This document shows positions 1 through 64,000 of a stretch of DNA of 64,000 bases, piece after piece. The notes beneath the pieces were generated by a model that saw only the letters and a program-made list of their open reading frames with translations, did not search any database and was not told the DNA's origin. Both the position numbers and the translations under genes were made by a program. Every line of letters starts with the position of its first letter. Position 1 is the first letter of the stretch. The stretch comes from Tetramitus jugosus. Taxonomy: Eukaryota > Heterolobosea > Eutetramitea > Acrasida > Vahlkampfiidae. The stretch spans positions 372,001-436,000 of the forward strand of contig OW569375.1 in assembly GCA_937625935.1 (NCBI GenBank), in the 5' to 3' direction.

Positions 1-2
1 AC

Positions 3-554
3 TATGAGTGGACAGCCCAGTGGTACTCATACCTGTACTCAAGCAAGATTGCTATGATATTTTGCGTACTCAGCCCTGTTATACTCATTATAGCATCGTT
101 ATGTATGATTGTGACGTCCTTCTCCCTTGGATTCCGGATTGTGATATTCCCTCCAAAGAAAGTGTACTCACCAGCGATTGCCACCGCCACCATTCGAATT
201 CAGTTGCACACGCTGCATCCAATGAGAATGATTATCTATGCACTGTTGGTATTGATGGTTGTGATTCTAGCACCAGGAAGGAGTGACCCGAGCTACTTTT
301 ATGTATTCCTGATGATTCCGCTAGAGCTGTGCATGGGACTCTCAGCTCGAACCCTGAACTGGATGTTCTACTGTTGCTTTGCTCGGCGTTATACCACTGA
401 ATCGCCATACTTCTCAGAAATGATGAATCTTGGTTTTGAGCCCTTCTTCTGTGGATGCAAGGGAATTGAAGGATCTTGTTATGAATTCACACATTGCTGT
501 ACCGGCAGAGGCAGTGCCCGGACCGATGTAGAAATGAAGACATACAGGAAATAA
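3..554 (+). CDS. C-terminal part of a multi-pass membrane protein (5' end outside window)
   Basis: The reading frame is open from the first bases of the window, so only the C-terminal part is visible (about 183 residues). I do not recognise the family. There are three hydrophobic segments: one starting near the window edge (around IFCVLSPVILIIASLCMIV), one around MIIYALLVLMVVILAP and one around YFYVFLMIPLELCMGLSA. They are followed by a Cys-rich tail (CC, CGC and CC pairs) ending in a charged stretch. The pattern suggests an integral membrane protein with a cytosolic or lumenal Cys-rich tail that could be palmitoylated or disulphide bonded; that last point is inference. The stop codon is followed after about 130 bases by the carboxypeptidase gene on the same strand. 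Confidence 0.6.
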   Translation, partial: YEWTAQWYSYLYSSKIAMIFCVLSPVILIIASLCMIVTSFSLGFRIVIFPPKKVYSPAIATATIRIQLHTLHPMRMIIYALLVLMVVILAPGRSDPSYFYVFLMIPLELCMGLSARTLNWMFYCCFARRYTTESPYFSEMMNLGFEPFFCGCKGIEGSCYEFTHCCTGRGSARTDVEMKTYRK

Positions 555-681
555 ACAGGTGATCTCAACCATCCGATGTCAGTCCTGAACGGAGTTGATC
601 AGCAGGAGTTTTGAATCTCCGTTTTTGAAGAAGGCGGGAAAAAAAACTGTTGGCACAAAAAACAAAATCTCCAACCAAAAA

Positions 682-2243
682 ATGACAAACTTATTCCGTC
701 GATTCACACTGGCACTAGCAGTGTTGTGTGCTGTTGTGTTTGCATTCGTGCAAGCAGATGCCAAAGCAGACAAAATTACGTCTCTTCCAGGCTACACAGA
801 CCCTATTCGCTTTAATCAATATGCAGGCTACTTGCTTGCCAATGCTACCAACAATAGAAACTTGTTTTATTGGTTTGTTGAGTCACAAAACAACCCAAGT
901 ACCGATCCTGTATGTACTCTATCACACATGTCCTTGTTTTTGGTGAATGAGCTTTTTTTTTGTGTGTTGCGTCGATTACAGCGCTGGAAAAAAAACTTAG
1001 CTCACACACATAAACACGAATAATAATGTAGGTTGTCTTGTGGATGAACGGTGGACCAGGTTGCAGCTCTCTTGCTGGATTCATGAGTGAACACTCTCCA
1101 TTTACATTGCAAACAGACGGTAAGACACTCAAGACCAATCCCTTCTCATGGAATCGTGTGGCCAATGTCATTTATTTGGAATCTCCTGTTGGTGTTGGAT
1201 ACTCCTACTCTGACAATCCAAAGATTGATTACAATCAATTCAATGATGACAAGACTGCTAATGATGTGTATCATGCACTTGTGAGCTTCTTTGCAAAGTT
1301 CCCTCAGTACAGATCCAATGAATTCTATGTGTCTGGTGAGTCCTATGCCGGTCATTATGTGCCTGTGAGTACCTACCATATTCATATGGGTAATTTGCAA
1401 GGTGGTAATCCACGTATCAATCTCAAGGGATTTGTGGTCGGTAATGGTGTGACTGATGGTCGTGAAGACACAAACAGCATTCCTCCATTCATGTTCCATC
1501 ATGCACTGATTAGTCAAGCGTACTATGAAAACTCTTTGAAGGTGTGCAGTGGTGATTTCTACAAGAACCAAAATGTTCCACAGTGCAGTGAAGCATTGAA
1601 CAACATGTTTGTGATTATTGCTGGTGTCAATCCATATTGGTTGGCTGGTCCATGTGAAGGTGATCCATCTCCATTCGCATCTGCAGAAGAAGCATTGCAA
1701 AAGAGAGATTTGAACGGTACTCATCCATTGTTCCAATTGTGGAGAATGGCAAAGAAGGGATCCAACGGTGGAGCTCCATGTATTGACTCTGATCCAGAGA
1801 CTACTTACTTCAACACTCCTGAAGTGAAGAAGGCCATTCATGCCAGAGAGGACATCAAGTGGGAGTTCTGCAGTGATTCTGTCAATGAAAAGTATGACAG
1901 AAGCTACGACAGCATGCTTCCATTTTATGCCAAGTTGTTGAACTCTGGTTATAGAGCTCTTGTCTACACTGGAGACATGGACATGGCAGTGAACAGTTTG
2001 GGTACTGAAATGTCTTTGACCAAGTTGGCTGAGATGATGAAGTCCACTGTTGTTGATACTTGGAGAACATGGACCTATGAATCATCTCAAGGATATGGCA
2101 AGCAAGTTGGTGGTATGACCATGACTTACTCTAACAATTTGCAATTCACTACTGCTCGTTCCTGCGGTCACATGGTTCCATCAACTTGTCCTAGCCGTGG
2201 TTTCACATTGTTCAGCAAGTGGTTGGCCAATAAGCCATTATAA
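682..2243 (+). CDS. Serine carboxypeptidase, peptidase family S10, secreted/lysosomal
   Basis: Two exons, 682-909 and 1032-2243, joined in phase 0 across a 122-nt GTATGT...TAG intron, give 479 residues. An N-terminal signal peptide (about residues 1-27) points to the secretory or lysosomal route. The S10 landmarks are all present: the oxyanion motif WMNGGPGCSS straight after the intron, nucleophile Ser180 in GESYAGHYVP, Asp393 in the GDMDMAVN motif, and His456 in CGHMVP. In most relatives the residues after the His motif read DQP; here they read STCP, a mild departure. Family knowledge: these enzymes remove C-terminal residues at acidic pH in lysosomes or vacuoles. A TAATAAA that overlaps the stop could serve as polyadenylation signal. 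The gene converges with the aldo/keto reductase 41 bases downstream. Confidence 0.93.
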
Positions 2244-2284
2244 TAAAGGACATCGAGTGATTCTTTACGAACAAATGTGGATTT

Positions 2285-3226
2285 TTATTCGAACATGTCA
2301 TATCCCCAATGATCAACCGGATTGATATATCTTTCATTCTTATTGAGAAGCTTCATTTGCTCCATGTCTTGCTCTGAGAGTTCAAAATCAAATAGTTGAA
2401 TGTTCTTTTCGATCCGTTCTGGTGTGACTGACTTTGGGATGACGACAATATCTCTTTGCAAAGCCCATCGAAGCAAAACTTGAGCTGTGGTCTTGCCTAA
2501 TCGTTCCGCAATTTGCTTTACAACAGGATCGTTCATTGGTCCCTCAGGACGGTTCGATCCTAGTGGAGAGTAGGCCACAGTACGAATATCAGCAATCTGT
2601 CGCGATTGTAACACGAGCTTTTCTTGACTCAAATATGGATGAATTTCGACTTGATTGACCACTGGTTGAATAGTCGCGCTCGATGATAGATTCATCAAGG
2701 ATTGAGTTGAGAAATTACTGACACCAATGCTCTTCACCAACCCATCCTTGACCAATTGTTCCATTTGTTGCCACGTTTCATGCATGGGCGCTCTCTCCAA
2801 CAGAACAGGACTATTCTTACTCGATGGATCCGCTCTCTTCAACTTGTACTGCGTTTTATCATACAAATCAATTCCATTGTACACAATACTCAATGGCCAA
2901 TGAATCAAATAGAGATCCAAATAATCGAGCTTCAAATCCTTCAAGCTCTTTTCACATGCCTCTCGTACATGCTTGTGATGAGTGTTCCACAACTTTGATG
3001 TCACAAACAAGTTTTGTCTCTGTTGTCCTTTGTTGACACCTTGCTTTTGCAGTGCCGAACCAATGTCCTTCTCATTCAGATAAATGCTGGCACAGTCAAT
3101 GTGAGTATAACCAGATTTGAGAGCAGATTGGATGGAAGTATGGATCTGATCGGGTGTTGCTTGCCACGTACCCAGACCAATACTGGGCATCATTCGGCCA
3201 TTGTTGAGTCGAACCAATTGCTTCAT
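2285..3226 (-). CDS. Aldo/keto reductase
   Basis: Single exon, 313 residues, the usual length for the AKR superfamily. The catalytic tetrad is visible: Asp44 and Tyr49 in IDCASIY, Lys78 in VTSKLW and His109 in LIHWPL. Further AKR signatures are the start LNNGRMMPSIGLGTW, the GVSNF motif after mid-protein, and the NADP(H)-contact stretch VIPKSVTPERIEKN near the C terminus. Such enzymes reduce carbonyls to alcohols with NADPH in the cytosol; the natural substrate cannot be read from sequence. The start is an ATG with no alternative nearby. The gene is divergent from the scramblase gene, with 358 bases between the starts. Confidence 0.94.
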   Translation of the reverse strand: MKQLVRLNNGRMMPSIGLGTWQATPDQIHTSIQSALKSGYTHIDCASIYLNEKDIGSALQKQGVNKGQQRQNLFVTSKLWNTHHKHVREACEKSLKDLKLDYLDLYLIHWPLSIVYNGIDLYDKTQYKLKRADPSSKNSPVLLERAPMHETWQQMEQLVKDGLVKSIGVSNFSTQSLMNLSSSATIQPVVNQVEIHPYLSQEKLVLQSRQIADIRTVAYSPLGSNRPEGPMNDPVVKQIAERLGKTTAQVLLRWALQRDIVVIPKSVTPERIEKNIQLFDFELSEQDMEQMKLLNKNERYINPVDHWGYDMFE

Positions 3227-3584
3227 TTTGTTTTTATGCTTGGTGACGACGGAGGAACGACGGACAAATTCAATCCTATGAATGGTGAATTACTCTAAGA
3301 GATGGTTGTCATCAACCGAGCAATCAATGTGGTGGAAGTCACAGGTTCCTCTTTTCCTTCCAACAGAGTTGGTATCGTATCGGTTCCGAATCGGAACTTG
3401 TTCCAACACCAGATTGGAGGTTTTCTCTTTTGATGTGTTGGGAGAATCTCTTTTCATTATCCCGATGTCATCGCAACCGAGGGAGGTTATGACAACCTAC
3501 GAAACAACCAACAAACAAAGGTCAGAAAACTAACAAATCACTTTACCAAACCGCCATATATACTTCTGTACTAAACCTGTTATC
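3227..3584. other. Divergent intergenic region, AKR / scramblase
   Basis: 358 bases between two divergent ATGs. It presumably holds both promoters. I see no convincing ORF, RNA gene or repeat in it. Confidence 0.5.
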
Positions 3585-4748
3585 ATGTCTGACAACAATA
3601 ACAACAATCATCCGAATGTGGATAACAACATGAGTGCTCCACCTCAACCTACTCAACAACAACCACCACAAGCACATGAGAATCACACTGCTCTTCCTCC
3701 TCAACAACAACAACAGCAGCAATACATGTACCAAGGATCTCCACCTCCTCAACAACAACAACAACAACAACAACCTTATTATTATCAACCACAACCACAA
3801 CAACAACAAGTAGCATATAATCCACAAATGACAATGCCTCAAATGGCCTATCAACAGCAACCACCCGTGGCAACTTATCCTCAACAACCAATGGTCATGC
3901 CTCAACAACAACAACAACAATATGCTTACAATCCACAACTACAACAACCACAACCACAACAACCAATGCCATATCATCCACAACAACCACAACAGCAGCA
4001 GCAACAAATGATGATGCAACAACCACAACAACAAATGATGGTACCTCAACAACAACAACAACAAGCGGTTGTTGCACTGCCACAGAATGGTGGATCCATG
4101 ATTGATCAAGTGTTTGGACCCAATTCAAGAGCACTTGTCAAACAGAGAATTGAACCGTTTGAGATGTTGACTGGATTCGAAACAGAGAACAAGTATGACA
4201 TTAATTTTGAGAATGGATACAAGGCTGTTGCCATGGAAGACAGTGAATTCTTTGCTAGGTGGTGCCTGGGTAGTGCTAGACCATTCAAGATGCACATCAT
4301 GTTCAAGGACAATAAGCAAGAGTTCTTAACTTTGGAGAGACCATGGAAATTCATGTTCCATGAAGTCAAAGTCTTTGAAACGTTGAACAATAAGAAGTAC
4401 TTGGGAAAGATTAAGCTTCGATGTTCTTTTTGCACAAAGGAAATGTCCATTTTTGATGACAAGGATCAAATGATTTATCAAATCATTGCACCATTCTGTT
4501 CCTTCTGGACGTTCTATATTGAGACAGTGGACGGTCAACGTGTGGGTGAAGTGCGTAAGAAGTGGTCTGGATTCCTGAAGGAAATGTATACTGATGCGGA
4601 CAATTTTGGTGTTCAATTCCCGCCAACTGCCACACCTACTCACAAGGCAGTCTTGTTAGCAGCCACCTTCTTGATCGATTTCTTGTATTTCGAGGACAAC
4701 CAAGGCAATCGCAACAACAGAAACCAGAGTATAATGTTCTCTAACTAA
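3585..4748 (+). CDS. Phospholipid scramblase family protein with poly-Gln N-terminal region
   Basis: Single exon, 387 residues. Residues 1-160 are low complexity: an Asn run, then Pro/Gln/Tyr-rich sequence with several Gln tracts, a layout also seen in the proline-rich N-termini of animal scramblases. From about residue 165 to 380 the scramblase domain is recognisable: QVFGPNSRALVKQRIEPFEM, the central ERPWKFMFHEVKVF block, the SFWTFYIETVDGQRVGEVRKKW stretch, and a C-terminal hydrophobic helix (KAVLLAATFLIDFLYF). The helix is followed by a short polar tail. Family role: calcium-stimulated, non-specific exchange of lipids between bilayer leaflets, or related membrane and signalling roles. Enzyme activity itself is not proven by the domain. 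Confidence 0.9.
   Translation: MSDNNNNNHPNVDNNMSAPPQPTQQQPPQAHENHTALPPQQQQQQQYMYQGSPPPQQQQQQQQPYYYQPQPQQQQVAYNPQMTMPQMAYQQQPPVATYPQQPMVMPQQQQQQYAYNPQLQQPQPQQPMPYHPQQPQQQQQQMMMQQPQQQMMVPQQQQQQAVVALPQNGGSMIDQVFGPNSRALVKQRIEPFEMLTGFETENKYDINFENGYKAVAMEDSEFFARWCLGSARPFKMHIMFKDNKQEFLTLERPWKFMFHEVKVFETLNNKKYLGKIKLRCSFCTKEMSIFDDKDQMIYQIIAPFCSFWTFYIETVDGQRVGEVRKKWSGFLKEMYTDADNFGVQFPPTATPTHKAVLLAATFLIDFLYFEDNQGNRNNRNQSIMFSN
3594..4070 (+). repeat. CAA/CAG-rich poly-Gln coding tract
   Basis: Imperfect CAA and CAG triplet runs interspersed with CCA. They encode Gln/Pro/Tyr-rich sequence at the N terminus of the scramblase. The tract produces long Leu- or Val-rich open frames on the opposite strand; these are shadows. 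Confidence 0.9.
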
Positions 4749-5340
4749 AGAACGACTGTTTTCCCATTTTTTTCATTTTCTCCGACGGCAACTTCAACGA
4801 ACAATCATACCGTAGTCCACTTGCTGGGTGATCGTTAAATTTTCTTCTGACAGAGCGTGTAACGGTCAATTGTGTGACATTCGTTGCGCGCCAAAACTTA
4901 CGCGTCATGCACGATGACTGATTTCTGTTTCGTGGCGAAAAGTACAAGCGAGAGCGAAATAGGACGACACGTAGCGATAAAGCCTCCAGCGACGAAACAA
5001 GTTTCCATTCACCCATTTTATGGTGACTGAACATTTCATGTGTCACAGGAAAAGGGAGGAGCTAGTAGCCCGTTCGATCTGACGCGGCAGTGATCGTTCG
5101 AGGAGTACCCAATACGGTTCCAATGTCAAATAACCTCTTAAGTGCGTACAGAAGGAGCTCCTCGCACTCACTTCCAATCATAAAAACAACAAACAACAAA
5201 ACAATAACAAATCTCTCTCACTTCATTTCACTCATAACTAGTTTATTGAAACCAAATAGCTTTTAATCCATTGCTAGCTCTCCTTTCCTTTTTACTACCA
5301 AATAAGAAAACACTCCACACACCCAACACACATAACATCC
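4749..5340. other. Intergenic region upstream of the small Thr/Asn-rich gene
   Basis: 592 bases with no believable ORF. It holds GC-richer patches (around 4880-5000) and one TTTGGCGC-type site on the minus strand at 4886-4897, then an A/C-rich leader just before the ATG at 5341. Confidence 0.5.
4886..4897 (-). promoter_or_regulatory. E2F-like site (TTTGGCGCGC on minus strand)
   Basis: GCGCGCCAAAAC matches the E2F/DP consensus TTTSSCGC on the minus strand. It lies about 450 bases upstream of the putative cell-cycle gene at 5341. One 8-mer match alone is weak evidence. Confidence 0.25.
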
Positions 5341-5793
5341 ATGTCTCCTCATACCACCGCCACCTTGACCAATAACACCATGAACTCCTACAATACCAAT
5401 GAAACCATGAATGCTCTCTTTAGCAACACTCTAGTTACCAATAATACTACCACCATTTGCCCGAGCAACCATTTCTCTGACTCCTCCAACAATGAATTCC
5501 AAGAATTGACATTACCAAGCCCATCCACCACACTTTTAACTTTAACATTGGACGCTGCAGTTGCTCATCAAGGAGATATCTCTAACACCAGTGAACCAAG
5601 CTTTCTGAGATTTGTGGACGTGGACTCCCCGCTGTTTCCTAATCTCCATTGCGCTGAAACTAGTCAGCAAACCCCCCTGTCTAAAGTCCGTCGCGCAAGA
5701 TCATCCCCTCCTGGCGCGCCAAAACGGATCAGCAAGAAAACTGTAAGGACAAACGTTGATTTTTCAAGAATCACAAGACGATTGGTATTCTGA
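5341..5793 (+). CDS. Small Thr/Asn-rich protein with a C-terminal cyclin-docking-like motif
   Basis: Single exon, 150 residues, no recognised full domain. Residues 1-60 are Thr/Asn/Ser rich. The C-terminal third is basic and contains, in order, a TP dipeptide (QTPLSKVRR), SSPPGAPKRISKK, and the very end ITRRLVF. The final RRLVF fits the RxL cyclin-docking (Cy) motif and closely resembles the end of animal p21 (RRLIF). The order TP, about 13 residues, PP-A-P-K/R resembles the conserved core of plant SIAMESE-type CDK inhibitors. A CDK inhibitor or CDK substrate is therefore a hypothesis, not an assignment. The last 30 bases overlap, antisense, the end of the open frame at 5764-6156. Confidence 0.55.
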   Translation: MSPHTTATLTNNTMNSYNTNETMNALFSNTLVTNNTTTICPSNHFSDSSNNEFQELTLPSPSTTLLTLTLDAAVAHQGDISNTSEPSFLRFVDVDSPLFPNLHCAETSQQTPLSKVRRARSSPPGAPKRISKKTVRTNVDFSRITRRLVF

Positions 5794-6156
5794 ATAGATT
5801 ACTACCAAAACGATCTTGCCTCCTTTCCATCCAATCACTGACTCCTTCTTCTCGATCGACGACCATCCATGGTGATCGAACGGCTTCTCATACTCCAACC
5901 CCAATATCCAATTTTGAACAGCTGAAACAAACCAACAATTGTTGAAGCGTTTTTGACCATGAGCAACTCCTTTCGATAATTGTAAATAAATAGAGCTCGA
6001 AACATTCAAACACTTATCGCAATAATTCTCGATGGAAGATTCGTTGATAGTGATACCACCTGTGGTGGTTGTCAACGAGTACTTGTGGTTGTCAACTGGA
6101 TCTGAAGTAAGCTCTCTAATGATCAGGAGGAACTGAGCACGAACCCTTTTTTGCAT
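5764..6156 (-). CDS. Hypothetical protein, possibly 5'-incomplete
   Basis: Open frame of 130 residues from the first ATG. The frame stays open upstream for at least another 30 codons (to about 6249) without an ATG, so a 5' exon could exist that I cannot place. The composition is protein-like: mixed, with Cys and Trp residues (YCDKCLN, NNCWFVSAVQNWILG) and no low complexity. I recognise no family. The 3' end overlaps the coding end of the plus-strand gene by 30 bases, which is unusual for two real genes. It may be spurious. Confidence 0.35.
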   Translation of the reverse strand: MQKRVRAQFLLIIRELTSDPVDNHKYSLTTTTGGITINESSIENYCDKCLNVSSSIYLQLSKGVAHGQKRFNNCWFVSAVQNWILGLEYEKPFDHHGWSSIEKKESVIGWKGGKIVLVVIYSEYQSSCDS

Positions 6157-6249
6157 CGCTTGACAAGAAATAATGACATGAATCGGAGCTCGAACACTGT
6201 TTCGGGAAGACTGTTGGAGAATTTTACAGTTTTTGACAAGAGATGTCAA

Positions 6250-6745
6250 TTTAATGGAGGTTAGAATGTGGTTGGAGCTTTTCCTTGTTTGGTTTGGCGC
6301 CTCCTAACCACTCAACCACACTCCCAAAAGCTTTCATAGTTAGGTTTTACAATCTTTCTCTTCAAACAAAAGCAAACTAACCAACCTCTAATTAACACCT
6401 AATTAACAAAACACAGAGCTTGTTGTTACCCTGACACACTTTGTGGATCCTAGTGCACACATACAAAAAGCTATAACACAAGCTGCCCAAAAGCTAACAA
6501 GAGAGATCAAATAGAAGTAAACGTTTAGATACAAAACATGGTACATAAAGTTATTGTTACAGAAAAGAGTATGTACTAAGTCAAATTTATTGTATGCCAG
6601 AAATCTAACCCAACCATACACAACGATCTTTGAGATCTCTCATCATGTGACGTTCACTAACTTTTTGTATCTACTTCTTTCATTCTTCTTAACTTTATGA
6701 TGGTGGTGTTTTGATCTACTGGTGTGATCAATTGATCGTTTTTGT
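6250..6745. other. Intergenic region before the kelch gene
   Basis: About 500 AT-rich bases. There is a TTTGGCGC site at 6293-6300 and otherwise only short shadow frames. The first kelch exon could have an unseen non-coding leader here. Confidence 0.4.
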
Positions 6746-8409
6746 ATGGTCCATGATCGCTCATGTTCTGTCATTACTCACATGCGAATAATGATAGGAT
6801 GGAGTTCATATTCAGCAGACAATGCACCTTGCGGCAGGTATGTTAATGATGTTTACTGTAGTTTTTGTATGAGAAGATGTGACTTCAAACTCACCCTATA
6901 ACTCACTCTTTATCTCTCTGACACGTTATTGATTGGTTGAACTACTAATAAATGTACGAAATGAAGATATGGCCATCGTGTCATAGCATATAGAGACAGA
7001 ATGATACTCCACGGTGGGTACAATGGAAGCACTAGATTAAATGACACTTTTGAGTTTCATCTGGGTAAGTGGTGGTTTTTGTGTATGCTTGTTGAAGAGT
7101 AACTGTTCTTTAGGATGGAGAAGAGCAGAGGAGAGATGGCGATCGTCTTTTGTGTGTTGTCATGCTTTTTTGTATTTGATGTTTTTCTTTGGTTTTCACA
7201 CCCAAAAAACTCCTCCATACCAACAGAGAAAAAGATTTGGCGTGAGATCCAACCACAAGACGATGTGAAACCCACTGAGAGAGATTGTCACTCGGCTGTC
7301 CTGTACAATCACTACATGATTATTTTTGGTGGAGGAGATGGATTTCATTGGTTGAACGATGTGTGGCAATTTGATGTCATCAGTGAGACATGGTCCAAGA
7401 TTGAGTGCTCTGGTGATGCTCCACCTGGTCGTGCAGGTCACTCTGCTAATATTTGGAAGAACAAAATGTACATTTTTGCTGGATGGAACGGTAGAAGAAC
7501 ATTGAATGATATGTATGAGCTGTGCTTGCGTACCTTTGTGTGGAGAAGGGTGGAAACGAAGGGAGGAACACCTTCGTCCAGAGATTCTCATACAACGAAC
7601 ATTGTGTCCGATACGATGATTGTTGTTGGTGGTGGTGATGGAAAATCAAGGCTCAATGATATGCACCGATATAATTTGAGTATGTTTTCTTTTGTTGTTA
7701 CAATGTGTATGCATGAGAAAGTGTTGGGCTAATTCATGATTCATTTGTGTTATCAGAAACGGAAACATGGGAGAGATTGGAGTGTATTGGAGAGGCAGAG
7801 GCTGGAAGAGCGGGTCATGTCAGCATCATCTTCGATGACAGACTATTCATATTTGGAGGTGGTGACGGAAGTAATTGGCTAAATGATGTCTACGAGTGCA
7901 ACATCAAGGCACCCAAGTGGTCGTTAATTGAACACACAACAGACTCTAGCAGTTCTATCGCTCCTGGTTGTTATGGTCTGTCTGCTGTGGCATATGAGAA
8001 TCAAATGATCATCTTTGGTGGAGGTGATGGCAAGAAGTGGTACAATAACATTTACACCTACAAGCTCGGTGATCACAAGAGAAAGCGCTACACAATGGAT
8101 ATGCTCAGTCTACAATTGGTTAGGCAAGCGTTCAGTGATGTAGACTTTGTGTTCGCTGCAGATCTTCCATACGAAATGGTACCACCTGAGAATTCCACTA
8201 CCAGAATTAGCAAAACACAAGAACCATCCATCTCTGCCAACACTGTTCAAAAGTCGACTTCCACATGTCAGGAATTATTGACTGTTGATCATTATGATGA
8301 CGATCATGAAGCAATCTCGTCACACATGGTGAGTGCGGTCTATTATGGAGCTTATGAGGAATACTTGGCCATGAGAGAGGACATCCTTGACAGTAATCAG
8401 ATTGACTAA
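6746..8409 (+). CDS. Kelch-repeat protein, four exons
   Basis: Exons 6746-6837, 6967-7064, 7227-7679 and 7757-8409, with GT-AG introns of 129, 162 and 77 nt whose phases all match, give about 431 residues. Each repeat shows the kelch pattern R-x-G-H ... G-G (D/Y/W)-x-G ... LND(V/M/T)(W/Y/F) ... W. At least five repeats are visible: GRYGHRV...GGYNG, RDCHSAV...GGGDG, GRAGHSA...AGWNG, SRDSHTT...GGGDG and GRAGHVS...GGGDG, with a sixth more degenerate copy. Together they would make a six-bladed propeller. The last 110 residues are non-kelch and polar. Kelch propellers bind partners; none can be named here. In-frame ATGs at 6782 and 6791 are alternative starts, and ATG 6746 is the first after an in-frame stop. 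Confidence 0.85.
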
Positions 8410-8705
8410 TGGTCAGTTTCTTGATCTAATCAAAGAATTGATGACTCGTTGGTGCCAAAGTCATCAAGTCCTCCGAGGCGCTAAGGTTAATTTTTCTGTG
8501 TTGGCACCATCCTAACCAATCTATATCTATATTCTAATATTCAGTGGTTATTCATTCACCAGATGAAACATCTAACTCTGACAACAGAGTATGTTGTCAG
8601 TGCATACACATTCGGTAGTGAATGAATGATGACCCATACATTGTAAAACTAATACACAAATCGTTACAAAATATGAACCTTATAGCTATTTTATTTCCCT
8701 GACCA
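8410..8705. other. Convergent 3' region
   Basis: 296 bases between the kelch stop and the stop of the minus-strand membrane protein. No coding potential or RNA gene is seen. Confidence 0.5.
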
Positions 8706-9452
8706 TTACATGAGAATGAATTGACCCTTGAAACTTCTGATTACAGTTGCACAGAATACGAAGAAAGAAAAACACAAATAACTAGCCACTATCAATGTTA
8801 CTTTCACAACAGATCCCTGATGATTCTGCAATTCAAAGTGAGATGCGAGTGCCAGAGCTGCGTGATCGATCCAATGAGTCCAGCCTCCTAATGCAGGCAA
8901 TAACCAGAACAACAGTGACTTACCGTCTCCTGCAATTATAGAAGCTGCTTCATGCGCAAGATTTGCAACATCCTCATCAGCAATGACCAACTGTCTCGTC
9001 CTTCCTTCAACAATCATCGAATCACCTTGTGCTCCATTCTTGAAGCTCAACTTGCAGTGATCAACCTTCGTACTATCTAGTCTTCCGCTCATACATTGAG
9101 CAATGATCTCATTCAAGCGCTGAAGACCATTCACAAACTTTACAAATATTTTTACAATCGATGGATTCAACAGGACAAATGCAACCGTACAAACACACAA
9201 CGGAAAGCAATACAGTGCAAACATGGGAGATATCAATGGAGTCCCCAACAACAGCAAATAAATCAAGATGGATGATATCATGGTGAATATTGAAGTCCTT
9301 GAAATCTCGTTTGTGTTTTTTCCTTTTCCCAAAATAACAAAACAACTTCCTCCTTCATTTTCTTGCGAATGGGAGGAGTGTGGGGAAGGACAATGTGAAC
9401 ATGAACAATTGGAATCGAAGTCGGTAGGTGTTGCGATGTGATGATGGTTCAT
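8706..9452 (-). CDS. Hypothetical membrane protein
   Basis: 248 residues from the first true ATG at 9452; the open frame extends five codons further but starts with TTG. Residues 1-50 are polar and His/Ser/Cys rich. Two adjacent hydrophobic helices follow (around ISSILIYLLLLGTPLISP and LYCFPLCVCTVAFVLL), then a soluble stretch of about 100 residues with an acidic patch (VIADEDVANLAHEA). Two more hydrophobic segments come near the C terminus (SLLFWLLPALGG and VTLIVASYLCFSFFVFCATVI). The protein ends in a short tail. I do not recognise the family. A four-pass or hairpin membrane protein is the reasonable reading. Confidence 0.6.
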   Translation of the reverse strand: MNHHHIATPTDFDSNCSCSHCPSPHSSHSQENEGGSCFVILGKGKNTNEISRTSIFTMISSILIYLLLLGTPLISPMFALYCFPLCVCTVAFVLLNPSIVKIFVKFVNGLQRLNEIIAQCMSGRLDSTKVDHCKLSFKNGAQGDSMIVEGRTRQLVIADEDVANLAHEAASIIAGDGKSLLFWLLPALGGWTHWIDHAALALASHFELQNHQGSVVKVTLIVASYLCFSFFVFCATVIRSFKGQFILM

Positions 9453-10151
9453 GAAAGCCCGACACAACAGTTGGTTTTATGGTACAGGACAGTTGGTAGG
9501 TTTTGGTCGGTTCGCGAGTACTTTGTGACTATGGAGTGAATGGTTTCACTGTGGGAGGTTTTTCTTCTTCTCCAAAGGTCAGTTGGAAAGCTTCAGACAA
9601 ACTCTGCAGTTTCCACGCAGAAAATCAGAGATGTGCTGGCATAGTTCCAACGTGGTACATTCTCCGACTTCCTCTACGACAGATAAAAATACTTTAATGT
9701 CCTGATTTTCTCCAGTAACAACGAAGGAACTCCTTGGTTTTCATCTGAGAATTGCTTTGGAGATGATTCCACATGATTTTTTGGAGTTGTGAACAGATGG
9801 CCAGAAACATCATGGTGCACATGTTACAGTCAATGGACATTTCAAGAGACCAATTTTTTAACCTAGAATTCATCAATTCGGAACATCCAACTCAGCATAA
9901 TTGTATTATTATTATTCAACGAACATTAGAACTTGTCCCACCGTAAACAGAAAACGGTCCGCAGATTACCATAATTCCGGTGGTAAGTCCGTTGCGCCTT
10001 TTGAGTTTCCGCGCTAGTGCAAAAGATTCACCCATTGGAGCTTTGGGTGCTCATCTGACTGACACAAGGGAACAAAAACAACCAAACAAATAAATACACA
10101 CGTGACATCATTAACATTGATCATCAACAAACAACAAGAACAACAAAAAAC
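9453..10151. other. Divergent intergenic region
   Basis: About 700 bases between a minus-strand and a plus-strand gene start. It contains two small open frames (9503-9697 and 9694-9876) with no protein-like character. The last 100 bases are the A/C-rich leader typical of starts in this window. Nothing else is recognised. Confidence 0.5.
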
Positions 10152-11108
10152 ATGAGTTCCTCCTCAACATCATCAACAACAACAACAACAATACAAAAAT
10201 ATGTGCCCACACGTGAAGTGTACACAATTGTCAATGAAGAAGCCAACAAGCGTCAACTAGAGCTATTGAACGAAACGGAACAATCCAAATTGGAAAAATT
10301 GAGTCAAGCATTGAGCTCTGACTTCCCACATGACATCAAAGACAAGGTAACACTTGTTCGTTTTCTCAAGGCTCGAAAATGGGATGTCGACAAGAGTGAA
10401 ACCATGTTTCGCAATCGAATGAAATGGATCTCAGAGTACAAACCACACAGAATCACACAAGACGAAATACGACCCTGTTCCGAAGCAGGAAAAGCTTTTT
10501 TTTATGGTAGGGATAAGCTAGGTCGGCCCATTCTCATTATTCGTGCATCTTGTCATCGTCACGGTGATAATCTCGACATGTTTTACAAGTATTTTGTGTA
10601 CTTGAGTGAGTTGGGTCAATTGATGGCACCGAACCCACCGCACAACTCGTACTTGATTGTGTATGATCGAGCGGGTAGCAATCGAAAAAATTTTGATCCA
10701 AAAGGCGCTCTAAAAATGATTTCGTTGGGTGATTATTATCCAGAGATGATTGGTAGTGCATGTGTGACTCAACCCAATTTTCTTTATCAAATGTTGTTTA
10801 ATGCGTCAAAAGCGTTCATGGATCCAGTCACCATTAGTAAGATTCATTTGTTTAGTACAAAAAAGGATGAAATGTTGAAACAGTGGTTAGAATTGGTGGG
10901 TGACAAGAGTCAAGTGTTGCCTGATATGGGTGGAAATGCGTCTCAGAGTCCATTGCAACACTATCCTCCAACGGTGCCCGACAAGTTTGTCTCAAAGTTT
11001 TATGTGACTCTGGGCGGAAAGGAAGAAGATGTTTCGGATGATGGAAGTGCATCGTTGGAAGATGATCTTTCACGTCCGCTCGATGGTGCCGAGGATGATT
11101 TGGATTGA
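10152..11108 (+). CDS. CRAL-TRIO (Sec14-like) lipid-transfer protein
   Basis: Single exon, 318 residues. After a Ser/Thr run, residues about 45-95 form the CRAL-TRIO N-terminal helical domain (LVRFLKARKWDVDKSETMFRN). Residues about 105-265 form the lipid-binding domain, with the conserved FYGRDKLGRPILIIRA, the YLIVYDRAGSNRKNFD strand and the YYPEMIGSACVTQPNFLYQM block. In that block Sec14 relatives have YPE-x2-G. The C terminus is acidic with many Ser/Asp. The family carries phosphatidylinositol, phosphatidylcholine or other lipids between membranes and primes phosphoinositide synthesis; the ligand is not predictable here. Confidence 0.92.
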   Translation: MSSSSTSSTTTTTIQKYVPTREVYTIVNEEANKRQLELLNETEQSKLEKLSQALSSDFPHDIKDKVTLVRFLKARKWDVDKSETMFRNRMKWISEYKPHRITQDEIRPCSEAGKAFFYGRDKLGRPILIIRASCHRHGDNLDMFYKYFVYLSELGQLMAPNPPHNSYLIVYDRAGSNRKNFDPKGALKMISLGDYYPEMIGSACVTQPNFLYQMLFNASKAFMDPVTISKIHLFSTKKDEMLKQWLELVGDKSQVLPDMGGNASQSPLQHYPPTVPDKFVSKFYVTLGGKEEDVSDDGSASLEDDLSRPLDGAEDDLD

Positions 11109-11735
11109 GAGTCTGTCTGACTTGGTTTTGGATTGGTTTTTTGCGTTGAGTAAAGTGCTCGCGTTATTAAACATCTTCTACTACATAAAAGAACAAACAA
11201 CCCTTCACAATTGTATCCGGATGATATCGTCAGACGAGTATTCTCCTCGCAACTATCACATTTCTGAGCATGTGCGGCCGAAAAGAGTTTAGTGCACCTC
11301 AGGAATGGATTGATACACACGCATTTGAATCATCCTAGCGGAAAGAGGAAGATTGGCACATCAGATGAAGCTTGATACTCATTCATCGAGTGTCGCGTCG
11401 CCGGTGATTTTACACACAAGGCGCGAGTCATTTTCCGGAGTTGATGCCCAAAGTTCTCCTTTGATCCTTTTTCAATGAAGGACACTCGAATATCCGATGA
11501 CACTTGAAGTGCAAAGGACGTGACATCCTACTCGTTCCATTCAGCAGACCAAAACTTGTCATTAAATTCTCGATTCGTTCCAACCAAACAAGTACTATCC
11601 TTGCTGAAAGGAGCATTGCCCTATACGCACCCCCATGATCCACCATCTTCATGATCCTCACAACATCTTTCCACACATTTCCATCTTCACAAACCAACAC
11701 ACAAGCGAGTACCCACCAGATTTAAAAGAGTATAA
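11109..11735. other. Intergenic region
   Basis: 627 bases. Minus-strand open frames (11428-11700, 11658-11957) lack protein-like features and the latter overlaps the following gene. I see no repeat or RNA gene. Confidence 0.45.
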
Positions 11736-13907
11736 ATGACCATGACTTCTACTCCTACCAGTCCCATTGATCACATACCTTGCGTACTGGACAACAACAA
11801 CAATAGTATTGGTTGTAGTCACCAACCCATTTCTCCCAGTAAAGAAAAGAAGAATCTCGTCGCACACAATCGAAGACCTCACCATCACCACCAGACAAAG
11901 AAGAAGAGACCTCTGACGTCCCCTATTCGAACACCAGTACGAAAGCTCTTTGGTCATAATGACTGTAGCACACCTGCGACGACACCTACGACACCATCAA
12001 GTAGCAGTGATTGTTATGATTCGAGGTCACCTTACACTCCAATAGTGTCTTTCTCGCCACAAGACCTCATTCATCATCATCACCAGTGTGCAGATGATCA
12101 TCACAACCATTTGAACAGCAACAACAACAATAGTGAATGTCAGCAGAGCAATGAAGACTGTACAGCTCGGAATTTAGAGCTCGTATTGGATCAAATGACC
12201 ATTTATAATCACAGAAATAGAATTTCAGTGTCAGAGCTATGTCGTCGCTGGTGCTCCATTGCTCCCGATCACAAAATTCTATTGGTGTTTTTGCGATTCT
12301 TTGAGTGCACATTCTGTCAAGCTACGATTGCGAAAATTGCCGCCAATTTTAGCATGCTTCTACAGATGAACACGATTCCTGTGCTTGTTCATCAAGAGGA
12401 TGAGAGCTACGGAACAGAGTACTTTTCAAACAATGATGCTAGTGGTAGTGGCGGTGCGAGTGCATTGAAAAACTATCAACCCATTGTTCAACACTTGTAT
12501 CGCGTGTCTAACAACACGGTATCACAAGAGGCCAACCTCAATACCTACCATTTCTTTGGATTGGGTAAACAATCGCTGTGGGATGCTCCCATTCAGATCC
12601 AGAAGCGTCAAAAGCACTTGATGAAGCAAGGATTTCAACCCTATAGGCCATGGATGTCTCAAAAACTAAGTTATGCTTTCAGAATGCCTGGTATGCTTGT
12701 TTTAGAGATGGATCACACATTTGATCACACTCAGAGTCATGTCAGAGTGTGTAACCAGTTCAAGTACACGACCGTAGCAGACAATCCGAATCTGATGCGG
12801 TTGATCACTGTGACACCACTTGCTCAAGAACCCACACTTGCTCCCAATAGCAGTGACAGTAATAGCAGCTGTAGTGAAGACAGTTCAGATGATGAGTTAT
12901 CTGAGGTCGTATTGGACTATGATAGCAATGATGAGGATTATGATGTCAGTTGCTATGGATTAAGTTCCATGAGCGGTGATAGAACATTTCCAACCACAAA
13001 GAAAGAGACTGAGTTTCAAGTAGGAGAAAACAGTCATGATTGTCACAGCAGTACGATAGAGATTGAAGACAAGGACTTCATGTTCCGAAGTACGAGTCAA
13101 CTCTTGCTATTGAGTGAACTAGCACTGAATGGAATGTCTGGTGATGAGATTAGGCGACTAACTCTTGTGGATCCCTACAGTGACCTCTCTGAGACTGTCA
13201 AAGAAAAGAACAACAAAAAGGCGATGCGTCGTAAGCGACTCAATCGTTTCTTTTTCATCTGTGGTGCCGAGGAATGTTCCACTCCTCTCGAGAATTCGAA
13301 CAGTAGTAGTAGCAGCGGAGGCAGTTTTCTATCTCGAATCTCAAAAAGACTATCAAAGACATCACTATTGGAACAATCAAGAGGCAGTCTCTCTCCTCGG
13401 TCTCCTCGGTCACCGGTCTCACCTTGTGACAAAAACCAAACATCTGGTATGGCAAGTCCTAGTCTTGATGCCAGAGAACTTGAACTATCGTTTAATATCA
13501 CTGTCAAGCACATCATATCGAATGAAGAAACTAAAAAGTACTTCAAAATCTTCTGTGCAGAAGAAGCATCCATTGAGAATGTATTCTTCTTGGAGGCTGT
13601 AGACATCTACAACCACGCAGTAGGGATGCAACAGGACAACATTGCATCAAATCTGGCCATTCAAATTATGGAGACATTCCTGGACGAGCACAGTTCAGGC
13701 TCCAATGAACTTAACATCACTCAAAGCATCATTAATCAAATAAGGACAAAGTTTGAAGAATCAGGGCCTGTAGCTGATCTATTCAAGGATGCCGAGACTG
13801 AAGTATTGGTGAATCAGTTGAGAGACACACTCACTAGATTCAAAAATCGTCCAGAGTTCGTCACCGTGGTTCAACTATTAATGCGGGATGGATTGGATTT
13901 CTTGTAG
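11736..13907 (+). CDS. Peroxiredoxin-like (AhpC/TSA-2 type) domain fused to an RGS domain
   Basis: Single exon, 723 residues. Residues 1-145 are disordered (Thr/Pro/His/Asn). Residues about 150-360 look like the thioredoxin-fold PRXL2/AhpC-TSA_2 family: the strand LLVFLRFFECTFCQATIAKI carries a C-x-x-C pair (Cys191 and Cys194). It is followed by the VLVHQEDE strand, and further on come blocks such as KQGFQPYRPWMSQKLSYAFRMPGM. A Ser/Asp-rich linker runs to about residue 580. From about 583 to 723 an RGS domain is clear (FNITVKHIISNEETKKYFKI, EEASIENVFFLEAVDIY, FEESGPVADLFKDAETEVL). RGS domains speed GTP hydrolysis on G-alpha subunits. The fusion suggests redox-coupled control of G-protein signalling, which is inference. 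See findings. Confidence 0.85.
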   Translation: MTMTSTPTSPIDHIPCVLDNNNNSIGCSHQPISPSKEKKNLVAHNRRPHHHHQTKKKRPLTSPIRTPVRKLFGHNDCSTPATTPTTPSSSSDCYDSRSPYTPIVSFSPQDLIHHHHQCADDHHNHLNSNNNNSECQQSNEDCTARNLELVLDQMTIYNHRNRISVSELCRRWCSIAPDHKILLVFLRFFECTFCQATIAKIAANFSMLLQMNTIPVLVHQEDESYGTEYFSNNDASGSGGASALKNYQPIVQHLYRVSNNTVSQEANLNTYHFFGLGKQSLWDAPIQIQKRQKHLMKQGFQPYRPWMSQKLSYAFRMPGMLVLEMDHTFDHTQSHVRVCNQFKYTTVADNPNLMRLITVTPLAQEPTLAPNSSDSNSSCSEDSSDDELSEVVLDYDSNDEDYDVSCYGLSSMSGDRTFPTTKKETEFQVGENSHDCHSSTIEIEDKDFMFRSTSQLLLLSELALNGMSGDEIRRLTLVDPYSDLSETVKEKNNKKAMRRKRLNRFFFICGAEECSTPLENSNSSSSSGGSFLSRISKRLSKTSLLEQSRGSLSPRSPRSPVSPCDKNQTSGMASPSLDARELELSFNITVKHIISNEETKKYFKIFCAEEASIENVFFLEAVDIYNHAVGMQQDNIASNLAIQIMETFLDEHSSGSNELNITQSIINQIRTKFEESGPVADLFKDAETEVLVNQLRDTLTRFKNRPEFVTVVQLLMRDGLDFL

Positions 13908-14298
13908 TTCCTCCTGCAATAAACTTGATCGGTCGAAGAATTTGAAACAAATACCCATCTTTTCCATTCTGGATTTTGGATAGCATCAGTTGAACGTTGA
14001 CTGTAGTCCTGAGAGATCCTCGACACAGGTTGACCAACCCAGGTAAAAAAAAGATAAAATTGGTTGCGGCAAAAATTGAACCGAATGTTATCTGATCGTG
14101 TATTAGGTGCTCCACATATTCATATCCTTTTCAAGGTCATCACATTCCTGAACAAGGATTGATTCTTGCGTAATACAATTGCGCAGTGAGGTGTTAATCT
14201 ATTTTAGATAGAATGCCTAGAATGTTAGTTTTCAAGCAAGAAGGTGCCAGAAAACCACAAGCCAAACCAACCCGAGAGAAACCAATACAACCAATACA
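13908..14298. other. Intergenic region
   Basis: 391 bases between two plus-strand genes. No supported feature. It ends in an A/C-rich leader next to the ATG at 14299. Confidence 0.45.
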
Positions 14299-15258
14299 AT
14301 GGGACTGTCACTTGCCAGTAGAATACTGAACGAAGATCTATTCGTCTCTTATCTCTGGGACAATAGCAGCAGCAAGGGTAACAAGATGATCTCTGATGAT
14401 ACATCATCAGAGAAACAAAAGAGTAACATGCATGACACAAGTTGTAAAGTTGAAGACAATTCTTCAACACCGCCATCAACAATCAAAGATACCAGCAATC
14501 ACAAAATTCTAGGTGCGAACAACTCAGTGTCATCAGTCAACTCCTGCGAACTTTCCAAGAATGAACCATTTCCCTGCATAAGTTCAAACAATGATGATCA
14601 CCTAGAGAACCTCAATAACAACGACACCAATCAAAAAAAGACATCCACGATTAATAACTGTTTTGTGAAACCAAGGAGAAGCCTCTCCACATGCCGGTTT
14701 ACCTCCAGACTCTCTGACGAACCAGACGACCAACTGCCAATGAAAGCTCAGATTTCACCATCACCAGAACCACACGAGGAAAGGTCTCCTCGTGCTGATG
14801 AAGATATTGATGGTTCCAATTTTGCATCAGCGCTTCAACCCATCATACGCAAGCAACTACTGACCGAAACGTGTAGCTTGGCCAAATCCTCTCAACGCCA
14901 ATACCCCACTTCGTCCACAATGAGCGACGAGGTGAGGCAGTTGCGAAAGGTTCTCAGTGAATACAAATTCCCGGTGCGTCGGTGCAGTGAAGAATATGAC
15001 ACTGAAGAGATGATCAATGAATCTTCTGACTATGAACAATACTATCGAAAGAGCTATTGTCATGTATCCGATGAAGAACAACCAGAACCCCCATCAAGAA
15101 AATCTTCACGGCGAAGCAGCTCCTCCACTAGATACTCCTCCATGAGCTCTCCTTGCTCAAGGAAGGGGAGCATCCGATATTCACAAGAGTGGGAAGAGGA
15201 TTATGGAAGTAAACATAATTCTCTGTGTCGTGATCCCACATTTGTCTATGCTACCTAG
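14299..15258 (+). CDS. Hypothetical disordered Ser-rich protein
   Basis: Single exon, 319 residues, no recognised domain. The first 20 residues (GLSLASRILNEDLFVSYLW) could form a short amphipathic helix; the rest is polar and low in hydrophobics. Two Arg/Ser clusters stand out (PRRSLSTCRFTSRLSDEP and the C-terminal RKSSRRSSSSTRYSS region). These are likely sites for basophilic kinases such as PKA-type enzymes. The mix of RxxS motifs and acidic stretches suggests a regulatory scaffold or kinase substrate, but nothing defines a function. It lies between the RGS fusion gene and INTS8, all on the same strand. Confidence 0.6.
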   Translation: MGLSLASRILNEDLFVSYLWDNSSSKGNKMISDDTSSEKQKSNMHDTSCKVEDNSSTPPSTIKDTSNHKILGANNSVSSVNSCELSKNEPFPCISSNNDDHLENLNNNDTNQKKTSTINNCFVKPRRSLSTCRFTSRLSDEPDDQLPMKAQISPSPEPHEERSPRADEDIDGSNFASALQPIIRKQLLTETCSLAKSSQRQYPTSSTMSDEVRQLRKVLSEYKFPVRRCSEEYDTEEMINESSDYEQYYRKSYCHVSDEEQPEPPSRKSSRRSSSSTRYSSMSSPCSRKGSIRYSQEWEEDYGSKHNSLCRDPTFVYAT

Positions 15259-15429
15259 TGTAGTGTCCTGGAACCCAATATAAAAATTAAGCTAAGCTCT
15301 CCCTTAAGCATTGAACTACTTTGAGAGGCTCTCATCATCAAAAAACAAAAAAAGTTCCTGTGTGAATGAATCGATCACCACAGCAGAAAAAAACAACATA
15401 AAATTGATCACCACAGCATCAAAGCACAA

Positions 15430-18400
15430 ATGATGTTTCTCTCACCTTCCTCACCACAAAATCAACCACGGCCAAACACCATCAGAAGATCACAGAACAA
15501 CAATGACGAAGAAAATGATGATGAAATGAATGGCAATGGTGATCACGACTCAAATCAAGACCAAACCAAAACATGGTTCGATTTCTTTGTTCATCCAACT
15601 CAATTAGAACCACACGTACGTTGCATCAATTGACGCTTTTCATGTTGTTTTTTTCATTCTTCTCATCATGATATGAATGATGAATCTGACACTCGTCTCT
15701 ATTAGCTTTTACAACAAGAACAACAACAAGAAGTGTTGAAACCAACACCTAGTGAACTCTTGTCTGATTTTTTGCATCAGATTGATAAGACTGAGCAACA
15801 ACATTCTGAACTGTTGAATTCCATTGCAAATTCACAAACAAGCGCCAATACGCCCACTTCCTCTCCCTCTACACCTACTACTACTTCAACTACTACTGGC
15901 ACAACAATAAGTGCGAATAGTAGTAGTAGTAGTGGTAGCTCAACGATAGATGCAAGTGTTGATCAATCACCAGTGATTAGTGAAGCCAATCAAACATTGA
16001 TTACAGAGCTAATGAATCGATTGAATCGATTGTATCACTTGTGTTGTATCATTGTTGAAAAGTGTCATTATTCGTTGCATCAATTGACAAAATTAGTACC
16101 TGTTCATAATCAGAAAAAGTTACTGTTGAAACTCATGGAACATGGCAGTAGTGATAGTAGTAGTAGTGGTGAGAGTGGTGGAGATGGAGTGACGACGACG
16201 ACAATAACAACAGTGGAAAGTGGAAAAAATTGTGACATGTACAGTGTCATGTTTCATGTGTGGATATTGAAGGCGATATTGGGTGGTAGTAGTGGTAGTG
16301 GTATTGGCACTGCTAGTCATCGTATCATGGTTCGTAGTGGTGTTGGTAGTGGCAGTAGTAGTAGTAGTAGTGATTCACCTGGAAATGTGATGAATCATGT
16401 GATGAATCCAAAGCATGAACTCTCCTGTTTAACGACATCTGTGAATAAGAACGTGGCGATTACTGCGGAAAAGGAAGAAGAAGGAGTTGACGGCAAAGAA
16501 TCGTCGGTGATGACTGTAGCCTATGATTTGAATCATATTGGAGAGAATTCTGTCATGTACTTGGAAGGATGGATGAAAAACAATGAAACAACGAATGATG
16601 ACGATGCATCATCGTTTCAGGTGCGTGAAAATGTTGATATGAGTGTGATGATTGATATCGAAGAGATGACTGATCTCATGGCACAATTCTATTTTCGCAT
16701 TGAGCAATTCTCGAGAGCCAAACAATTGTTTTCATTGTTGTTGAATCGGATTGAATCCAAGTCGAAGAAGAAGCCCAGTAGCGGTGCTGACGTATGGAGT
16801 CAAAAACATGTGCAATTGATCAAGAGCATGATGAGCGCGTGTGATTGTATCATGAGAAGCGAGAGCGCACCGAATTTGGACCAGTATCGATTGTTGAAGC
16901 GCATAGAAACTGTGCTCGAGAGTATTGAATCAGGAGCGATCAATGCCAACTCTTACAGTGCAACCAATAGTTTATCATCGAGTGAGTTGATTGATTGTTT
17001 GTTGATGGATAATGTTGTCAACGCACTCTCACTCAATTACAGAGAACAATTGTTGTTGACTCAATATGTGTCGTTGCGAAGCGAGTCCGAATTGCGCAAC
17101 AAGGTTATTGGATGTAACATTGTGAAACATTTAATGAGCATACTCGGTCCTGCCTCTGCCACTGAACGCAACGAAGGGAGTGATGAGAGTGCACAATGGG
17201 AACAATATGTCACTTCATCCAAGCATCTGTCTAAATCGAACTTTATTTTGGCGTATGCTGTTAGTTATGCGGAGATGACATTGACCAGGCTACCGAACAG
17301 CAGTAATAGTTGGCGGACGAAGTTTGGTCAATTTATGATCCGTGCTGCCGAACTGGTTGGTGATGCTTTCAGCTTTGCCGTTCTGCTCTATTCTGCACCA
17401 GAGATTGAGAAGGCATCCAAGTGTGATCGATCATCATTAGAGAAACAATTGAACGACACCACTTCGGTTCACTTTTTGCAATTGAAAAAGTTTTTTGAGG
17501 GATTCAATATGGCCGAATGCACAAAATTTGAACCAATTCCCAAGAAGGTGTTTGAGACTGTTCAATCCAAGGTAGCAAGATTGGATCAAAGCGCTGCTAC
17601 GGACACTGATCGAAACATCTCGTCTACACGAAAGAGAAAATTCTCTGCTCTCGTTGAAGATCAGCACTACTTGGTATCCAAGCAAAAGAAGAGAACAGAA
17701 TCCGTACCTACAGAATTATATGTGCCCTATTTGTTGCACAGTGCACGTCAGCGTCTGTTCAATAGCAGCACAATTGATCCACTATCGTACAATCACGCAG
17801 CTCTATTGTTGCATGATGCCCTCTCTGATTTGAATCAACAAGAGGAAATGCACCACCGCACTGTTAAATTCGATCGTTCATACGAGTACGATGTCATTTT
17901 GGTCAATTTGGCTCACAAGAAATCACCAGCGTCTTCTCACAATGTGTTCAGTAGACCACCAACAGAGGGAACACCCATTAACATGGAGGAGTATGAGAAG
18001 CTTATGACTTTGTTGCAAGCAGATCGAAACAGCACCAATAGCTCAAGTATGGCATTTACCTATGAAGATGATAATCCACTCGAACAATCAGGCAATATCG
18101 TTCTGCCTCCGTTGCCCTTCTTGACTGAATTGTTGCGCTTGTTGGTTCATTTGGACGACTGGATGTTCATCAGGGATTATTTCAGTGTTCTGAGGGGCAA
18201 CGTGAGCAACAAGCAGTCACAATTGGGTGTCTTCTTCGAGTTTGTGATGCTGTTGCAAAATCTATACGAGTTTTCATTCGCGGATCAATCTTCAGACAAC
18301 TACCTCGAAGATATTAGAGACCTAACATTTGACATGATTCACAACTTACAGAGTAGCGGTAGTGTTGATTCTCATGGAGCTTCCTCGAAAGAACAGAAGA

Positions 18401-19263
18401 ACAACTTTTATTCTGTTATGGGTGCTCAGAATATGCGCTTCCAATTGCAAATGGCTTCTATTCTATCGTTTGCCCTTTGTTGCTTGAGGCGCTCGGGAAA
18501 CAAGGACATCGCCATCCGGGGTCACTACACTGATCTAGCTGAGTGTGTCTTTTCGAGCGATGTCCGCACCAACACCCCAGGTCATATATTGCCCGTGTGG
18601 AAGGGAAAGGAGCGAATGATTGATGATGCTGTGCATGATATGCTAAAGTACGTTTTGCAACAATTAGTCGATCATTACAGCGATGAACTGTGCAGCGAAG
18701 TGTCCAATGGTCACTACTATTACTTTACTCTGGGAGATTTGTGCTTTGAGAAGAAACAGTTCACTCAATGCCTTAAACATTATCTTCAAATAGGTCAAGA
18801 GCTATTGGATCGAGATCGAACTCCTCAACAAGTATTCGCCATCTATTCAGCTCATGCGTTGCATCCAATGATTCACTCATTGAGCATGCTTGGTGAATAT
18901 ACTGCCGCGTTTGCCTTGCACCAGTTCCTCCCCATTGTGACCAGCAATACCGCACAACAGCAAGACAACCCAGAACCACGCATCTTGGGATATGACAAGA
19001 GGGCTTTCACTGAACTCAGAGCTTTCAACGAAGTCGATAAGAAATGGCTGCTCTACTTCTGGGACCTCACATACATTGAACTGTTGGTGTTTATCGAGCA
19101 TGAGAAATCAGACAATGAGAATGAGAAGTTGCTGCTGCAGCACATACAAAGGAAGGAGATGAACACGAACAATCCACCTGCATTGAGAAGGATCTTTGTT
19201 GAACGATTGCAGCTGGAACTACTCCAGAAATTGTACGAACATGTCACAAGCAAGCAAGATTGA
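15430..19263 (+). CDS. INTS8: Integrator complex subunit 8 (INTS8) homologue
   Basis: Exons 15430-15615 and 15706-19263, joined in phase 0 over a 90-nt GTACGT...TAG intron, give 1247 residues (human INTS8 is about 995). The join restores the INTS8 N-terminal signature: TWFDFFVHPTQLEPHLLQ... followed by PTPSELLSDFLHQIDK, matching the animal CWFEFLL...LEKHL...P.PVQLIVQFLEQ pattern. The C-terminal 250 residues align by eye with the TPR-like end of animal INTS8 (KQFTQCLKHYLQIGQELLDR, LLYFWDLTYIELLVFIEHEK, LELLQKLYEHV). Ser/Thr/Gly homopolymer inserts (about residues 100-230) account for the extra length. INTS8 helps recruit PP2A to Integrator, which cleaves nascent snRNA and attenuates mRNA transcription. 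The assignment from these two ends is strong; the middle is divergent. Confidence 0.82.
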
Positions 19264-19307
19264 GAGCTGAAGAATAAACTCAGCTGCTAATGTAATTAAG
19301 TATATAT

Positions 19308-20765
19308 TTAGAACAAAACAGCCTTCAGTTGTGCTTGCCATGACTTGTACTTGGTGAGAGTATAGTCACCAACTTCAGACAGAGTGGCCAGAGCCTTCTC
19401 CAAATCTTGAATCGTGTGAGCGGCGCTGACACAGAAACGGACACGAGATTCAATAATCTCCGTGGCAGGACTACCCACGACAACAATGGCCAATCCTCTC
19501 TTGAGTGATTCACGAGAGAAACCAGGCATCTTGGCAGGATTGTACAACATGATAATCATGACAGGTGAATCCTCATCACCAACCACCTCAAATCCAATCT
19601 TTCTCAATCCTTCTCTGAAAAAGTTGGCATTCTCCTTCAATCTTGCCAACTTTTGCTTTCCAATATCCGTTCCGTCTTCTCCCGTGATAACCTTGAATGC
19701 AGACAATGCTTGTTGAGCGCATGGAATAGGCATCGTAGACGAATAGATGGATCCGAACGAAGTATCCTTCAAATAAGCAATCAACTGCTTCGAGGATGCA
19801 ATATAGCCTCCGACAGAGCCAAAACTCTTGGTAAATGTACCCATGAGAATATCGACATCATTTGGATCGACACAACAATGTTCGCACACTCCTCTACCAG
19901 TCTTTCCGATCGCACCAATCGAATGAGCCTCATCCACATACAGGTAACACTTGTACTTTTTCTTGATGCGCACCACTTCTTCCAAATGAACAATCTCGCC
20001 CTCCATGGAATAAATTCCCTCTACAATAATGATAATCTTTTTCCATGGTCGATGGGTTCTTGGCTGACCCTCAATAATCGAACTTCTCACCACACTCTCC
20101 AAACTCTTCATATTATTGTGCTTAAAAACACTGACTTTGGCCCCACTGCTTCTTGCTCCACTGACAATTGAAGCATGATTCAATTCGTCACTAATAATCA
20201 AGCATCCCTTGCCTGCCAATGCAGGAATCACTGTAGAATTGGTTGCATAACCCATACCAAACACCATAGAGTCCTCCTTGCCTACAAATCGAGCGACATA
20301 CTGCTCCAATTCATAATGAACAGAAGTGTAACCGTACTCTGTGCTTGGTGAACAAGCATTGACACCAAACTGATCCAATTTTTGAAAAACGTCTTCCGTC
20401 ACGTGTTTTGGATTCTCTGCAAAGCCCAAGTAGTTGTAACTGGCAAGATTGAAGCAATTAATGCTATTTTCAGTGAGTTCCAGAGTCTTGTTATAATCCT
20501 TGGATGTTCTCTCAATGACATCAATGTAGGCACCAGGTGATGACCGAATAGGTCGATTCCAACAGTCTTGAATACGAGTGTACATTCTTCTCTGATAAAA
20601 ATCTTCAAAGAGTTTAATGAGTGGGGCGTAGCCTGGTGGTGTGACCTTGTCTGGTTCAGAGACGAACCTTCGATAGAAATCACGCAAGTGACCAAATATC
20701 ATCAACAGTGCATAGTTGAGATAGGTTGTGACAATGGTTAATGTGGAGACATCACAGTTGGTCAT
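19308..20765 (-). CDS. SPTLC2: Serine palmitoyltransferase subunit 2 (LCB2/SPTLC2)
   Basis: 485 residues from the ATG at 20765. The frame stays open 87 codons upstream, but that part looks like leader and has a poor fit to the family. The N-terminal membrane segment and LRDFYRR block match LCB2, as do WNRPIRSSPGAYIDVIER and the NLASYNYLGFAEN strand. The pyridoxal-phosphate lysine lies in GTFTKSFGSVGG, the LCB2 hallmark; LCB1 lacks it. YVDEAHSIGAIGKTGRG supplies the cofactor aspartate and histidine. The enzyme condenses serine with palmitoyl-CoA to 3-ketosphinganine in the ER, the first step of sphingolipid synthesis, as a heterodimer with LCB1. It converges with INTS8 (44 bases between stops). 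Confidence 0.95.
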   Translation of the reverse strand: MTNCDVSTLTIVTTYLNYALLMIFGHLRDFYRRFVSEPDKVTPPGYAPLIKLFEDFYQRRMYTRIQDCWNRPIRSSPGAYIDVIERTSKDYNKTLELTENSINCFNLASYNYLGFAENPKHVTEDVFQKLDQFGVNACSPSTEYGYTSVHYELEQYVARFVGKEDSMVFGMGYATNSTVIPALAGKGCLIISDELNHASIVSGARSSGAKVSVFKHNNMKSLESVVRSSIIEGQPRTHRPWKKIIIIVEGIYSMEGEIVHLEEVVRIKKKYKCYLYVDEAHSIGAIGKTGRGVCEHCCVDPNDVDILMGTFTKSFGSVGGYIASSKQLIAYLKDTSFGSIYSSTMPIPCAQQALSAFKVITGEDGTDIGKQKLARLKENANFFREGLRKIGFEVVGDEDSPVMIIMLYNPAKMPGFSRESLKRGLAIVVVGSPATEIIESRVRFCVSAAHTIQDLEKALATLSEVGDYTLTKYKSWQAQLKAVLF

Positions 20766-21094
20766 TTTGTTTGTTGTTGTTGTTGTTTTATGTGTGTATG
20801 TGTGCTGATTGAGTTGTTGCTTTGCTTTCTTTGTATCAGAGTGGACCACGCTTTGAGAGCTTTTTGTCTCTGGGAGATATTTTGCTTGGCGGCAAAAATA
20901 AAAAATGCTCCGAAGTAAGCGTTGGAGCAAGTAGCTGTTGGCGGTATGAGGGAAAAAGGGCTTTTGGGGTAGTGGAGCGAGACTTGCGCGGGAAGCCGGA
21001 CAGCACAAGCAAATGATGATCCGCACAGCTGTTGTGTTTGGTTGACTGGCCGAGTGAGATCCTAAGCGTTATCGTAAAGTGCTGGCGTTGTTGT
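20766..21094. other. Region between LCB2 start and SDR stop
   Basis: 329 bases. It contains the long open leader in frame with LCB2, poly-T/G tracts (GTTGTTGTTGTT) next to the start, and a TTTGCCGC site (minus strand, 20889-20896). No separate gene is seen. Confidence 0.4.
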
Positions 21095-22276
21095 TTATAA
21101 AAATTCATTGATCATGTCCATTGCGACTCTCCACAACTTTTCTTGTTGTTCAACGTCGTAGGACACTGGATTACTCAGGGCAGGCATGCAATAGGAAAAG
21201 TACTTGCCTGAAACTTCCTGCACCTCTGGACTCAGTGCCAAATACAGAGTATTGACAGCGCCTTGAGATGGTGTCAGAGAATAACTCTTCACTAACAAAT
21301 CTTGAAGGAAGGTGGCCCAACGTGCCAAATTCGTATTGATATTCGTTGAGATAATACCAGGGTGCAAAACATTGACTGTCACATTGTTGCTCATCTTCTT
21401 CTCCTTCAAATATCGATGCATCTTGTATGTGGACATGATCTGACAGACTTTGGATTGCGTGTAGCCAATGCATGGATCATACTCATGCATAGTCTTTGGA
21501 GATATATTCTTCCAATTGATCACGCCAGTCCAGTGAGCTGCAGAAGACACATTCAAAATACGTGAAGGTCCATTCTTGTGCAACACATCCAACAACAAGT
21601 GAGTCAACAAGAAATGAGCCAAAAAGTTGCTTCCAAACTGTGTCTCATAACCTTGCTTGGTTACTTCAAATGGAGGTATCATGACACCAGCATTGTTAAT
21701 CAACAGATTGACCCTGTATTGAGACCGAATGACCTCTGTAGCAAACGTCTTGACCGAGTTCAAATCACCTAGATCACACTGCATCACAACCAACTTTCCA
21801 ATCATGGAATGCAAAAGTGGTGAACAGGAAGCTTTGGCCTGAAATTCCTCTTCAAGCTTTTTCTTGGCTTCATTTGCTCTCTGCAAGGATCGACATGCCA
21901 TAATGACATGATAACCATTGAGTGCCAAAACTTTGACCGTTTCATATCCGATTCCAGAGTTGGCACCCGTTACGATCGCATACCTTTGCTCTTCTGCCTC
22001 ACCATCACTCTTGTCTTTTTTCGAGTTTTGTTGTTGTTGATGAAACTCGACCAATGTTTCATCTAGAATGAGCTCTAGGCTCTTGTGTGACTTGTCTAGT
22101 TTGAGTCCATGTGGAGGCGTATGAGATGACATCCATAGCTTTCTCTTCAATGTTCCAATTGGATCGAGATCACATATGAGAAGATAGAGACCAAATGTGG
22201 AAAATTTGAGGAATGAGATGAATGCAAATAATCTTGCAATCAAGGATAATTCTTCGACAACTTGTTGATTGGACAT
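21095..22276 (-). CDS. Short-chain dehydrogenase/reductase, retinol dehydrogenase-like, membrane-anchored
   Basis: 393 residues from the ATG at 22276, chosen because the 47 upstream codons are leader-like. A hydrophobic segment at residues about 12-35 (LIARLFAFISFLKFSTFGLYLL) suggests an N-terminal membrane anchor. The SDR landmarks follow: TGANSGIGYETVK (NAD(P) binding), CDLGD, LINNAGVMIPP, NVSSAAHW, and the catalytic YTQSK (Tyr-x3-Lys). The LNVSS and HPG blocks resemble the RDH11-14/WWOX branch. These enzymes interconvert alcohols and ketones on lipophilic substrates, probably at the ER. Substrate is unknown. The gene is divergent from the small membrane protein at 22510. Confidence 0.92.
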   Translation of the reverse strand: MSNQQVVEELSLIARLFAFISFLKFSTFGLYLLICDLDPIGTLKRKLWMSSHTPPHGLKLDKSHKSLELILDETLVEFHQQQQNSKKDKSDGEAEEQRYAIVTGANSGIGYETVKVLALNGYHVIMACRSLQRANEAKKKLEEEFQAKASCSPLLHSMIGKLVVMQCDLGDLNSVKTFATEVIRSQYRVNLLINNAGVMIPPFEVTKQGYETQFGSNFLAHFLLTHLLLDVLHKNGPSRILNVSSAAHWTGVINWKNISPKTMHEYDPCIGYTQSKVCQIMSTYKMHRYLKEKKMSNNVTVNVLHPGIISTNINTNLARWATFLQDLLVKSYSLTPSQGAVNTLYLALSPEVQEVSGKYFSYCMPALSNPVSYDVEQQEKLWRVAMDMINEFL

Positions 22277-22322
22277 GATGTCGTATTGTTTGTTGTTTGG
22301 TGTTTGTGTTGGGTGTGAAAAA

Positions 22323-22334
22323 GGCGCCAAAAAA
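22323..22334 (-). promoter_or_regulatory. E2F-like site (TTTTTTGGCGCC on minus strand)
   Basis: A TTTGGCGC match about 50 bases upstream of the SDR start, in the divergent promoter shared with the 22510 gene. Weak on its own. Confidence 0.25.
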
Positions 22335-22509
22335 GTGGTGCGGAAAATTTTCTTTCTATTTTGATGGTTGAGGATCTTCTCTCCTTTGAACTTCGGATCT
22401 CTTGATGGGCCAATCAAAATTCAAGAGAAGTTCAAAGGAGAGATGCCAAGGCTCTGATCGGACACTCACCATCTCCAACTGAACAAATAAAATCAATACA
22501 ACTCGTAAC

Positions 22510-23096
22510 ATGTCCCTCAAAACCTTACAAATTGTGATCGTTGTTCTGCAGATCTCCTTTGCAGTGAGCACATTTTTCAGTGCTGATGAGATAAGAGAGA
22601 GTACAATGTCTCATGAAATGGTCCAAAACTTTTACTTGAACTATATTCAGAGCACGAATCAATCAACCAATTACCCAGTGAGCAAAGAAAGACTCTGGTC
22701 AAGATACTCAACACTCATACCAACACTAGGTACTCTCCTCATGGAGATCGTTGTCGGTCTTCTATTGCACTTCTTGGACATAATGGTATGTCTATCTCAC
22801 GAATAAAAAATCTCCAAAGCAAATTCCTCTGTCACTTGAGATATTGTATTCCACTTGAAAAAAAACTGCCGTCATCGTAGTTGACTAGTCTATTAATACT
22901 TGTGTTTTAGCTAAAGTCGAACCAGCACAACGAAAAAAGAGTTCGTTCCAACAATTCTCGTGACCTGGTCAAAACAACGCCCATAGAGCTCTGGATTGAA
23001 TTAGCCTGCCTGAAGCCCAATTTTCCATCCTTGCATAACCACAAAATCTCTCCATTCCCTCCCTTGTACAATCATAACAATTCAATCCTATTTTAA
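22510..23096 (+). CDS. Small membrane protein, two exons
   Basis: Read as exons 22510-22785 and 22911-23096, with a 125-nt GTATGT...TTTTAG intron and phase-0 join, giving 153 residues. Without splicing the frame ends after 98 residues at 22806. The N terminus is hydrophobic (signal peptide or anchor, about residues 6-24). A second hydrophobic helix (about 75-92, LGTLLMEIVVGLLLHFLDI) ends right at the intron. Exon 2 encodes a polar, basic then Pro-rich tail with no stops over 62 codons. I do not recognise the family. The exon 2 stop lies only 19 bases before the next gene's ATG, so the two genes are packed very tightly, or the second exon is not real. Confidence 0.5.
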
Positions 23097-23115
23097 ACTA
23101 CATTCTTCCAAGTGC

Positions 23116-24690
23116 ATGACAGCCACACGATTACTCATAACATCATCATCACACCACATGACAGACACCAATTCCGAACGAACAGATGACTCTGCTGCGC
23201 TCGCACCAACCAACCACAGCGGCAAGACATCTGAACTTCGCAACAGAGCTACACCAATTGTACATCAAGACAATAGTGTTGAAGCTTCTTCAGGTGATGA
23301 TACCATTGTAAAAACAACTACCACTCTTCACCAGAGAAAAGTGACTGCCAATGTGGCTCAAATTGAAACATCTTCATTGAACAACAATAAGGTGACTACA
23401 ACGACCTTGACCACAGAATCGATCACAACGACATCTACCCAGAGAATAGAGTCACCGATGAGCATGAGAGTATCTCACTTTCCGCATGAACCAATGAGTA
23501 GACCTTCGATATTCACTCTTCCAGAACATCAAGGCTTCCTCAACTTGGCTGCTGTTCTCATGATTGGTTGGTGTGTCATCCAGATGCATCACACGCATTC
23601 CATGATTGGACAATTGCTTGATTTCGAGCTGCTCAGGCAATTAATGAGAGATTTTCCCATGCTCATGTTGTTGTGGGTCGGTGTCCTCTCATTTGAATGC
23701 ACGACTGCTGTCTTGTTTGAATATGCGTACACTCGGTTCAGTGTATTGAGGTCTGGCGGCGTTTTGGATAAGCTGACGATCCTGTGCTATGTAGCCAATG
23801 TAGCTACCATGTTTTCTCTTCCAGTGTATGTTGCACTCAACAGGGACATGAGTCCATTGTTGAGAGGAGCTTTGGCCATTCAAATCTGTGTCGCCGTGTT
23901 CAAATATCACAGCTATTTCATGACCAATCGATACTTGAGACAAGTGAATGAATCGAGAAAGAAGACTATTGTCAAACGATCTTTGATTTCACTCATTGGT
24001 GACTATGTTGACTTCATAACGATGCCTACGTTGGTCTATGAGAAGAACTTTCCTCGAAAAGACAAAATCGAATGGCGTTATGTGATCAAGGAGTCTACAG
24101 GTGCACTTATCTGCTTCTTGTGTCTCTATCTGATTATGCAAAATCATTTTGTAGTGTACCTGGACCGTTTAAACGAGATGCCATTCTACGGTCACTTGTA
24201 CATGTTGGGAGTGCCATCACTGTTCATGTGGCTCGTTGGATTCTATGGGGTGTTTCACTGCGTGTTGAATGTGATTGCTGAAGTGTCCAGGTTCCAAGAT
24301 CGAGAGTTCTACTTGGCATGGTGGGACTCAACATCCATGTCTCAATTCTGGAGATTGTGGAACCGAGCAGTGTACAAGTTCATGTGCAGACACATTTACG
24401 TAGAGAGTATGAGAACTGTTCCCTTCTTCAATCGAGTTTGGGCCGCAGTTTCCACCTTTGTCGTCACTGCCATCTTCCACGAGTATGTGTTGGCAGTGGC
24501 ATTCGGTCTCATCAGACCCTACTTTTTCACCATGATCTGTGTTCAGATCCCTTACGTCTTCTTGACTGACAAGTTCCTAAAGGGAACGCGAACGGGAAAC
24601 ATTGCCATGTGGGTTGGATTTGTAGTTGGTTTCCCACTCCTTCAGCTGTCTTATTCATATTCCTATTTGGCTAAAAGCTCAAAGCAATAA
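23116..24690 (+). CDS. MBOAT acyltransferase, DGAT1/sterol O-acyltransferase type
   Basis: Single exon, 524 residues. Residues 1-120 are a polar Ser/Thr tail, typical of the cytosolic N terminus of this family; a Met at residue 16 is an alternative start. The rest holds about eight hydrophobic segments. Family motifs: FYLAWWDSTSMSQFWRLWNRAVYKF, the local form of the FYxDWWN acyl-CoA block, and the active-site histidine in FVVTAIFHEYVLAVAFG. HEY rather than HEF is within family variation. The first D of FYxDWWN is Ala here, a departure worth noting. The enzyme would esterify diacylglycerol or sterols with acyl-CoA in the ER for lipid droplets. DGAT1 and SOAT cannot be separated with confidence by eye. 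Confidence 0.9.
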   Translation: MTATRLLITSSSHHMTDTNSERTDDSAALAPTNHSGKTSELRNRATPIVHQDNSVEASSGDDTIVKTTTTLHQRKVTANVAQIETSSLNNNKVTTTTLTTESITTTSTQRIESPMSMRVSHFPHEPMSRPSIFTLPEHQGFLNLAAVLMIGWCVIQMHHTHSMIGQLLDFELLRQLMRDFPMLMLLWVGVLSFECTTAVLFEYAYTRFSVLRSGGVLDKLTILCYVANVATMFSLPVYVALNRDMSPLLRGALAIQICVAVFKYHSYFMTNRYLRQVNESRKKTIVKRSLISLIGDYVDFITMPTLVYEKNFPRKDKIEWRYVIKESTGALICFLCLYLIMQNHFVVYLDRLNEMPFYGHLYMLGVPSLFMWLVGFYGVFHCVLNVIAEVSRFQDREFYLAWWDSTSMSQFWRLWNRAVYKFMCRHIYVESMRTVPFFNRVWAAVSTFVVTAIFHEYVLAVAFGLIRPYFFTMICVQIPYVFLTDKFLKGTRTGNIAMWVGFVVGFPLLQLSYSYSYLAKSSKQ

Positions 24691-24792
24691 ATAGGAATAG
24701 ACTTTCCGTTTTTTGATATGAAATCTCGAAGAGTCAACTCTATTTTCGGTGTTGATCCCCAGATGTACATGATGGACATGTGAATCAGCTCA

Positions 24793-27667
24793 ATGCACAT
24801 CAGTGTTCTGCGAGCGATATTAGTACCAAAAAAACAAACGATCGACCAAGGAAAGAAGAAGAACTTGTTGTTGGTTGATGAAAAAATCGCGATTCCACGC
24901 TCACAAGCTCAAACAGCAATGACAGAAACACTAGGCGCTCCTCCACCCTTATCCTTGGAGGCACCTACGACACCCTCTGTGGATTATGACGACGAAGAAA
25001 TTCAATCAGAGAGTGAAGACATGCAAGAACCCATACTACAGAGACACCGTAACAGCACTCGAGCACAAGAACAGCCACAACAGAGACGGAAGAAGAACAA
25101 TCTGAGAATGAAGAGACGAAAGAGAGGATGGTACTCTTCAGTTGTAGAAGAAAGCTCATCGGATGAGGAGGACAACGAAATGGATGAAGACTATGAGAGA
25201 GCTACGGGATTTATAGACACTGGGTATGTGGTATCTGTTTGAGAGCTTTCATTTTGATTCGTCAGTACCTTGCTAACGAATCGTATCATTTTGCGCATCT
25301 CTATTATTATGTATGTGAATTATTTTACAACACAGATTTCGATATTTTTTGGCGGGTTGTATCGCTGTAATCCTCCTGGTGATTGTGATCTATGCAGTTG
25401 TAGTGTTCCTATGGAATAGTGTGCCCAATTCCTACATTGGAAACCCATTCTTATTGTTTGTGGAGGCATCATCCGATGCTCTCATTGCCTTTGCTTATTT
25501 TATCATTCCCTTCTTGCTCATATTTCTGGTGAGGAATCGGAAGGATTTGCCCTTCAATTGGATCTTTTTAATGTTTGGTGGCTTTATATTGTCCTGTGGT
25601 ATGACTCATTTTGTAAATACATTTGGGCCTTGGGTTCATCCACAGACACGGATCGTCATTCATGAGCGAAGCCTTTGGTTCACTGTTCTGTCGGCCTGTG
25701 TCAAAACCTTTACGGCCATTATCTCATTGATTACAGCGGTCGCATCATTTGGTTTGATGCCACTGGCTCTCAAGCTCCCCAGTCCAACTCGGTTACAAAA
25801 GGAGGTTGATACTCGGAAACAGGCAGAGCACGACCTTCAGAACCAGTATGAACGATCTCTGTTGATCTCGAGTATCACCAACAAGATTCGTAACTCGTTT
25901 CACACGCAAGACATTTTCCAAATTGCAGCGACGCAAATTGGTAGTGTAATGAGAGCTTCTCGATGCACCATTCATCGTTACAAGAGGAGTGCGTCAATGG
26001 AGAGAGCTCAGATTCCGTGCGAAGCAGAATACCTTCATCCAAACTTTCCCAGCAAGAGTTTCTTGGATGTTGATTTACCGATTACAGGGTTCATGACACA
26101 AGTGCTAGCCAATGATGATGTTCTTGTCGTACGAGTGAGCGAACTGCTCCGCTCTGATGATGATGAAGATCGGTTGGTTGGTACGATTCTATCTCGTTAT
26201 GAGGTCAGATCCATCATGTGCGTTCGGACATCATATCAAGGCTCTCCTAATGGCATAGTCATGCTCCACCAATGCCAGGGCAATCGAACCAAGTGGACAA
26301 CAGAGGATATGCGATTCCTGAAGGATCTAGCCGCTCAATTGGGAATTGCTCTCCAGCAGACATATCTATTGGAGAGGGAAAGGCAGAGATATGAACTAGA
26401 GATACAGAATGTGAAGCTGGAGAAGGCCAAAGAGACAGCAGAAAGAGAGAATAGGGCGAAAAGCGAATTTTTGTTAATGATGAGTCATGAAGTGAGAACT
26501 CCTTGCAATGCAATTATCGGTATGAACACTCTTTTACAAAAGTCTGAGTTGAACAATGAGCAATTTGAGATTACGCGTATTATCGAAGACAGTGGCAACC
26601 TACTTGTAGAAATTATTAATTCTTTCCTCGATTTCAGCAAGCTCGAGTCTGGCAAGCTGGAACTCCAAATGCAGCCCTTCCATCTTAGTCATGCACTAAA
26701 AGGTTGCATTGACATGTTTGTGATGAATGCTAAGAAGGAGAGGAATATTACAGTTCAGTTGAACCCAAACCACGATACACCCAAATATATCATTGGAGAC
26801 AAGTTTCGATTTCAGCAAATCTTAATCAACCTGATCAGCAACGGAGTTAAGTTTACCGAGTCTGGAGGAGAAGTGACAGTCAATACCGAGGTGGTGAGCC
26901 AAGAATCAGATCAGATTATTATTCAATTTTCGGTGACAGACACTGGCATTGGAATACCAGAAAACCAAATTCAGTATCTTTTCCAACCATTCAGTCAAGT
27001 TCACTCATCTGGTATGACTCGGAGATGCGGTGGTAGTGGTTTGGGCCTAAGTATCTGTAAGAAGTTGTGTGAGCTCATGAGCGGGCGCATTTGGGTGACA
27101 ACAAAGTCAGGAAAGGGTAGTACCTTTTATTTCATTCTTCCCTTTGGGGTGTGTGCCCCTTCTCCAGACTCTAATGATCCATCCGAGGACGGTGAGATCA
27201 CGGGTGTATCAAATTCTGAAACAGAGACCAATGAACCCACATTAGGAATAGAACCAAATTTCGACGCGAAAATATTAATTGCCGAAGACAATATCATCAA
27301 CAAAAAGGTGGTCGTATCTCTGTTGAATAAGGTTGGGTATCGACGAGTCGATGTGGTCAGTGATGGAAAGATGGCTGTCGAGGCGGTGCAACGAGAAAAT
27401 ATTGACAAGAAAGGAACTCAAGAGTATGAGCCTTATTCTTGCATCTTGATGGACTTGATGATGCCAGAGTTAGATGGAATAGAAGCTACAAAGATCATTC
27501 GAGGAATGCTGGCAGATTCCAACGAAAAGCATTTGAACATCATTGCTCTCACTGCAAACATTCAAACTGATATTCAATGTCAATGCAAAGAAGCAGGCTT
27601 TGACGAATTCTTGTCTAAGCCATTCAAGTTGGATCAATTGGAAGCAGTAATGAAAATATACAATTAA
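24793..27667 (+). CDS. Hybrid histidine kinase with ETR1-type ethylene-binding membrane domain, GAF, HisKA, HATPase and receiver
   Basis: Exons 24793-25223 and 25336-27667 (112-nt GTATGT...CAG intron, phase 2) give 920 residues; the ATG at 24919 is an alternative start (878 residues). Residues 1-143 are polar and acidic/basic. Residues about 148-300 carry transmembrane helices. Numbered from the first ATG, they contain Asp191, Tyr198, Ile201, Pro202, Cys231 and His235. These have exactly the spacing of ETR1 Asp25, Tyr32, Ile35, Pro36, Cys65 and His69, the residues that bind copper and ethylene. A GAF domain (about 320-480) follows. Then come HisKA with phospho-acceptor His528 (MSHEVRTP), HATPase boxes (NLISNGVKFT, DTGIGIP, GGSGLGLS), and a receiver with Asp850 (LMDLMMP), ALTAN and SKPF. 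All catalytic residues are intact. Predicted role: membrane sensor feeding a phosphorelay. Confidence 0.92.
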
Positions 27668-27686
27668 TTATTAGCTCAGCTGTGGT

Positions 27687-28376
27687 TTATCGATTGTCTA
27701 TAATTGTATCGTGTCTCTTCCTCTTCTTCAATTCATCATCCTTCAGAACATCAATCAATTGAGGACCTCGTGCTAGCAAAGGACAGTTCGAATCAAAAGG
27801 TTCAAAGTTGTAGTACATGATACACTCGTAATGGTAGTCAATATCCTTCAAGTTGAGTACTCCTCCTCCTTCCATCTCATTCACTTCATCAATTTCTTTA
27901 ATGATTGCATTCTCTTCCATTGTTATTTCTCCCTGCTCCAAGTACTTTAATCTTTTCTTTACGCTGTAAGGACTGTTCTCATCAAAATGATAAACATCCT
28001 TTAATGTTTTTGTCAGATCCGAAATCTTAGTCTCTGGTAGCATCATGTCCTTCCACAATTGTAGATCGTGTATCGTTCCTTCATGTCTCTCTAAGATCTT
28101 CTGTTCAATTACGACAAGCGGAGTACTGTCCAGAACTCTTAATGAGAAACTTAAATGTTGCCACATGATCAATCGCAAGTGAAGTTTCACATAGCGGTCT
28201 TCAATTACCTCAAACTCCTCTTCAGACGGTGGCGTATATCTCGATGCATACTCTGTCAATAGTCGATCAATAACCTTGCGTGAAGATCCTCCAGCTTGCT
28301 GACCCCCCTTCTTTTTAACCATTTGTGTTGTGTCCTCGCGGCCTTTGATGGCGAACTTTGTTGGAGAACGCTCCAT
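27687..28376 (-). CDS. Hypothetical protein, possibly ubiquitin-like fold
   Basis: Single exon, 229 residues. It starts with a basic, Gly/Gln-rich stretch (MVKKKGGQQAGG after the first 19 residues; Met20 is an alternative start). The middle has alternating strands and helices (LSFSLRVLDSTPLVVIEQKI, then ILERHEGTIHDLQLW and LTKTLKDV). This is reminiscent of a ubiquitin-like fold, but I cannot assign a family. A conserved-looking block near the end (YHYECIMYYNFEPFDSNCPLL) precedes a charged tail. No catalytic motif is seen. The gene converges with the histidine kinase (20 bases between stops) and is transcribed in the same direction as its upstream neighbour, 48 bases away. Confidence 0.7.
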   Translation of the reverse strand: MERSPTKFAIKGREDTTQMVKKKGGQQAGGSSRKVIDRLLTEYASRYTPPSEEEFEVIEDRYVKLHLRLIMWQHLSFSLRVLDSTPLVVIEQKILERHEGTIHDLQLWKDMMLPETKISDLTKTLKDVYHFDENSPYSVKKRLKYLEQGEITMEENAIIKEIDEVNEMEGGGVLNLKDIDYHYECIMYYNFEPFDSNCPLLARGPQLIDVLKDDELKKRKRHDTIIDNR

Positions 28377-28424
28377 CTACGGTCGGTGAGAAAAATTGTC
28401 CGCTTTATTCATCAGCAAGTGAAA

Positions 28425-30252
28425 TCAGTCATACACTTCAAAGTTGTCATCAAAATCTTCAAACTCCTCATTGATATCCAAATCCTCGAAAGCGTGATCC
28501 TTTTTCTCAGTTGTCTCCTTGTTTGTTTGGATCTCATGCGGCTTTGCTACTCTTGAAGCCATTTCAATGGCTCCTTCTTTTTGTGACTTCTCTTGTAATG
28601 AGACTGTTGGTTGCTGAGCTTTTTCAACACCATTGACTTTGAGTTCTGGATAATTCTTGTTGTCTTTAGATTGACTGAGTCTATGTACAGGCGATGAAGG
28701 CATGCTAGAATAGAGGTCTGCAACTTTGGACGGCGGTAAAGTTTCTTCACCTGGATCAGTGTTACTGACGCCAGGGGTCTTCGCTTCTTCTTTCGCCTTG
28801 GATTGTTGACCGTCGACATGTATATCAATAGTTTCATTCCCCTGCACTGCGTTCATCGGACATAATTCAGTCTCTTTCATTCTAGAGTCAGTCCCGCATG
28901 CTGAGGATTGATTCCTGAATTCATCAGTGTCTGCCAAACTTTTAGAATATATTTCGATAGGGATGCCATCTTTACAATCTGGTAGAATATTCCTTGTGTC
29001 CAGGACTGGGACGAACAGATGTTTTCTCCTTTTCTGTTGACAGTCCATGTGCAGAACCATTTGAATATCTTCCTCGTTTCGTATTATGGTCTCAGCTTTC
29101 TGTAACCTCTTGAATATCTTTCTATTAATCGTAGGATCATTCATTTTGGAAGGCGATTTGGGCGCGAGAATATCTATGAGCGGAGAGAACCTCCTTTCAA
29201 TTTGATCGAATGGAGAATCGTCTCGTATATCTAACACTGCAAATCTACTGAATAAATAACCACTTCTTTCAAAGGATGTAAACAAGCTGTTTGCCAATGT
29301 GGAGCGATCAAAATATTCACAGTCTCTTCTCATCTTCACTATGTAGTTTCCATGGGAATAGCAAGAAAATGCAAAGGGTCGGGTTAGATTCTGTCTCCAT
29401 CTCATAATATTCTCTACCACCTCTAAGCTTGCGACCTGAAGTTGTGAAAGAAGTTTTGTCGTACTCTTTTGAATTGTTTTCATTTCTTCCGAATCGACAA
29501 TGAGCGAATATGCGTTCATTTGATCCAGTAGCAAGTCCCATATCCTTTCTCTCGTATCAATACTCCTCAACACCACAATGGTTCTGCTCTTGTGCAACAT
29601 TAACATATCAATTATTACAGCCAAATATTCTGGTTTAGGTTCTTCGCTATAGGCAAATATTCTCAGGTAGTAATGTTGATCAATCTTTGGTAACTTTAAC
29701 AACGTGGCGAGTTGTTTAAATCTAATCATTGAACACATGATCATTTTCAGTCTTCCGTAAAAATCACAACAAAAACATAACAAACAGTTCTTCTGGCACT
29801 TACTTTGTCTCAAGTTGGCTCATTTCGCTCCTACTCGATAGCAACGGAGCATTAAGTAACGAATTCGTTGTTCCATATTGATTTTGAGTCAAAGAACGTT
29901 TTGGCTTGAACACACTCTTTTGTTTCGAAGCAACTTGACTCCTCATCAGATTTTCATGATAGTTTTGGTCCCAGGACAATGGAGAGTGACTCAGTTCGTC
30001 AGTCTTTATGAGACGAGATCGCTGTTGGTTTCCTAGAGTTGGCTCACCCGATAAGGTTAATTCAATGGTTAGTGCCTTGCTATTGGTGTTATTGTGACCG
30101 AACTTTTGTTTGGAAGGAGATTGGTTTCTGGACAATCCTGAGCTCGCAGATTTTACTCTCCTGGGTTGAGTCATTTGTACAATGGGTTTTGGTTCGGTCG
30201 TCCTGTAATGGTAGTCATGTGCTATCGTATGGTTTGAAGCCTGAGAGCGCAT
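28425..30252 (-). CDS. Hypothetical protein, two exons
   Basis: Exon 1 is 30252-29804 and exon 2 is 29751-28425, joined over a 52-nt intron (GTAAGT...AG on the minus strand, phase 2), giving 591 residues. Without the join each half looks like a separate short gene. Residues 1-150 are polar and basic (Ser/Gln/Asn). Residues about 150-330 are ordered and helical (KQLATLLKLPKIDQHYYLRI, VVENIMRWRQNLTRPFAFSC, SGYLFSRFAVLDIRDDSP). The C-terminal 200 residues are acidic and disordered, ending in EFEDFDDNFEVYD. No family is recognised. The ordered block with WRQNL suggests a structural or scaffold role; a ciliary function is possible but unsupported. Confidence 0.7.
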
Positions 30253-30360
30253 TAGAGGTAAGTAACTCTATTTTCCAAAGCAACGGATGCTTGAGCTTTT
30301 CACTGAACACGGGAACTCTAATTTCACCTGAAACGGCGCGAGTTCTCCGTAAATGAAAAG

Positions 30361-30373
30361 TTCCCGCCAAAAA
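30361..30373 (-). promoter_or_regulatory. E2F-like site in a divergent promoter
   Basis: TTCCCGCCAAAAA reads TTTTTGGCGGGAA on the minus strand, close to the classic E2F site TTTGGCGGGAA. It sits between the divergent starts at 30252 (minus) and 30550 (plus). Confidence 0.35.
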
Positions 30374-30549
30374 TCAATCATCAGCTTTGGATCAATCAAT
30401 GGCCTGGTCCTCAACTCCAATGAGATCAGCTCATGACTTGAACAGTCGGTCGTGATCTTGCCTTCATAAAAACGGTGAGTTTGCTTGGAACTTTCTTCTT
30501 CAATGAATTTGTTGAAGTATTTTTTGTTGTGAAAAAAAACACAAAAACA

Positions 30550-31422
30550 ATGCAAGTGAATGAAAAGCTCATTGACACACTGGTCATGCCCGGTGACGTG
30601 ATCACACTGTCCACCAAGAGTAGCTCTCAAGAACAAGGACGAAAACCAATACGGATCGGTCAAGGTATCGCTGCCAACGGACCTCAGCTTGTTTCGCAGA
30701 AATTCGGAGTTTTACGTTATTTATCCGCTCAGAACAAGTACTTTGTGGAGAGCGCGCAACAGACTGTGTACAATCAATTAGCACAGGATGACATGGTCAT
30801 TGGTGTCATCAAGGAGAGAGCTGGAGAGAACTACAAGGTTGAGATCAATGCACCTCACACTGCCACTCTGAATTTGACTTCGTTCGATGGTGCGACCAAG
30901 AGAAACAGACCAGATTTGAAACCGGGAAGTCTTGTCTATGCACGAGTCTCGACAGTCAACAGAGATTTAGATCCAGAGATTACGTGTGTCTCTTCGAATG
31001 CAGCCATGAGAAAGGATTGGGTGACTGGACTGAGCACGTTTGGAGAACTAAAGGACGGTTACATGATTCAAGTTGGTTGCGACGTGTGCAGAAGTTTGTT
31101 GCAACCGGACAATGAACTGTTGAAACAACTGGGAGAGAGAGTGCCATTTGAGATTGCTGTGGGGTTGAACGGTAGAGTCTGGGTTTGTGCCATGGATCAA
31201 CCAGCGCCATCGTCACTCATGCCATCTACAACACCATCCACAATTGATGCGTCACGTGCTGTAGATGCCCATGTCAAGGACACCATTCTGATTGCCAATG
31301 CCATTCAAAACATTCAATACCTGAGCAATGCACAACAAATTAAGCAATTGTTAGACAGATTATTCAGTGCACCACAGACACCAGCAAAGAGCGCTGTTGC
31401 TGGACGCAAGAAGAAAAAGTAA
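30550..31422 (+). CDS. EXOSC3: Exosome complex exonuclease cap subunit Rrp40 (EXOSC3)
   Basis: 290 residues from the ATG at 30550; the open frame extends 25 codons upstream through a leader-like stretch. The order N-terminal domain, S1, KH is recognisable. VMPGDVIT opens the N-terminal domain. VIGVIKERAGENYKVEINAP is the start of the S1 domain. VYARVSTVNRDLDPEITCVS is its end. The KH domain carries the Rrp40-type GxNG signature as VGLNGRVWV. A Lys-rich tail (GRKKKK) ends the protein. Rrp40 caps the RNA exosome barrel and guides RNA to the catalytic subunits in nucleus and cytosol. Length is close to human EXOSC3 (275). Confidence 0.9.
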   Translation: MQVNEKLIDTLVMPGDVITLSTKSSSQEQGRKPIRIGQGIAANGPQLVSQKFGVLRYLSAQNKYFVESAQQTVYNQLAQDDMVIGVIKERAGENYKVEINAPHTATLNLTSFDGATKRNRPDLKPGSLVYARVSTVNRDLDPEITCVSSNAAMRKDWVTGLSTFGELKDGYMIQVGCDVCRSLLQPDNELLKQLGERVPFEIAVGLNGRVWVCAMDQPAPSSLMPSTTPSTIDASRAVDAHVKDTILIANAIQNIQYLSNAQQIKQLLDRLFSAPQTPAKSAVAGRKKKK

Positions 31423-31737
31423 AGAGTTGTTAAAAAAATTGTAATCCACTCAAAAATAGCGACTGGCAGCAAGCATTGAATCCTTCCAGGTATGATCCTG
31501 AAATATCGGGTCACATGTGCAACCATCATCACCCATCTCATCTTTTCGAAAGGGGGGAATTTTGATGACAATTTTAGCCTCTGCGCCTAGCACTAACTTT
31601 TTCGCCAGATGTTGCAAATAACAGGTCGCTGAAGGCAAGTTGCCAGTGTCTGTAACAAAGTATTTAAAACAACAACACAACAACAATATCAAATACCTAC
31701 CCAAACTATCATCTCTTATCAAGATTATTATCTGGAC
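31423..31737. other. Intergenic region with a possible small minus-strand gene
   Basis: 315 bases between Rrp40 and the surface protein. It contains the minus-strand frame described next; otherwise A/C-rich leader. Confidence 0.4.
31450..31722 (-). CDS. Possible small spliced gene, hypothetical
   Basis: A minus-strand open frame of 90 residues. A plausible GTAGGT...ACAG intron of about 60 nt near its 5' end (roughly 31638-31700) keeps frame and would give a product of about 70 residues beginning MIRDDSLDTGNLPSATC. The remaining sequence (CYLQHLAKKLVLGAEAKIVI, then a Cys pair CTCDP) is protein-like rather than random. No family is recognised. It would be divergent from the surface-protein gene by only 15 bases. 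Spurious frame is an equal alternative. Confidence 0.25.
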   Translation of the reverse strand: MIRDDSLGRYLILLLCCCFKYFVTDTGNLPSATCYLQHLAKKLVLGAEAKIVIKIPPFRKDEMGDDGCTCDPIFQDHTWKDSMLAASRYF

Positions 31738-32520
31738 ATGACTTTTTCGAAGATTATTCTTTCACTGCTCGTGCTGTGTCTTGTCACTTACACCTGTACC
31801 GCTAGATTACTAGAGTTCTCTGCTGGAACTAGAGGAATTTACAAGGGCGAACTATCTATGGGAGCATTCACCATGGATGTCTCTCTAGATCCACCAGCAG
31901 TCTCCTTCAAATGTACTACCAAGGCAGATAATACTGCTTGCCCTGTTACCAAAGTATCAAACGCCACAGTTACAATTGGTGCTGACTATGTTCTCGTTTC
32001 TGTGCCTGCTTCGGGTTCTGCTGCGGACAAGTGCTCCCAAGTTCCTGCATTCCAATATGGTGTCGAATCCATTGTTGAGTCCAATGGAATATCCAAGGGA
32101 TTCCTAGTTGTTTATTATAATCAACAGAACGTCACCATTGGTGAGAGATGTATCACTGTTGATGCCACTAAGGCAATGGTGGGTATTGATTGGATTAATG
32201 ATCAGAACTGTGTCGCTCTATCTGCAACAACAACTGCTGGATGTACCTCAACAGCTGCTAACCAAGCTGCAACAAGCTTTGTTGTCGCTGGAGCTTTGAG
32301 TGATAGAGAAGTTCTTCCAGAACCTTCTCCTTCAGCCACACCTTCCACATCTGGACAGAGCAGCACTGATCCATCTCATTCTCACGCTGACAGCAGCACA
32401 CAACCCAGAGATTCATCCAAGAAGAACACTGCTACAAGATCATACTTGTATTCAGCAGTTGCTGTTGCCATTGTGATAGGAACCATTATTGTGTCCCATT
32501 TGAACATTCTCAAGCAATAA
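31738..32520 (+). CDS. Secreted or GPI-anchored/cell-surface protein
   Basis: Single exon, 260 residues. A signal peptide covers about residues 1-22 (IILSLLVLCLVTYTCTA). Residues 23-180 form an extracellular-type domain with six or more Cys and N-glycosylation sites (NAT, NVT). Residues 190-232 are a Ser/Thr/Pro stalk of the kind that is O-glycosylated. A C-terminal hydrophobic segment (YSAVAVAIVIGTIIVSHL) with only a few residues after it fits a GPI signal or a tail membrane anchor. I do not recognise the extracellular domain. Such proteins are typical of amoeba cell surfaces; ligand and function are unknown. Confidence 0.8.
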   Translation: MTFSKIILSLLVLCLVTYTCTARLLEFSAGTRGIYKGELSMGAFTMDVSLDPPAVSFKCTTKADNTACPVTKVSNATVTIGADYVLVSVPASGSAADKCSQVPAFQYGVESIVESNGISKGFLVVYYNQQNVTIGERCITVDATKAMVGIDWINDQNCVALSATTTAGCTSTAANQAATSFVVAGALSDREVLPEPSPSATPSTSGQSSTDPSHSHADSSTQPRDSSKKNTATRSYLYSAVAVAIVIGTIIVSHLNILKQ

Positions 32521-32602
32521 GCTCCCAAATGCTACATGTGTAAACAAAAAACAGAAACTAACATCTGTTGCAAAATAAAATCAAAAACGACCACTACGTT
32601 CC

Positions 32603-33085
32603 ATGGAAGATCACCAATCATCAACAACAACAAACAACACTATTTTTCTCGTCAAACAAATAAACACGTATCTCAGTGATCGAAGTTCTCGATCTCATCT
32701 TCTCCAATTGCCCACTGTCCGAACCATTGGTCTTCTCAAGTGCTTTGATGTCAGTGAAAGCAAGGCTACTGTTGAAGATGAAGGATCTGTTCTTCATATT
32801 GACACTTCATTGATCCCTCAGTTTCATGCCCACTCAAACACTTGGTACACGTTTATTGGACAGATGGAGCAGCGCAATACCTTGCTAGAAGAAGCAGCAG
32901 AAGAAGAAAATCACCCCATGAGTCGTCGCCACAATATTTATTATGTGCTCAAAGCAAAAATCGCACACGAGATGCACGGAATGGACTCTAGTTCCATCAA
33001 ATTGTGGAAGCAGAGTCTTTTGGCGTGTCAAAAATTTTTAGGCGACAATGACATCCAGGAATACAATCGAAATTTGGACAGCTGA
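32603..33085 (+). CDS. TEN1: TEN1-like subunit of the CST telomere complex
   Basis: Single exon, 160 residues. The OB-fold pattern matches animal TEN1 along most of its length: TVRTIGLLKCFDVSESKATV against the human LRTFGRL...YD...SRVTL, then HIDTSLIPQFHAH against CTKLVEPFHAQ, TWYTFIGQMEQ against LYIVLGELQ, and YVLKAKIAHEMHGMDSSSIKLW against VVKARVLTCVEGMNLPLLEQ. Family role: with CTC1 and STN1 it binds single-stranded DNA at telomeres and recruits polymerase alpha-primase for C-strand fill-in. TEN1 is small and diverges fast, so this remains a by-eye assignment. It sits between the surface protein and the alpha-glucosidase, all on the plus strand. Confidence 0.65.
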   Translation: MEDHQSSTTTNNTIFLVKQINTYLSDRSSRSHLLQLPTVRTIGLLKCFDVSESKATVEDEGSVLHIDTSLIPQFHAHSNTWYTFIGQMEQRNTLLEEAAEEENHPMSRRHNIYYVLKAKIAHEMHGMDSSSIKLWKQSLLACQKFLGDNDIQEYNRNLDS

Positions 33086-33543
33086 GAAGTGGAACAATGG
33101 CAAACTAGTTTTGAGCAGAATATATATTCGTTGTGAACAAACTCCCATAAGCTGAAATATTTGTCCTTGGACAGAATGCAACTTCGAATTCCCTTCAATA
33201 GTCAAACGCCGTGATAAGAATTCCCGGACATTGCCGGAGTTAATGTTCGTGTTTTTGTTCGAAAGAGGAATTTTCAAGTCTGGAATTTCCAGCCTATCGA
33301 TGTCACTCATCGACATCTAGCAGCACTCGAGGATATAGGGGGCATACATGCTGTGGTGATCAGTCAGTTGATTAAATGATTAGCCCGCTTCTCTTCTTTC
33401 AGCTTTGGTTGAACTGAACAACTGAGTTGTACGCGTGTGTTTTCCCTGGACAGAAACACGCATGCTTCCAACCATAAAATCATTTGTAGCTTACACAACA
33501 ACAAAAAAACAAACAAAAACACCAAAAAACTAGCAAGAAAAAC
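33086..33543. other. Intergenic region
   Basis: 458 bases upstream of the alpha-glucosidase. A minus-strand frame (33038-33316) overlaps TEN1 and is not protein-like. The end is an A/C-rich leader. Confidence 0.45.
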
Positions 33544-36105
33544 ATGTCCATGGGAAGAAGCACACGATTCCTGTGCTACCTACTGCTCCTCGTGAGCATC
33601 ATGGTCACATTCGCCACAGCAATCGACCCCAAATATCAACTGTTCAACCTTGAGAGAACACCCACTGGTTACCAAGGCCAATTGAAGCTCCAAGAGGGTA
33701 GTGGTCCATTCGGTAACGATATTCAAGACCTCAAATTCCAAATGTTCTACGAGACGAACACTCGTCTTCACATCAAGATCACTGATCTCAATGAACAAAG
33801 ATGGCAACTACCAAAGCAATTACTCAAGAGTGAATTGCCAAGTGTTGCTGCTGCCAATCCAAAGTACAATGTCGAATTCCAAAAGTATCCATTCGGATTC
33901 AAGGTCACTAGAAACGGTGGTGGAGGTGATAATGTCATTTTTGACAGCAGTACCAAGCCATTTATTTTTGAGGATCAGTTTATTCAGATTGGAACCCAGT
34001 TTTCAAGAAGAGATCCAAACATTTATGGATTGGGTGAGAGAGTGCATCCATTGAGACTCAACACGTCTGATGTTGCGTACACAATGTTCAATTTGGACAA
34101 TTTGAATCGTTTTAGAGAGAATTTGTACGGTACTCATCCATTTTATATGGAGTTGAAGGATGATCGCACAGCCTATGGTGTCTTCTTGTTCAATGGTAAT
34201 GCCATGGATGTTCGATTAGAGCCAAATGCACTCAGCTATAGAACCATTGGTGGTGTCATTGATTTGTACATATTTTTGGGACCTGAGCCAGAAACTGTTG
34301 TGAAGCAGTATCAAGAAGTGATTGGTAAGCCAATTTTGCCACCATTTTGGTCATTCGGATGGCATCAGTGCAAGTATGGATACAAGGATCTGGATGAAGT
34401 GAAGGCTGTTGTGAATACCTATGCAAAGTACAAGCTTCCATTGGAAGCCATGTGGAACGATATTGACTACATGGATGCCTACAAGGATTTCACATGGGAT
34501 CCACAGAGATACAACATTGAACAAGTGAAGAAGTTTGTTGATGATTTGCACAACAAGGATCAACGCTACGTTGTCATTATTGATCCTGCCATTGCAAATG
34601 AACCTGGATATGCTCCATATGACGAAGGTGTTCAAAAGAACATTTTCATCAATAGTGCACAGACTGGAAAGGCATTGGTGAACAAGCAATGGCCTGGATT
34701 GTCTGTCTTCCCTGATTTCACTAACCCAGCCACCACTGAATACTGGGCAAAGTTTGTTGAAAAGTTTATTACTGATGTGCCAATTGATGCCTTGTGGTTG
34801 GACATGAACGAAATCTCCGGATTCTGTGACGGTGTCTGTAACACTACTAGCAAAGTTAGAAAGACAAAGGCTGGACCATTCAGAGATGTGAACAATCCAC
34901 CATTTGTTCCAGATAATGGCGGTACCAGAACATTGGACTACAAGACTATGAGTATGGACGCAAAGCACTACCTCGGACAACAGTATGATGTGCACAACAT
35001 TTTTGCAAACTTTGAGATCAATGCTACTTTGCCATCTCTCCAGAAGGTCACAGGTAAGAGACCATGGATCGTCACTCGTGCTTCCTATGCTGGTATGGGT
35101 AGTCTTGCTACTCACTGGCTCGGTGACAATGAATCCACTTGGGAGTCTTTGAAGCTTTCCATTTCCGGAATGTTGAACATGAACATTTTCGGTATTCCGA
35201 TGGTTGGTGCTGATATCTGTGGCTTCATGGGTAACACTACCATGGAGTTGTGTGCCAGATGGACTCAATTGGGCTCATTCTATCCATTTGCTAGAAATCA
35301 TAACACTTTGGGCTCTATCCCTCAAGAACCATACGTCTTCGGTCAGGCATTCGTCGATATGACCAAGAACCTGTTGGCTGTCAGATACTCATTGTTGAAC
35401 TATTTCTACACTTTGTTCGCCGATGTTCACAAACACGGTGGTACTGTTGTCAGACCATTGTTCTTCGAGTTCAGCGATCCAAAGTTGGAATTTATTGACA
35501 CTCAGTTCATGATTGGTAGTGGTCTTTTGATTTCTCCAGTTGTCGCTGAAGGCGCAAGAGTCAGAGATGCTTACTTCCCAGGTGAGGACAAGTGGTACGA
35601 CTTCTACTCTGGTGCATTCTTGACCAAGGGTGGTGTGAGCAAGTCCTTGTATGCTCCACTGACCTTCATTCCTGTTCACGTCCGTGGTGGATCTGTTATT
35701 CCAAAGCAGTTCCCTGGTTTGACAACTTCTGAAGTGCGTAACAATCCATTTGAGATCTTGATTGCTCTCGATGATTATCACTCTGCTTATGGTACACTGA
35801 TCTTGGATGATGGCGACAGTGTTGACACATTGGAGAATGGTCAATACACTGAGATTAGCTATGATGCTGGAAAGATGGACGCAGGCACTATTTCTCTGAG
35901 CTCAAAGGTTGGAAAGAACGGATATGCAGCTGCTTCTCAAAGAATTGTTGGCCAAGTGACTGTATTTGGTGTTCCAAGCATCTGCCAAGTTTCAATCAAC
36001 GGACAACCTACCGCCAACTATGAAGTGAACAAGGAGTTCAATGTTCTAAGAATCAAGACTACATTGACTCTGACTGATCCATTCACAGTTTCTTTCGGAT
36101 GTTAA
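33544..36105 (+). CDS. Glycoside hydrolase family 31 alpha-glucosidase, secreted/lysosomal
   Basis: Single exon, 853 residues. A signal peptide covers about residues 1-27. The galactose-mutarotase-like N-domain (to about 230) includes YGLGERVHPLRL. The catalytic barrel has nucleophile Asp420 in LWLDMNEISGF and acid/base Asp528 in HWLGDNESTWESL. It also carries WSFGWHQCKYGY, GADICGF and RNHNT, all GH31 hallmarks. The VRGGSVIP block begins the C-terminal beta domain. The overall pattern fits the acid alpha-glucosidase/maltase branch, cutting terminal alpha-1,4 glucose from glycogen or maltose in the lysosome. Codon choice is strongly biased and regular, suggesting high expression. It converges with CFAP20 (93 bases between stops). 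Confidence 0.95.
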   Translation: MSMGRSTRFLCYLLLLVSIMVTFATAIDPKYQLFNLERTPTGYQGQLKLQEGSGPFGNDIQDLKFQMFYETNTRLHIKITDLNEQRWQLPKQLLKSELPSVAAANPKYNVEFQKYPFGFKVTRNGGGGDNVIFDSSTKPFIFEDQFIQIGTQFSRRDPNIYGLGERVHPLRLNTSDVAYTMFNLDNLNRFRENLYGTHPFYMELKDDRTAYGVFLFNGNAMDVRLEPNALSYRTIGGVIDLYIFLGPEPETVVKQYQEVIGKPILPPFWSFGWHQCKYGYKDLDEVKAVVNTYAKYKLPLEAMWNDIDYMDAYKDFTWDPQRYNIEQVKKFVDDLHNKDQRYVVIIDPAIANEPGYAPYDEGVQKNIFINSAQTGKALVNKQWPGLSVFPDFTNPATTEYWAKFVEKFITDVPIDALWLDMNEISGFCDGVCNTTSKVRKTKAGPFRDVNNPPFVPDNGGTRTLDYKTMSMDAKHYLGQQYDVHNIFANFEINATLPSLQKVTGKRPWIVTRASYAGMGSLATHWLGDNESTWESLKLSISGMLNMNIFGIPMVGADICGFMGNTTMELCARWTQLGSFYPFARNHNTLGSIPQEPYVFGQAFVDMTKNLLAVRYSLLNYFYTLFADVHKHGGTVVRPLFFEFSDPKLEFIDTQFMIGSGLLISPVVAEGARVRDAYFPGEDKWYDFYSGAFLTKGGVSKSLYAPLTFIPVHVRGGSVIPKQFPGLTTSEVRNNPFEILIALDDYHSAYGTLILDDGDSVDTLENGQYTEISYDAGKMDAGTISLSSKVGKNGYAAASQRIVGQVTVFGVPSICQVSINGQPTANYEVNKEFNVLRIKTTLTLTDPFTVSFGC

Positions 36106-36198
36106 ATTAATATACACTTTTTCTTGCGGTTTGAATTTTTACTTTGCATGTGCATACTTTGAAGTTGAGAATTTTGTATGTTGCCAAAAGGTGACTCT

Positions 36199-36900
36199 TT
36201 AGTTCTTTTGGATCGGTAAGAATAATTTGAATTCGCTTGGTAGTTCATTCTCCGAATACAATCGATCACTAAAGTAGATTCGTCTAATCCTGCAATTGGC
36301 ATGAATTTGCACTTGCAGAGTTTCTAGATAGTTCGTTCCGTAGGCTCTTCTTGTAAAATCTGATAAATTGAATTGTATTTGATTCCAACCTTCGTCTAAA
36401 CGCATAGGCATCGTACAAATGAATGGTTTTACTCTTGTTGTCGTCTGGTAATTACTAGCCCGGAACCTTCTCTTTATATTCTTGTCATCCAGTACTTGGA
36501 CCTCAAATGTAAAGTACTTTTTCAGCTATTGATTTAAAAATGGAGTGAATAAATGGGTCAAAGGGAGAACTCACTTAACACAACTTACATTTTTAATAAT
36601 CATCACAAGAAAGGGTAGTTTTATACCAAGTGTTTTCTTTGCATCTGCTGGACATGTGATAAAAGTGGTGCTGACATTTGTTCCAATAATTTCAAGCACA
36701 GATGATTGAATGTCTTGATCAGTGATTCTCTTGATGTGACCGTTCCTCACTAACGAATCAATCAGAGTCAATTTATGGATCATATCACTGCTTGTTCACA
36801 CACAAGAGAACATACCTTGTTTATCCCAAATTTGTAATGGTTTAGAACCAATGCTGTAAAGAATGGACAGAAATCCGGATTGGAATGTGTTTTTAAACAT
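36199..36900 (-). CDS. CFAP20: Cilia and flagella associated protein 20 (CFAP20/BUG22), three exons
   Basis: Exons on the minus strand: 36900-36816, 36749-36589 and 36525-36199, with GT-AG introns of 66 and 63 nt. The spliced product has 190 residues (human 193) and is near-identical to CFAP20 along its length: [76 protein letters not shown] and [19 protein letters not shown]. Only the exon joins restore IWDKQVRNGH and [14 protein letters not shown], which confirms the splice sites. CFAP20 is an inner-junction protein of ciliary doublets and shapes axonemes and tubulin modification. It shows the organism can build flagella. The gene is divergent from the HROB-like gene, 233 bases away. Confidence 0.96.
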
Positions 36901-37050
36901 GGTATGTACAGATAGATGGGATGTTGGGTTCACGACTTTAAAGTGTAAATGAACTATTGAGAAATGTAGGTTTTCGTTTCAGAAGCGGTAGATGAGCAGT
37001 TTTGTTGGTTACCACGATCGTTTTTCAGTAGTTGCAACGTTGGGAATTCA

Positions 37051-37074
37051 GGCGCGCAAATAAAAAGGCGGCAG
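37051..37074. promoter_or_regulatory. GC-core, A-rich promoter patch upstream of the HROB-like gene
   Basis: Two GGCGCG/GGCGG cores separated by AAATAAAAA lie 60-80 bases upstream of the ATG at 37134, in the divergent CFAP20/HROB promoter. They are E2F-like but not exact matches. Confidence 0.25.
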
Positions 37075-37133
37075 TCTTTCGCTCGCGAACAAATAGCTCA
37101 TTTCCAGAAAATCGGCGAACTCCACATTTCCTC

Positions 37134-38363
37134 ATGAGTTTGGAAGCACAAGCAAAACAAAATCAAACAGAAAACAAAGCAATGAACAACTACGAAAACG
37201 ACGATGAATATGACGACGAAGACAACCACCATAACCACCACGAGATTCTCGTCAACAACCACTTTCGCCACATTCCTGGTCCAGCCGGAGAAATTTTCAT
37301 CAGTGATGATCATTTGAAGAATCAGCAACTGTATCAGCAACAGTTTACTCAAATGCAACAAAGTAAAAAAAATTCAAGTAATAACAGTAACAATAATAAT
37401 AATAGTAACATGAACAATAGTAACAAGGAAAAGAAGCTACAAGAGGAATTTGAGAAAAATTTGCGAAATTCATTGGAAAAGTTTTTGATTGATAATGGAT
37501 TACCTAATGGCATGGACATTTGTCGAAACAATAGTATCATTTTTATGAAGAGTGGTAATCATTTTGAGAAGAAGGTGACGTTGGCTGCCATGTGCGTAAA
37601 GAATATCATTCGATATGATTCTGTTCAATCGGCTAGTGTTTTACTGTGTGATTTCTATCGGTCTCCTTCATCGTCATCGACTACGCATCACTCTTCCTCA
37701 CCACAACCTCATGGTGTAGGTAGCAGTAGTGGTACTAGTGTTGCATCGTCGAACACGGGTGGATTATCGGATGAAAATCTGATTGAAGCAACTATTCATC
37801 GATCTGTGATTGAAAAGTATCCCCATGTGCTGACACCGGGAACGTTGTTACTACTCAAAAAGTTTTGTTTGTTTCATCCTTCGCCAAGAACGCATCACTT
37901 GATATTGACACCAAAGAATATTGTCAACATTTTTTCATCTGGAGCGGCTCAGAAGCGAATCGAGAAGAGTTTGGGGATTAGTTCGTCTCAGACAAGTTCA
38001 GTCTCTTCTTCATCTTCTTCCTCATCGAGCAGTACTAGAAGACCCGAGAAACAAACAGATAGGAGCTCAGTCTCCACGACAAATGTAGATAGAGTTGAAG
38101 AGAGCAGATCTTATCACCACCATGAAGAGGAGCGAGTGATGGAAAATGTGGAAGAGAGAAGATCACATGAACAATTGAGCACTGTTGTTCGGTTTTCGAG
38201 TCACAATAAGGATAGTGGTGCTGATAGAATTAGTAACGATGCTCCTCGGAGACCATTCGTATTACCTCCACCACCCAGTACAATCAAACAAAAGAACAAG
38301 AGAACATTGGAAGAGCAGCAACGAGCATCAGTGTACCCCAAGCCACAGTTTTCAAGTGTCTGA
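37134..38363 (+). CDS. HROB: HROB-like OB-fold protein (homologous recombination factor, C17orf53/MCM8IP type)
   Basis: 409 residues from the first real ATG at 37134. Residues about 55-65 hold PGPAGEIF, matching the conserved FPGPAG motif of HROB. A Gln/Asn/Ser-rich linker follows. Residues about 160-300 carry the HROB OB-fold (DUF4539): KKVTLAAMCVKNIIRYDS, an insert of Ser/Gly, IEATIHRSVIEKYPHVLTPG, TLLLLKKFCLFHPSPRTHH and LTPKNIVNIF. The human counterpart has VHR...LKPGSVLLLKQIGVFSPSLRNHYLNVTPNNLVHIYS. HROB recruits the MCM8-MCM9 helicase to recombination and crosslink repair sites. The tail is Ser/Arg-rich. The TGA at 38361 ends the frame, but the same frame is open again to 38783, see next entry. 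Confidence 0.8.
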   Translation: MSLEAQAKQNQTENKAMNNYENDDEYDDEDNHHNHHEILVNNHFRHIPGPAGEIFISDDHLKNQQLYQQQFTQMQQSKKNSSNNSNNNNNSNMNNSNKEKKLQEEFEKNLRNSLEKFLIDNGLPNGMDICRNNSIIFMKSGNHFEKKVTLAAMCVKNIIRYDSVQSASVLLCDFYRSPSSSSTTHHSSSPQPHGVGSSSGTSVASSNTGGLSDENLIEATIHRSVIEKYPHVLTPGTLLLLKKFCLFHPSPRTHHLILTPKNIVNIFSSGAAQKRIEKSLGISSSQTSSVSSSSSSSSSSTRRPEKQTDRSSVSTTNVDRVEESRSYHHHEEERVMENVEERRSHEQLSTVVRFSSHNKDSGADRISNDAPRRPFVLPPPPSTIKQKNKRTLEEQQRASVYPKPQFSSV

Positions 38364-38783
38364 AACAATAGTAACAACAACGAAATCGATACAGATATGG
38401 AAATCACTGATACAATGGATGTATTGTCAGACGCAAAGGAATTGTTGAATTATCCTGATCAAGCATCTCAAGTCCTAATACCTGATGGGGATACTGAGCA
38501 AAATGATATGCAAATCAATGATGAGCCTCCTCAAAAGAAGGCACGCTTAATGGAGGATGATGATGACGATGAGGAGGAGGAGGATAATGTTAGTGATGAC
38601 AAACAACAACAACAAACACAAAGCACCCAATCAAAGGAACAACACTATGCTCCAGCAGATGATTTTGATATGTTTAATCATGAACTCTATGCAGATGAAG
38701 AGCAAGATGAGAGACACACCCTAGGAGACCACATTGACAACTTGGAAGTTGAAGATATCCAGAACGAGGACGAGTTCTTCTAG
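38364..38783 (+). CDS. Acidic C-terminal extension candidate of the HROB-like protein, same frame after a TGA
   Basis: After the TGA at 38361-38363 the same reading frame continues for 139 codons to a stop at 38783. It encodes acidic, Gln-rich sequence (MEDDDDDEEEEDNV, HTLGDHIDNLEVEDIQNEDEFF). The first ATG is at 38397 (128 residues). It could be a small separate gene, or a tail joined by removing a 39-nt GTGTCT...ATACAG intron (38357-38395) that would keep frame and delete the TGA. Stop-codon read-through is a third option. Human HROB has no such tail. No domain is recognised. Confidence 0.5.
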   Translation, partial: NNSNNNEIDTDMEITDTMDVLSDAKELLNYPDQASQVLIPDGDTEQNDMQINDEPPQKKARLMEDDDDDEEEEDNVSDDKQQQQTQSTQSKEQHYAPADDFDMFNHELYADEEQDERHTLGDHIDNLEVEDIQNEDEFF

Positions 38784-38939
38784 GAGATTATCCTTTTGTA
38801 TTTATTCGGAGTAAATTCTCCGCTTTTCTTCTTGCAAAATTTGGAACTTTCAAAAAAATGACCGTTACATTCGAGAAACTTTTCAAACAAATCAAAATTC
38901 TCGAGAAACGAAGCTCGAAACCATATTGATCGAAACCAT

Positions 38940-40361
38940 ATGAGAAAAAGTGTCATTCCATTGAATAATCGGCGCAGACTTGCGCTACAGAAGCAGCAAC
39001 AAGAAGAAGCTTCTTCGAAACGACCTGACTTTCAAAACCTGGAACAAGTCATTGAGTATTACTTGTGCTTATCATTAAAACAAGATGATGCTGTTGTTGG
39101 TTCCTTCATGTTGAATAGTACAGGTGGTTCCCAGTCGAGTGAACCAGAGAATCGAAGCAACACGTACCACAGTCCATTTAGTCAACGAGAATTTTCTCAG
39201 GTGCAATTCTCCTCTCCCGCCCTCGCCCGATCGAATGTTCCAACACAATCAACGCCAACTACGGCTGAACAAGGCGAGACGGAATGTTTGTCGTCGGCGG
39301 AACTTCAAAGGAAATATCGAGAATTGTATCCGATTGGCTTGTCTAATGTGATCCCAGAGGTGTTCCATGCTCTGAATGAGACATCAGACCGATTATTGTC
39401 TCAAATGAGCAAGGAACAGCACAGTGATCATGAAACGGTTGTTGAAGAAGACTTCAATTCTCAATCGAATGAGAGTAATGGTAAACGTGTGAGTGAATCG
39501 ATGGCAAAGGCTCACTTTAACAATGAACATGTTCAGAGCTTGTTTCGGAATTTGTTTAAGCCCAAACTTTTTTTGCTAAAGAGTTATGACCAAGGGTTAA
39601 GAGAGCAGTTGGATCAAGTCAAATTGAAAGCCACGAGGGACAAGTTTATTCGTGAGCTTCAAATTCAAGTCCTGCTTAGCTTTTTGTTCTTGTTAAAGCT
39701 GTACTCGACAGATCGAATCAAACCAAAGAAATTAGACATGATTTCTGGATTGTTGAGCACTTGCAAGGGATTCTATTATGACTCGGATGAAATGTTCAAT
39801 GTCTTTCTGCGGAAAACAATGTTAATCGAACCATTGCTGTCAAAGTTTCCTCGTGCACTTATAGCCCTGTTCAAAAAGTTTTTGTTACCTGTTCCACCAG
39901 AGCTCCAATCAAGTGCTAATAAGAAGAACAATCGTTTAATCTTGATGAATGGTAGTAGTGAGAATAATCATTTGACATTCCAAGAAGAAGCAGTTGGCGG
40001 AAGCACTCCTGGAGATAAGAAGATTGATGATGATGAAGAGGACGCGTATCAGGAAAGCAATACTTACGAGGAGTTAATGGCTAATATGAAGAAGAAAACA
40101 GATGTTTTCAGTCGTCGTCTGTTGCTCGATACACCATCTAGGACCTTTAGAATGCCCTCTTCCATGACTCCAATGGGACCACCTCCACCGACACCAGAGG
40201 TCACCTACACTCGAGGTGTGAATGTTGCACCTACTCCAGATTTCGGTATTGCAACAACAGGCAGAAAGAAGAAGCGAAAATTCATGCAAACGAAGAAGAT
40301 TCTAAACTTTAGTTTGCCAGAGGGTGATCCTGAACCAAAGCGACAAAAGGTTGCAACCTAG
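38940..40361 (+). CDS. Possible Treslin/Sld3-like replication initiation protein
   Basis: Single exon, 473 residues. The central part (about 200-320) is helical and reads FKPKLFLLKSYDQGLREQLD, then DKFIRELQIQVLLSFLFLLK and KLDMISGLLSTCKGFY. The block R-E-L-Q-I-Q-V-L-L recalls the conserved R-x-C/L-Q-L-Q-x-x-L core of the Sld3/Treslin domain. The C terminus is rich in TP/SP sites (LLDTPSRTFRMPSS, TPMGPPPPTPE, APTPDF) and ends in a basic nuclear-localisation-like tail (GRKKKRKF, KRQKVAT). In Sld3/Treslin, phosphorylated TP sites bind Dpb11/TopBP1 to start replication. The match is short and by eye; another nuclear CDK substrate is possible. Confidence 0.45.
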   Translation: MRKSVIPLNNRRRLALQKQQQEEASSKRPDFQNLEQVIEYYLCLSLKQDDAVVGSFMLNSTGGSQSSEPENRSNTYHSPFSQREFSQVQFSSPALARSNVPTQSTPTTAEQGETECLSSAELQRKYRELYPIGLSNVIPEVFHALNETSDRLLSQMSKEQHSDHETVVEEDFNSQSNESNGKRVSESMAKAHFNNEHVQSLFRNLFKPKLFLLKSYDQGLREQLDQVKLKATRDKFIRELQIQVLLSFLFLLKLYSTDRIKPKKLDMISGLLSTCKGFYYDSDEMFNVFLRKTMLIEPLLSKFPRALIALFKKFLLPVPPELQSSANKKNNRLILMNGSSENNHLTFQEEAVGGSTPGDKKIDDDEEDAYQESNTYEELMANMKKKTDVFSRRLLLDTPSRTFRMPSSMTPMGPPPPTPEVTYTRGVNVAPTPDFGIATTGRKKKRKFMQTKKILNFSLPEGDPEPKRQKVAT

Positions 40362-40439
40362 TTATGAGGATTCAGTACTGTATAAAAATGTTGATATTGC
40401 CATTGTTTGGAACAATGGGAACTTAACCAAATAATCAGT

Positions 40440-43400
40440 TTATCGATCTATTTTATCAGCAGTTTCAAAGATTGAGTCGACAAATGACAACGCCAATCCG
40501 TAATCTGTCCTGATCCGGATCTGGGTGCTCACTGATTCGTCTTGCTCTGTGATGGGTTGGCACCAAAGGAGTAAATGATACTTTGGTGGCAGGAATACAA
40601 TGGCACATTCGGGTTTGGATGGAACAATAAATGGAGCTAATGTAGGACAGTTGTCTTTGAAATTCCAATCTTTGTGCATGACTCGAACAGACTCTGTCCA
40701 TTCGGTTGACTTCACATTCTTATGTTTCGGTGATCGAAGAGAGTTCGTGCTCGAATTGGTTGGAATCTTTCTTCTTCGTTGTCTCGTCTCTAACAAAATA
40801 TCTGTGGCTTTCATTGTCCATATGGCATCGAACAAAATCTCCTCCAAACATTGATGTGAGTACTTCTGGCGAAGTAGATCAGTGAGTGGCAGCGGCAGGA
40901 ACAAATCCTTAAAATTGATATTTAAGTTGTTCAGTTGTGTGACGCATAGAACCCCTGTGTCAATGTGATTGGTTCCAAAATGATCTACGGACTCATCTCG
41001 ATTGTTCTGAGCGCTATTAGACGCAGTGAACTGAGCATTGACTTGGAATACTCCAGGTAAAGGCCTAGTGGGATAGAAATGAAGTGTAAAAACATGCTCT
41101 GATAGTGAGGTTGCATTCTGGGCAATCGGAGGACTCAAGAAGGGAACCCTAACTGGCTTGATATTGGTCAAATGATGTGTTTGAGCACCTGAAAAGCTCA
41201 TTGTTAAGCCATAAACCTTGGCAGATGGCATCATTGGATCGCCTAGCTCCTCTCTGCTCTGAACTCTTTGCTTATTTACTTCCTCCCTTGTGGCATATCG
41301 CAACTTGAATTGCAACTCAATTTTGACAGCTGATATTGCAGACTCTGATGGTATGTTTGGTTCTGGTAGAAGACTTTCGTTGATATTATTTCCATGAGTC
41401 AATTTGAGAAGTTTGTTCATTTTAACCAAATGAACGTAGTGAGATCTGACAATATCTGCTATGGTTTCGTCACTGCACTCTTGTTTTCGGTTAATCGCTT
41501 CCTTTTGTTGAGTATCTGACACATCGTTTGTTTCGATACGTTCTAGATACAAGAATGGTAGAATGCGTTGTATTTGATTAGATGGCTTGTTAATGGCCGA
41601 TTTTGTGCGCAACATTCTCATAGTATCTCTATACTGAGCAGCTCGTTCATTCTCATCCAATGATAGAATATCTTGCAAGATAAATGCGAGCTTCTCCCCT
41701 TGTAGTGTAGTAAATAATCGATAATAGATATTGGCCCTATCCTTAATATCAACATTTTCATAATTTTTGCTCAACACGTGCAGTAAATTAATAAGGGGAT
41801 CATAGGCTGCGTGCGTTGATTTATCACTATCTCTAATACTAATGTTCACCATTGCTAATCGACAAGTCTTTAAAATTTCATCGCCAACTTCCCAATCTCC
41901 CGCCTGGCAAATGTGCTCCTGTCTCATATATTGGTATAAATAAGTTAATAAATTAAATGGGTCTATGAATGGATCCTCTGCAATGCGTTGTATGAGAGGA
42001 AAATAATAATGGATACTTTGAGAACGACTAGATAGCAGGCACAAGCGAGATTCCAATGAAGATAAGAATGATTTCGTGATTGTGAGATACTGTTCTGGAT
42101 CTGCAACTGATTTTGCAAATTCTTCGTACTTGTCAATAAAGTGTATCACGTTTTCTAGAATAAATGACTGTATCTTCCGATTTACACTTTGTGCTTCGAC
42201 CTCTCGGTCAATCATTTGAACCATATAATAATAGATGCGATTGTAATAAGAGGGTTGCTTCTGTAGCAACCGGAATAGAAAATCGAAAATGATATCGACT
42301 CGTCTGTTCTGTCCCCTCAGCTCCTTAAAGAAAAAGTAATCGTTCAAACAAACGAGAACATCCAACAGATTATCGCCTTTTTGGACAGTCCCACTACCTC
42401 TTGAAGCTGTTACATTATTGCTATATGACGCCGTTATACACTTGAGTTTCGCCTCCTTCAAAATAAGATCATCGAGAGACATTGGGAAAAATTGTCGATA
42501 GTATTGTTGCAGGAAGGAGGAATTTTGCGCATGTACCGTCCTTAATAGAGATATCATCCAATGCACTGCTAATGTTCTAAAATGAGAAGGCATCGAATAG
42601 TCTCTCATCATCCATGTCAACTTCATCAGCAACACTGACTCGTCATTCACATTCACCTCCATGTTTGTGCTGCTAAAATGCTTCAAAACTCGGTAAAAGT
42701 AGTGGAACTGAAGCGGATTCATTCCATAAATTTCACCCTTGAAGCAGTTACGAATCACATGAATGGGAAACTCTGTGAATGGAACAATGCGAAACAAGTG
42801 CTCCAATATGGTCGTTTCTCCCCAAACAGAAAACAAGGCACAATTCTCAACAACAAACGATAAGCACTGATGCACTTCCTTCTTCAAATCTGGAAGCAAG
42901 TAAGGTACAGTAATATTGTTTGACAGTGGAGACATCATATTGCTTGATCCATAACTCTGCATTACACTCGGAATAACAAATTTGATGGCAATACCATGAC
43001 CGTCATTCCCTACTCCAGTACTATAGTGCTGGTGATTGACATAAAAGTCATTATTGACAGCAAATCGATTTCCTCCACTGCTCACCGCAGTCGTCATTGT
43101 TGCCGTAGGTTGCTGTTGATGATAAAGCATCAATATTTTCTGTATCCAATTGTCCAAAACAATCATCAACAGTGTCGTATACGATTGAAGAATGTGAGAG
43201 CTTTCATTCTGACACAGTCGCAACAAATGAAACACATAGGACGACAGGAGACCAGGGTATTGACACTCTAGTTCATAGAGACACTCACAACACATTTGAC
43301 GAATCATTCGATTTTGAGAGCTCTGAGAAGACACACATGTCAACAGATAGGACACAAATGATTGAAATGTAGATTGATCCTTCTGGATCACATCCAATTC

Positions 43401-43899
43401 AATCATCATTGAACCAATGCATGTAATAATCTAATAAACAGCACACAAACACGATATCAAACAACCAACAACATCCATCATACCACATGGATCAACTTTT
43501 AATCATATGAAAACAACAACAACAACAAAATTTACATTAAATAGAGAAAAATATCGTACGTACATGTGAATCAACAAAAGCATTATTCTGATGATTACGA
43601 TTCTGTTGTAAAATGGCCATTAATCGCTCAAATGTCTCACAAAACAATGAAATATTGTTCTTGAAGAGAGGAGAACACTGATCCTGCAGATAATGTAAAT
43701 GATAGAGTTGAAAAGAATGATTATAAATGTCATTGGCACTTAAAACCACAAAATCTTGTTGTAGGTTCTGCTGCTGTTGTTGTTGTGAGCTTGAATGTTG
43801 TAAGATGTGAACAATTTGATTGATAATTTCAATCACAGCTGATGTGTTGTTGTTGTTATGGTGAAGGAGCAACCCTTCATCGAACAACAAGGGAAACAT
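40440..43899 (-). CDS. AP5B1: Adaptor complex 5 beta subunit (AP5B1)
   Basis: Exon 1 is 43899-43564 and exon 2 is 43430-40440, joined in phase 0 over a 133-nt GTACGT...TTAG intron. The product has 1108 residues (human AP5B1 about 880). Matches to AP5B1: CCECLYELECQYPGLLS against ACECLRELESCKPGLL, LNINFKDLFLPLPLTDLL against FVNFADLFLPFPQ, CLEEILFDAIW against FFEELWDS, and AIVFLPPKYHLLLWC against VAIHLPPDSKLLLRL. It also ends like the human protein. The N-terminal two thirds is helical repeat with Gln and Thr inserts. AP-5 works with SPG11/SPG15 on late endosomes for retrieval to the Golgi. The gene is divergent from the oxygenase gene with 175 bases between the starts. Confidence 0.88.
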
Positions 43900-44074
43900 G
43901 TGAAAGCTTTTTATGTTTGTTCTCTCTGCAAATACGCGGGTATTTTCTCCGGTTGCATCGGTGTATTTCCGGCAGCTAAAAATTCTGATTGGTTGGAGGT
44001 GAATTTGAGTTGTTTTGAGAGAAGATGTGCCAGCTGGGAATTGAAAACCAACAACACAAAAAGATCATAACACC

Positions 44075-44989
44075 ATGGAGTCTTCTTTCTTGAAAGGAAG
44101 AGATTTGGATCAGAATCTCATCCCTGTTATTTCACTTGAAAACTATGAGCAAAACTATGAGAGAATAGCTCAGGAGATCAAGAGAGCATGTGAGACCATT
44201 GGTTTCTTCTATTTGAGTAACCATGGGTTAGAGGAACAAGCACGTGAAGTGTTTCGATACTCGCAGCAAATGTTCACCGGTCTGACACAGAGCCAGAAGG
44301 ATCAATTCAAGATTACGAGTCACAGTGGAAATCGTGGCTATTGTTTGAATGCTGCCGAGGAGTTGCAAAAGGGTGTTGTCGATAACAAGGAAGCTTTCAA
44401 TGTTGGCAAGCCAGAAACGGATGATAATCAATCGTGTTGGCCAAGCGATTTAGATTTGCCAGAGCAGATTGCAGATTTTAGGCCAAAGATGCAATCCTTT
44501 TATGACTCGTGTCATGAATTTGTAACGAACAGATTGTTGAATTGTTTGGCAATTGGTCTGGGTTGGGAGGAGAACTTTTTTCAATTGAATCATACCGAGA
44601 AGCCTCATACGTTCCGATTGTTGCACTATCCACCTGCGAGAGAAGCGTCTGGAGAATTGAGTATTGCTGCAGGAGAGCACTCGGACTATGGTACGATCAC
44701 TCTATTGTTCCAGGATCAAACTGGTGGCTTGCAGGTCCGTGATTTGAATAACGATTGGGTCAATGTGACACCAATTGAAGGAACCATCGTGGTCAATATT
44801 GCAGACCTGTTGCAGAAATGGACCGATGGTAAATATGTGAGCACAAAGCACAGAGTCATTCAAAAGAAGAGTAGCTCTGATCGATACTCTATGGCCTACT
44901 TTGTCCACCCAAATCCAAAAACGCCAGTCAAGGAGACTACAGCCATCGAGTACTTACTGATGCGTCTCAACGACACGCACAAGTATTGA
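44075..44989 (+). CDS. 2-oxoglutarate/Fe(II)-dependent dioxygenase, isopenicillin N synthase-like
   Basis: Single exon, 304 residues. The N-terminal DIOX_N region (IPVISLENYEQN, ACETIGFFYLSNHGL) is followed by the double-stranded beta helix with iron ligands His202 and Asp204 (GEHSDYGTITLLFQD) and His259 (STKHRVIQ). The 2-oxoglutarate-binding Arg-x-Ser is present as Arg270-Tyr-Ser272 (DRYSMAYF). All ligands are intact. The family in plants, fungi and bacteria hydroxylates, desaturates or closes rings on small molecules. The layout LLHYPP and GGLQVRDLNNDWVNVTP is typical of flavonol- or GA-oxidase relatives and bacterial homologues. Substrate is unknown. Confidence 0.93.
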   Translation: MESSFLKGRDLDQNLIPVISLENYEQNYERIAQEIKRACETIGFFYLSNHGLEEQAREVFRYSQQMFTGLTQSQKDQFKITSHSGNRGYCLNAAEELQKGVVDNKEAFNVGKPETDDNQSCWPSDLDLPEQIADFRPKMQSFYDSCHEFVTNRLLNCLAIGLGWEENFFQLNHTEKPHTFRLLHYPPAREASGELSIAAGEHSDYGTITLLFQDQTGGLQVRDLNNDWVNVTPIEGTIVVNIADLLQKWTDGKYVSTKHRVIQKKSSSDRYSMAYFVHPNPKTPVKETTAIEYLLMRLNDTHKY

Positions 44990-45159
44990 TATTGGACATC
45001 AATCGTATTTGCTTCCATTATAAATTATTTTGGATGATACTTTGCAGTGTGGAAAGTTACACAATTTTGGTTGTATTCATTTATTCCGATGTTCTTTTTT
45101 TATGGTCCGGGTATGGGCTTGGTCAACTGAGTGGTCGCGACTTTCATCTTTCGGACAAC

Positions 45160-45240
45160 ATGAGCCGCTCTTCCAACAGAGAAACCAAACCTCTACTTCC
45201 ATACTACCTTCATACTCCCGATCTCAAATACAATGGTTGA
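45160..45240 (+). other. Upstream ORF overlapping the start codon of the next gene
   Basis: An ATG at 45160 opens a 26-codon frame ending in TGA at 45238-45240. It overlaps the main ATG at 45233 in another frame (the overlap reads AATGGTTGA). If it is in the 5' leader, ribosomes would have to skip it or back up to start the main protein. Confidence 0.45.
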
Positions 45241-46111
45241 GACAAAAACCAAACGAAAGAAAAAGAACTCCTTTGTCAAAGATGACGTGAATCAGGAAGC
45301 AACAATTAAAACAGATACTGTTACAATCGAACACATGGACCCTGTATTGGACAAGGTAGAAACATCATTTGAGAAACAAGTCGTTCACAAGGACAATGTC
45401 CACGAACATCACATCCAACCAACAATCGAAGTCCGGGAGAAGCCCATCGAACGACAAATTTATCACCCAGAGGAGTGTATCACTGTCAAGGAAGAAGCAA
45501 TTTACTCCACTCAAGGAGAGAAAGGGATTGATGATGCATTGAAGAACCTTGGATTGGGCGAGAGTATATCTAACCAGATTAAATCTCAAATCATGTCCTC
45601 TGTGGAGCGAACAAGGGTCGATGAGGCCAATGAAGATACAATCCAAGTCAGTGTGTCCGAGAGGCCCTCCTCCTCATCCACGACTGTCCGATCATCGATG
45701 CCTATCGAAACGAATTCTGAAGTGAGAATCGAAAGGGAAATCATTGTTCGAAGAGTGACAAGAGAAGTTCACGTTCAACCAGTCATCTATATCCACGAAC
45801 CGAGAATTGTCGAAGAAAAGGTGTTTAGAGAAGTCGAAACAGTGCCCACGAGGTCCATTGTCGAAGATTCATCAATCACCATTGGTCACAGTCCAAGAAT
45901 TGTCGAACAACCAAGATCTATCTCTTTTGTTGATCGTCTCAGAGATGCATTCTTTGCCAAGCGAGACTCTCACCAGAGGATTATTCCTCATCGAGCTCCG
46001 ATTCGCTCTCAGATTGGAGATATCCATATCCTGGGTCCTCCACCTCCACGAGTTGAACCCAAAGAACGAATCACTACTCGAACTACCACCTATGGAACAA
46101 CATCATATTAG
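45233..46111 (+). CDS. Hypothetical charged protein with repeated His/Glu/Val-rich strand motifs
   Basis: Single exon, 292 residues, unrecognised. It begins with a basic stretch (TKTKRKKKNSF). Sequences of alternating charge and Val/Ile follow: HKDNVHEHHIQPTIEVREK, VRIEREIIVRRVTREVHVQP and YIHEPRIVEEKVFREVE. These look like imperfect repeats of the type V-x-x-x-V-H-x-x-x-x-P-x-I, perhaps beta-rich. A central helix (GIDDALKNLGLGESISNQI) and Ser-rich linkers separate them. The C terminus is Arg/Pro rich, ending in TTRTTTYGTTSY. No signal peptide or membrane segment. Similar Val/His/Glu-rich strings occur in stress-related proteins of other microbes, but no family can be named. An upstream ORF overlaps its ATG. 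Confidence 0.6.
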   Translation: MVETKTKRKKKNSFVKDDVNQEATIKTDTVTIEHMDPVLDKVETSFEKQVVHKDNVHEHHIQPTIEVREKPIERQIYHPEECITVKEEAIYSTQGEKGIDDALKNLGLGESISNQIKSQIMSSVERTRVDEANEDTIQVSVSERPSSSSTTVRSSMPIETNSEVRIEREIIVRRVTREVHVQPVIYIHEPRIVEEKVFREVETVPTRSIVEDSSITIGHSPRIVEQPRSISFVDRLRDAFFAKRDSHQRIIPHRAPIRSQIGDIHILGPPPPRVEPKERITTRTTTYGTTSY

Positions 46112-46711
46112 CCACTGACACCTCATGCATTCTGTATTTGAAGGGTATAAACAATTCTCGTATTTAGAACTTTTTCCCGCATTTTTTGCGGCGTTTTCCT
46201 GCGGACCAGAACTTTCTTCCGCGTTTCTTCACTTTGTTGAAGCCAAGCAATTCCAGCCCTCTTTGATTTGAATTCTCCAACGGAGTCAAAAACAACTCAG
46301 AGCTGCGCACCCAACATTTCTCTGTTGTGAGCAATCATTCTTTCGTGATCCTTGTTGAAATTTCCTTCCAGCTCAGCAACTTCATATTTAATCAACAACC
46401 AACACGACTACCCAACACACAGCAATAACGAATAGCTATTTTGTTGTTTTTTGAAGTTCAAAATAGCTCAATTCATCCATCCATCTCAACGTTCTCTCAA
46501 AGTTGATTCATCTTATCACGATTGTTGGGTCCCACTCATCCACACCCCCCAACTCAAACAACCACCCCTGTTTTGTTAAAATCAAATACCGCTTCAATTC
46601 AAATTGATTTGCGTGAGAGAATCTCTATTTTCACAACCAACAACCAACAAAACAACCAACCAATAGACAACATAAATTATAGTAGAATACAAAAATTGTA
46701 TCCTGCACGAA
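46112..46711. other. Promoter/leader region of the MYB gene
   Basis: 600 bases without believable ORFs. There is a TTTCCCGC site at 46173-46180 followed by TTGCGGCG and CTGCGG, then a long C/A-rich leader up to the ATG at 46712. Confidence 0.4.
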
Positions 46712-49700
46712 ATGACCATCCGAGAACTGAATCGCGAACAGCGACCAAAATACAAAAATCATCATGTCGATGATGACAATGATGATGAAGAAGCAACGAC
46801 ATCACCATTGGATGACATGATGATACGGCCCATTGATGACAACAACAACAACAACAACAATAGCAACATACCATCTCCACCTTCTTCTCCACTGCAAGTG
46901 ACTTTTGATGACAACAACAACAACAATCATAGTAGTAGTACGAGTAGTGACTCATTTGATGAAAATTCCAATAGTAATAACAATAACAATAGTAGTAGTA
47001 GCAGCAGTAGTAGTAGTAGTGGTAGTAGTATGCCTCGGATACCGAGTATTGGAAGTTCATTAATGATGATGAGTCCACTCACCGGAAATCCATTTAGTTT
47101 TCCTCATTTACGGTCCAGTAATTCTCTCTACGAGTTGGAAACATTGTCCAAATCTGCATCTTCGATATCATTGTCAAGTTACCTCAAAGACTTTCCCATT
47201 TCTTCCAGCAGTAGTAGCAGTAGTTTGAATCATAATAATAATAATAACAGTAATAGTAATAATAACAATAATAATAATAGTAATAACAGTCAAAATAATG
47301 ATCAAGTGGATTTGATGAAATCAGCGTCGACTTATTCATTGAGTGATTATGTGAGTTCGGCCAATTTGTTGAAATCACCATCGACTAGTTCTCTCAGTGC
47401 ACTTCAAAAATCATCATCTAGTTCATCATTATCCGAATTGCATGCTTCTTCACTGTTAAAGAGCAGCTCTTGTGCTTCCTTTAGCAAGTATCAAGTGTGT
47501 GATGATGTTGATGATGATGATGGCGTAGATGTGAATGTAGATGTGGATGGTATCGGTTGTGATCATAACGAGAATGATGATGATCAACATCACAAGAGTA
47601 GCAATATTGATTCATCTGGAGATGGAAGTGGTGTAAATAACATGAATAATAACAATCAGAAAAAGAAGAAAAAGAAGAGTAAGAAGAAGAAGAAGAAGAA
47701 TTTGAATGATGATGATGATGAGAGGAGTGAGAATTTGAGTGATGAAACGATGAACAGGAATGAACGTGAACAATTGTCTTCCTCTTCACGAATGACTCGT
47801 CCATTGTCCAGTGGTGTAAATTTACTGCCTTCTTCAGCATCGATCATTAGTCCATTGGATTCTGCTGTGAATAGTGTTGATCATGGTGCTGTTGTTGTGA
47901 ATAATCGAAACAATAACAGCCTACTTCCATCGCTGTATGATCGATTATTGGGCAGTTCTGGATCTGCACAGAACAGGAACGCCCCGGCAATCAATGTTAC
48001 GCAACCAATTCCTCCACTGTCACAACAGAATCATCATCATCAGCATCCTCATCCTCATAATCACAATCATCATTCATCATCTAACCACTCTCATATGACT
48101 TCTGCTTCTTCCTCCTCACCACCACCTCCACCATACTCTCATGTTCCTCAGTCTCATTCTCATTCTCACTCACATTCTTATCCTGCACCATCGGCTACTC
48201 CTGCTCACCATCCACATCATCCACAGCATCACCACCATCCTCATTGTCCTCATCATCCATATTCTCATCACCATCAGCCATCCTATCAGCACTCTTATCC
48301 TGTTGCTCCACCATCCTCCTCATCTGAACTGCCTCCCAATAACCCTCATCTGTACAAGCAATATTCAGCAGCATTTGGTAGCGCTCCTCAGAACACCACT
48401 GCGCCACTTTCATATCCACCATTTGGTTTCAACCCTGTTCAACCATCTGGATCATCGATACGTATGCTCGAAAATCATCCCTATTTGAACGTAGTAGCTC
48501 CCACGGATCCTTATGTGCCTCAGAGTCATTTGCCTCATCAACATCATCAACATCCATCGATCAATATTCAACAGCAGCAAGAGAGTGCGCACATTCATCC
48601 ATCTTCGGTCAAAGTGCACAATTATTCTATGCATACTCATCAAGAAGCGCCACCACAGCGATCCTCGTCGCCTCCAATCTCTACGTTTGAACAATTTAAC
48701 AAAAGACAGAGCGAAGAACAGCCAATGTATGTACCAAAGCAGATGTAACTGTATTTTTTTCTCCTTACGCGTTCAATAGCACTCACTAACTTCTCATTTT
48801 AGTTTGAATCCAACTCTGGACCCGAACATTCAAGTACCACAGGGAGAATATGTAAAGATCAATGGAGAAATGTACAATGATCGCGGTTACAAAATTTGTG
48901 GTCACTTAAATCAACATAGTAAGCCCTGTCAGAGAATAGGAAAGTGTCCCTTCCATTGGAAGCTAACCAAGGATAAGGAAGAGGGTGAAAGTACAGCAGG
49001 AACAGGGAACGATAACGGATCTCCGGCATCAAATACGGAGGAGTCCGATTCAACTCCCGTAAAGAACGAAGTGGCAATTTCTGAGCAATTCAACCAAACT
49101 GCCACAGCAGTTATGCCTGCACCGCCACAGAGGACACCCATGAAACGCGGCCCATACAAGCAGGGATGGTCAAAAGAAGAACATTTATTGTTCCTCAAGG
49201 GTCTAAAACAACACGGCAAGGGAGCATGGAAGGAAATATCAACCATTGTCGGAACTCGTACACCCACTCAAATTCAGAGTCACGCCCAAAAGTACTTTTT
49301 ACGCCAGAAGCAAAAGGTGAAGAATAAGAGAAGTATCCACGACATTACAATGGATGATTTGAGTGGAAATAATAATGGTAGAGGTGGTAGAGATGATCCA
49401 GATGAAGAGGAGAGTGATAGCGATTCCTCTGAGGAAGAGATCACTCAAAGTGCAAACAAGAGAGCAAAAACAATGCATGATGCTCCCAGTAACACAATGG
49501 ATGCTCCCCCAGCAGCTATTGTGACAACACAAGCACGGTCATCACCTCCTTTGCCAATGAATCAGCTCACTCCTCAAGCGCTTCACAATGCCCATGCAGA
49601 TTTCCAAAAGATGGTTACCATGTTTCCAAACATCCATCCAAATGTGCTGGCTCAGCTTATTGCTATGAACTCTTTGCAAGCCACTACTGCGAACCAACAG

Positions 49701-49778
49701 CCTGAAGGCACCAACAATTCTTCGCCACCAACAATTGATTACTCTCTTCTCGCGGACCAGAGACAAAAAACAACGTGA
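46712..49778 (+). CDS. SHAQKYF-class MYB-like transcription factor with a Cys/His-rich finger and large disordered N terminus
   Basis: Exons 46712-48744 and 48803-49778, joined in phase 2 over a 58-nt GTAACT...TTTTAG intron, give 1002 residues. Residues 1-670 are low complexity: Asn, Ser, Asp, a Lys block (about 310-335), and His/Pro-rich sequence (about 440-530). Exon 2 begins with a short ordered block (VPQGEYVKINGEMYNDRGYK). A Cys/His array follows, ICGHLNQHSKPCQRIGKCPFH, likely to bind zinc. Then one MYB repeat (about 790-845) follows: GWSKEEHLLFLKGLKQHGKG, AWKEISTIVGTRTPTQIQSH and AQKYF, the SHAQKYF signature of plant and Dictyostelium single-MYB factors. It should bind GATA-type DNA in the nucleus; targets are unknown. 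Its 3' end is duplicated at 51005-51119. Confidence 0.88.
46842..47300 (+). repeat. AAC/AGT/AAT triplet runs (poly-Asn/Ser coding)
   Basis: Several runs of AAC, AAT and AGT triplets inside the MYB gene, encoding Asn and Ser tracts. They are likely length-variable. Confidence 0.9.
48030..48300 (+). repeat. CAT/CAC-rich poly-His coding stretch
   Basis: His/Pro/Ser-rich coding sequence within the MYB gene (HHHQHPHPHNHNHH and similar). It could bind metal or drive nuclear-speckle localisation; inference only. Confidence 0.85.
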
Positions 49779-49833
49779 CACAATTAGTTTTGATAAAGGA
49801 CCAACTATCAGCAAAAACTAAGCATGATTATAG
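49727..49833. repeat. Copy 1 of a duplicated segment (MYB 3' end)
   Basis: These 107 bases span the end of the MYB coding sequence and its 3' flank. They recur with a few substitutions and one 8-base insertion at 51005-51119. Confidence 0.9.
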
Positions 49834-49858
49834 GAGCAGAATTGAGATCCGCCAGCAA

Positions 49859-50116
49859 TCAGCCATATAGAGGGTGAATGCCAGTCAAGTGTGGAAATGC
49901 ACCGTCTGTAATTTGAGTACAACCACTCATATCGAGTGTATGAATACCCTCTGTGATATTCATGCAGCCACTCATATCGAGCCCATCTCCCAAAGTTCGT
50001 ATGAGTGTTCTCTTATTGGACATAAATAATTGATTGAATTTGAACAGATTAATGCCTTTGCAAGTGTAACTCAATTGTAACCATTCTCGAGTGTCACAAA
50101 ACTCAATAATGTTCAA
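49859..50116 (-). pseudogene. Relic of an F-box-like/leucine-rich repeat gene
   Basis: This 85-codon open frame lacks an ATG and is a chimeric remnant. Its N-terminal half (NIIEFCDTREWLQLSYTCKG, then FMSNKRTLIRTLG) matches the start of the gene at 52104-53195. The text then jumps, without the linker, to two and a half LRR units (LDMSGC...ITEGIHTLDMSGCTQITDGAF) that match the gene at 51104-51970. The last unit ends IHPLYG at a stop. About 800 bases of repeat are missing relative to an intact gene. Both flanks (MYB tail on one side, a piece of the 53244-54578 gene on the other) are relics of the same block. Confidence 0.8.
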
Positions 50117-50195
50117 CCATGTATCCCTGCAAAGCGCAGAACAAATTTCAATTGTGGACCGTTCCTTTCATTGCGCATGGTTTCATCAGTCACAC

Positions 50196-50276
50196 GTCCT
50201 CAAACAAGATGTGATCGTTCAAGTGATCCAGAAGTGAAAGAAGTCTCGAAGCAATTCTTGATAAATTACACTGCTC
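50196..50276. pseudogene. Relic of the 5' end of the HExxH gene
   Basis: About 80 bases beginning GTCCTCAAACAAG match 54438-54532, the start region of the 53244-54578 gene, with substitutions and a small deletion. It is out of context here and cannot encode a product. Confidence 0.8.
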
Positions 50277-50698
50277 GAACTATGGAGGGAGCTCAATTTG
50301 TTCGCTGAGAGACCACATGAAAGATTACCAGGTTTATAGTGATCAATCCAGGAATGGGAAGAGAGCTGGTTAAGGAACGTGATTTATTGGTGGAAATCAT
50401 CAGAATTTTCTATGGGACTGAACGAAACAGCTTGAAGGAGGCTGGAAGATGTGGTCATCGACAATTCACAGATATGCGCTTCAACATGAATCTGGTTCAT
50501 ATCCTCCACGGCCGTTTAAGAAAAGAAGGGTTCTTTTCTGAATTCTCCTCCATGTAACTCGGAATATTATTGTTGTAAGGCATTCTTTTACGGTTACCGA
50601 AGCTTTTAAAAGTTAACGCAAATTGTTTGAGGAGAACCAACAACCATCAAAACAAATCGATATTGCAAACCCCGGCCCCCTCATATGTCCCTCTAGTT

Positions 50699-50893
50699 AT
50701 GAGTTCAAAAGTGGAGAGAGTTCAATTGGCTGAAACAAAGAAGGCTGACAAAGGTGAACACACGAAACAACCAAAACAACAAAAGCCAAAAGACTGTAAG
50801 AGAAAGAGATCTGCGGATGAGCAGCGAATTGAAGCAGAATTTAAGAAACTCATGGAAATAATGAATGAAGGCTACGACCCGGTGCCATTTTAA
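50699..50893 (+). CDS. Small hypothetical basic protein
   Basis: 64 residues from the ATG at 50699. Lys/Gln-rich at first (KQPKQQKPKDCKRKRS), then a helix (DEQRIEAEFKKLMEIMNEGY) and the end DPVPF. No family is recognised. It sits between the relic block and the second copy of the MYB tail, so it may be a gene unique to this spot or a chance frame. Confidence 0.4.
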   Translation: MSSKVERVQLAETKKADKGEHTKQPKQQKPKDCKRKRSADEQRIEAEFKKLMEIMNEGYDPVPF

Positions 50894-51004
50894 TACACTA
50901 AATGCCAAGCCTATCCTAGAACTTGACACACTAGTAATAAAAATCCGCAAATGTAGTGATTTATCAGAAGGGGAAATGTGAAACTGACAAAATGACAGTA
51001 CGGG

Positions 51005-51119
51005 ACCAACAATTGATTACTCTCTTCTCGCAGACCAGAGACAAAAAACAACATGATACAATTAGTTTTGATAAAGGACCAACTATATGTTTATCAGCAA
51101 AAACTAAGTATGATTATAG
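51005..51119. repeat. Copy 2 of the duplicated MYB 3' end
   Basis: Nearly identical to 49727-49833, with CGCAGACC for CGCGGACC, CATGATAC for CGTGACAC, and an inserted TATGTTTA. It directly abuts the 3' end of the LRR gene at 51104, just as copy 1 abuts the LRR relic. Confidence 0.9.
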
Positions 51120-51970
51120 TTCTTCATCCCAAGAAGAGTGATCGAATTGGACTCACAATAGCCAACCACTTTTTCAATGAAAGTCTTGTCTCTTCCACTC
51201 TCAGACCAACCGAGAGTGTGAATTCCCTTCAAATACAAAAGTCCCCTCTCGGTAATTGATTCTTGATCGCATCCATTCATTTCAAGTCTGTGAATGCCTG
51301 TCAAGTAACGAAATGCATCATCAGTGATATTCTTACACCAACTCATATAGAGTGTGTGAATGCCAGTCAAATGAGGGAAGGCTTCGTCCGTGATTTGTTG
51401 ACAACCACTCATATAGAGAGTGTGAACTCCGGCCAGATGAGAAAATGCCTTGTCTGTGATATTCTCACAACCAATGAGGCAGAGTGTATGAATGCCAGTC
51501 AAATGAGGAGCGGAATTATCGGTGATCCGCCAGCAGTCAGCCATGTAGAGAGTGTGAATGCCAGTCAAGTAAGGAAAAGCACTGTCTGTAACTTGGGCAC
51601 AACCACTCATATCGAGAGTATGGATGCCCTTAATGTGACAAAATGCACGATCTGTGATATTCTTGCAGCCACTCATATCGAGTGTGTGAATACCTTCCAA
51701 AAATTGGAAATGCTCATCCGTAACAGATGGATTCTCAGTCAAGTAAACATTAAACAATGTTCCTCTTCCCACTTGAAACCAGTGGTCAATTTCCTTCTTA
51801 CTCAATGTGTGCTTTAGAGATCTCCTCTTGTTGAACATGAGCGATCGATTGAATTTGAATTCATTGATGCCCCTGCAAGTATAACTCAATTTCAACCATG
51901 AATGAGTGCTACAAAACTCGATTATTCTCGACCAGGCGTCCTTGCAGAGCGCAGAACCAATCTCTGTCAT
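51104..51970 (-). CDS. F-box-like/leucine-rich repeat protein B
   Basis: 288 residues from the ATG at 51970. The first 45 residues (ALCKDAWSRIIEFCSTHSWL, KLSYTCRGINEFKFNRSLMF) look like a degenerate F-box. Then follow about eight tandem 22-residue units of the form GIHTLDMSGCxxITDxAFxHLT, an LRR of the Cys-containing (AMN1/FBXL) type. The last units are degenerate (GIHRLEMNGCDQESITERGL). Proteins of this build act as substrate adaptors for SCF ubiquitin ligases or as scaffolds. Partner unknown. Its 3' end overlaps the duplicated MYB tail, and it is the paralogue of the gene at 52104-53195. Confidence 0.85.
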   Translation of the reverse strand: MTEIGSALCKDAWSRIIEFCSTHSWLKLSYTCRGINEFKFNRSLMFNKRRSLKHTLSKKEIDHWFQVGRGTLFNVYLTENPSVTDEHFQFLEGIHTLDMSGCKNITDRAFCHIKGIHTLDMSGCAQVTDSAFPYLTGIHTLYMADCWRITDNSAPHLTGIHTLCLIGCENITDKAFSHLAGVHTLYMSGCQQITDEAFPHLTGIHTLYMSWCKNITDDAFRYLTGIHRLEMNGCDQESITERGLLYLKGIHTLGWSESGRDKTFIEKVVGYCESNSITLLGMKNYNHT

Positions 51971-52103
51971 TTGTGTGAAACTCTTTTCCAAGTTTCTTGC
52001 TTTTGGAACTTCTCATTGTTTGAATAATTTCCCGCGGTGTTACAATAAAAGAGGCACTTTTACTTTCCCTTCTTAGTGACCGCTCGAGGTTGTGAAAACC
52101 GAG

Positions 52104-53195
52104 CTAAGTTGATCGGAGTTTCATCCCAGCAAGTACAATTGAATTAAACTCGCAATGGGCAACCACCTTTGCTATGAAACGTTTGTCTCGGTTGTTAAAG
52201 AACCAAGTAAGTCTGTGGAGACTCCTCAAATACGATAATACTTTCACTGTGATCGATTGTTGATCACATCCATCAAGATCAAGCGCGTGAAGATCAGTCA
52301 AACGAGCAAATGCTTTATCTGAAATATTCTTGCAGCCAGTCATATTGAGTGTGTGAATGCCACTTATATGAACAAAAGCCTTGTCAGTGATTTGGTGACA
52401 ACCTGTCATATTGAGTGTGTGAATACCACCCAAATGAGAGAATGCACTGTCTGTTATTTGACTGCAATAACTTATATCAAGTGTGTGAATACCGGTCAAG
52501 TAATGAAATGCTTGATCTGTAACTTGCTTACAACTACCAATATCAAGTTCGTGGATTCCGACCAAATGACGGAATGAATGATCTGTTATTTGACTGCAAT
52601 TACTCATATTCAATGTATGAATGCCGGTCAAGAATTGAAGGGCTTGATCCGTGATCTGACTACAACCATCCATATCAAGTGTGTGAATACCTGTCAGATA
52701 GGGAAATGCCTTGTCCGTAATCCGAAAGCACTTTCGCATATAGAGTGAATGAATGCCCACCAAATTTGTAAACGCGTTGTCAGTGATATCCTCGCAAAAA
52801 GACATAGAGAGTGTATGAATGCCCTTCAAGTTCTTAAATGCTTGATCTGTGACTCGTGCACAATGATTCATACTCAGTTTATGAATGCCCTCCAAAAACT
52901 GAAAATGCCCATCCAACACTTTTGTGTTTCCGTTCAAGTGAACATTGAACAGTGTTCCTCTTGCCAATTGAAACCCTTGCTCAATCTCGATTTCTCCCAA
53001 AGTTCGAATGAGTGTTCTTCTCTTATTACGCATGAACAATCGATTGAATTTACACTGATTAATTCCTTTGCAAGTGTAACTCAGTTGTAACCATTCTCGA
53101 GTGTCACAAAACTCAATAATGTTCGACCATGTGTCCTTGCAAAGTGCAGAACAAATGTCCACCGTGGATTCATGCACATGACCATGTCGTTGCAT
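52104..53195 (-). CDS. F-box-like/leucine-rich repeat protein A
   Basis: 363 residues. The N-terminal F-box-like region (ALCKDTWSNIIEFCDTREWL, QLSYTCKGINQCKFNRLF) is nearly the same as in protein B. It is followed by nine clear 22-residue LRR units (GIHTLDMDGCSQITDQALQF and similar) and two degenerate ones, so protein A has about three units more than B. The repeats are far more alike than in ordinary LRR proteins, also at DNA level (66-nt period). That suggests recent unit duplication or gene conversion. Both genes lie in the same direction, 133 bases apart. The ATG at 53195 has no in-frame competitor nearby. Confidence 0.87.
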   Translation of the reverse strand: MQRHGHVHESTVDICSALCKDTWSNIIEFCDTREWLQLSYTCKGINQCKFNRLFMRNKRRTLIRTLGEIEIEQGFQLARGTLFNVHLNGNTKVLDGHFQFLEGIHKLSMNHCARVTDQAFKNLKGIHTLSMSFCEDITDNAFTNLVGIHSLYMRKCFRITDKAFPYLTGIHTLDMDGCSQITDQALQFLTGIHTLNMSNCSQITDHSFRHLVGIHELDIGSCKQVTDQAFHYLTGIHTLDISYCSQITDSAFSHLGGIHTLNMTGCHQITDKAFVHISGIHTLNMTGCKNISDKAFARLTDLHALDLDGCDQQSITVKVLSYLRSLHRLTWFFNNRDKRFIAKVVAHCEFNSIVLAGMKLRST

Positions 53196-53243
53196 TGTTC
53201 TCTTTATTTTGTTGTTCTACTTTCAAAGAACACAGATCGGACT

Positions 53244-54578
53244 TTATCCTGACCCGAAGGTTTTTTGATCGAAACTGAAGGCAGCAATTAAATCATGGGG
53301 AACCTGGTGACCCATATTGTAGGTATCCTTTGTTGATAAGTCTGCACACCAACGATACTTGAAGTACGAAACTAATTGTTGGCCCTCTGAAAATACCTCG
53401 AGTGGCAGCCTGCACTTCAAATAGGTGTTGTGTGACTTGTTCTGTTCGAACAACTCATCACTCGATTGACTCACAGGTGATATCCTTCCATGAGAACTCA
53501 CCCAAGCCTCATAACCAATGAGCAGATCTTTTTTCGAGTCACATGTCTCTTCTTTGATTAGTGCATGAATCTCCCTCACGAGATCAAACAACCAGAGCAT
53601 ACTCTCCTCTGCGAATCCATCACGCCATATTTCATTGTCCGTGTCGACAACATTTGCAGCCAAATGAAGTAAGTCCAGTTGGGAGTAACTGGCTTCGAAC
53701 TCTGCTTGCCATAATTTGAAATCTTCAAACACCCACTTATGACCCTGAAAGCAATGGATCACTTCATGAAACAGAGTGATCACTCGGAACTCATAGTCTC
53801 TGAACAGTCGTCGCGAACCTACCTTGTGAGATGTCCTCACCTCTTTCCAATACTTCCAATGTTCGTCAGTGAACAAATTGGCATCGGGAAACAGGACTAC
53901 TCCACTAGAGCTTGCTGAGTAGTTCCACTGATGTTCTGCTGTAAACTCTAAATTCTCATCATCTGGTTCTATGTGGAGCTTTTCACCATGTACCACCTTC
54001 TTTGTGTCGAGTACATACCCTGTTTGTTCTTGCACAAACGACAATACCTTTATGGCGGAATTAAGGACCTCCACATTCAATCTCTCATAATCGAACACAT
54101 TCGTGTGCTGCAGTTTTGCTTCAATTATTTCAATGAGCCACAATCGATCTTCTTCGTCCAAGCATTCACCGCCATTGGTTATCGTACTCGCATCACCACC
54201 ATACTCTTTTGTCTCCATAGAAATGCTATGCCGGATGAATACAACGACACCCTTTTCCTTCTCCTTGTTGCCGCTTGCTAACTCCGCAGATTTTCTCCCT
54301 TCCAACAACAATGATACCTCATTCCATTCCAGTATGAGATCAAAGAGCAAAAGATCCTTCTGAAGGGCATGACTGGCCTTCTTGAGAAACCTGACAAAGA
54401 ATGCATGGTGACGTCGACCAAGTGACGACACAGGCTTGTCCTCAAACAAGGTGTGATCGTTCAAGTGATCCAGAAGTGAAAGAAGTCTAGAAGCAGCTCT
54501 GGCACTCAACTCTTGATGAATTACATTGCTCCAATGTTTTCTCCTGTCCACCACCAGACCATGGTCATTGTTCATCAT
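53244..54578 (-). CDS. Hypothetical protein with an HExxH (zincin-like) motif
   Basis: Single exon, 444 residues. At residues 271-275 the sequence ITLFHEVIHCFQGH contains His-Glu-x-x-His, the zinc-binding motif of metallopeptidases. The flanking hydrophobics (ITLF before, CF after) fit an active-site helix. A third ligand could be a Glu in WQAEFEASY about 20 residues on, as in gluzincins; inference. The N-terminal 240 residues are helical and charged. I recognise no family, no signal peptide and no membrane segment. Either a new intracellular protease or a chance motif is possible. Its 5' end is copied in the relic at 50196. Confidence 0.7.
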   Translation of the reverse strand: MMNNDHGLVVDRRKHWSNVIHQELSARAASRLLSLLDHLNDHTLFEDKPVSSLGRRHHAFFVRFLKKASHALQKDLLLFDLILEWNEVSLLLEGRKSAELASGNKEKEKGVVVFIRHSISMETKEYGGDASTITNGGECLDEEDRLWLIEIIEAKLQHTNVFDYERLNVEVLNSAIKVLSFVQEQTGYVLDTKKVVHGEKLHIEPDDENLEFTAEHQWNYSASSSGVVLFPDANLFTDEHWKYWKEVRTSHKVGSRRLFRDYEFRVITLFHEVIHCFQGHKWVFEDFKLWQAEFEASYSQLDLLHLAANVVDTDNEIWRDGFAEESMLWLFDLVREIHALIKEETCDSKKDLLIGYEAWVSSHGRISPVSQSSDELFEQNKSHNTYLKCRLPLEVFSEGQQLVSYFKYRWCADLSTKDTYNMGHQVPHDLIAAFSFDQKTFGSG

Positions 54579-55228
54579 GATCAGCAGAAACAGCTTTTAC
54601 GCAGAAAGAAAAGCAGAATGAAATGTTCTGATGGATCCTCCAAAAATACCTTTCCTCCAAAGATGAATGTGATGGTTCAACCCAACCAGAACAAGATTGC
54701 TTGAACAACATTCTGCTCAAGCAAGAAGAACAACATTCTGTGAGATTTCGAGGTGCGTGCGGCAAATTATGAGGAAATTTTAGCACAGACCGGAGCGCCA
54801 CTCTTAGACTTTGCGATTTTGCCTGCCACTACCCATACGAGAAAAAAAACACAAACACCAAAAAAACCTTCATATCATTATCACGATACAAAACGATACA
54901 CACACACATAGAGAGAACATAAAAACACTCAACCCTTCCAACAACAAACTACCAACCCCTCTTTGATTGATCAAAAAAAAACATACACTTTTTTTTCCCG
55001 CCCAAAATCAATCAAATTTTTTTTACACCCTCTAGAGCTTTTCTTCTCAACAACTCACCACTACCACACTTTTAGAGAGAGAACAATACAAAATATTTGT
55101 TCAAACAAGTATTATCATTAACGAACACAGAGACACACACGACACTTGCACTCAACAGTTTCATATATAAACTACGCACGTACACAAAGATCAACAACAA
55201 CAACAACAACAACAAGAAACTAGAAAAA
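54579..55228. other. Intergenic region upstream of eIF4E
   Basis: 650 bases, A/T rich with poly-A and poly-T tracts. A TTTCCCGCCC site lies at 54991-55007. The last 130 bases form a CAACAACAAC-type leader. A short plus-strand frame that overlaps the previous gene start is a shadow. Confidence 0.5.
54991..55007 (+). promoter_or_regulatory. E2F-like site upstream of eIF4E
   Basis: TTTTTTCCCGCCCAAAA includes TTTCCCGC. It lies about 220 bases upstream of the eIF4E ATG, in a T-rich setting. Confidence 0.3.
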
Positions 55229-56094
55229 ATGTCCACCACAACAGCTGAAACTAACAACAACGAGAACACTATCGCCACTACTGCTACTGAGGCACAAGAA
55301 GTTCAAGACTCTCCACGTTCAACTAAATCAGTTATTCAACATCCATTGGAGCACACATGGGCACTGTGGTTCCACAATCCTTCACAAAAGACAAATGCTG
55401 CCAATTTTTTCATGAATTTGAATCAAGTGTATGCTGTTTCAACCATTGAACAATTCTGGGGTTTGTATAACCATGTGATGACTCCAAGTAAGCTTGGTAT
55501 GGGTTGTACCTACTATTTGGTATGTGTCAATGCTAGATTGTGATTATGTTGCTTTTTTTCTGCTGTTTGAATGCTTTTTTTTGCAACTCCAATTTTGTTC
55601 AATACTAACACACACATTCACTCGCATCCATTCTTATTCTATTTTCTCCATGATACTACTACTATACTCAGTTCAGACAAGGTGTTCAACCAAAGTGGGA
55701 AGATGAAAACTGTGTTGGTGGAGGTGAATGGTTGCTTCCATTGGACACAAAGGGCATCAAACCAGATCAAGCCAAACAATTGATGGATCAATATTGGTTG
55801 AATGCTATGCTTGCATGCATTTCTGGTGATGCATTTGGTGAGTATGAAGAGTACATTTGTGGTGTTGCAGCCATGATTAGAAAACAACCAAGGATAAGTC
55901 TGTGGATCCGTAAGACACCTGATGACAAGACTATTTTGGCCATTGGCGAAATATTTAGAAATGTGGTTCTCTTGTTGGATGCTGACTTGAGTGACGAAGA
56001 AAAGAGACAAGCTTCCATGTTCAAGGTTCAATTCAAATCATTTGCTGATCAAATGAAATTCATCAGAGATCCAAGATTCCAAATTCCAAAGTAA
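55229..56094 (+). CDS. eIF4E: Translation initiation factor eIF4E (cap-binding protein), two exons
   Basis: Exons 55229-55519 and 55672-56094, joined in phase 0 over a 152-nt GTATGT...CAG intron, give 237 residues. Residues 1-40 are Thr/Asn/Glu rich. The core begins HPLEHTWALWFHNPSQK and TIEQFWGLYNHVMTPS (cap-stacking Trp). It continues across the join with YYLFRQGVQPKWEDENCVGG (second cap Trp and the Glu that reads guanine), GGEWLLP and ISLWIRKT. eIF4E binds the 7-methylguanosine cap of mRNA and brings in eIF4G. The regular, strongly biased codon use suggests high expression. A CAACAACAAC leader precedes the ATG. Confidence 0.96.
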
Positions 56095-56777
56095 GATCAA
56101 CAAGCCCTTGATTTTACTGTTGTCAAGTGTGTGGGTAATGCGTGATTTTTCACAGTCATGAGCACTTGATAATGATGATCACTTAATGGTGTGATGAATG
56201 TAGTCGTCATCAAATAGAGTCGTAGGAGGTGGTGATGGTGGTGTGATGGTGGTGATGATGAGTATGGTGTGAAATGCGTGTGTGTTTGTGCGGTGTTGTT
56301 GATCCGTCCATGGAGTACATGATTATCTCACACAGTTGGCATGTCTGTTGCAATTATTGAACCTAAAATGCAAGACTCTCCTCTGTGTGTATAGTCATCA
56401 TTATCGTCATGATGTGATCTTGCCTCTATTTGTTAACCAATGCCCACTCACTCAGTCACGCATCCATCCACTCCTCTCACATTATCACACTTGCTGCTTT
56501 GGGTGAGAAACAGTGATGACCTATTCTATTTTCACTGTTTCTACCTCAGAATCACTTCCATTACTTGATCAGTACTGGACCATTCATTACCCACACCGTT
56601 TCGCAAGAAGCTTTTTACTCATTCCCAACAATCATTATTAGAAATACAACAACAACGAAAACATCAAAGAAAAAAACATCAATAAAACCGAACCAAAACC
56701 ACAACATTCAAAGTGCATCCTTCACTTTTCTCCAACCAACAAAAAACACCGCAACAGCAAATACCAAGTGAACTACA
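56095..56777. other. Intergenic region with GGTGATG-rich repeats
   Basis: 683 bases between eIF4E and the methyltransferase. Bases about 56225-56300 are GGTGATG/GTG-rich simple repeat (GTGGTGATGGTGGTG and similar). The rest has scattered AT-rich sequence and a long A/C-rich leader from about 56600. No ORF stands out. Confidence 0.5.
56227..56285. repeat. GGT/GAT simple-sequence tract
   Basis: Imperfect GGTGGTGATGG repeats, then TGTGTGTTTGTG. Non-coding as far as can be seen. Confidence 0.7.
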
Positions 56778-57950
56778 ATGGGAGAAGAACAAGATCAAGA
56801 AGTGAACGTCTCCTCTCCATTGCCAACCACCACCACAACTTCATCATCTACCGATGTTGATCATCAATCAAACAATACCAATGACAATAACAACAATCCA
56901 ACAACCACAATAATCACAACAACAAATGAAGGCGAACAAGATGAAAAAAGATACTCCAAATACCTTCAAAACTTTTTCCCATACCTCACATCAAAGATCC
57001 AATACGACTCTGAAGATGCACTCTCCTATCTCACACCATGGAAGGACGCCATAGAAGTAGCAGACGAAATCAACAAAATTTGTCGCATGCACACTGGTCA
57101 ATACCCCAATCATATCATTGATGGCACGGGTGGACTCGGTGGAAACACTCTTGGCTTTCTCAACTATTTTTGGAATCATCGATTAAGTGGAAAACGTGTG
57201 ACAATGATTGAGATGAACAAGCAGAGGTATCCCATGTCACTCAACAATGTGAAACTGTTTATTGATGATCATAGAGCAAACCAAGAACAACACAGTAGAA
57301 GTGGTAGAAGTAGTGGTAGTTATGATGATGCAGTATCATTTCAGTCATTTAATGAAAATTTTGTGTCGTGGTGGAGACGAGAAGGCTCTAGAAAGTACAA
57401 CAATTTTGCAACGTTGGTGTTCATGGATCCTCCATGGGGAGGACAAGATTACAAGCAACATGAAACGATTCATGACTTGTATTTGGATGATGAACAATCA
57501 ACAACAGTCAATGATGATGATGATGATGATGATAAGGTCAATAAGAATGCAAGTGAAAATGATGAAGGTGAAAAAAAGACGAAACAAATTTCAATCAAGG
57601 ACTTGGTCATGGAGATTTTGTCGAGTGGTGTCATGGGTGTTGTTCTCAAGGTGCCTCACAATTACAGAGATCGTACTCTAACGGAACATGACTCTCGCAT
57701 GAGATTGAGGTGCTATGTCATGAAAAAGGTCAAGTACATCATTATGTTTGCACCTGGTAGTGGTGGGAGTGGTGGTGGCAGTCGCAGTAACAAGCCAGCT
57801 CCCTCTGTTGGTGATAGAAGTCGGTCAACAGCGAGAGATCAAGGAAGGTATGAATCGAGTAGAGATGGTGGTAGCTATGGAGGTCGATCCGATAGATCTT
57901 CTTCGTCGTACAGAGAAAGTCGTCATCATCCATACACTCGCCGAAATTAA
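56778..57950 (+). CDS. TGS1: TGS1-like RNA cap guanine-N2 methyltransferase
   Basis: Single exon, 390 residues. After a Thr/Asn/Ser N-terminal stretch (residues 1-55) comes the methyltransferase core. IIDGTGGLGGNTLGFL (about 112-127) is the SAM-binding motif I and corresponds to VVDAFCGVGGNTIQFA of TGS1. VTMIEMNKQRY is motif II. VFMDPPWGGQDY (DPPWGG at 217-222) is motif IV of the TGS1 family, where the Trp stacks on the cap. A long Asp-rich insert (about 245-280) follows. The tail is Gly/Ser/Arg rich (RG and RS repeats), fitting RNA binding. TGS1 makes the trimethylguanosine cap of snRNA and snoRNA in nucleus or nucleolus. Confidence 0.85.
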   Translation: MGEEQDQEVNVSSPLPTTTTTSSSTDVDHQSNNTNDNNNNPTTTIITTTNEGEQDEKRYSKYLQNFFPYLTSKIQYDSEDALSYLTPWKDAIEVADEINKICRMHTGQYPNHIIDGTGGLGGNTLGFLNYFWNHRLSGKRVTMIEMNKQRYPMSLNNVKLFIDDHRANQEQHSRSGRSSGSYDDAVSFQSFNENFVSWWRREGSRKYNNFATLVFMDPPWGGQDYKQHETIHDLYLDDEQSTTVNDDDDDDDKVNKNASENDEGEKKTKQISIKDLVMEILSSGVMGVVLKVPHNYRDRTLTEHDSRMRLRCYVMKKVKYIIMFAPGSGGSGGGSRSNKPAPSVGDRSRSTARDQGRYESSRDGGSYGGRSDRSSSSYRESRHHPYTRRN

Positions 57951-58308
57951 AACATGTTCTTAAACGAAATGGTGGTACTTCACTTTGCCACCTCACTCAC
58001 TGTAAATTCCTCGTCGTCACGCCCACTCATTCGACTGGTTTACAATGAACTATACCTTCAGGTTACTCAAAGGACTTCAGCCTGGACCTGTCTAAGCCAG
58101 TCCAGCATGAATCATTCAGACATTAGCACGTCAGAGACCGGGCTGAAAATCGATGGCGGAGAAATTGATTACCTCGCCTTGGAAGGCAGCGAAGATTCTA
58201 CGCGGGCACATCATCCAACAGAAAAGCTTTTCTCTCACAACATCCCAAACAACCACAAACAAATATTCATATCACCCACCATAGTATCATTCTTATTTTT
58301 TTGTGACC
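57951..58308. other. Intergenic region
   Basis: 358 bases between the methyltransferase and Rab32. Only shadow frames are seen. The second half is leader-like (A/C-rich). Confidence 0.45.
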
Positions 58309-59186
58309 ATGGCCACCCAACAACAACAACAAGCTAAACCAACTGCTGAATACCTGTACAAAATCCTTGTCGTTGGTGATATAGGTACTGGAAAAACGAG
58401 TATCATCAAACGTTATGTTCACAACATTTTCTCTGGTAGTTACAAATCCACTGTATGTCATCAAACTTGTGTTTTTTCAACATTTTCAAATTTGTAAGCT
58501 TTTGAGTGTCTACTGACAAAAATTAAAAATATGATGATTTATTGACCTATCCATTTCTATACAGATTGGTGTTGATTTTGCACTCAAAGTTCTTCAATGG
58601 GACAATCAAACTGTGATTCGATTGCAATTGTGGGATATTGCTGTATGTATTCATCATTTCTCATCATCTCTCATCTCTCATCGTTCACACTGTTTTCTCA
58701 TGTTCGCTCTTGATGACTCACACACATACACAAACAACACAATAACAGGGACAAGAGAGATTCGGTAACATGACAAGAGTGTATTATAAGGAAGCTGTGG
58801 GTGCGTTGGTAGTGTTTGACATTACTCGTCCACCAACATTTGACGCTGTTTTGAAATGGAAGAGCGATATTGAACACAAGGTATTCCTGCCTGATGAGAG
58901 ACCTATTCCTTGTGTCCTATTGGCCAACAAGTGTGACTTGGCCAATGCAATCAACAAGTCTCAAGAAGAGATGAACAGTTATTGTGCAGAGAGTGGATTT
59001 GCTGGTTGGTTCGAAACGAGTGCCAAAGATTGCAAGAACATTGAAGAAGCAGTCAAATTTTTAGTGGAGAAGATTTTGGAGAATCATGTGGAGATGAATC
59101 AAGCAAACAATAGTGATGCTTTGAATTTGAATGATGTGCAACAAAATTCATCTGCTGAGAAGCCAAAGGGTGGATGCTGTGGTTAA
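58309..59186 (+). CDS. RAB32: Rab32-family small GTPase, three exons
   Basis: Exons 58309-58452, 58565-58642 and 58749-59186 (introns 112 and 106 nt, GTATGT donors) give 219 residues. Motifs: P-loop GDIGTGKTSIIKRYVH, switch I/effector IGVDFALKVL, switch II IAGQERFGNMTRVYYKEAVG, and the guanine-specificity motifs LLANKCDL and TSAKD. It ends KGGCCG, a double-Cys prenylation site. The Ala before GQE (IAGQE rather than TAGQE) and the strong match from WDIAGQERFGN through VFDITRP, LKWKSD and GFAGWFETSAKD mark the Rab32/38 branch. Rab32 acts on lysosome-related organelles, mitochondria-ER contacts and phagosomes. The bulk of the G domain lies in exon 3. Confidence 0.95.
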
Positions 59187-59406
59187 GTATGACCATCATC
59201 AATTATCATCAACCTCTCCACTCTCATTTGTGTTATGATCCCAACGATGATAACAACAATAATCATCATATAATTATTTTGTGCAATAAAACAAAGCAAC
59301 TAATTTTGTAGCTGTGATTGTTACTGTATGTGCACAGGCAGAGACTTGGAGAAGAATGGTGCTTTTCCGTATTGTTTACATGCTTTGATTTTTACTTGTG
59401 GATAAT

Positions 59407-60699
59407 TTACTTGGTCACTCTGTACTTCTTGACTTGGTCCAAAAGCTTGCGTGCTTCAGCATTGTTCTTGAAGTGATCTCTGACTGGTTGCAAGATACCG
59501 TTCAGTGCCTTGGCAAGAGATGGCTTGACATCACCTGGATGCAATGCACCACTCTTAAAGTCCTCTTCGAATGTTTCATATTCTTCGTACAACTTGTTTC
59601 CACCATTCTTCTCTGATCGCTCGACTTCAAACTTGCCGTTTCTTGGGAAGATAATGTACTTGACGTATTCAACAACAGGGTTTCCATCAATCACCTTCTC
59701 TGGACAGAATGCACTCTTAATCTTGGAGTTGACTTCAGTTTCACTGTCTTCCATGAAAATGGCAGATCTTGGATCAGACTTGGACATCTTCTCACCAGTC
59801 AAACCGAGAAGCATGTGATGAGAGAGAATCACAGGCTTAAACTTGCGCTTTGGCTCAGACTTGTCGCAGTATTCTCTAGCGAGAACGTTAACCTTTCTCT
59901 GATCCATACCCAATTGGCAAATATCGGCCTTCAAGAAGAAGATATCAGCACATTGCATACATGGATAAAAGATTTGAGCAGCACTGAGGTCATCCTTCTC
60001 TGATCTGCCCATAATTTGAGAACATCTCAAAATTCTGGCCAAATTGTTCTTTCTGGCAATGTCCAGAACAAGCATCCAGTACTCATTTGGCTTCTCATTG
60101 ATAATTTGACTGCTCCAGACAAATTCAACATTGTCAAGGTTCATTCCAGCACTCTTCCACACTTCAATCATGTATTTTCCAACAGTTTGAATCTTCTTCA
60201 AGTCTCCACCCATCTTGTTGTTCATCAGAGCGAACCAATCAGCAACCAAAAAGATGAATTTGCAACCAGAATCAGTCAACTTGTTGACATTGATTGCCTT
60301 CATGATACCTTGAGCAATGTGAACTCTGCCTGATGGCTCAAATCCATCATAGCAAACGGGTTGTGGCTTCTTGCTGACCAATAGTCTCAATTCTTCTTCT
60401 TGGATGCACTCTTCACCGACAGACAACATTTGCTTGACTCTTGCTTCATCAGCTTCACTCAATTCAATAGCACTGTGTTGATTTTTTGTTGTGTGTGTGA
60501 GAAACTGACAAAATATTCATTCATGCAAAAGCTAAGCACAAAAAAAAAATATCTCAATGAAAATAATTTACCTCTTTTCAAGCTTTTTGGCACCTTCTTC
60601 ATCGTTGGCGATTGGTTGTTCTTGAACAATTTGTTCAGCAACAGTTGTTGCTTGTGGTTGTTGTTCCTCTTGTTGTGTTGGTTGTTGCGTGTCAGACAT
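59407..60699 (-). CDS. YARS: Tyrosyl-tRNA synthetase, cytosolic, two exons
   Basis: Exon 1 is 60699-60572 and exon 2 is 60472-59407 (99-nt intron, phase 2), giving 397 residues. Exon 1 encodes a Gln/Thr/Glu-rich leader that looks too polar to be a targeting peptide, so cytosolic location is likely. Exon 2 carries CYDGFEPSGRVHIAQGIMKA (HIGH-type motif), WFALMNNKMGGD, LDIARKNNLARILRCSQIMG, LGMDQRKVNVLARE, LSHHMLLGLTGEKMSKSDP (KMSKS) and the C-terminal ALNGILQPVRDHFKNN. That combination is the eukaryotic/archaeal TyrRS type. The enzyme charges tRNA-Tyr. It lies upstream, in the same direction, of nothing obvious; its stop faces the Rab32 stop 220 bases away. Confidence 0.95.
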
Positions 60700-60836
60700 G
60701 TTTGTTTTCGCTTTTTTTGTTGTTGGGTTGTTGAGAGAGCTGGAAGATTTCCTGTGAATCGGGGAATATGCAGGTGCACTTTACAAAATGAATAGTCGTA
60801 GATCTTTTATGCAGTGGTTGGATGTCACGCATAGAC

Positions 60837-63800
60837 TTATAGCTTTCCAAACTTGAACTTGTTGTAGATGAAGGAGGACAGTTTGCCTGCCGGCTTTTGA
60901 AGTACTTGGTTGGAGAATGGTGCCCATATCTCCAGTCCATTCATTTGACTGGCTGCGGCAAAGAGTACCCATGATATCTCTTGCATGAGCAGCAAATTTC
61001 TTTGACAGTGCTCCTTTTCGGTGTGGGATTTTTGGATGGCGATCCATTCATTGTCACTGGCATAGGGCGGAGTGAGCAGATTGTAGTTGCATGAATCGGT
61101 GTTTGGTCTCATCTGAGCAAATTCCAATCTTGCATTCTCATCAAACAGATCGACACCCAATGTTTGATTGGAGAGTCTCCTTGCAACAGAGAATCCTCTC
61201 GATTTGTTCATCTTTTGTTTCATGTACAAATTAAGGAAGAACTTGTCGTCAGTCTTCTCAAAGTGTCCCACGTCGATAACGAACAGATCTCTCAGATGAT
61301 ATCGCTTTGAGTGCTTCTTGTCATGATCCTTCTTTGTGTAATCGTACTTGACAGTGTAGTAGGACTTATCGGTCAGCAGCAAGAATCTCTCCTGCTTCAG
61401 TCCGTCCTTGTTGATCTTGATAACCTTGTACGCCTTGATAAACTTCTCCTCAAACAATAAAACTTGCTGTTTCATCTTTGCGATCGCTCCTTCATCTGAC
61501 GCGGGCAACTTGTTGTACGGTTCATTATTGACCAAATTAATCACGGCTTGTAGTTGTAATGGCCCATTGACTGCCTCTCGTGCTAATTTTTCGAGCACTT
61601 CGATTGGGTTTTGGAGAGCATTTGATAGAACATCTGGCCGAGGAACACTGATCATGCTCTCGGTATCCTTTGGATTCAACGTTGAAGTACGTTTGAATTT
61701 CTTAATGTTACTCATGAACAAATTGTTCAACTGGGCAACAAAGTCTTTGACTGGAATACTGTTCATTTCATCAAATCCCACATTGTAGTACAGTGTTCCA
61801 TCGTTTAATGCGTGGACACTTGACTTTTCCTTGGATGGTTCATATAGTACAGATGATATTTCCGCGAATTGTACTACAATACGCCTCACAGCTTGCAACA
61901 AAGCTTGACTGTGGTGAGTAGACTGATCGCAATACGTACCAATGCTCGTTCTCAGATTGTCCCACATGTTTCGCTTGAGAAGATGGAGCGCTGATCGTTT
62001 TTGATCATCAGTTTTCAGATTGTCAAAAAACGTCCAGTCAACTTCAATTGCCAGAGAGTCAAAGGCAGTTGTATTCGAAGCTTGAATCGAACTTCTTTTG
62101 ATCATGGATTCATACTGACGCACATATGTTGATTCAATGTCTTTCTTCTTCTGTTCATAGTCAATGTTTGATCTCTTTACGAGCTCGAAGGCCTTTCGCT
62201 GTAGGGATCTAACATCAATTTGCTTAAAGTGATTAAGAGCCATTTGAGCGAACAAGGACAACAATTGATCATCACTCTCGACAAGATTTTGGATCTTCTC
62301 GTAAGCACCGTTTTGTACCAGTATCTCTCTACAGTCTGATGATAATGCAGTATTGCATAGCACGTTGCATACAGTCTCCTGAATGGTAGAGTTTTCGCAA
62401 TCGAGTAGAACAACTAAGATCTCACATTGTGCAATCTGTTTCCTATTTGCGTCAATGCTGCTCAAGTGTAGAAGAGATGCAACAACGTTTTCAACCAGAG
62501 AGGAGGATAAGGAGTGACAGTACGGTATCAGAGCCTCTACAGCACGCAGTTTTGTGGCATATATCGAGTTTTGTTCCAGTTCTACCAAGCTCTTCACGCA
62601 ACTATTGAGGAGTAGTTGAATCTTGTGTGTTCGACTGCTGGTGGATTCACAGTTGATCGATTTACTTGGGGATCCGTGATTAGTGTTCGCAAATTTGTGC
62701 AGCAAACGAATCAACATCTGCAAGCCACCCAGTTCGGCCACAGTTATCTGAGTCATTCGATTCTTATCGGACATTTTGCTAATAATTGTAATCACATCCA
62801 CAAAATAGTCACTGGTGTCGTGTGCAAGCATTGGCACTACTAACTCCATACCACCCAAGCGCACAAATTGGTCACGCACTTGACTACTCTTTGCCAGTCG
62901 ACCAATCATGAACAAACTAATCTCTTTGAAAACACTTGATTTCAAAAGCTCGATTAATAGTGGGAGAAGGCCAAGATGTGCCACTTGATCACCAGATACT
63001 TTCTCCTTTGCTACATGATTCTTTAGTGCTTCAAGCAACACAAACAATATTTTTTGGTTTGATTCAACTCTATAGTCCAGTTGTAACATCCAATCAACTG
63101 AACGATGTATTGGTATGCTTTTGTCGAGCAATTGAATGCAATTATTGATTAAAGTTTCATTCTCCAGGTTCATATGTCTCAATATTAAGAATCCTGCAGT
63201 TTGCAATGTGCTATTATTTGATTCACCTAACAAAAGAGACATTGTATTCGCCATGTCCCTTTGGATAATGTCAGAAATGCCTGACAGATTCTCTCTGTTA
63301 GAAATAATATTGCCCAGTAGTTTGGCTAAATTTAGACGTGTGGATTCCTCTACTGTACTCGATTTTAAGAATGAGAGGCATTTAACATAGAAACTATCCT
63401 TGCCATTGAATTTATCAATGACCGTAATGATTGTTCTTGGTTCATACTCTGCAATCTCAGCCAAAAACAATGAGAGCTCGGATGCATAGGTCAAGTTGGA
63501 TGACATGAATTGGTTCATAATTAATTTTGCTCCGTTCATTGGCTTACCTTGAACGAGAACATAGAAATTGTCTTCCTCCACTGGCTTATCGACCTTTAAT
63601 TGCGCAATTAGATAGTCTCGTGCAATCTTTGTGGAACATAGCTTTGATAGAATATTGACGATAATATTGAAGCAAGAGTCAACATTGTGTGGCACTGTTG
63701 AGCTTTGCTTACGTTCAGTTGCCTGCAAAAAACATAAAATTGACAACAACAATTCAATGACGTTCATGCCCTCCAAATGAGTAATCTCTTCCACTCTATT

Positions 63801-64000
63801 CTGCTTTGCGCATACTAGCTTGATCACGAGCAAGAGTTTCTCTAGCATCGTAACAAACTCTGGTTCATGAATAGGCATTGTTTTCACTGACAAGCTGGCA
63901 TTGTAATCTTTGCGCGATGGTTTAAGAAGTTCTATCAATGTGTTGATCAGTGGTTTCAATGGACACTTTTGACCAATGGTCTCACAATTGTTACTATTGC
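60837..64000 (-). CDS. Large armadillo/HEAT-like repeat protein with a PH-like C-terminal region (5' end outside window)
   Basis: The frame is open from the window end (about 1054 residues visible), so the N terminus is missing. Residues 1-600 of the visible part are helical repeats of armadillo type (for example LGLLPLLIELLKSSVFKEIS, LGGMELVVPMLAHDTSDYFV, LGGLQMLIRLLHKFANTN). The last 230 residues include an ordered domain: EEKFIKAYKVIKINKDGLKQ, ERFLLLTDKSYYTVKYDY, HLRDLFVIDVGHFE and a later helical stretch ISWVLFAAASQM. This is reminiscent of a PH-like (hSac2/TPRG-like) module that would bind lipid; low confidence. No catalytic motif is seen. A scaffold at a membrane is the reasonable guess. 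Confidence 0.7.
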   Translation of the reverse strand, partial: NSNNCETIGQKCPLKPLINTLIELLKPSRKDYNASLSVKTMPIHEPEFVTMLEKLLLVIKLVCAKQNRVEEITHLEGMNVIELLLSILCFLQATERKQSSTVPHNVDSCFNIIVNILSKLCSTKIARDYLIAQLKVDKPVEEDNFYVLVQGKPMNGAKLIMNQFMSSNLTYASELSLFLAEIAEYEPRTIITVIDKFNGKDSFYVKCLSFLKSSTVEESTRLNLAKLLGNIISNRENLSGISDIIQRDMANTMSLLLGESNNSTLQTAGFLILRHMNLENETLINNCIQLLDKSIPIHRSVDWMLQLDYRVESNQKILFVLLEALKNHVAKEKVSGDQVAHLGLLPLLIELLKSSVFKEISLFMIGRLAKSSQVRDQFVRLGGMELVVPMLAHDTSDYFVDVITIISKMSDKNRMTQITVAELGGLQMLIRLLHKFANTNHGSPSKSINCESTSSRTHKIQLLLNSCVKSLVELEQNSIYATKLRAVEALIPYCHSLSSSLVENVVASLLHLSSIDANRKQIAQCEILVVLLDCENSTIQETVCNVLCNTALSSDCREILVQNGAYEKIQNLVESDDQLLSLFAQMALNHFKQIDVRSLQRKAFELVKRSNIDYEQKKKDIESTYVRQYESMIKRSSIQASNTTAFDSLAIEVDWTFFDNLKTDDQKRSALHLLKRNMWDNLRTSIGTYCDQSTHHSQALLQAVRRIVVQFAEISSVLYEPSKEKSSVHALNDGTLYYNVGFDEMNSIPVKDFVAQLNNLFMSNIKKFKRTSTLNPKDTESMISVPRPDVLSNALQNPIEVLEKLAREAVNGPLQLQAVINLVNNEPYNKLPASDEGAIAKMKQQVLLFEEKFIKAYKVIKINKDGLKQERFLLLTDKSYYTVKYDYTKKDHDKKHSKRYHLRDLFVIDVGHFEKTDDKFFLNLYMKQKMNKSRGFSVARRLSNQTLGVDLFDENARLEFAQMRPNTDSCNYNLLTPPYASDNEWIAIQKSHTEKEHCQRNLLLMQEISWVLFAAASQMNGLEIWAPFSNQVLQKPAGKLSSFIYNKFKFGKL

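Follow-up and report, generated by a model that had tools for sequence, protein, structure and literature searches.

The window, by which we mean the whole 64,000-nucleotide stretch of DNA analysed here, carries a predicted two-exon gene on its plus strand (24919-27667), which encodes an 878-aa protein from the ATG at 24919 once the intron is spliced out (Table 1). The predicted protein consists, in order, of an N-terminal tail, one additional transmembrane (TM) helix, an ethylene-binding domain (EBD), a GAF domain, HisKA, HATPase_c and a receiver. Its five Pfam domains (ETR1_N, GAF, HisKA, HATPase_c and receiver) all score above their cut-offs. Exon 2 has no in-frame Met codon ahead of the second TM helix of the EBD, and an upstream exon is therefore required. 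Starting instead at a second in-frame ATG, at 24793, would lengthen the protein by 42 residues and reproduce the numbering of the first-pass annotation, whose residue numbers are 42 higher than those based on 24919. Either ATG is a candidate start, and residue numbers here count from the one at 24919. The interval singled out by that annotation, 25336..26200, contains the start of exon 2, the whole EBD and part of the GAF domain, but the gene extends beyond it.

The closest relative of the predicted protein, P0001, is encoded on a 27-kb metagenome contig and has the same five domains, with 69% identity in the sensor region and 64% over the aligned exon-2 protein. The splice is known by prediction, and the P0001 record starts just before the first TM helix of the EBD and is hence uninformative on the join, which leaves some room for a non-functional or mis-joined gene, that is, a relic sensor or an exon 1 foreign to the gene. 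We consider this improbable, as the exon 2 frame runs through 782 codons with no stop inside, the catalytic motifs are complete and P0001 retains the domain set at this distance.

Table 1. Parts of the predicted gene and protein, with positions in the window
Feature	Position	Strand	Evidence
Exon 1: hydrophilic N-terminal tail, residues 1-101	24919..25223	+	joined and translated
Predicted intron, 112 bases, GTATGT...ACAG	25224..25335	+	read from sequence
Exon 2 through stop: remaining hybrid histidine kinase	25336..27667	+	
Additional N-terminal TM helix, about residues 105-126	25343..25408	+	hydropathy peak 3.25; helix also in model
EBD, three TM helices, residues 141-249	25451..25777	+	PF25487, 88 bits; same position in genome search; helices also in model
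Asp149, Tyr156, Ile159, Pro160 (ETR1 Asp25, Tyr32, Ile35, Pro36)	25475..25510	+	alignment
Ile186, Cys189, His193 (ETR1 Ile62, Cys65, His69; Cys and His: copper)	25586..25609	+	alignment
Lys225 (ETR1 Lys91)	25703..25705	+	alignment
GAF, residues 292-441	25904..26353	+	PF01590, 50.1 bits against a cut-off of 22.4
HisKA, residues 476-541, phospho-acceptor His486 (SHEVRTP)	26456..26653	+	PF00512, 60.7 bits; also located by genome search
HATPase_c, residues 589-705, N, G1, F and G2 boxes	26795..27145	+	PF02518, 101.6 bits
Receiver, residues 748-873, Asp808	27272..27649	+	PF00072, 71.2 bits; also located by genome search

The ethylene-binding domain and its conserved residues

The first-pass annotation had proposed a profile check of the EBD region against the ethylene-receptor family. 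The ETR1_N profile (PF25487) matches the predicted protein with 88.2 bits (E 4.6e-25), against a cut-off of 27 bits. Across the host assembly (26.3 Mb; 26,348,746 bases on 56 contigs), this EBD is the sole match to the profile at E<=1. In a control search of 14 genomes, three had matches at E<=1 and none of the 14 had one above the cut-off. The EBD match is not due to chance.

All seven ethylene-binding residues of ETR1 are present in the predicted protein, and so is the lysine. Six of them, Asp149, Tyr156, Ile159, Pro160, Cys189 and His193 (codons within 25475-25609), stand at offsets 0, 7, 10, 11, 40 and 44, exactly as first read from the DNA. The ETR1 letters in this residue alignment are provisional, and the independent test is the Pfam profile match. 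ETR1 needs the seven residues for ethylene binding, with Cys65 coordinating the copper, and modelling suggests that Asp25 positions His69 and contacts Lys91 (PMC11819568). AzoEtr1, a bacterial protein whose EBD has the identical seven residues, binds ethylene in yeast (PMC11819568).

The same positions are conserved among relatives. In 39 related proteins, the Asp, Tyr, Cys and His and the residue equivalent to Ile62 are invariant (39/39), the Ile35 equivalent is kept in 38 and the Pro36 equivalent in 26. The sole exception at Ile35 is a Thr in P0001, which keeps six of the seven binding residues. Among the best 80 of 251 confirmed bacterial loci, all seven residues are present in 77 and the lysine in all 80. 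The lysine is also invariant both in the alignment with P0001 and in the alignment with seven bacterial EBDs.

Hydropathy and the structural model agree that three TM helices bear the binding residues. The model, predicted from exon 2 on a 29-row alignment, is of moderate quality (mean pLDDT 71.7, pTM 0.44). It places long EBD helices at residues 139-169, 176-202 and 215-248, with a short helix in the TM2-TM3 loop. The pLDDT of the EBD ranges from 54 to 89 per 10-residue block, with its minimum at the TM2-TM3 loop. A search of the PDB by sequence and by profile found no solved EBD structure. A fold search with the exon-2 model gave 877 matches, of which the best 50 belong to kinases and phytochromes.

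Comparison with known receptors shows both shared and distinct features. ETR1 has a disulfide pair ahead of TM1. Unlike plant receptors, the amoeba protein has no Cys between the additional helix and TM1 (Cys110 sits inside the additional helix), a longer TM2-TM3 loop and a long hydrophilic N-terminal tail. Relative to the seven bacterial EBDs aligned, which are without this extension, the loop has 13 extra residues, and that of P0001 has 12. In common with the plant receptors ETR1 (subfamily I) and ETR2, EIN4 and ERS2 (subfamily II), the amoeba protein has the seven residues, the lysine and the order EBD, GAF, kinase and receiver. It is 27% identical to ETR1 over 507 columns (188 bits), as measured against an incomplete, provisional ETR1 sequence. 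The additional N-terminal helix has a counterpart in plant subfamily II, whose members have four TM regions (PMC9603746). Bacterial EBD kinases are represented by SynEtr1 of Synechocystis and AzoEtr1 of Azospirillum. The homologues compared here, from Coleofasciculus, Nostoc and others, have EBDs 34-52% identical to that of the amoeba protein, depending on the method, and mostly share its binding residues. The remaining likenesses are by description. The Agaricus proteins AbETR1 and AbETR2 are hybrid kinases with an EBD, their EBDs bind ethylene in yeast and that of AbETR1 has five TM regions (PMC9603746). Aligned homologues from early diverging fungi retain the crucial residues (PMC5285503). 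The free-living amoebae Acanthamoeba and Balamuthia (Amoebozoa) also have ETR homologues (PMC7700396).

Host lineage and origin of the protein

The gene shares its contig with those for serine palmitoyltransferase subunit 2 (SPT2), INTS8, RRP40 and AP5B1. The SPT2 of the window is 100% identical to a metagenome protein. Among the 120 matches listed, those with an organism name that are most identical come from Acrasis kona (67%), Willaertia magna (67%) and Naegleria (62-66%), and the top-scoring one is a 958-aa plant protein with 56% identity. In a midpoint-rooted tree of 30 rows (29 of those 120 matches plus the window protein), SPT2 groups with Acrasis, Willaertia and Naegleria (100/99) and lies inside none of these genera. 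Because SPT2 falls in this group, the host is, on the basis of this one gene, a heterolobosean (Discoba) and not an amoebozoan, and thus belongs to a different supergroup from Acanthamoeba and Balamuthia. The SPT2 gene (19308-21068, minus strand) adjoins a short-chain dehydrogenase gene (21095-22420, minus strand). This dehydrogenase could be a 3-ketosphinganine reductase, in which case two consecutive sphingolipid steps would be adjacent in a eukaryote.

The domains of the receptor gene point in different directions. In the GAF search, every readable organism name among the 120 of 136 matches listed is cyanobacterial, a result that might suggest bacterial contamination of the assembly. The predicted intron and the eukaryotic neighbour genes on the same contig make contamination unlikely; SPT2 is heterolobosean, and bacterial EBDs are only 34-52% identical, depending on the method. 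We therefore give this explanation next to no credence. Judged by its matches, the GAF domain is cyanobacteria-like, and a search of the other kinases of the host genome returned no comparable GAF (best E 0.095). The kinase core, likewise, scores higher with cyanobacterial proteins (best 227 bits) than with other host-genome kinases (best 162), in a comparison that is not neutral because the cyanobacterial proteins were collected by GAF similarity. The receiver evidence runs opposite to that of the GAF and kinase core: after P0001, the host kinase L005 scores best (93 bits), against 89 bits for the top bacterial match.

The EBD itself is up to 45% identical to bacterial EBDs in the protein search (best-named Coleofasciculus) and 48% in the genome-collection search. 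By title, 63 of the best 80 of 251 EBD loci are cyanobacterial. These best matches do not establish a cyanobacterial origin of the EBD: in a 120-row EBD tree, the window protein and P0001 pair up apart from the bacterial rows, at the end of a long branch (0.82), and by path the pair is nearest an acidobacterial row, in a tree built from few columns with a midpoint root. In AU tests on 40 rows, made up of the window protein, P0001, 21 of the 63 cyanobacterial loci and the 17 remaining loci, neither constraint is rejected: the cyanobacteria and the pair as one clade (p 0.37), or the cyanobacteria alone as one clade (p 0.47). No frame among 82 bacterial EBD frames, some of them possibly truncated where the retrieved flanks end, has this GAF at >50 bits. 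From the GAF, kinase-core and bacterial-frame comparisons, it looks likely that the EBD was fused to a cyanobacteria-type GAF-kinase. Such a fusion could have arisen in a bacterial genome or in the amoeba's own lineage, or it could have arrived via a different eukaryote. In viral contigs, a single-sequence query with the window EBD, which would find close relatives only, gave eight pattern matches, none of them related.

A broader and less likely scenario is that a deep-branching, plastid-free eukaryote of the Heterolobosea gained an ethylene receptor of its own by this fusion and so arrived, perhaps independently, at the same EBD-GAF-kinase-receiver layout as plant ETR1. Ethylene could then serve the amoeba as a signal of nearby cyanobacteria, algae or plants and guide, for instance, feeding or encystment.

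ETR homologues have been published for plants, algae, fungi, Acanthamoeba, Balamuthia, Capsaspora and SAR groups (PMC6944256, PMC7700396), and ethylene binding has been shown for the Agaricus EBDs (PMC9603746) and Azospirillum AzoEtr1 (PMC11819568). An ethylene-sensing amoeba is thus less notable than the first-pass annotation had claimed, because putative receptors have already been published for free-living amoebae (PMC6944256, PMC7700396) and two fungal EBDs bind ethylene (PMC9603746). What the comparisons above add is that the ETR1-type sensor family is extended to another organism group, Heterolobosea, here by a free-living amoeba from deep in the eukaryote tree. In the open-access literature searched, "ethylene receptor" never occurs with "Heterolobosea", occurs with "Naegleria" in one paper, on sweet potato, and occurs with "Excavata" in one paper, where Excavata is an item in a list of taxa. 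Kabbara 2019, the principal survey of histidine kinases in eukaryotes and the source behind the published statement on Acanthamoeba and Balamuthia, lies outside this scope, and we claim no priority. The main text of the Acrasis genome paper does not contain the word "ethylene" (PMC11589745). Naegleria, Acrasis and Willaertia are not named among the 39 EBD matches; Acanthamoeba and Balamuthia are not named there either, so this search cannot show absence. If the protein binds ethylene, sensing of this gas hormone would reach Discoba, a group absent from the distributions given in the accessible parts of the published accounts (plants, algae, fungi, Amoebozoa, Capsaspora, SAR groups and bacteria).

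Signalling and the probable ligand

The first-pass annotation described a hybrid histidine kinase with an ETR1-type EBD, intact kinase boxes and an intact receiver Asp. We recovered the EBD, HisKA, HATPase_c and receiver by profile, and the acceptor His486, the N, G1, F and G2 boxes (recognised by their motifs) and Asp808, its Asp850, are all present. The annotation had set this intact kinase against ETR1. ETR1 belongs to subfamily I. The contrast fails, since plant subfamily I receptors retain a conserved kinase domain, as the amoeba protein does, and it is subfamily II that has diverged (PMC9603746).

The sequence features tested are those of the ETR1 sensor family. In our judgement, the protein is probably an ETR1-type hybrid histidine kinase of the membrane, one that binds Cu(I) as well as ethylene and signals into a phosphorelay. 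The loop charges agree weakly with a cytosolic kinase on a protein that would be located in a membrane. By homology, Cu(I) would be held by Cys189 and His193 of the second EBD helix, with Asp149 and Lys225 assisting in positioning them. Ethylene would sit on the copper in a pocket with Tyr156, Ile159, Pro160 and Ile186. Its binding would alter the signal, in one sense or the other, that passes through the GAF linker to a putative kinase dimer, which would phosphorylate His486 and pass the phosphate to Asp808. From Asp808 the phosphate could move to an HPt protein and on to a response regulator of the amoeba.

Components for such a phosphorelay are at hand in the host genome, where we found at least 30 HisKA matches with this gene counted and at least 40 receiver matches, some of them fragments of a single domain (both at E<=1e-3), as well as at least three HPt matches (E<=0.1); for large families, these domain counts are lower bounds. 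The top HPt match, L033 (1474-2361, minus strand), lies on a 295-aa frame. By eye, its HPt is preceded by a receiver-like stretch, and this protein is a possible relay partner. At E<=1 the EIN3 profile finds nothing in the host genome, and in the control it also matched in no genome. CHASE, the cytokinin-receptor sensor domain, has four matches above the cut-off (G000 C43, C45, C36 and C16).

The EBD fold could instead keep its copper but sense another small ligand, copper itself or redox state, with ethylene not the natural signal. The long branch of the window protein and P0001, their lengthened TM2-TM3 loop and the Thr at Ile35 in P0001 would all fit such a change, as would the finding of no clear ethylene-forming enzyme in the two compared of four 2OG-oxygenase matches. 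However, the window protein retains all seven ethylene-binding residues, and own synthesis is not needed where ethylene comes from other microbes or from the action of light on dissolved organics in the habitat (PMC7700396). We regard another ligand as unlikely, and the ethylene-receptor reading is further supported by P0001, which has the same five domains at 64% identity. Counting against that reading are the long branch, the loop and the Thr in P0001, together with the missing Cys ahead of TM1 and the moderate quality of the exon-2 model. As its genome of 26 Mb holds one EBD match, this organism would, if culturable, be a simple system for studying what ethylene means to a phagotroph. In addition, the diverged EBD, with its longer TM2-TM3 loop and no Cys right before TM1, offers a probe of what the copper site needs.

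Candidates for ethylene synthesis

An aminotransferase-fold gene near the receptor gene was considered as an ACC synthase, but it is the SPT2 gene described above (619.6 bits to LCB2a). The 2OG-oxygenase profile PF03171 has four matches in the host genome, two of which, the window one and L036, were compared with the PDB. The one in the window (44045-44989, plus strand), which lies some 16 kb away from the receptor gene, is a 2-oxoglutarate/Fe(II) oxygenase of the superfamily of ACC oxidase and ethylene-forming enzyme (EFE). As an EFE candidate it was rejected, with 150.7 bits to thymine dioxygenase against 58.5 to the Pseudomonas EFE and 137.9 to 9OVH. Since its nearest solved relative is thymine dioxygenase, this oxygenase is probably unrelated to ethylene.

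A second 2OG oxygenase, L036 (697-1926, G000 C41), gives 353 bits with 9OVH and 303 bits with 6JYV (PaIPNS); against enzymes named ethylene-forming, it scores 102 bits with 9EIR and 81 bits with the Pseudomonas enzyme. The EFE-named entry 9OVH derives from a paper on ancestral reconstruction and is apparently the reconstructed ancestor Anc357 of the ethylene-forming-enzyme lineage (PMC12329707). According to the same paper, the plant enzyme Din11 forms a little ethylene, and for this reason L036 may form ethylene in traces. Finally, the 593-aa frame of L038 (883-2664, G000 C12), another of the four matches, apparently joins a 2OG oxygenase to F-box-like and Rho-type GTPase-like parts, the last two recognised by eye.
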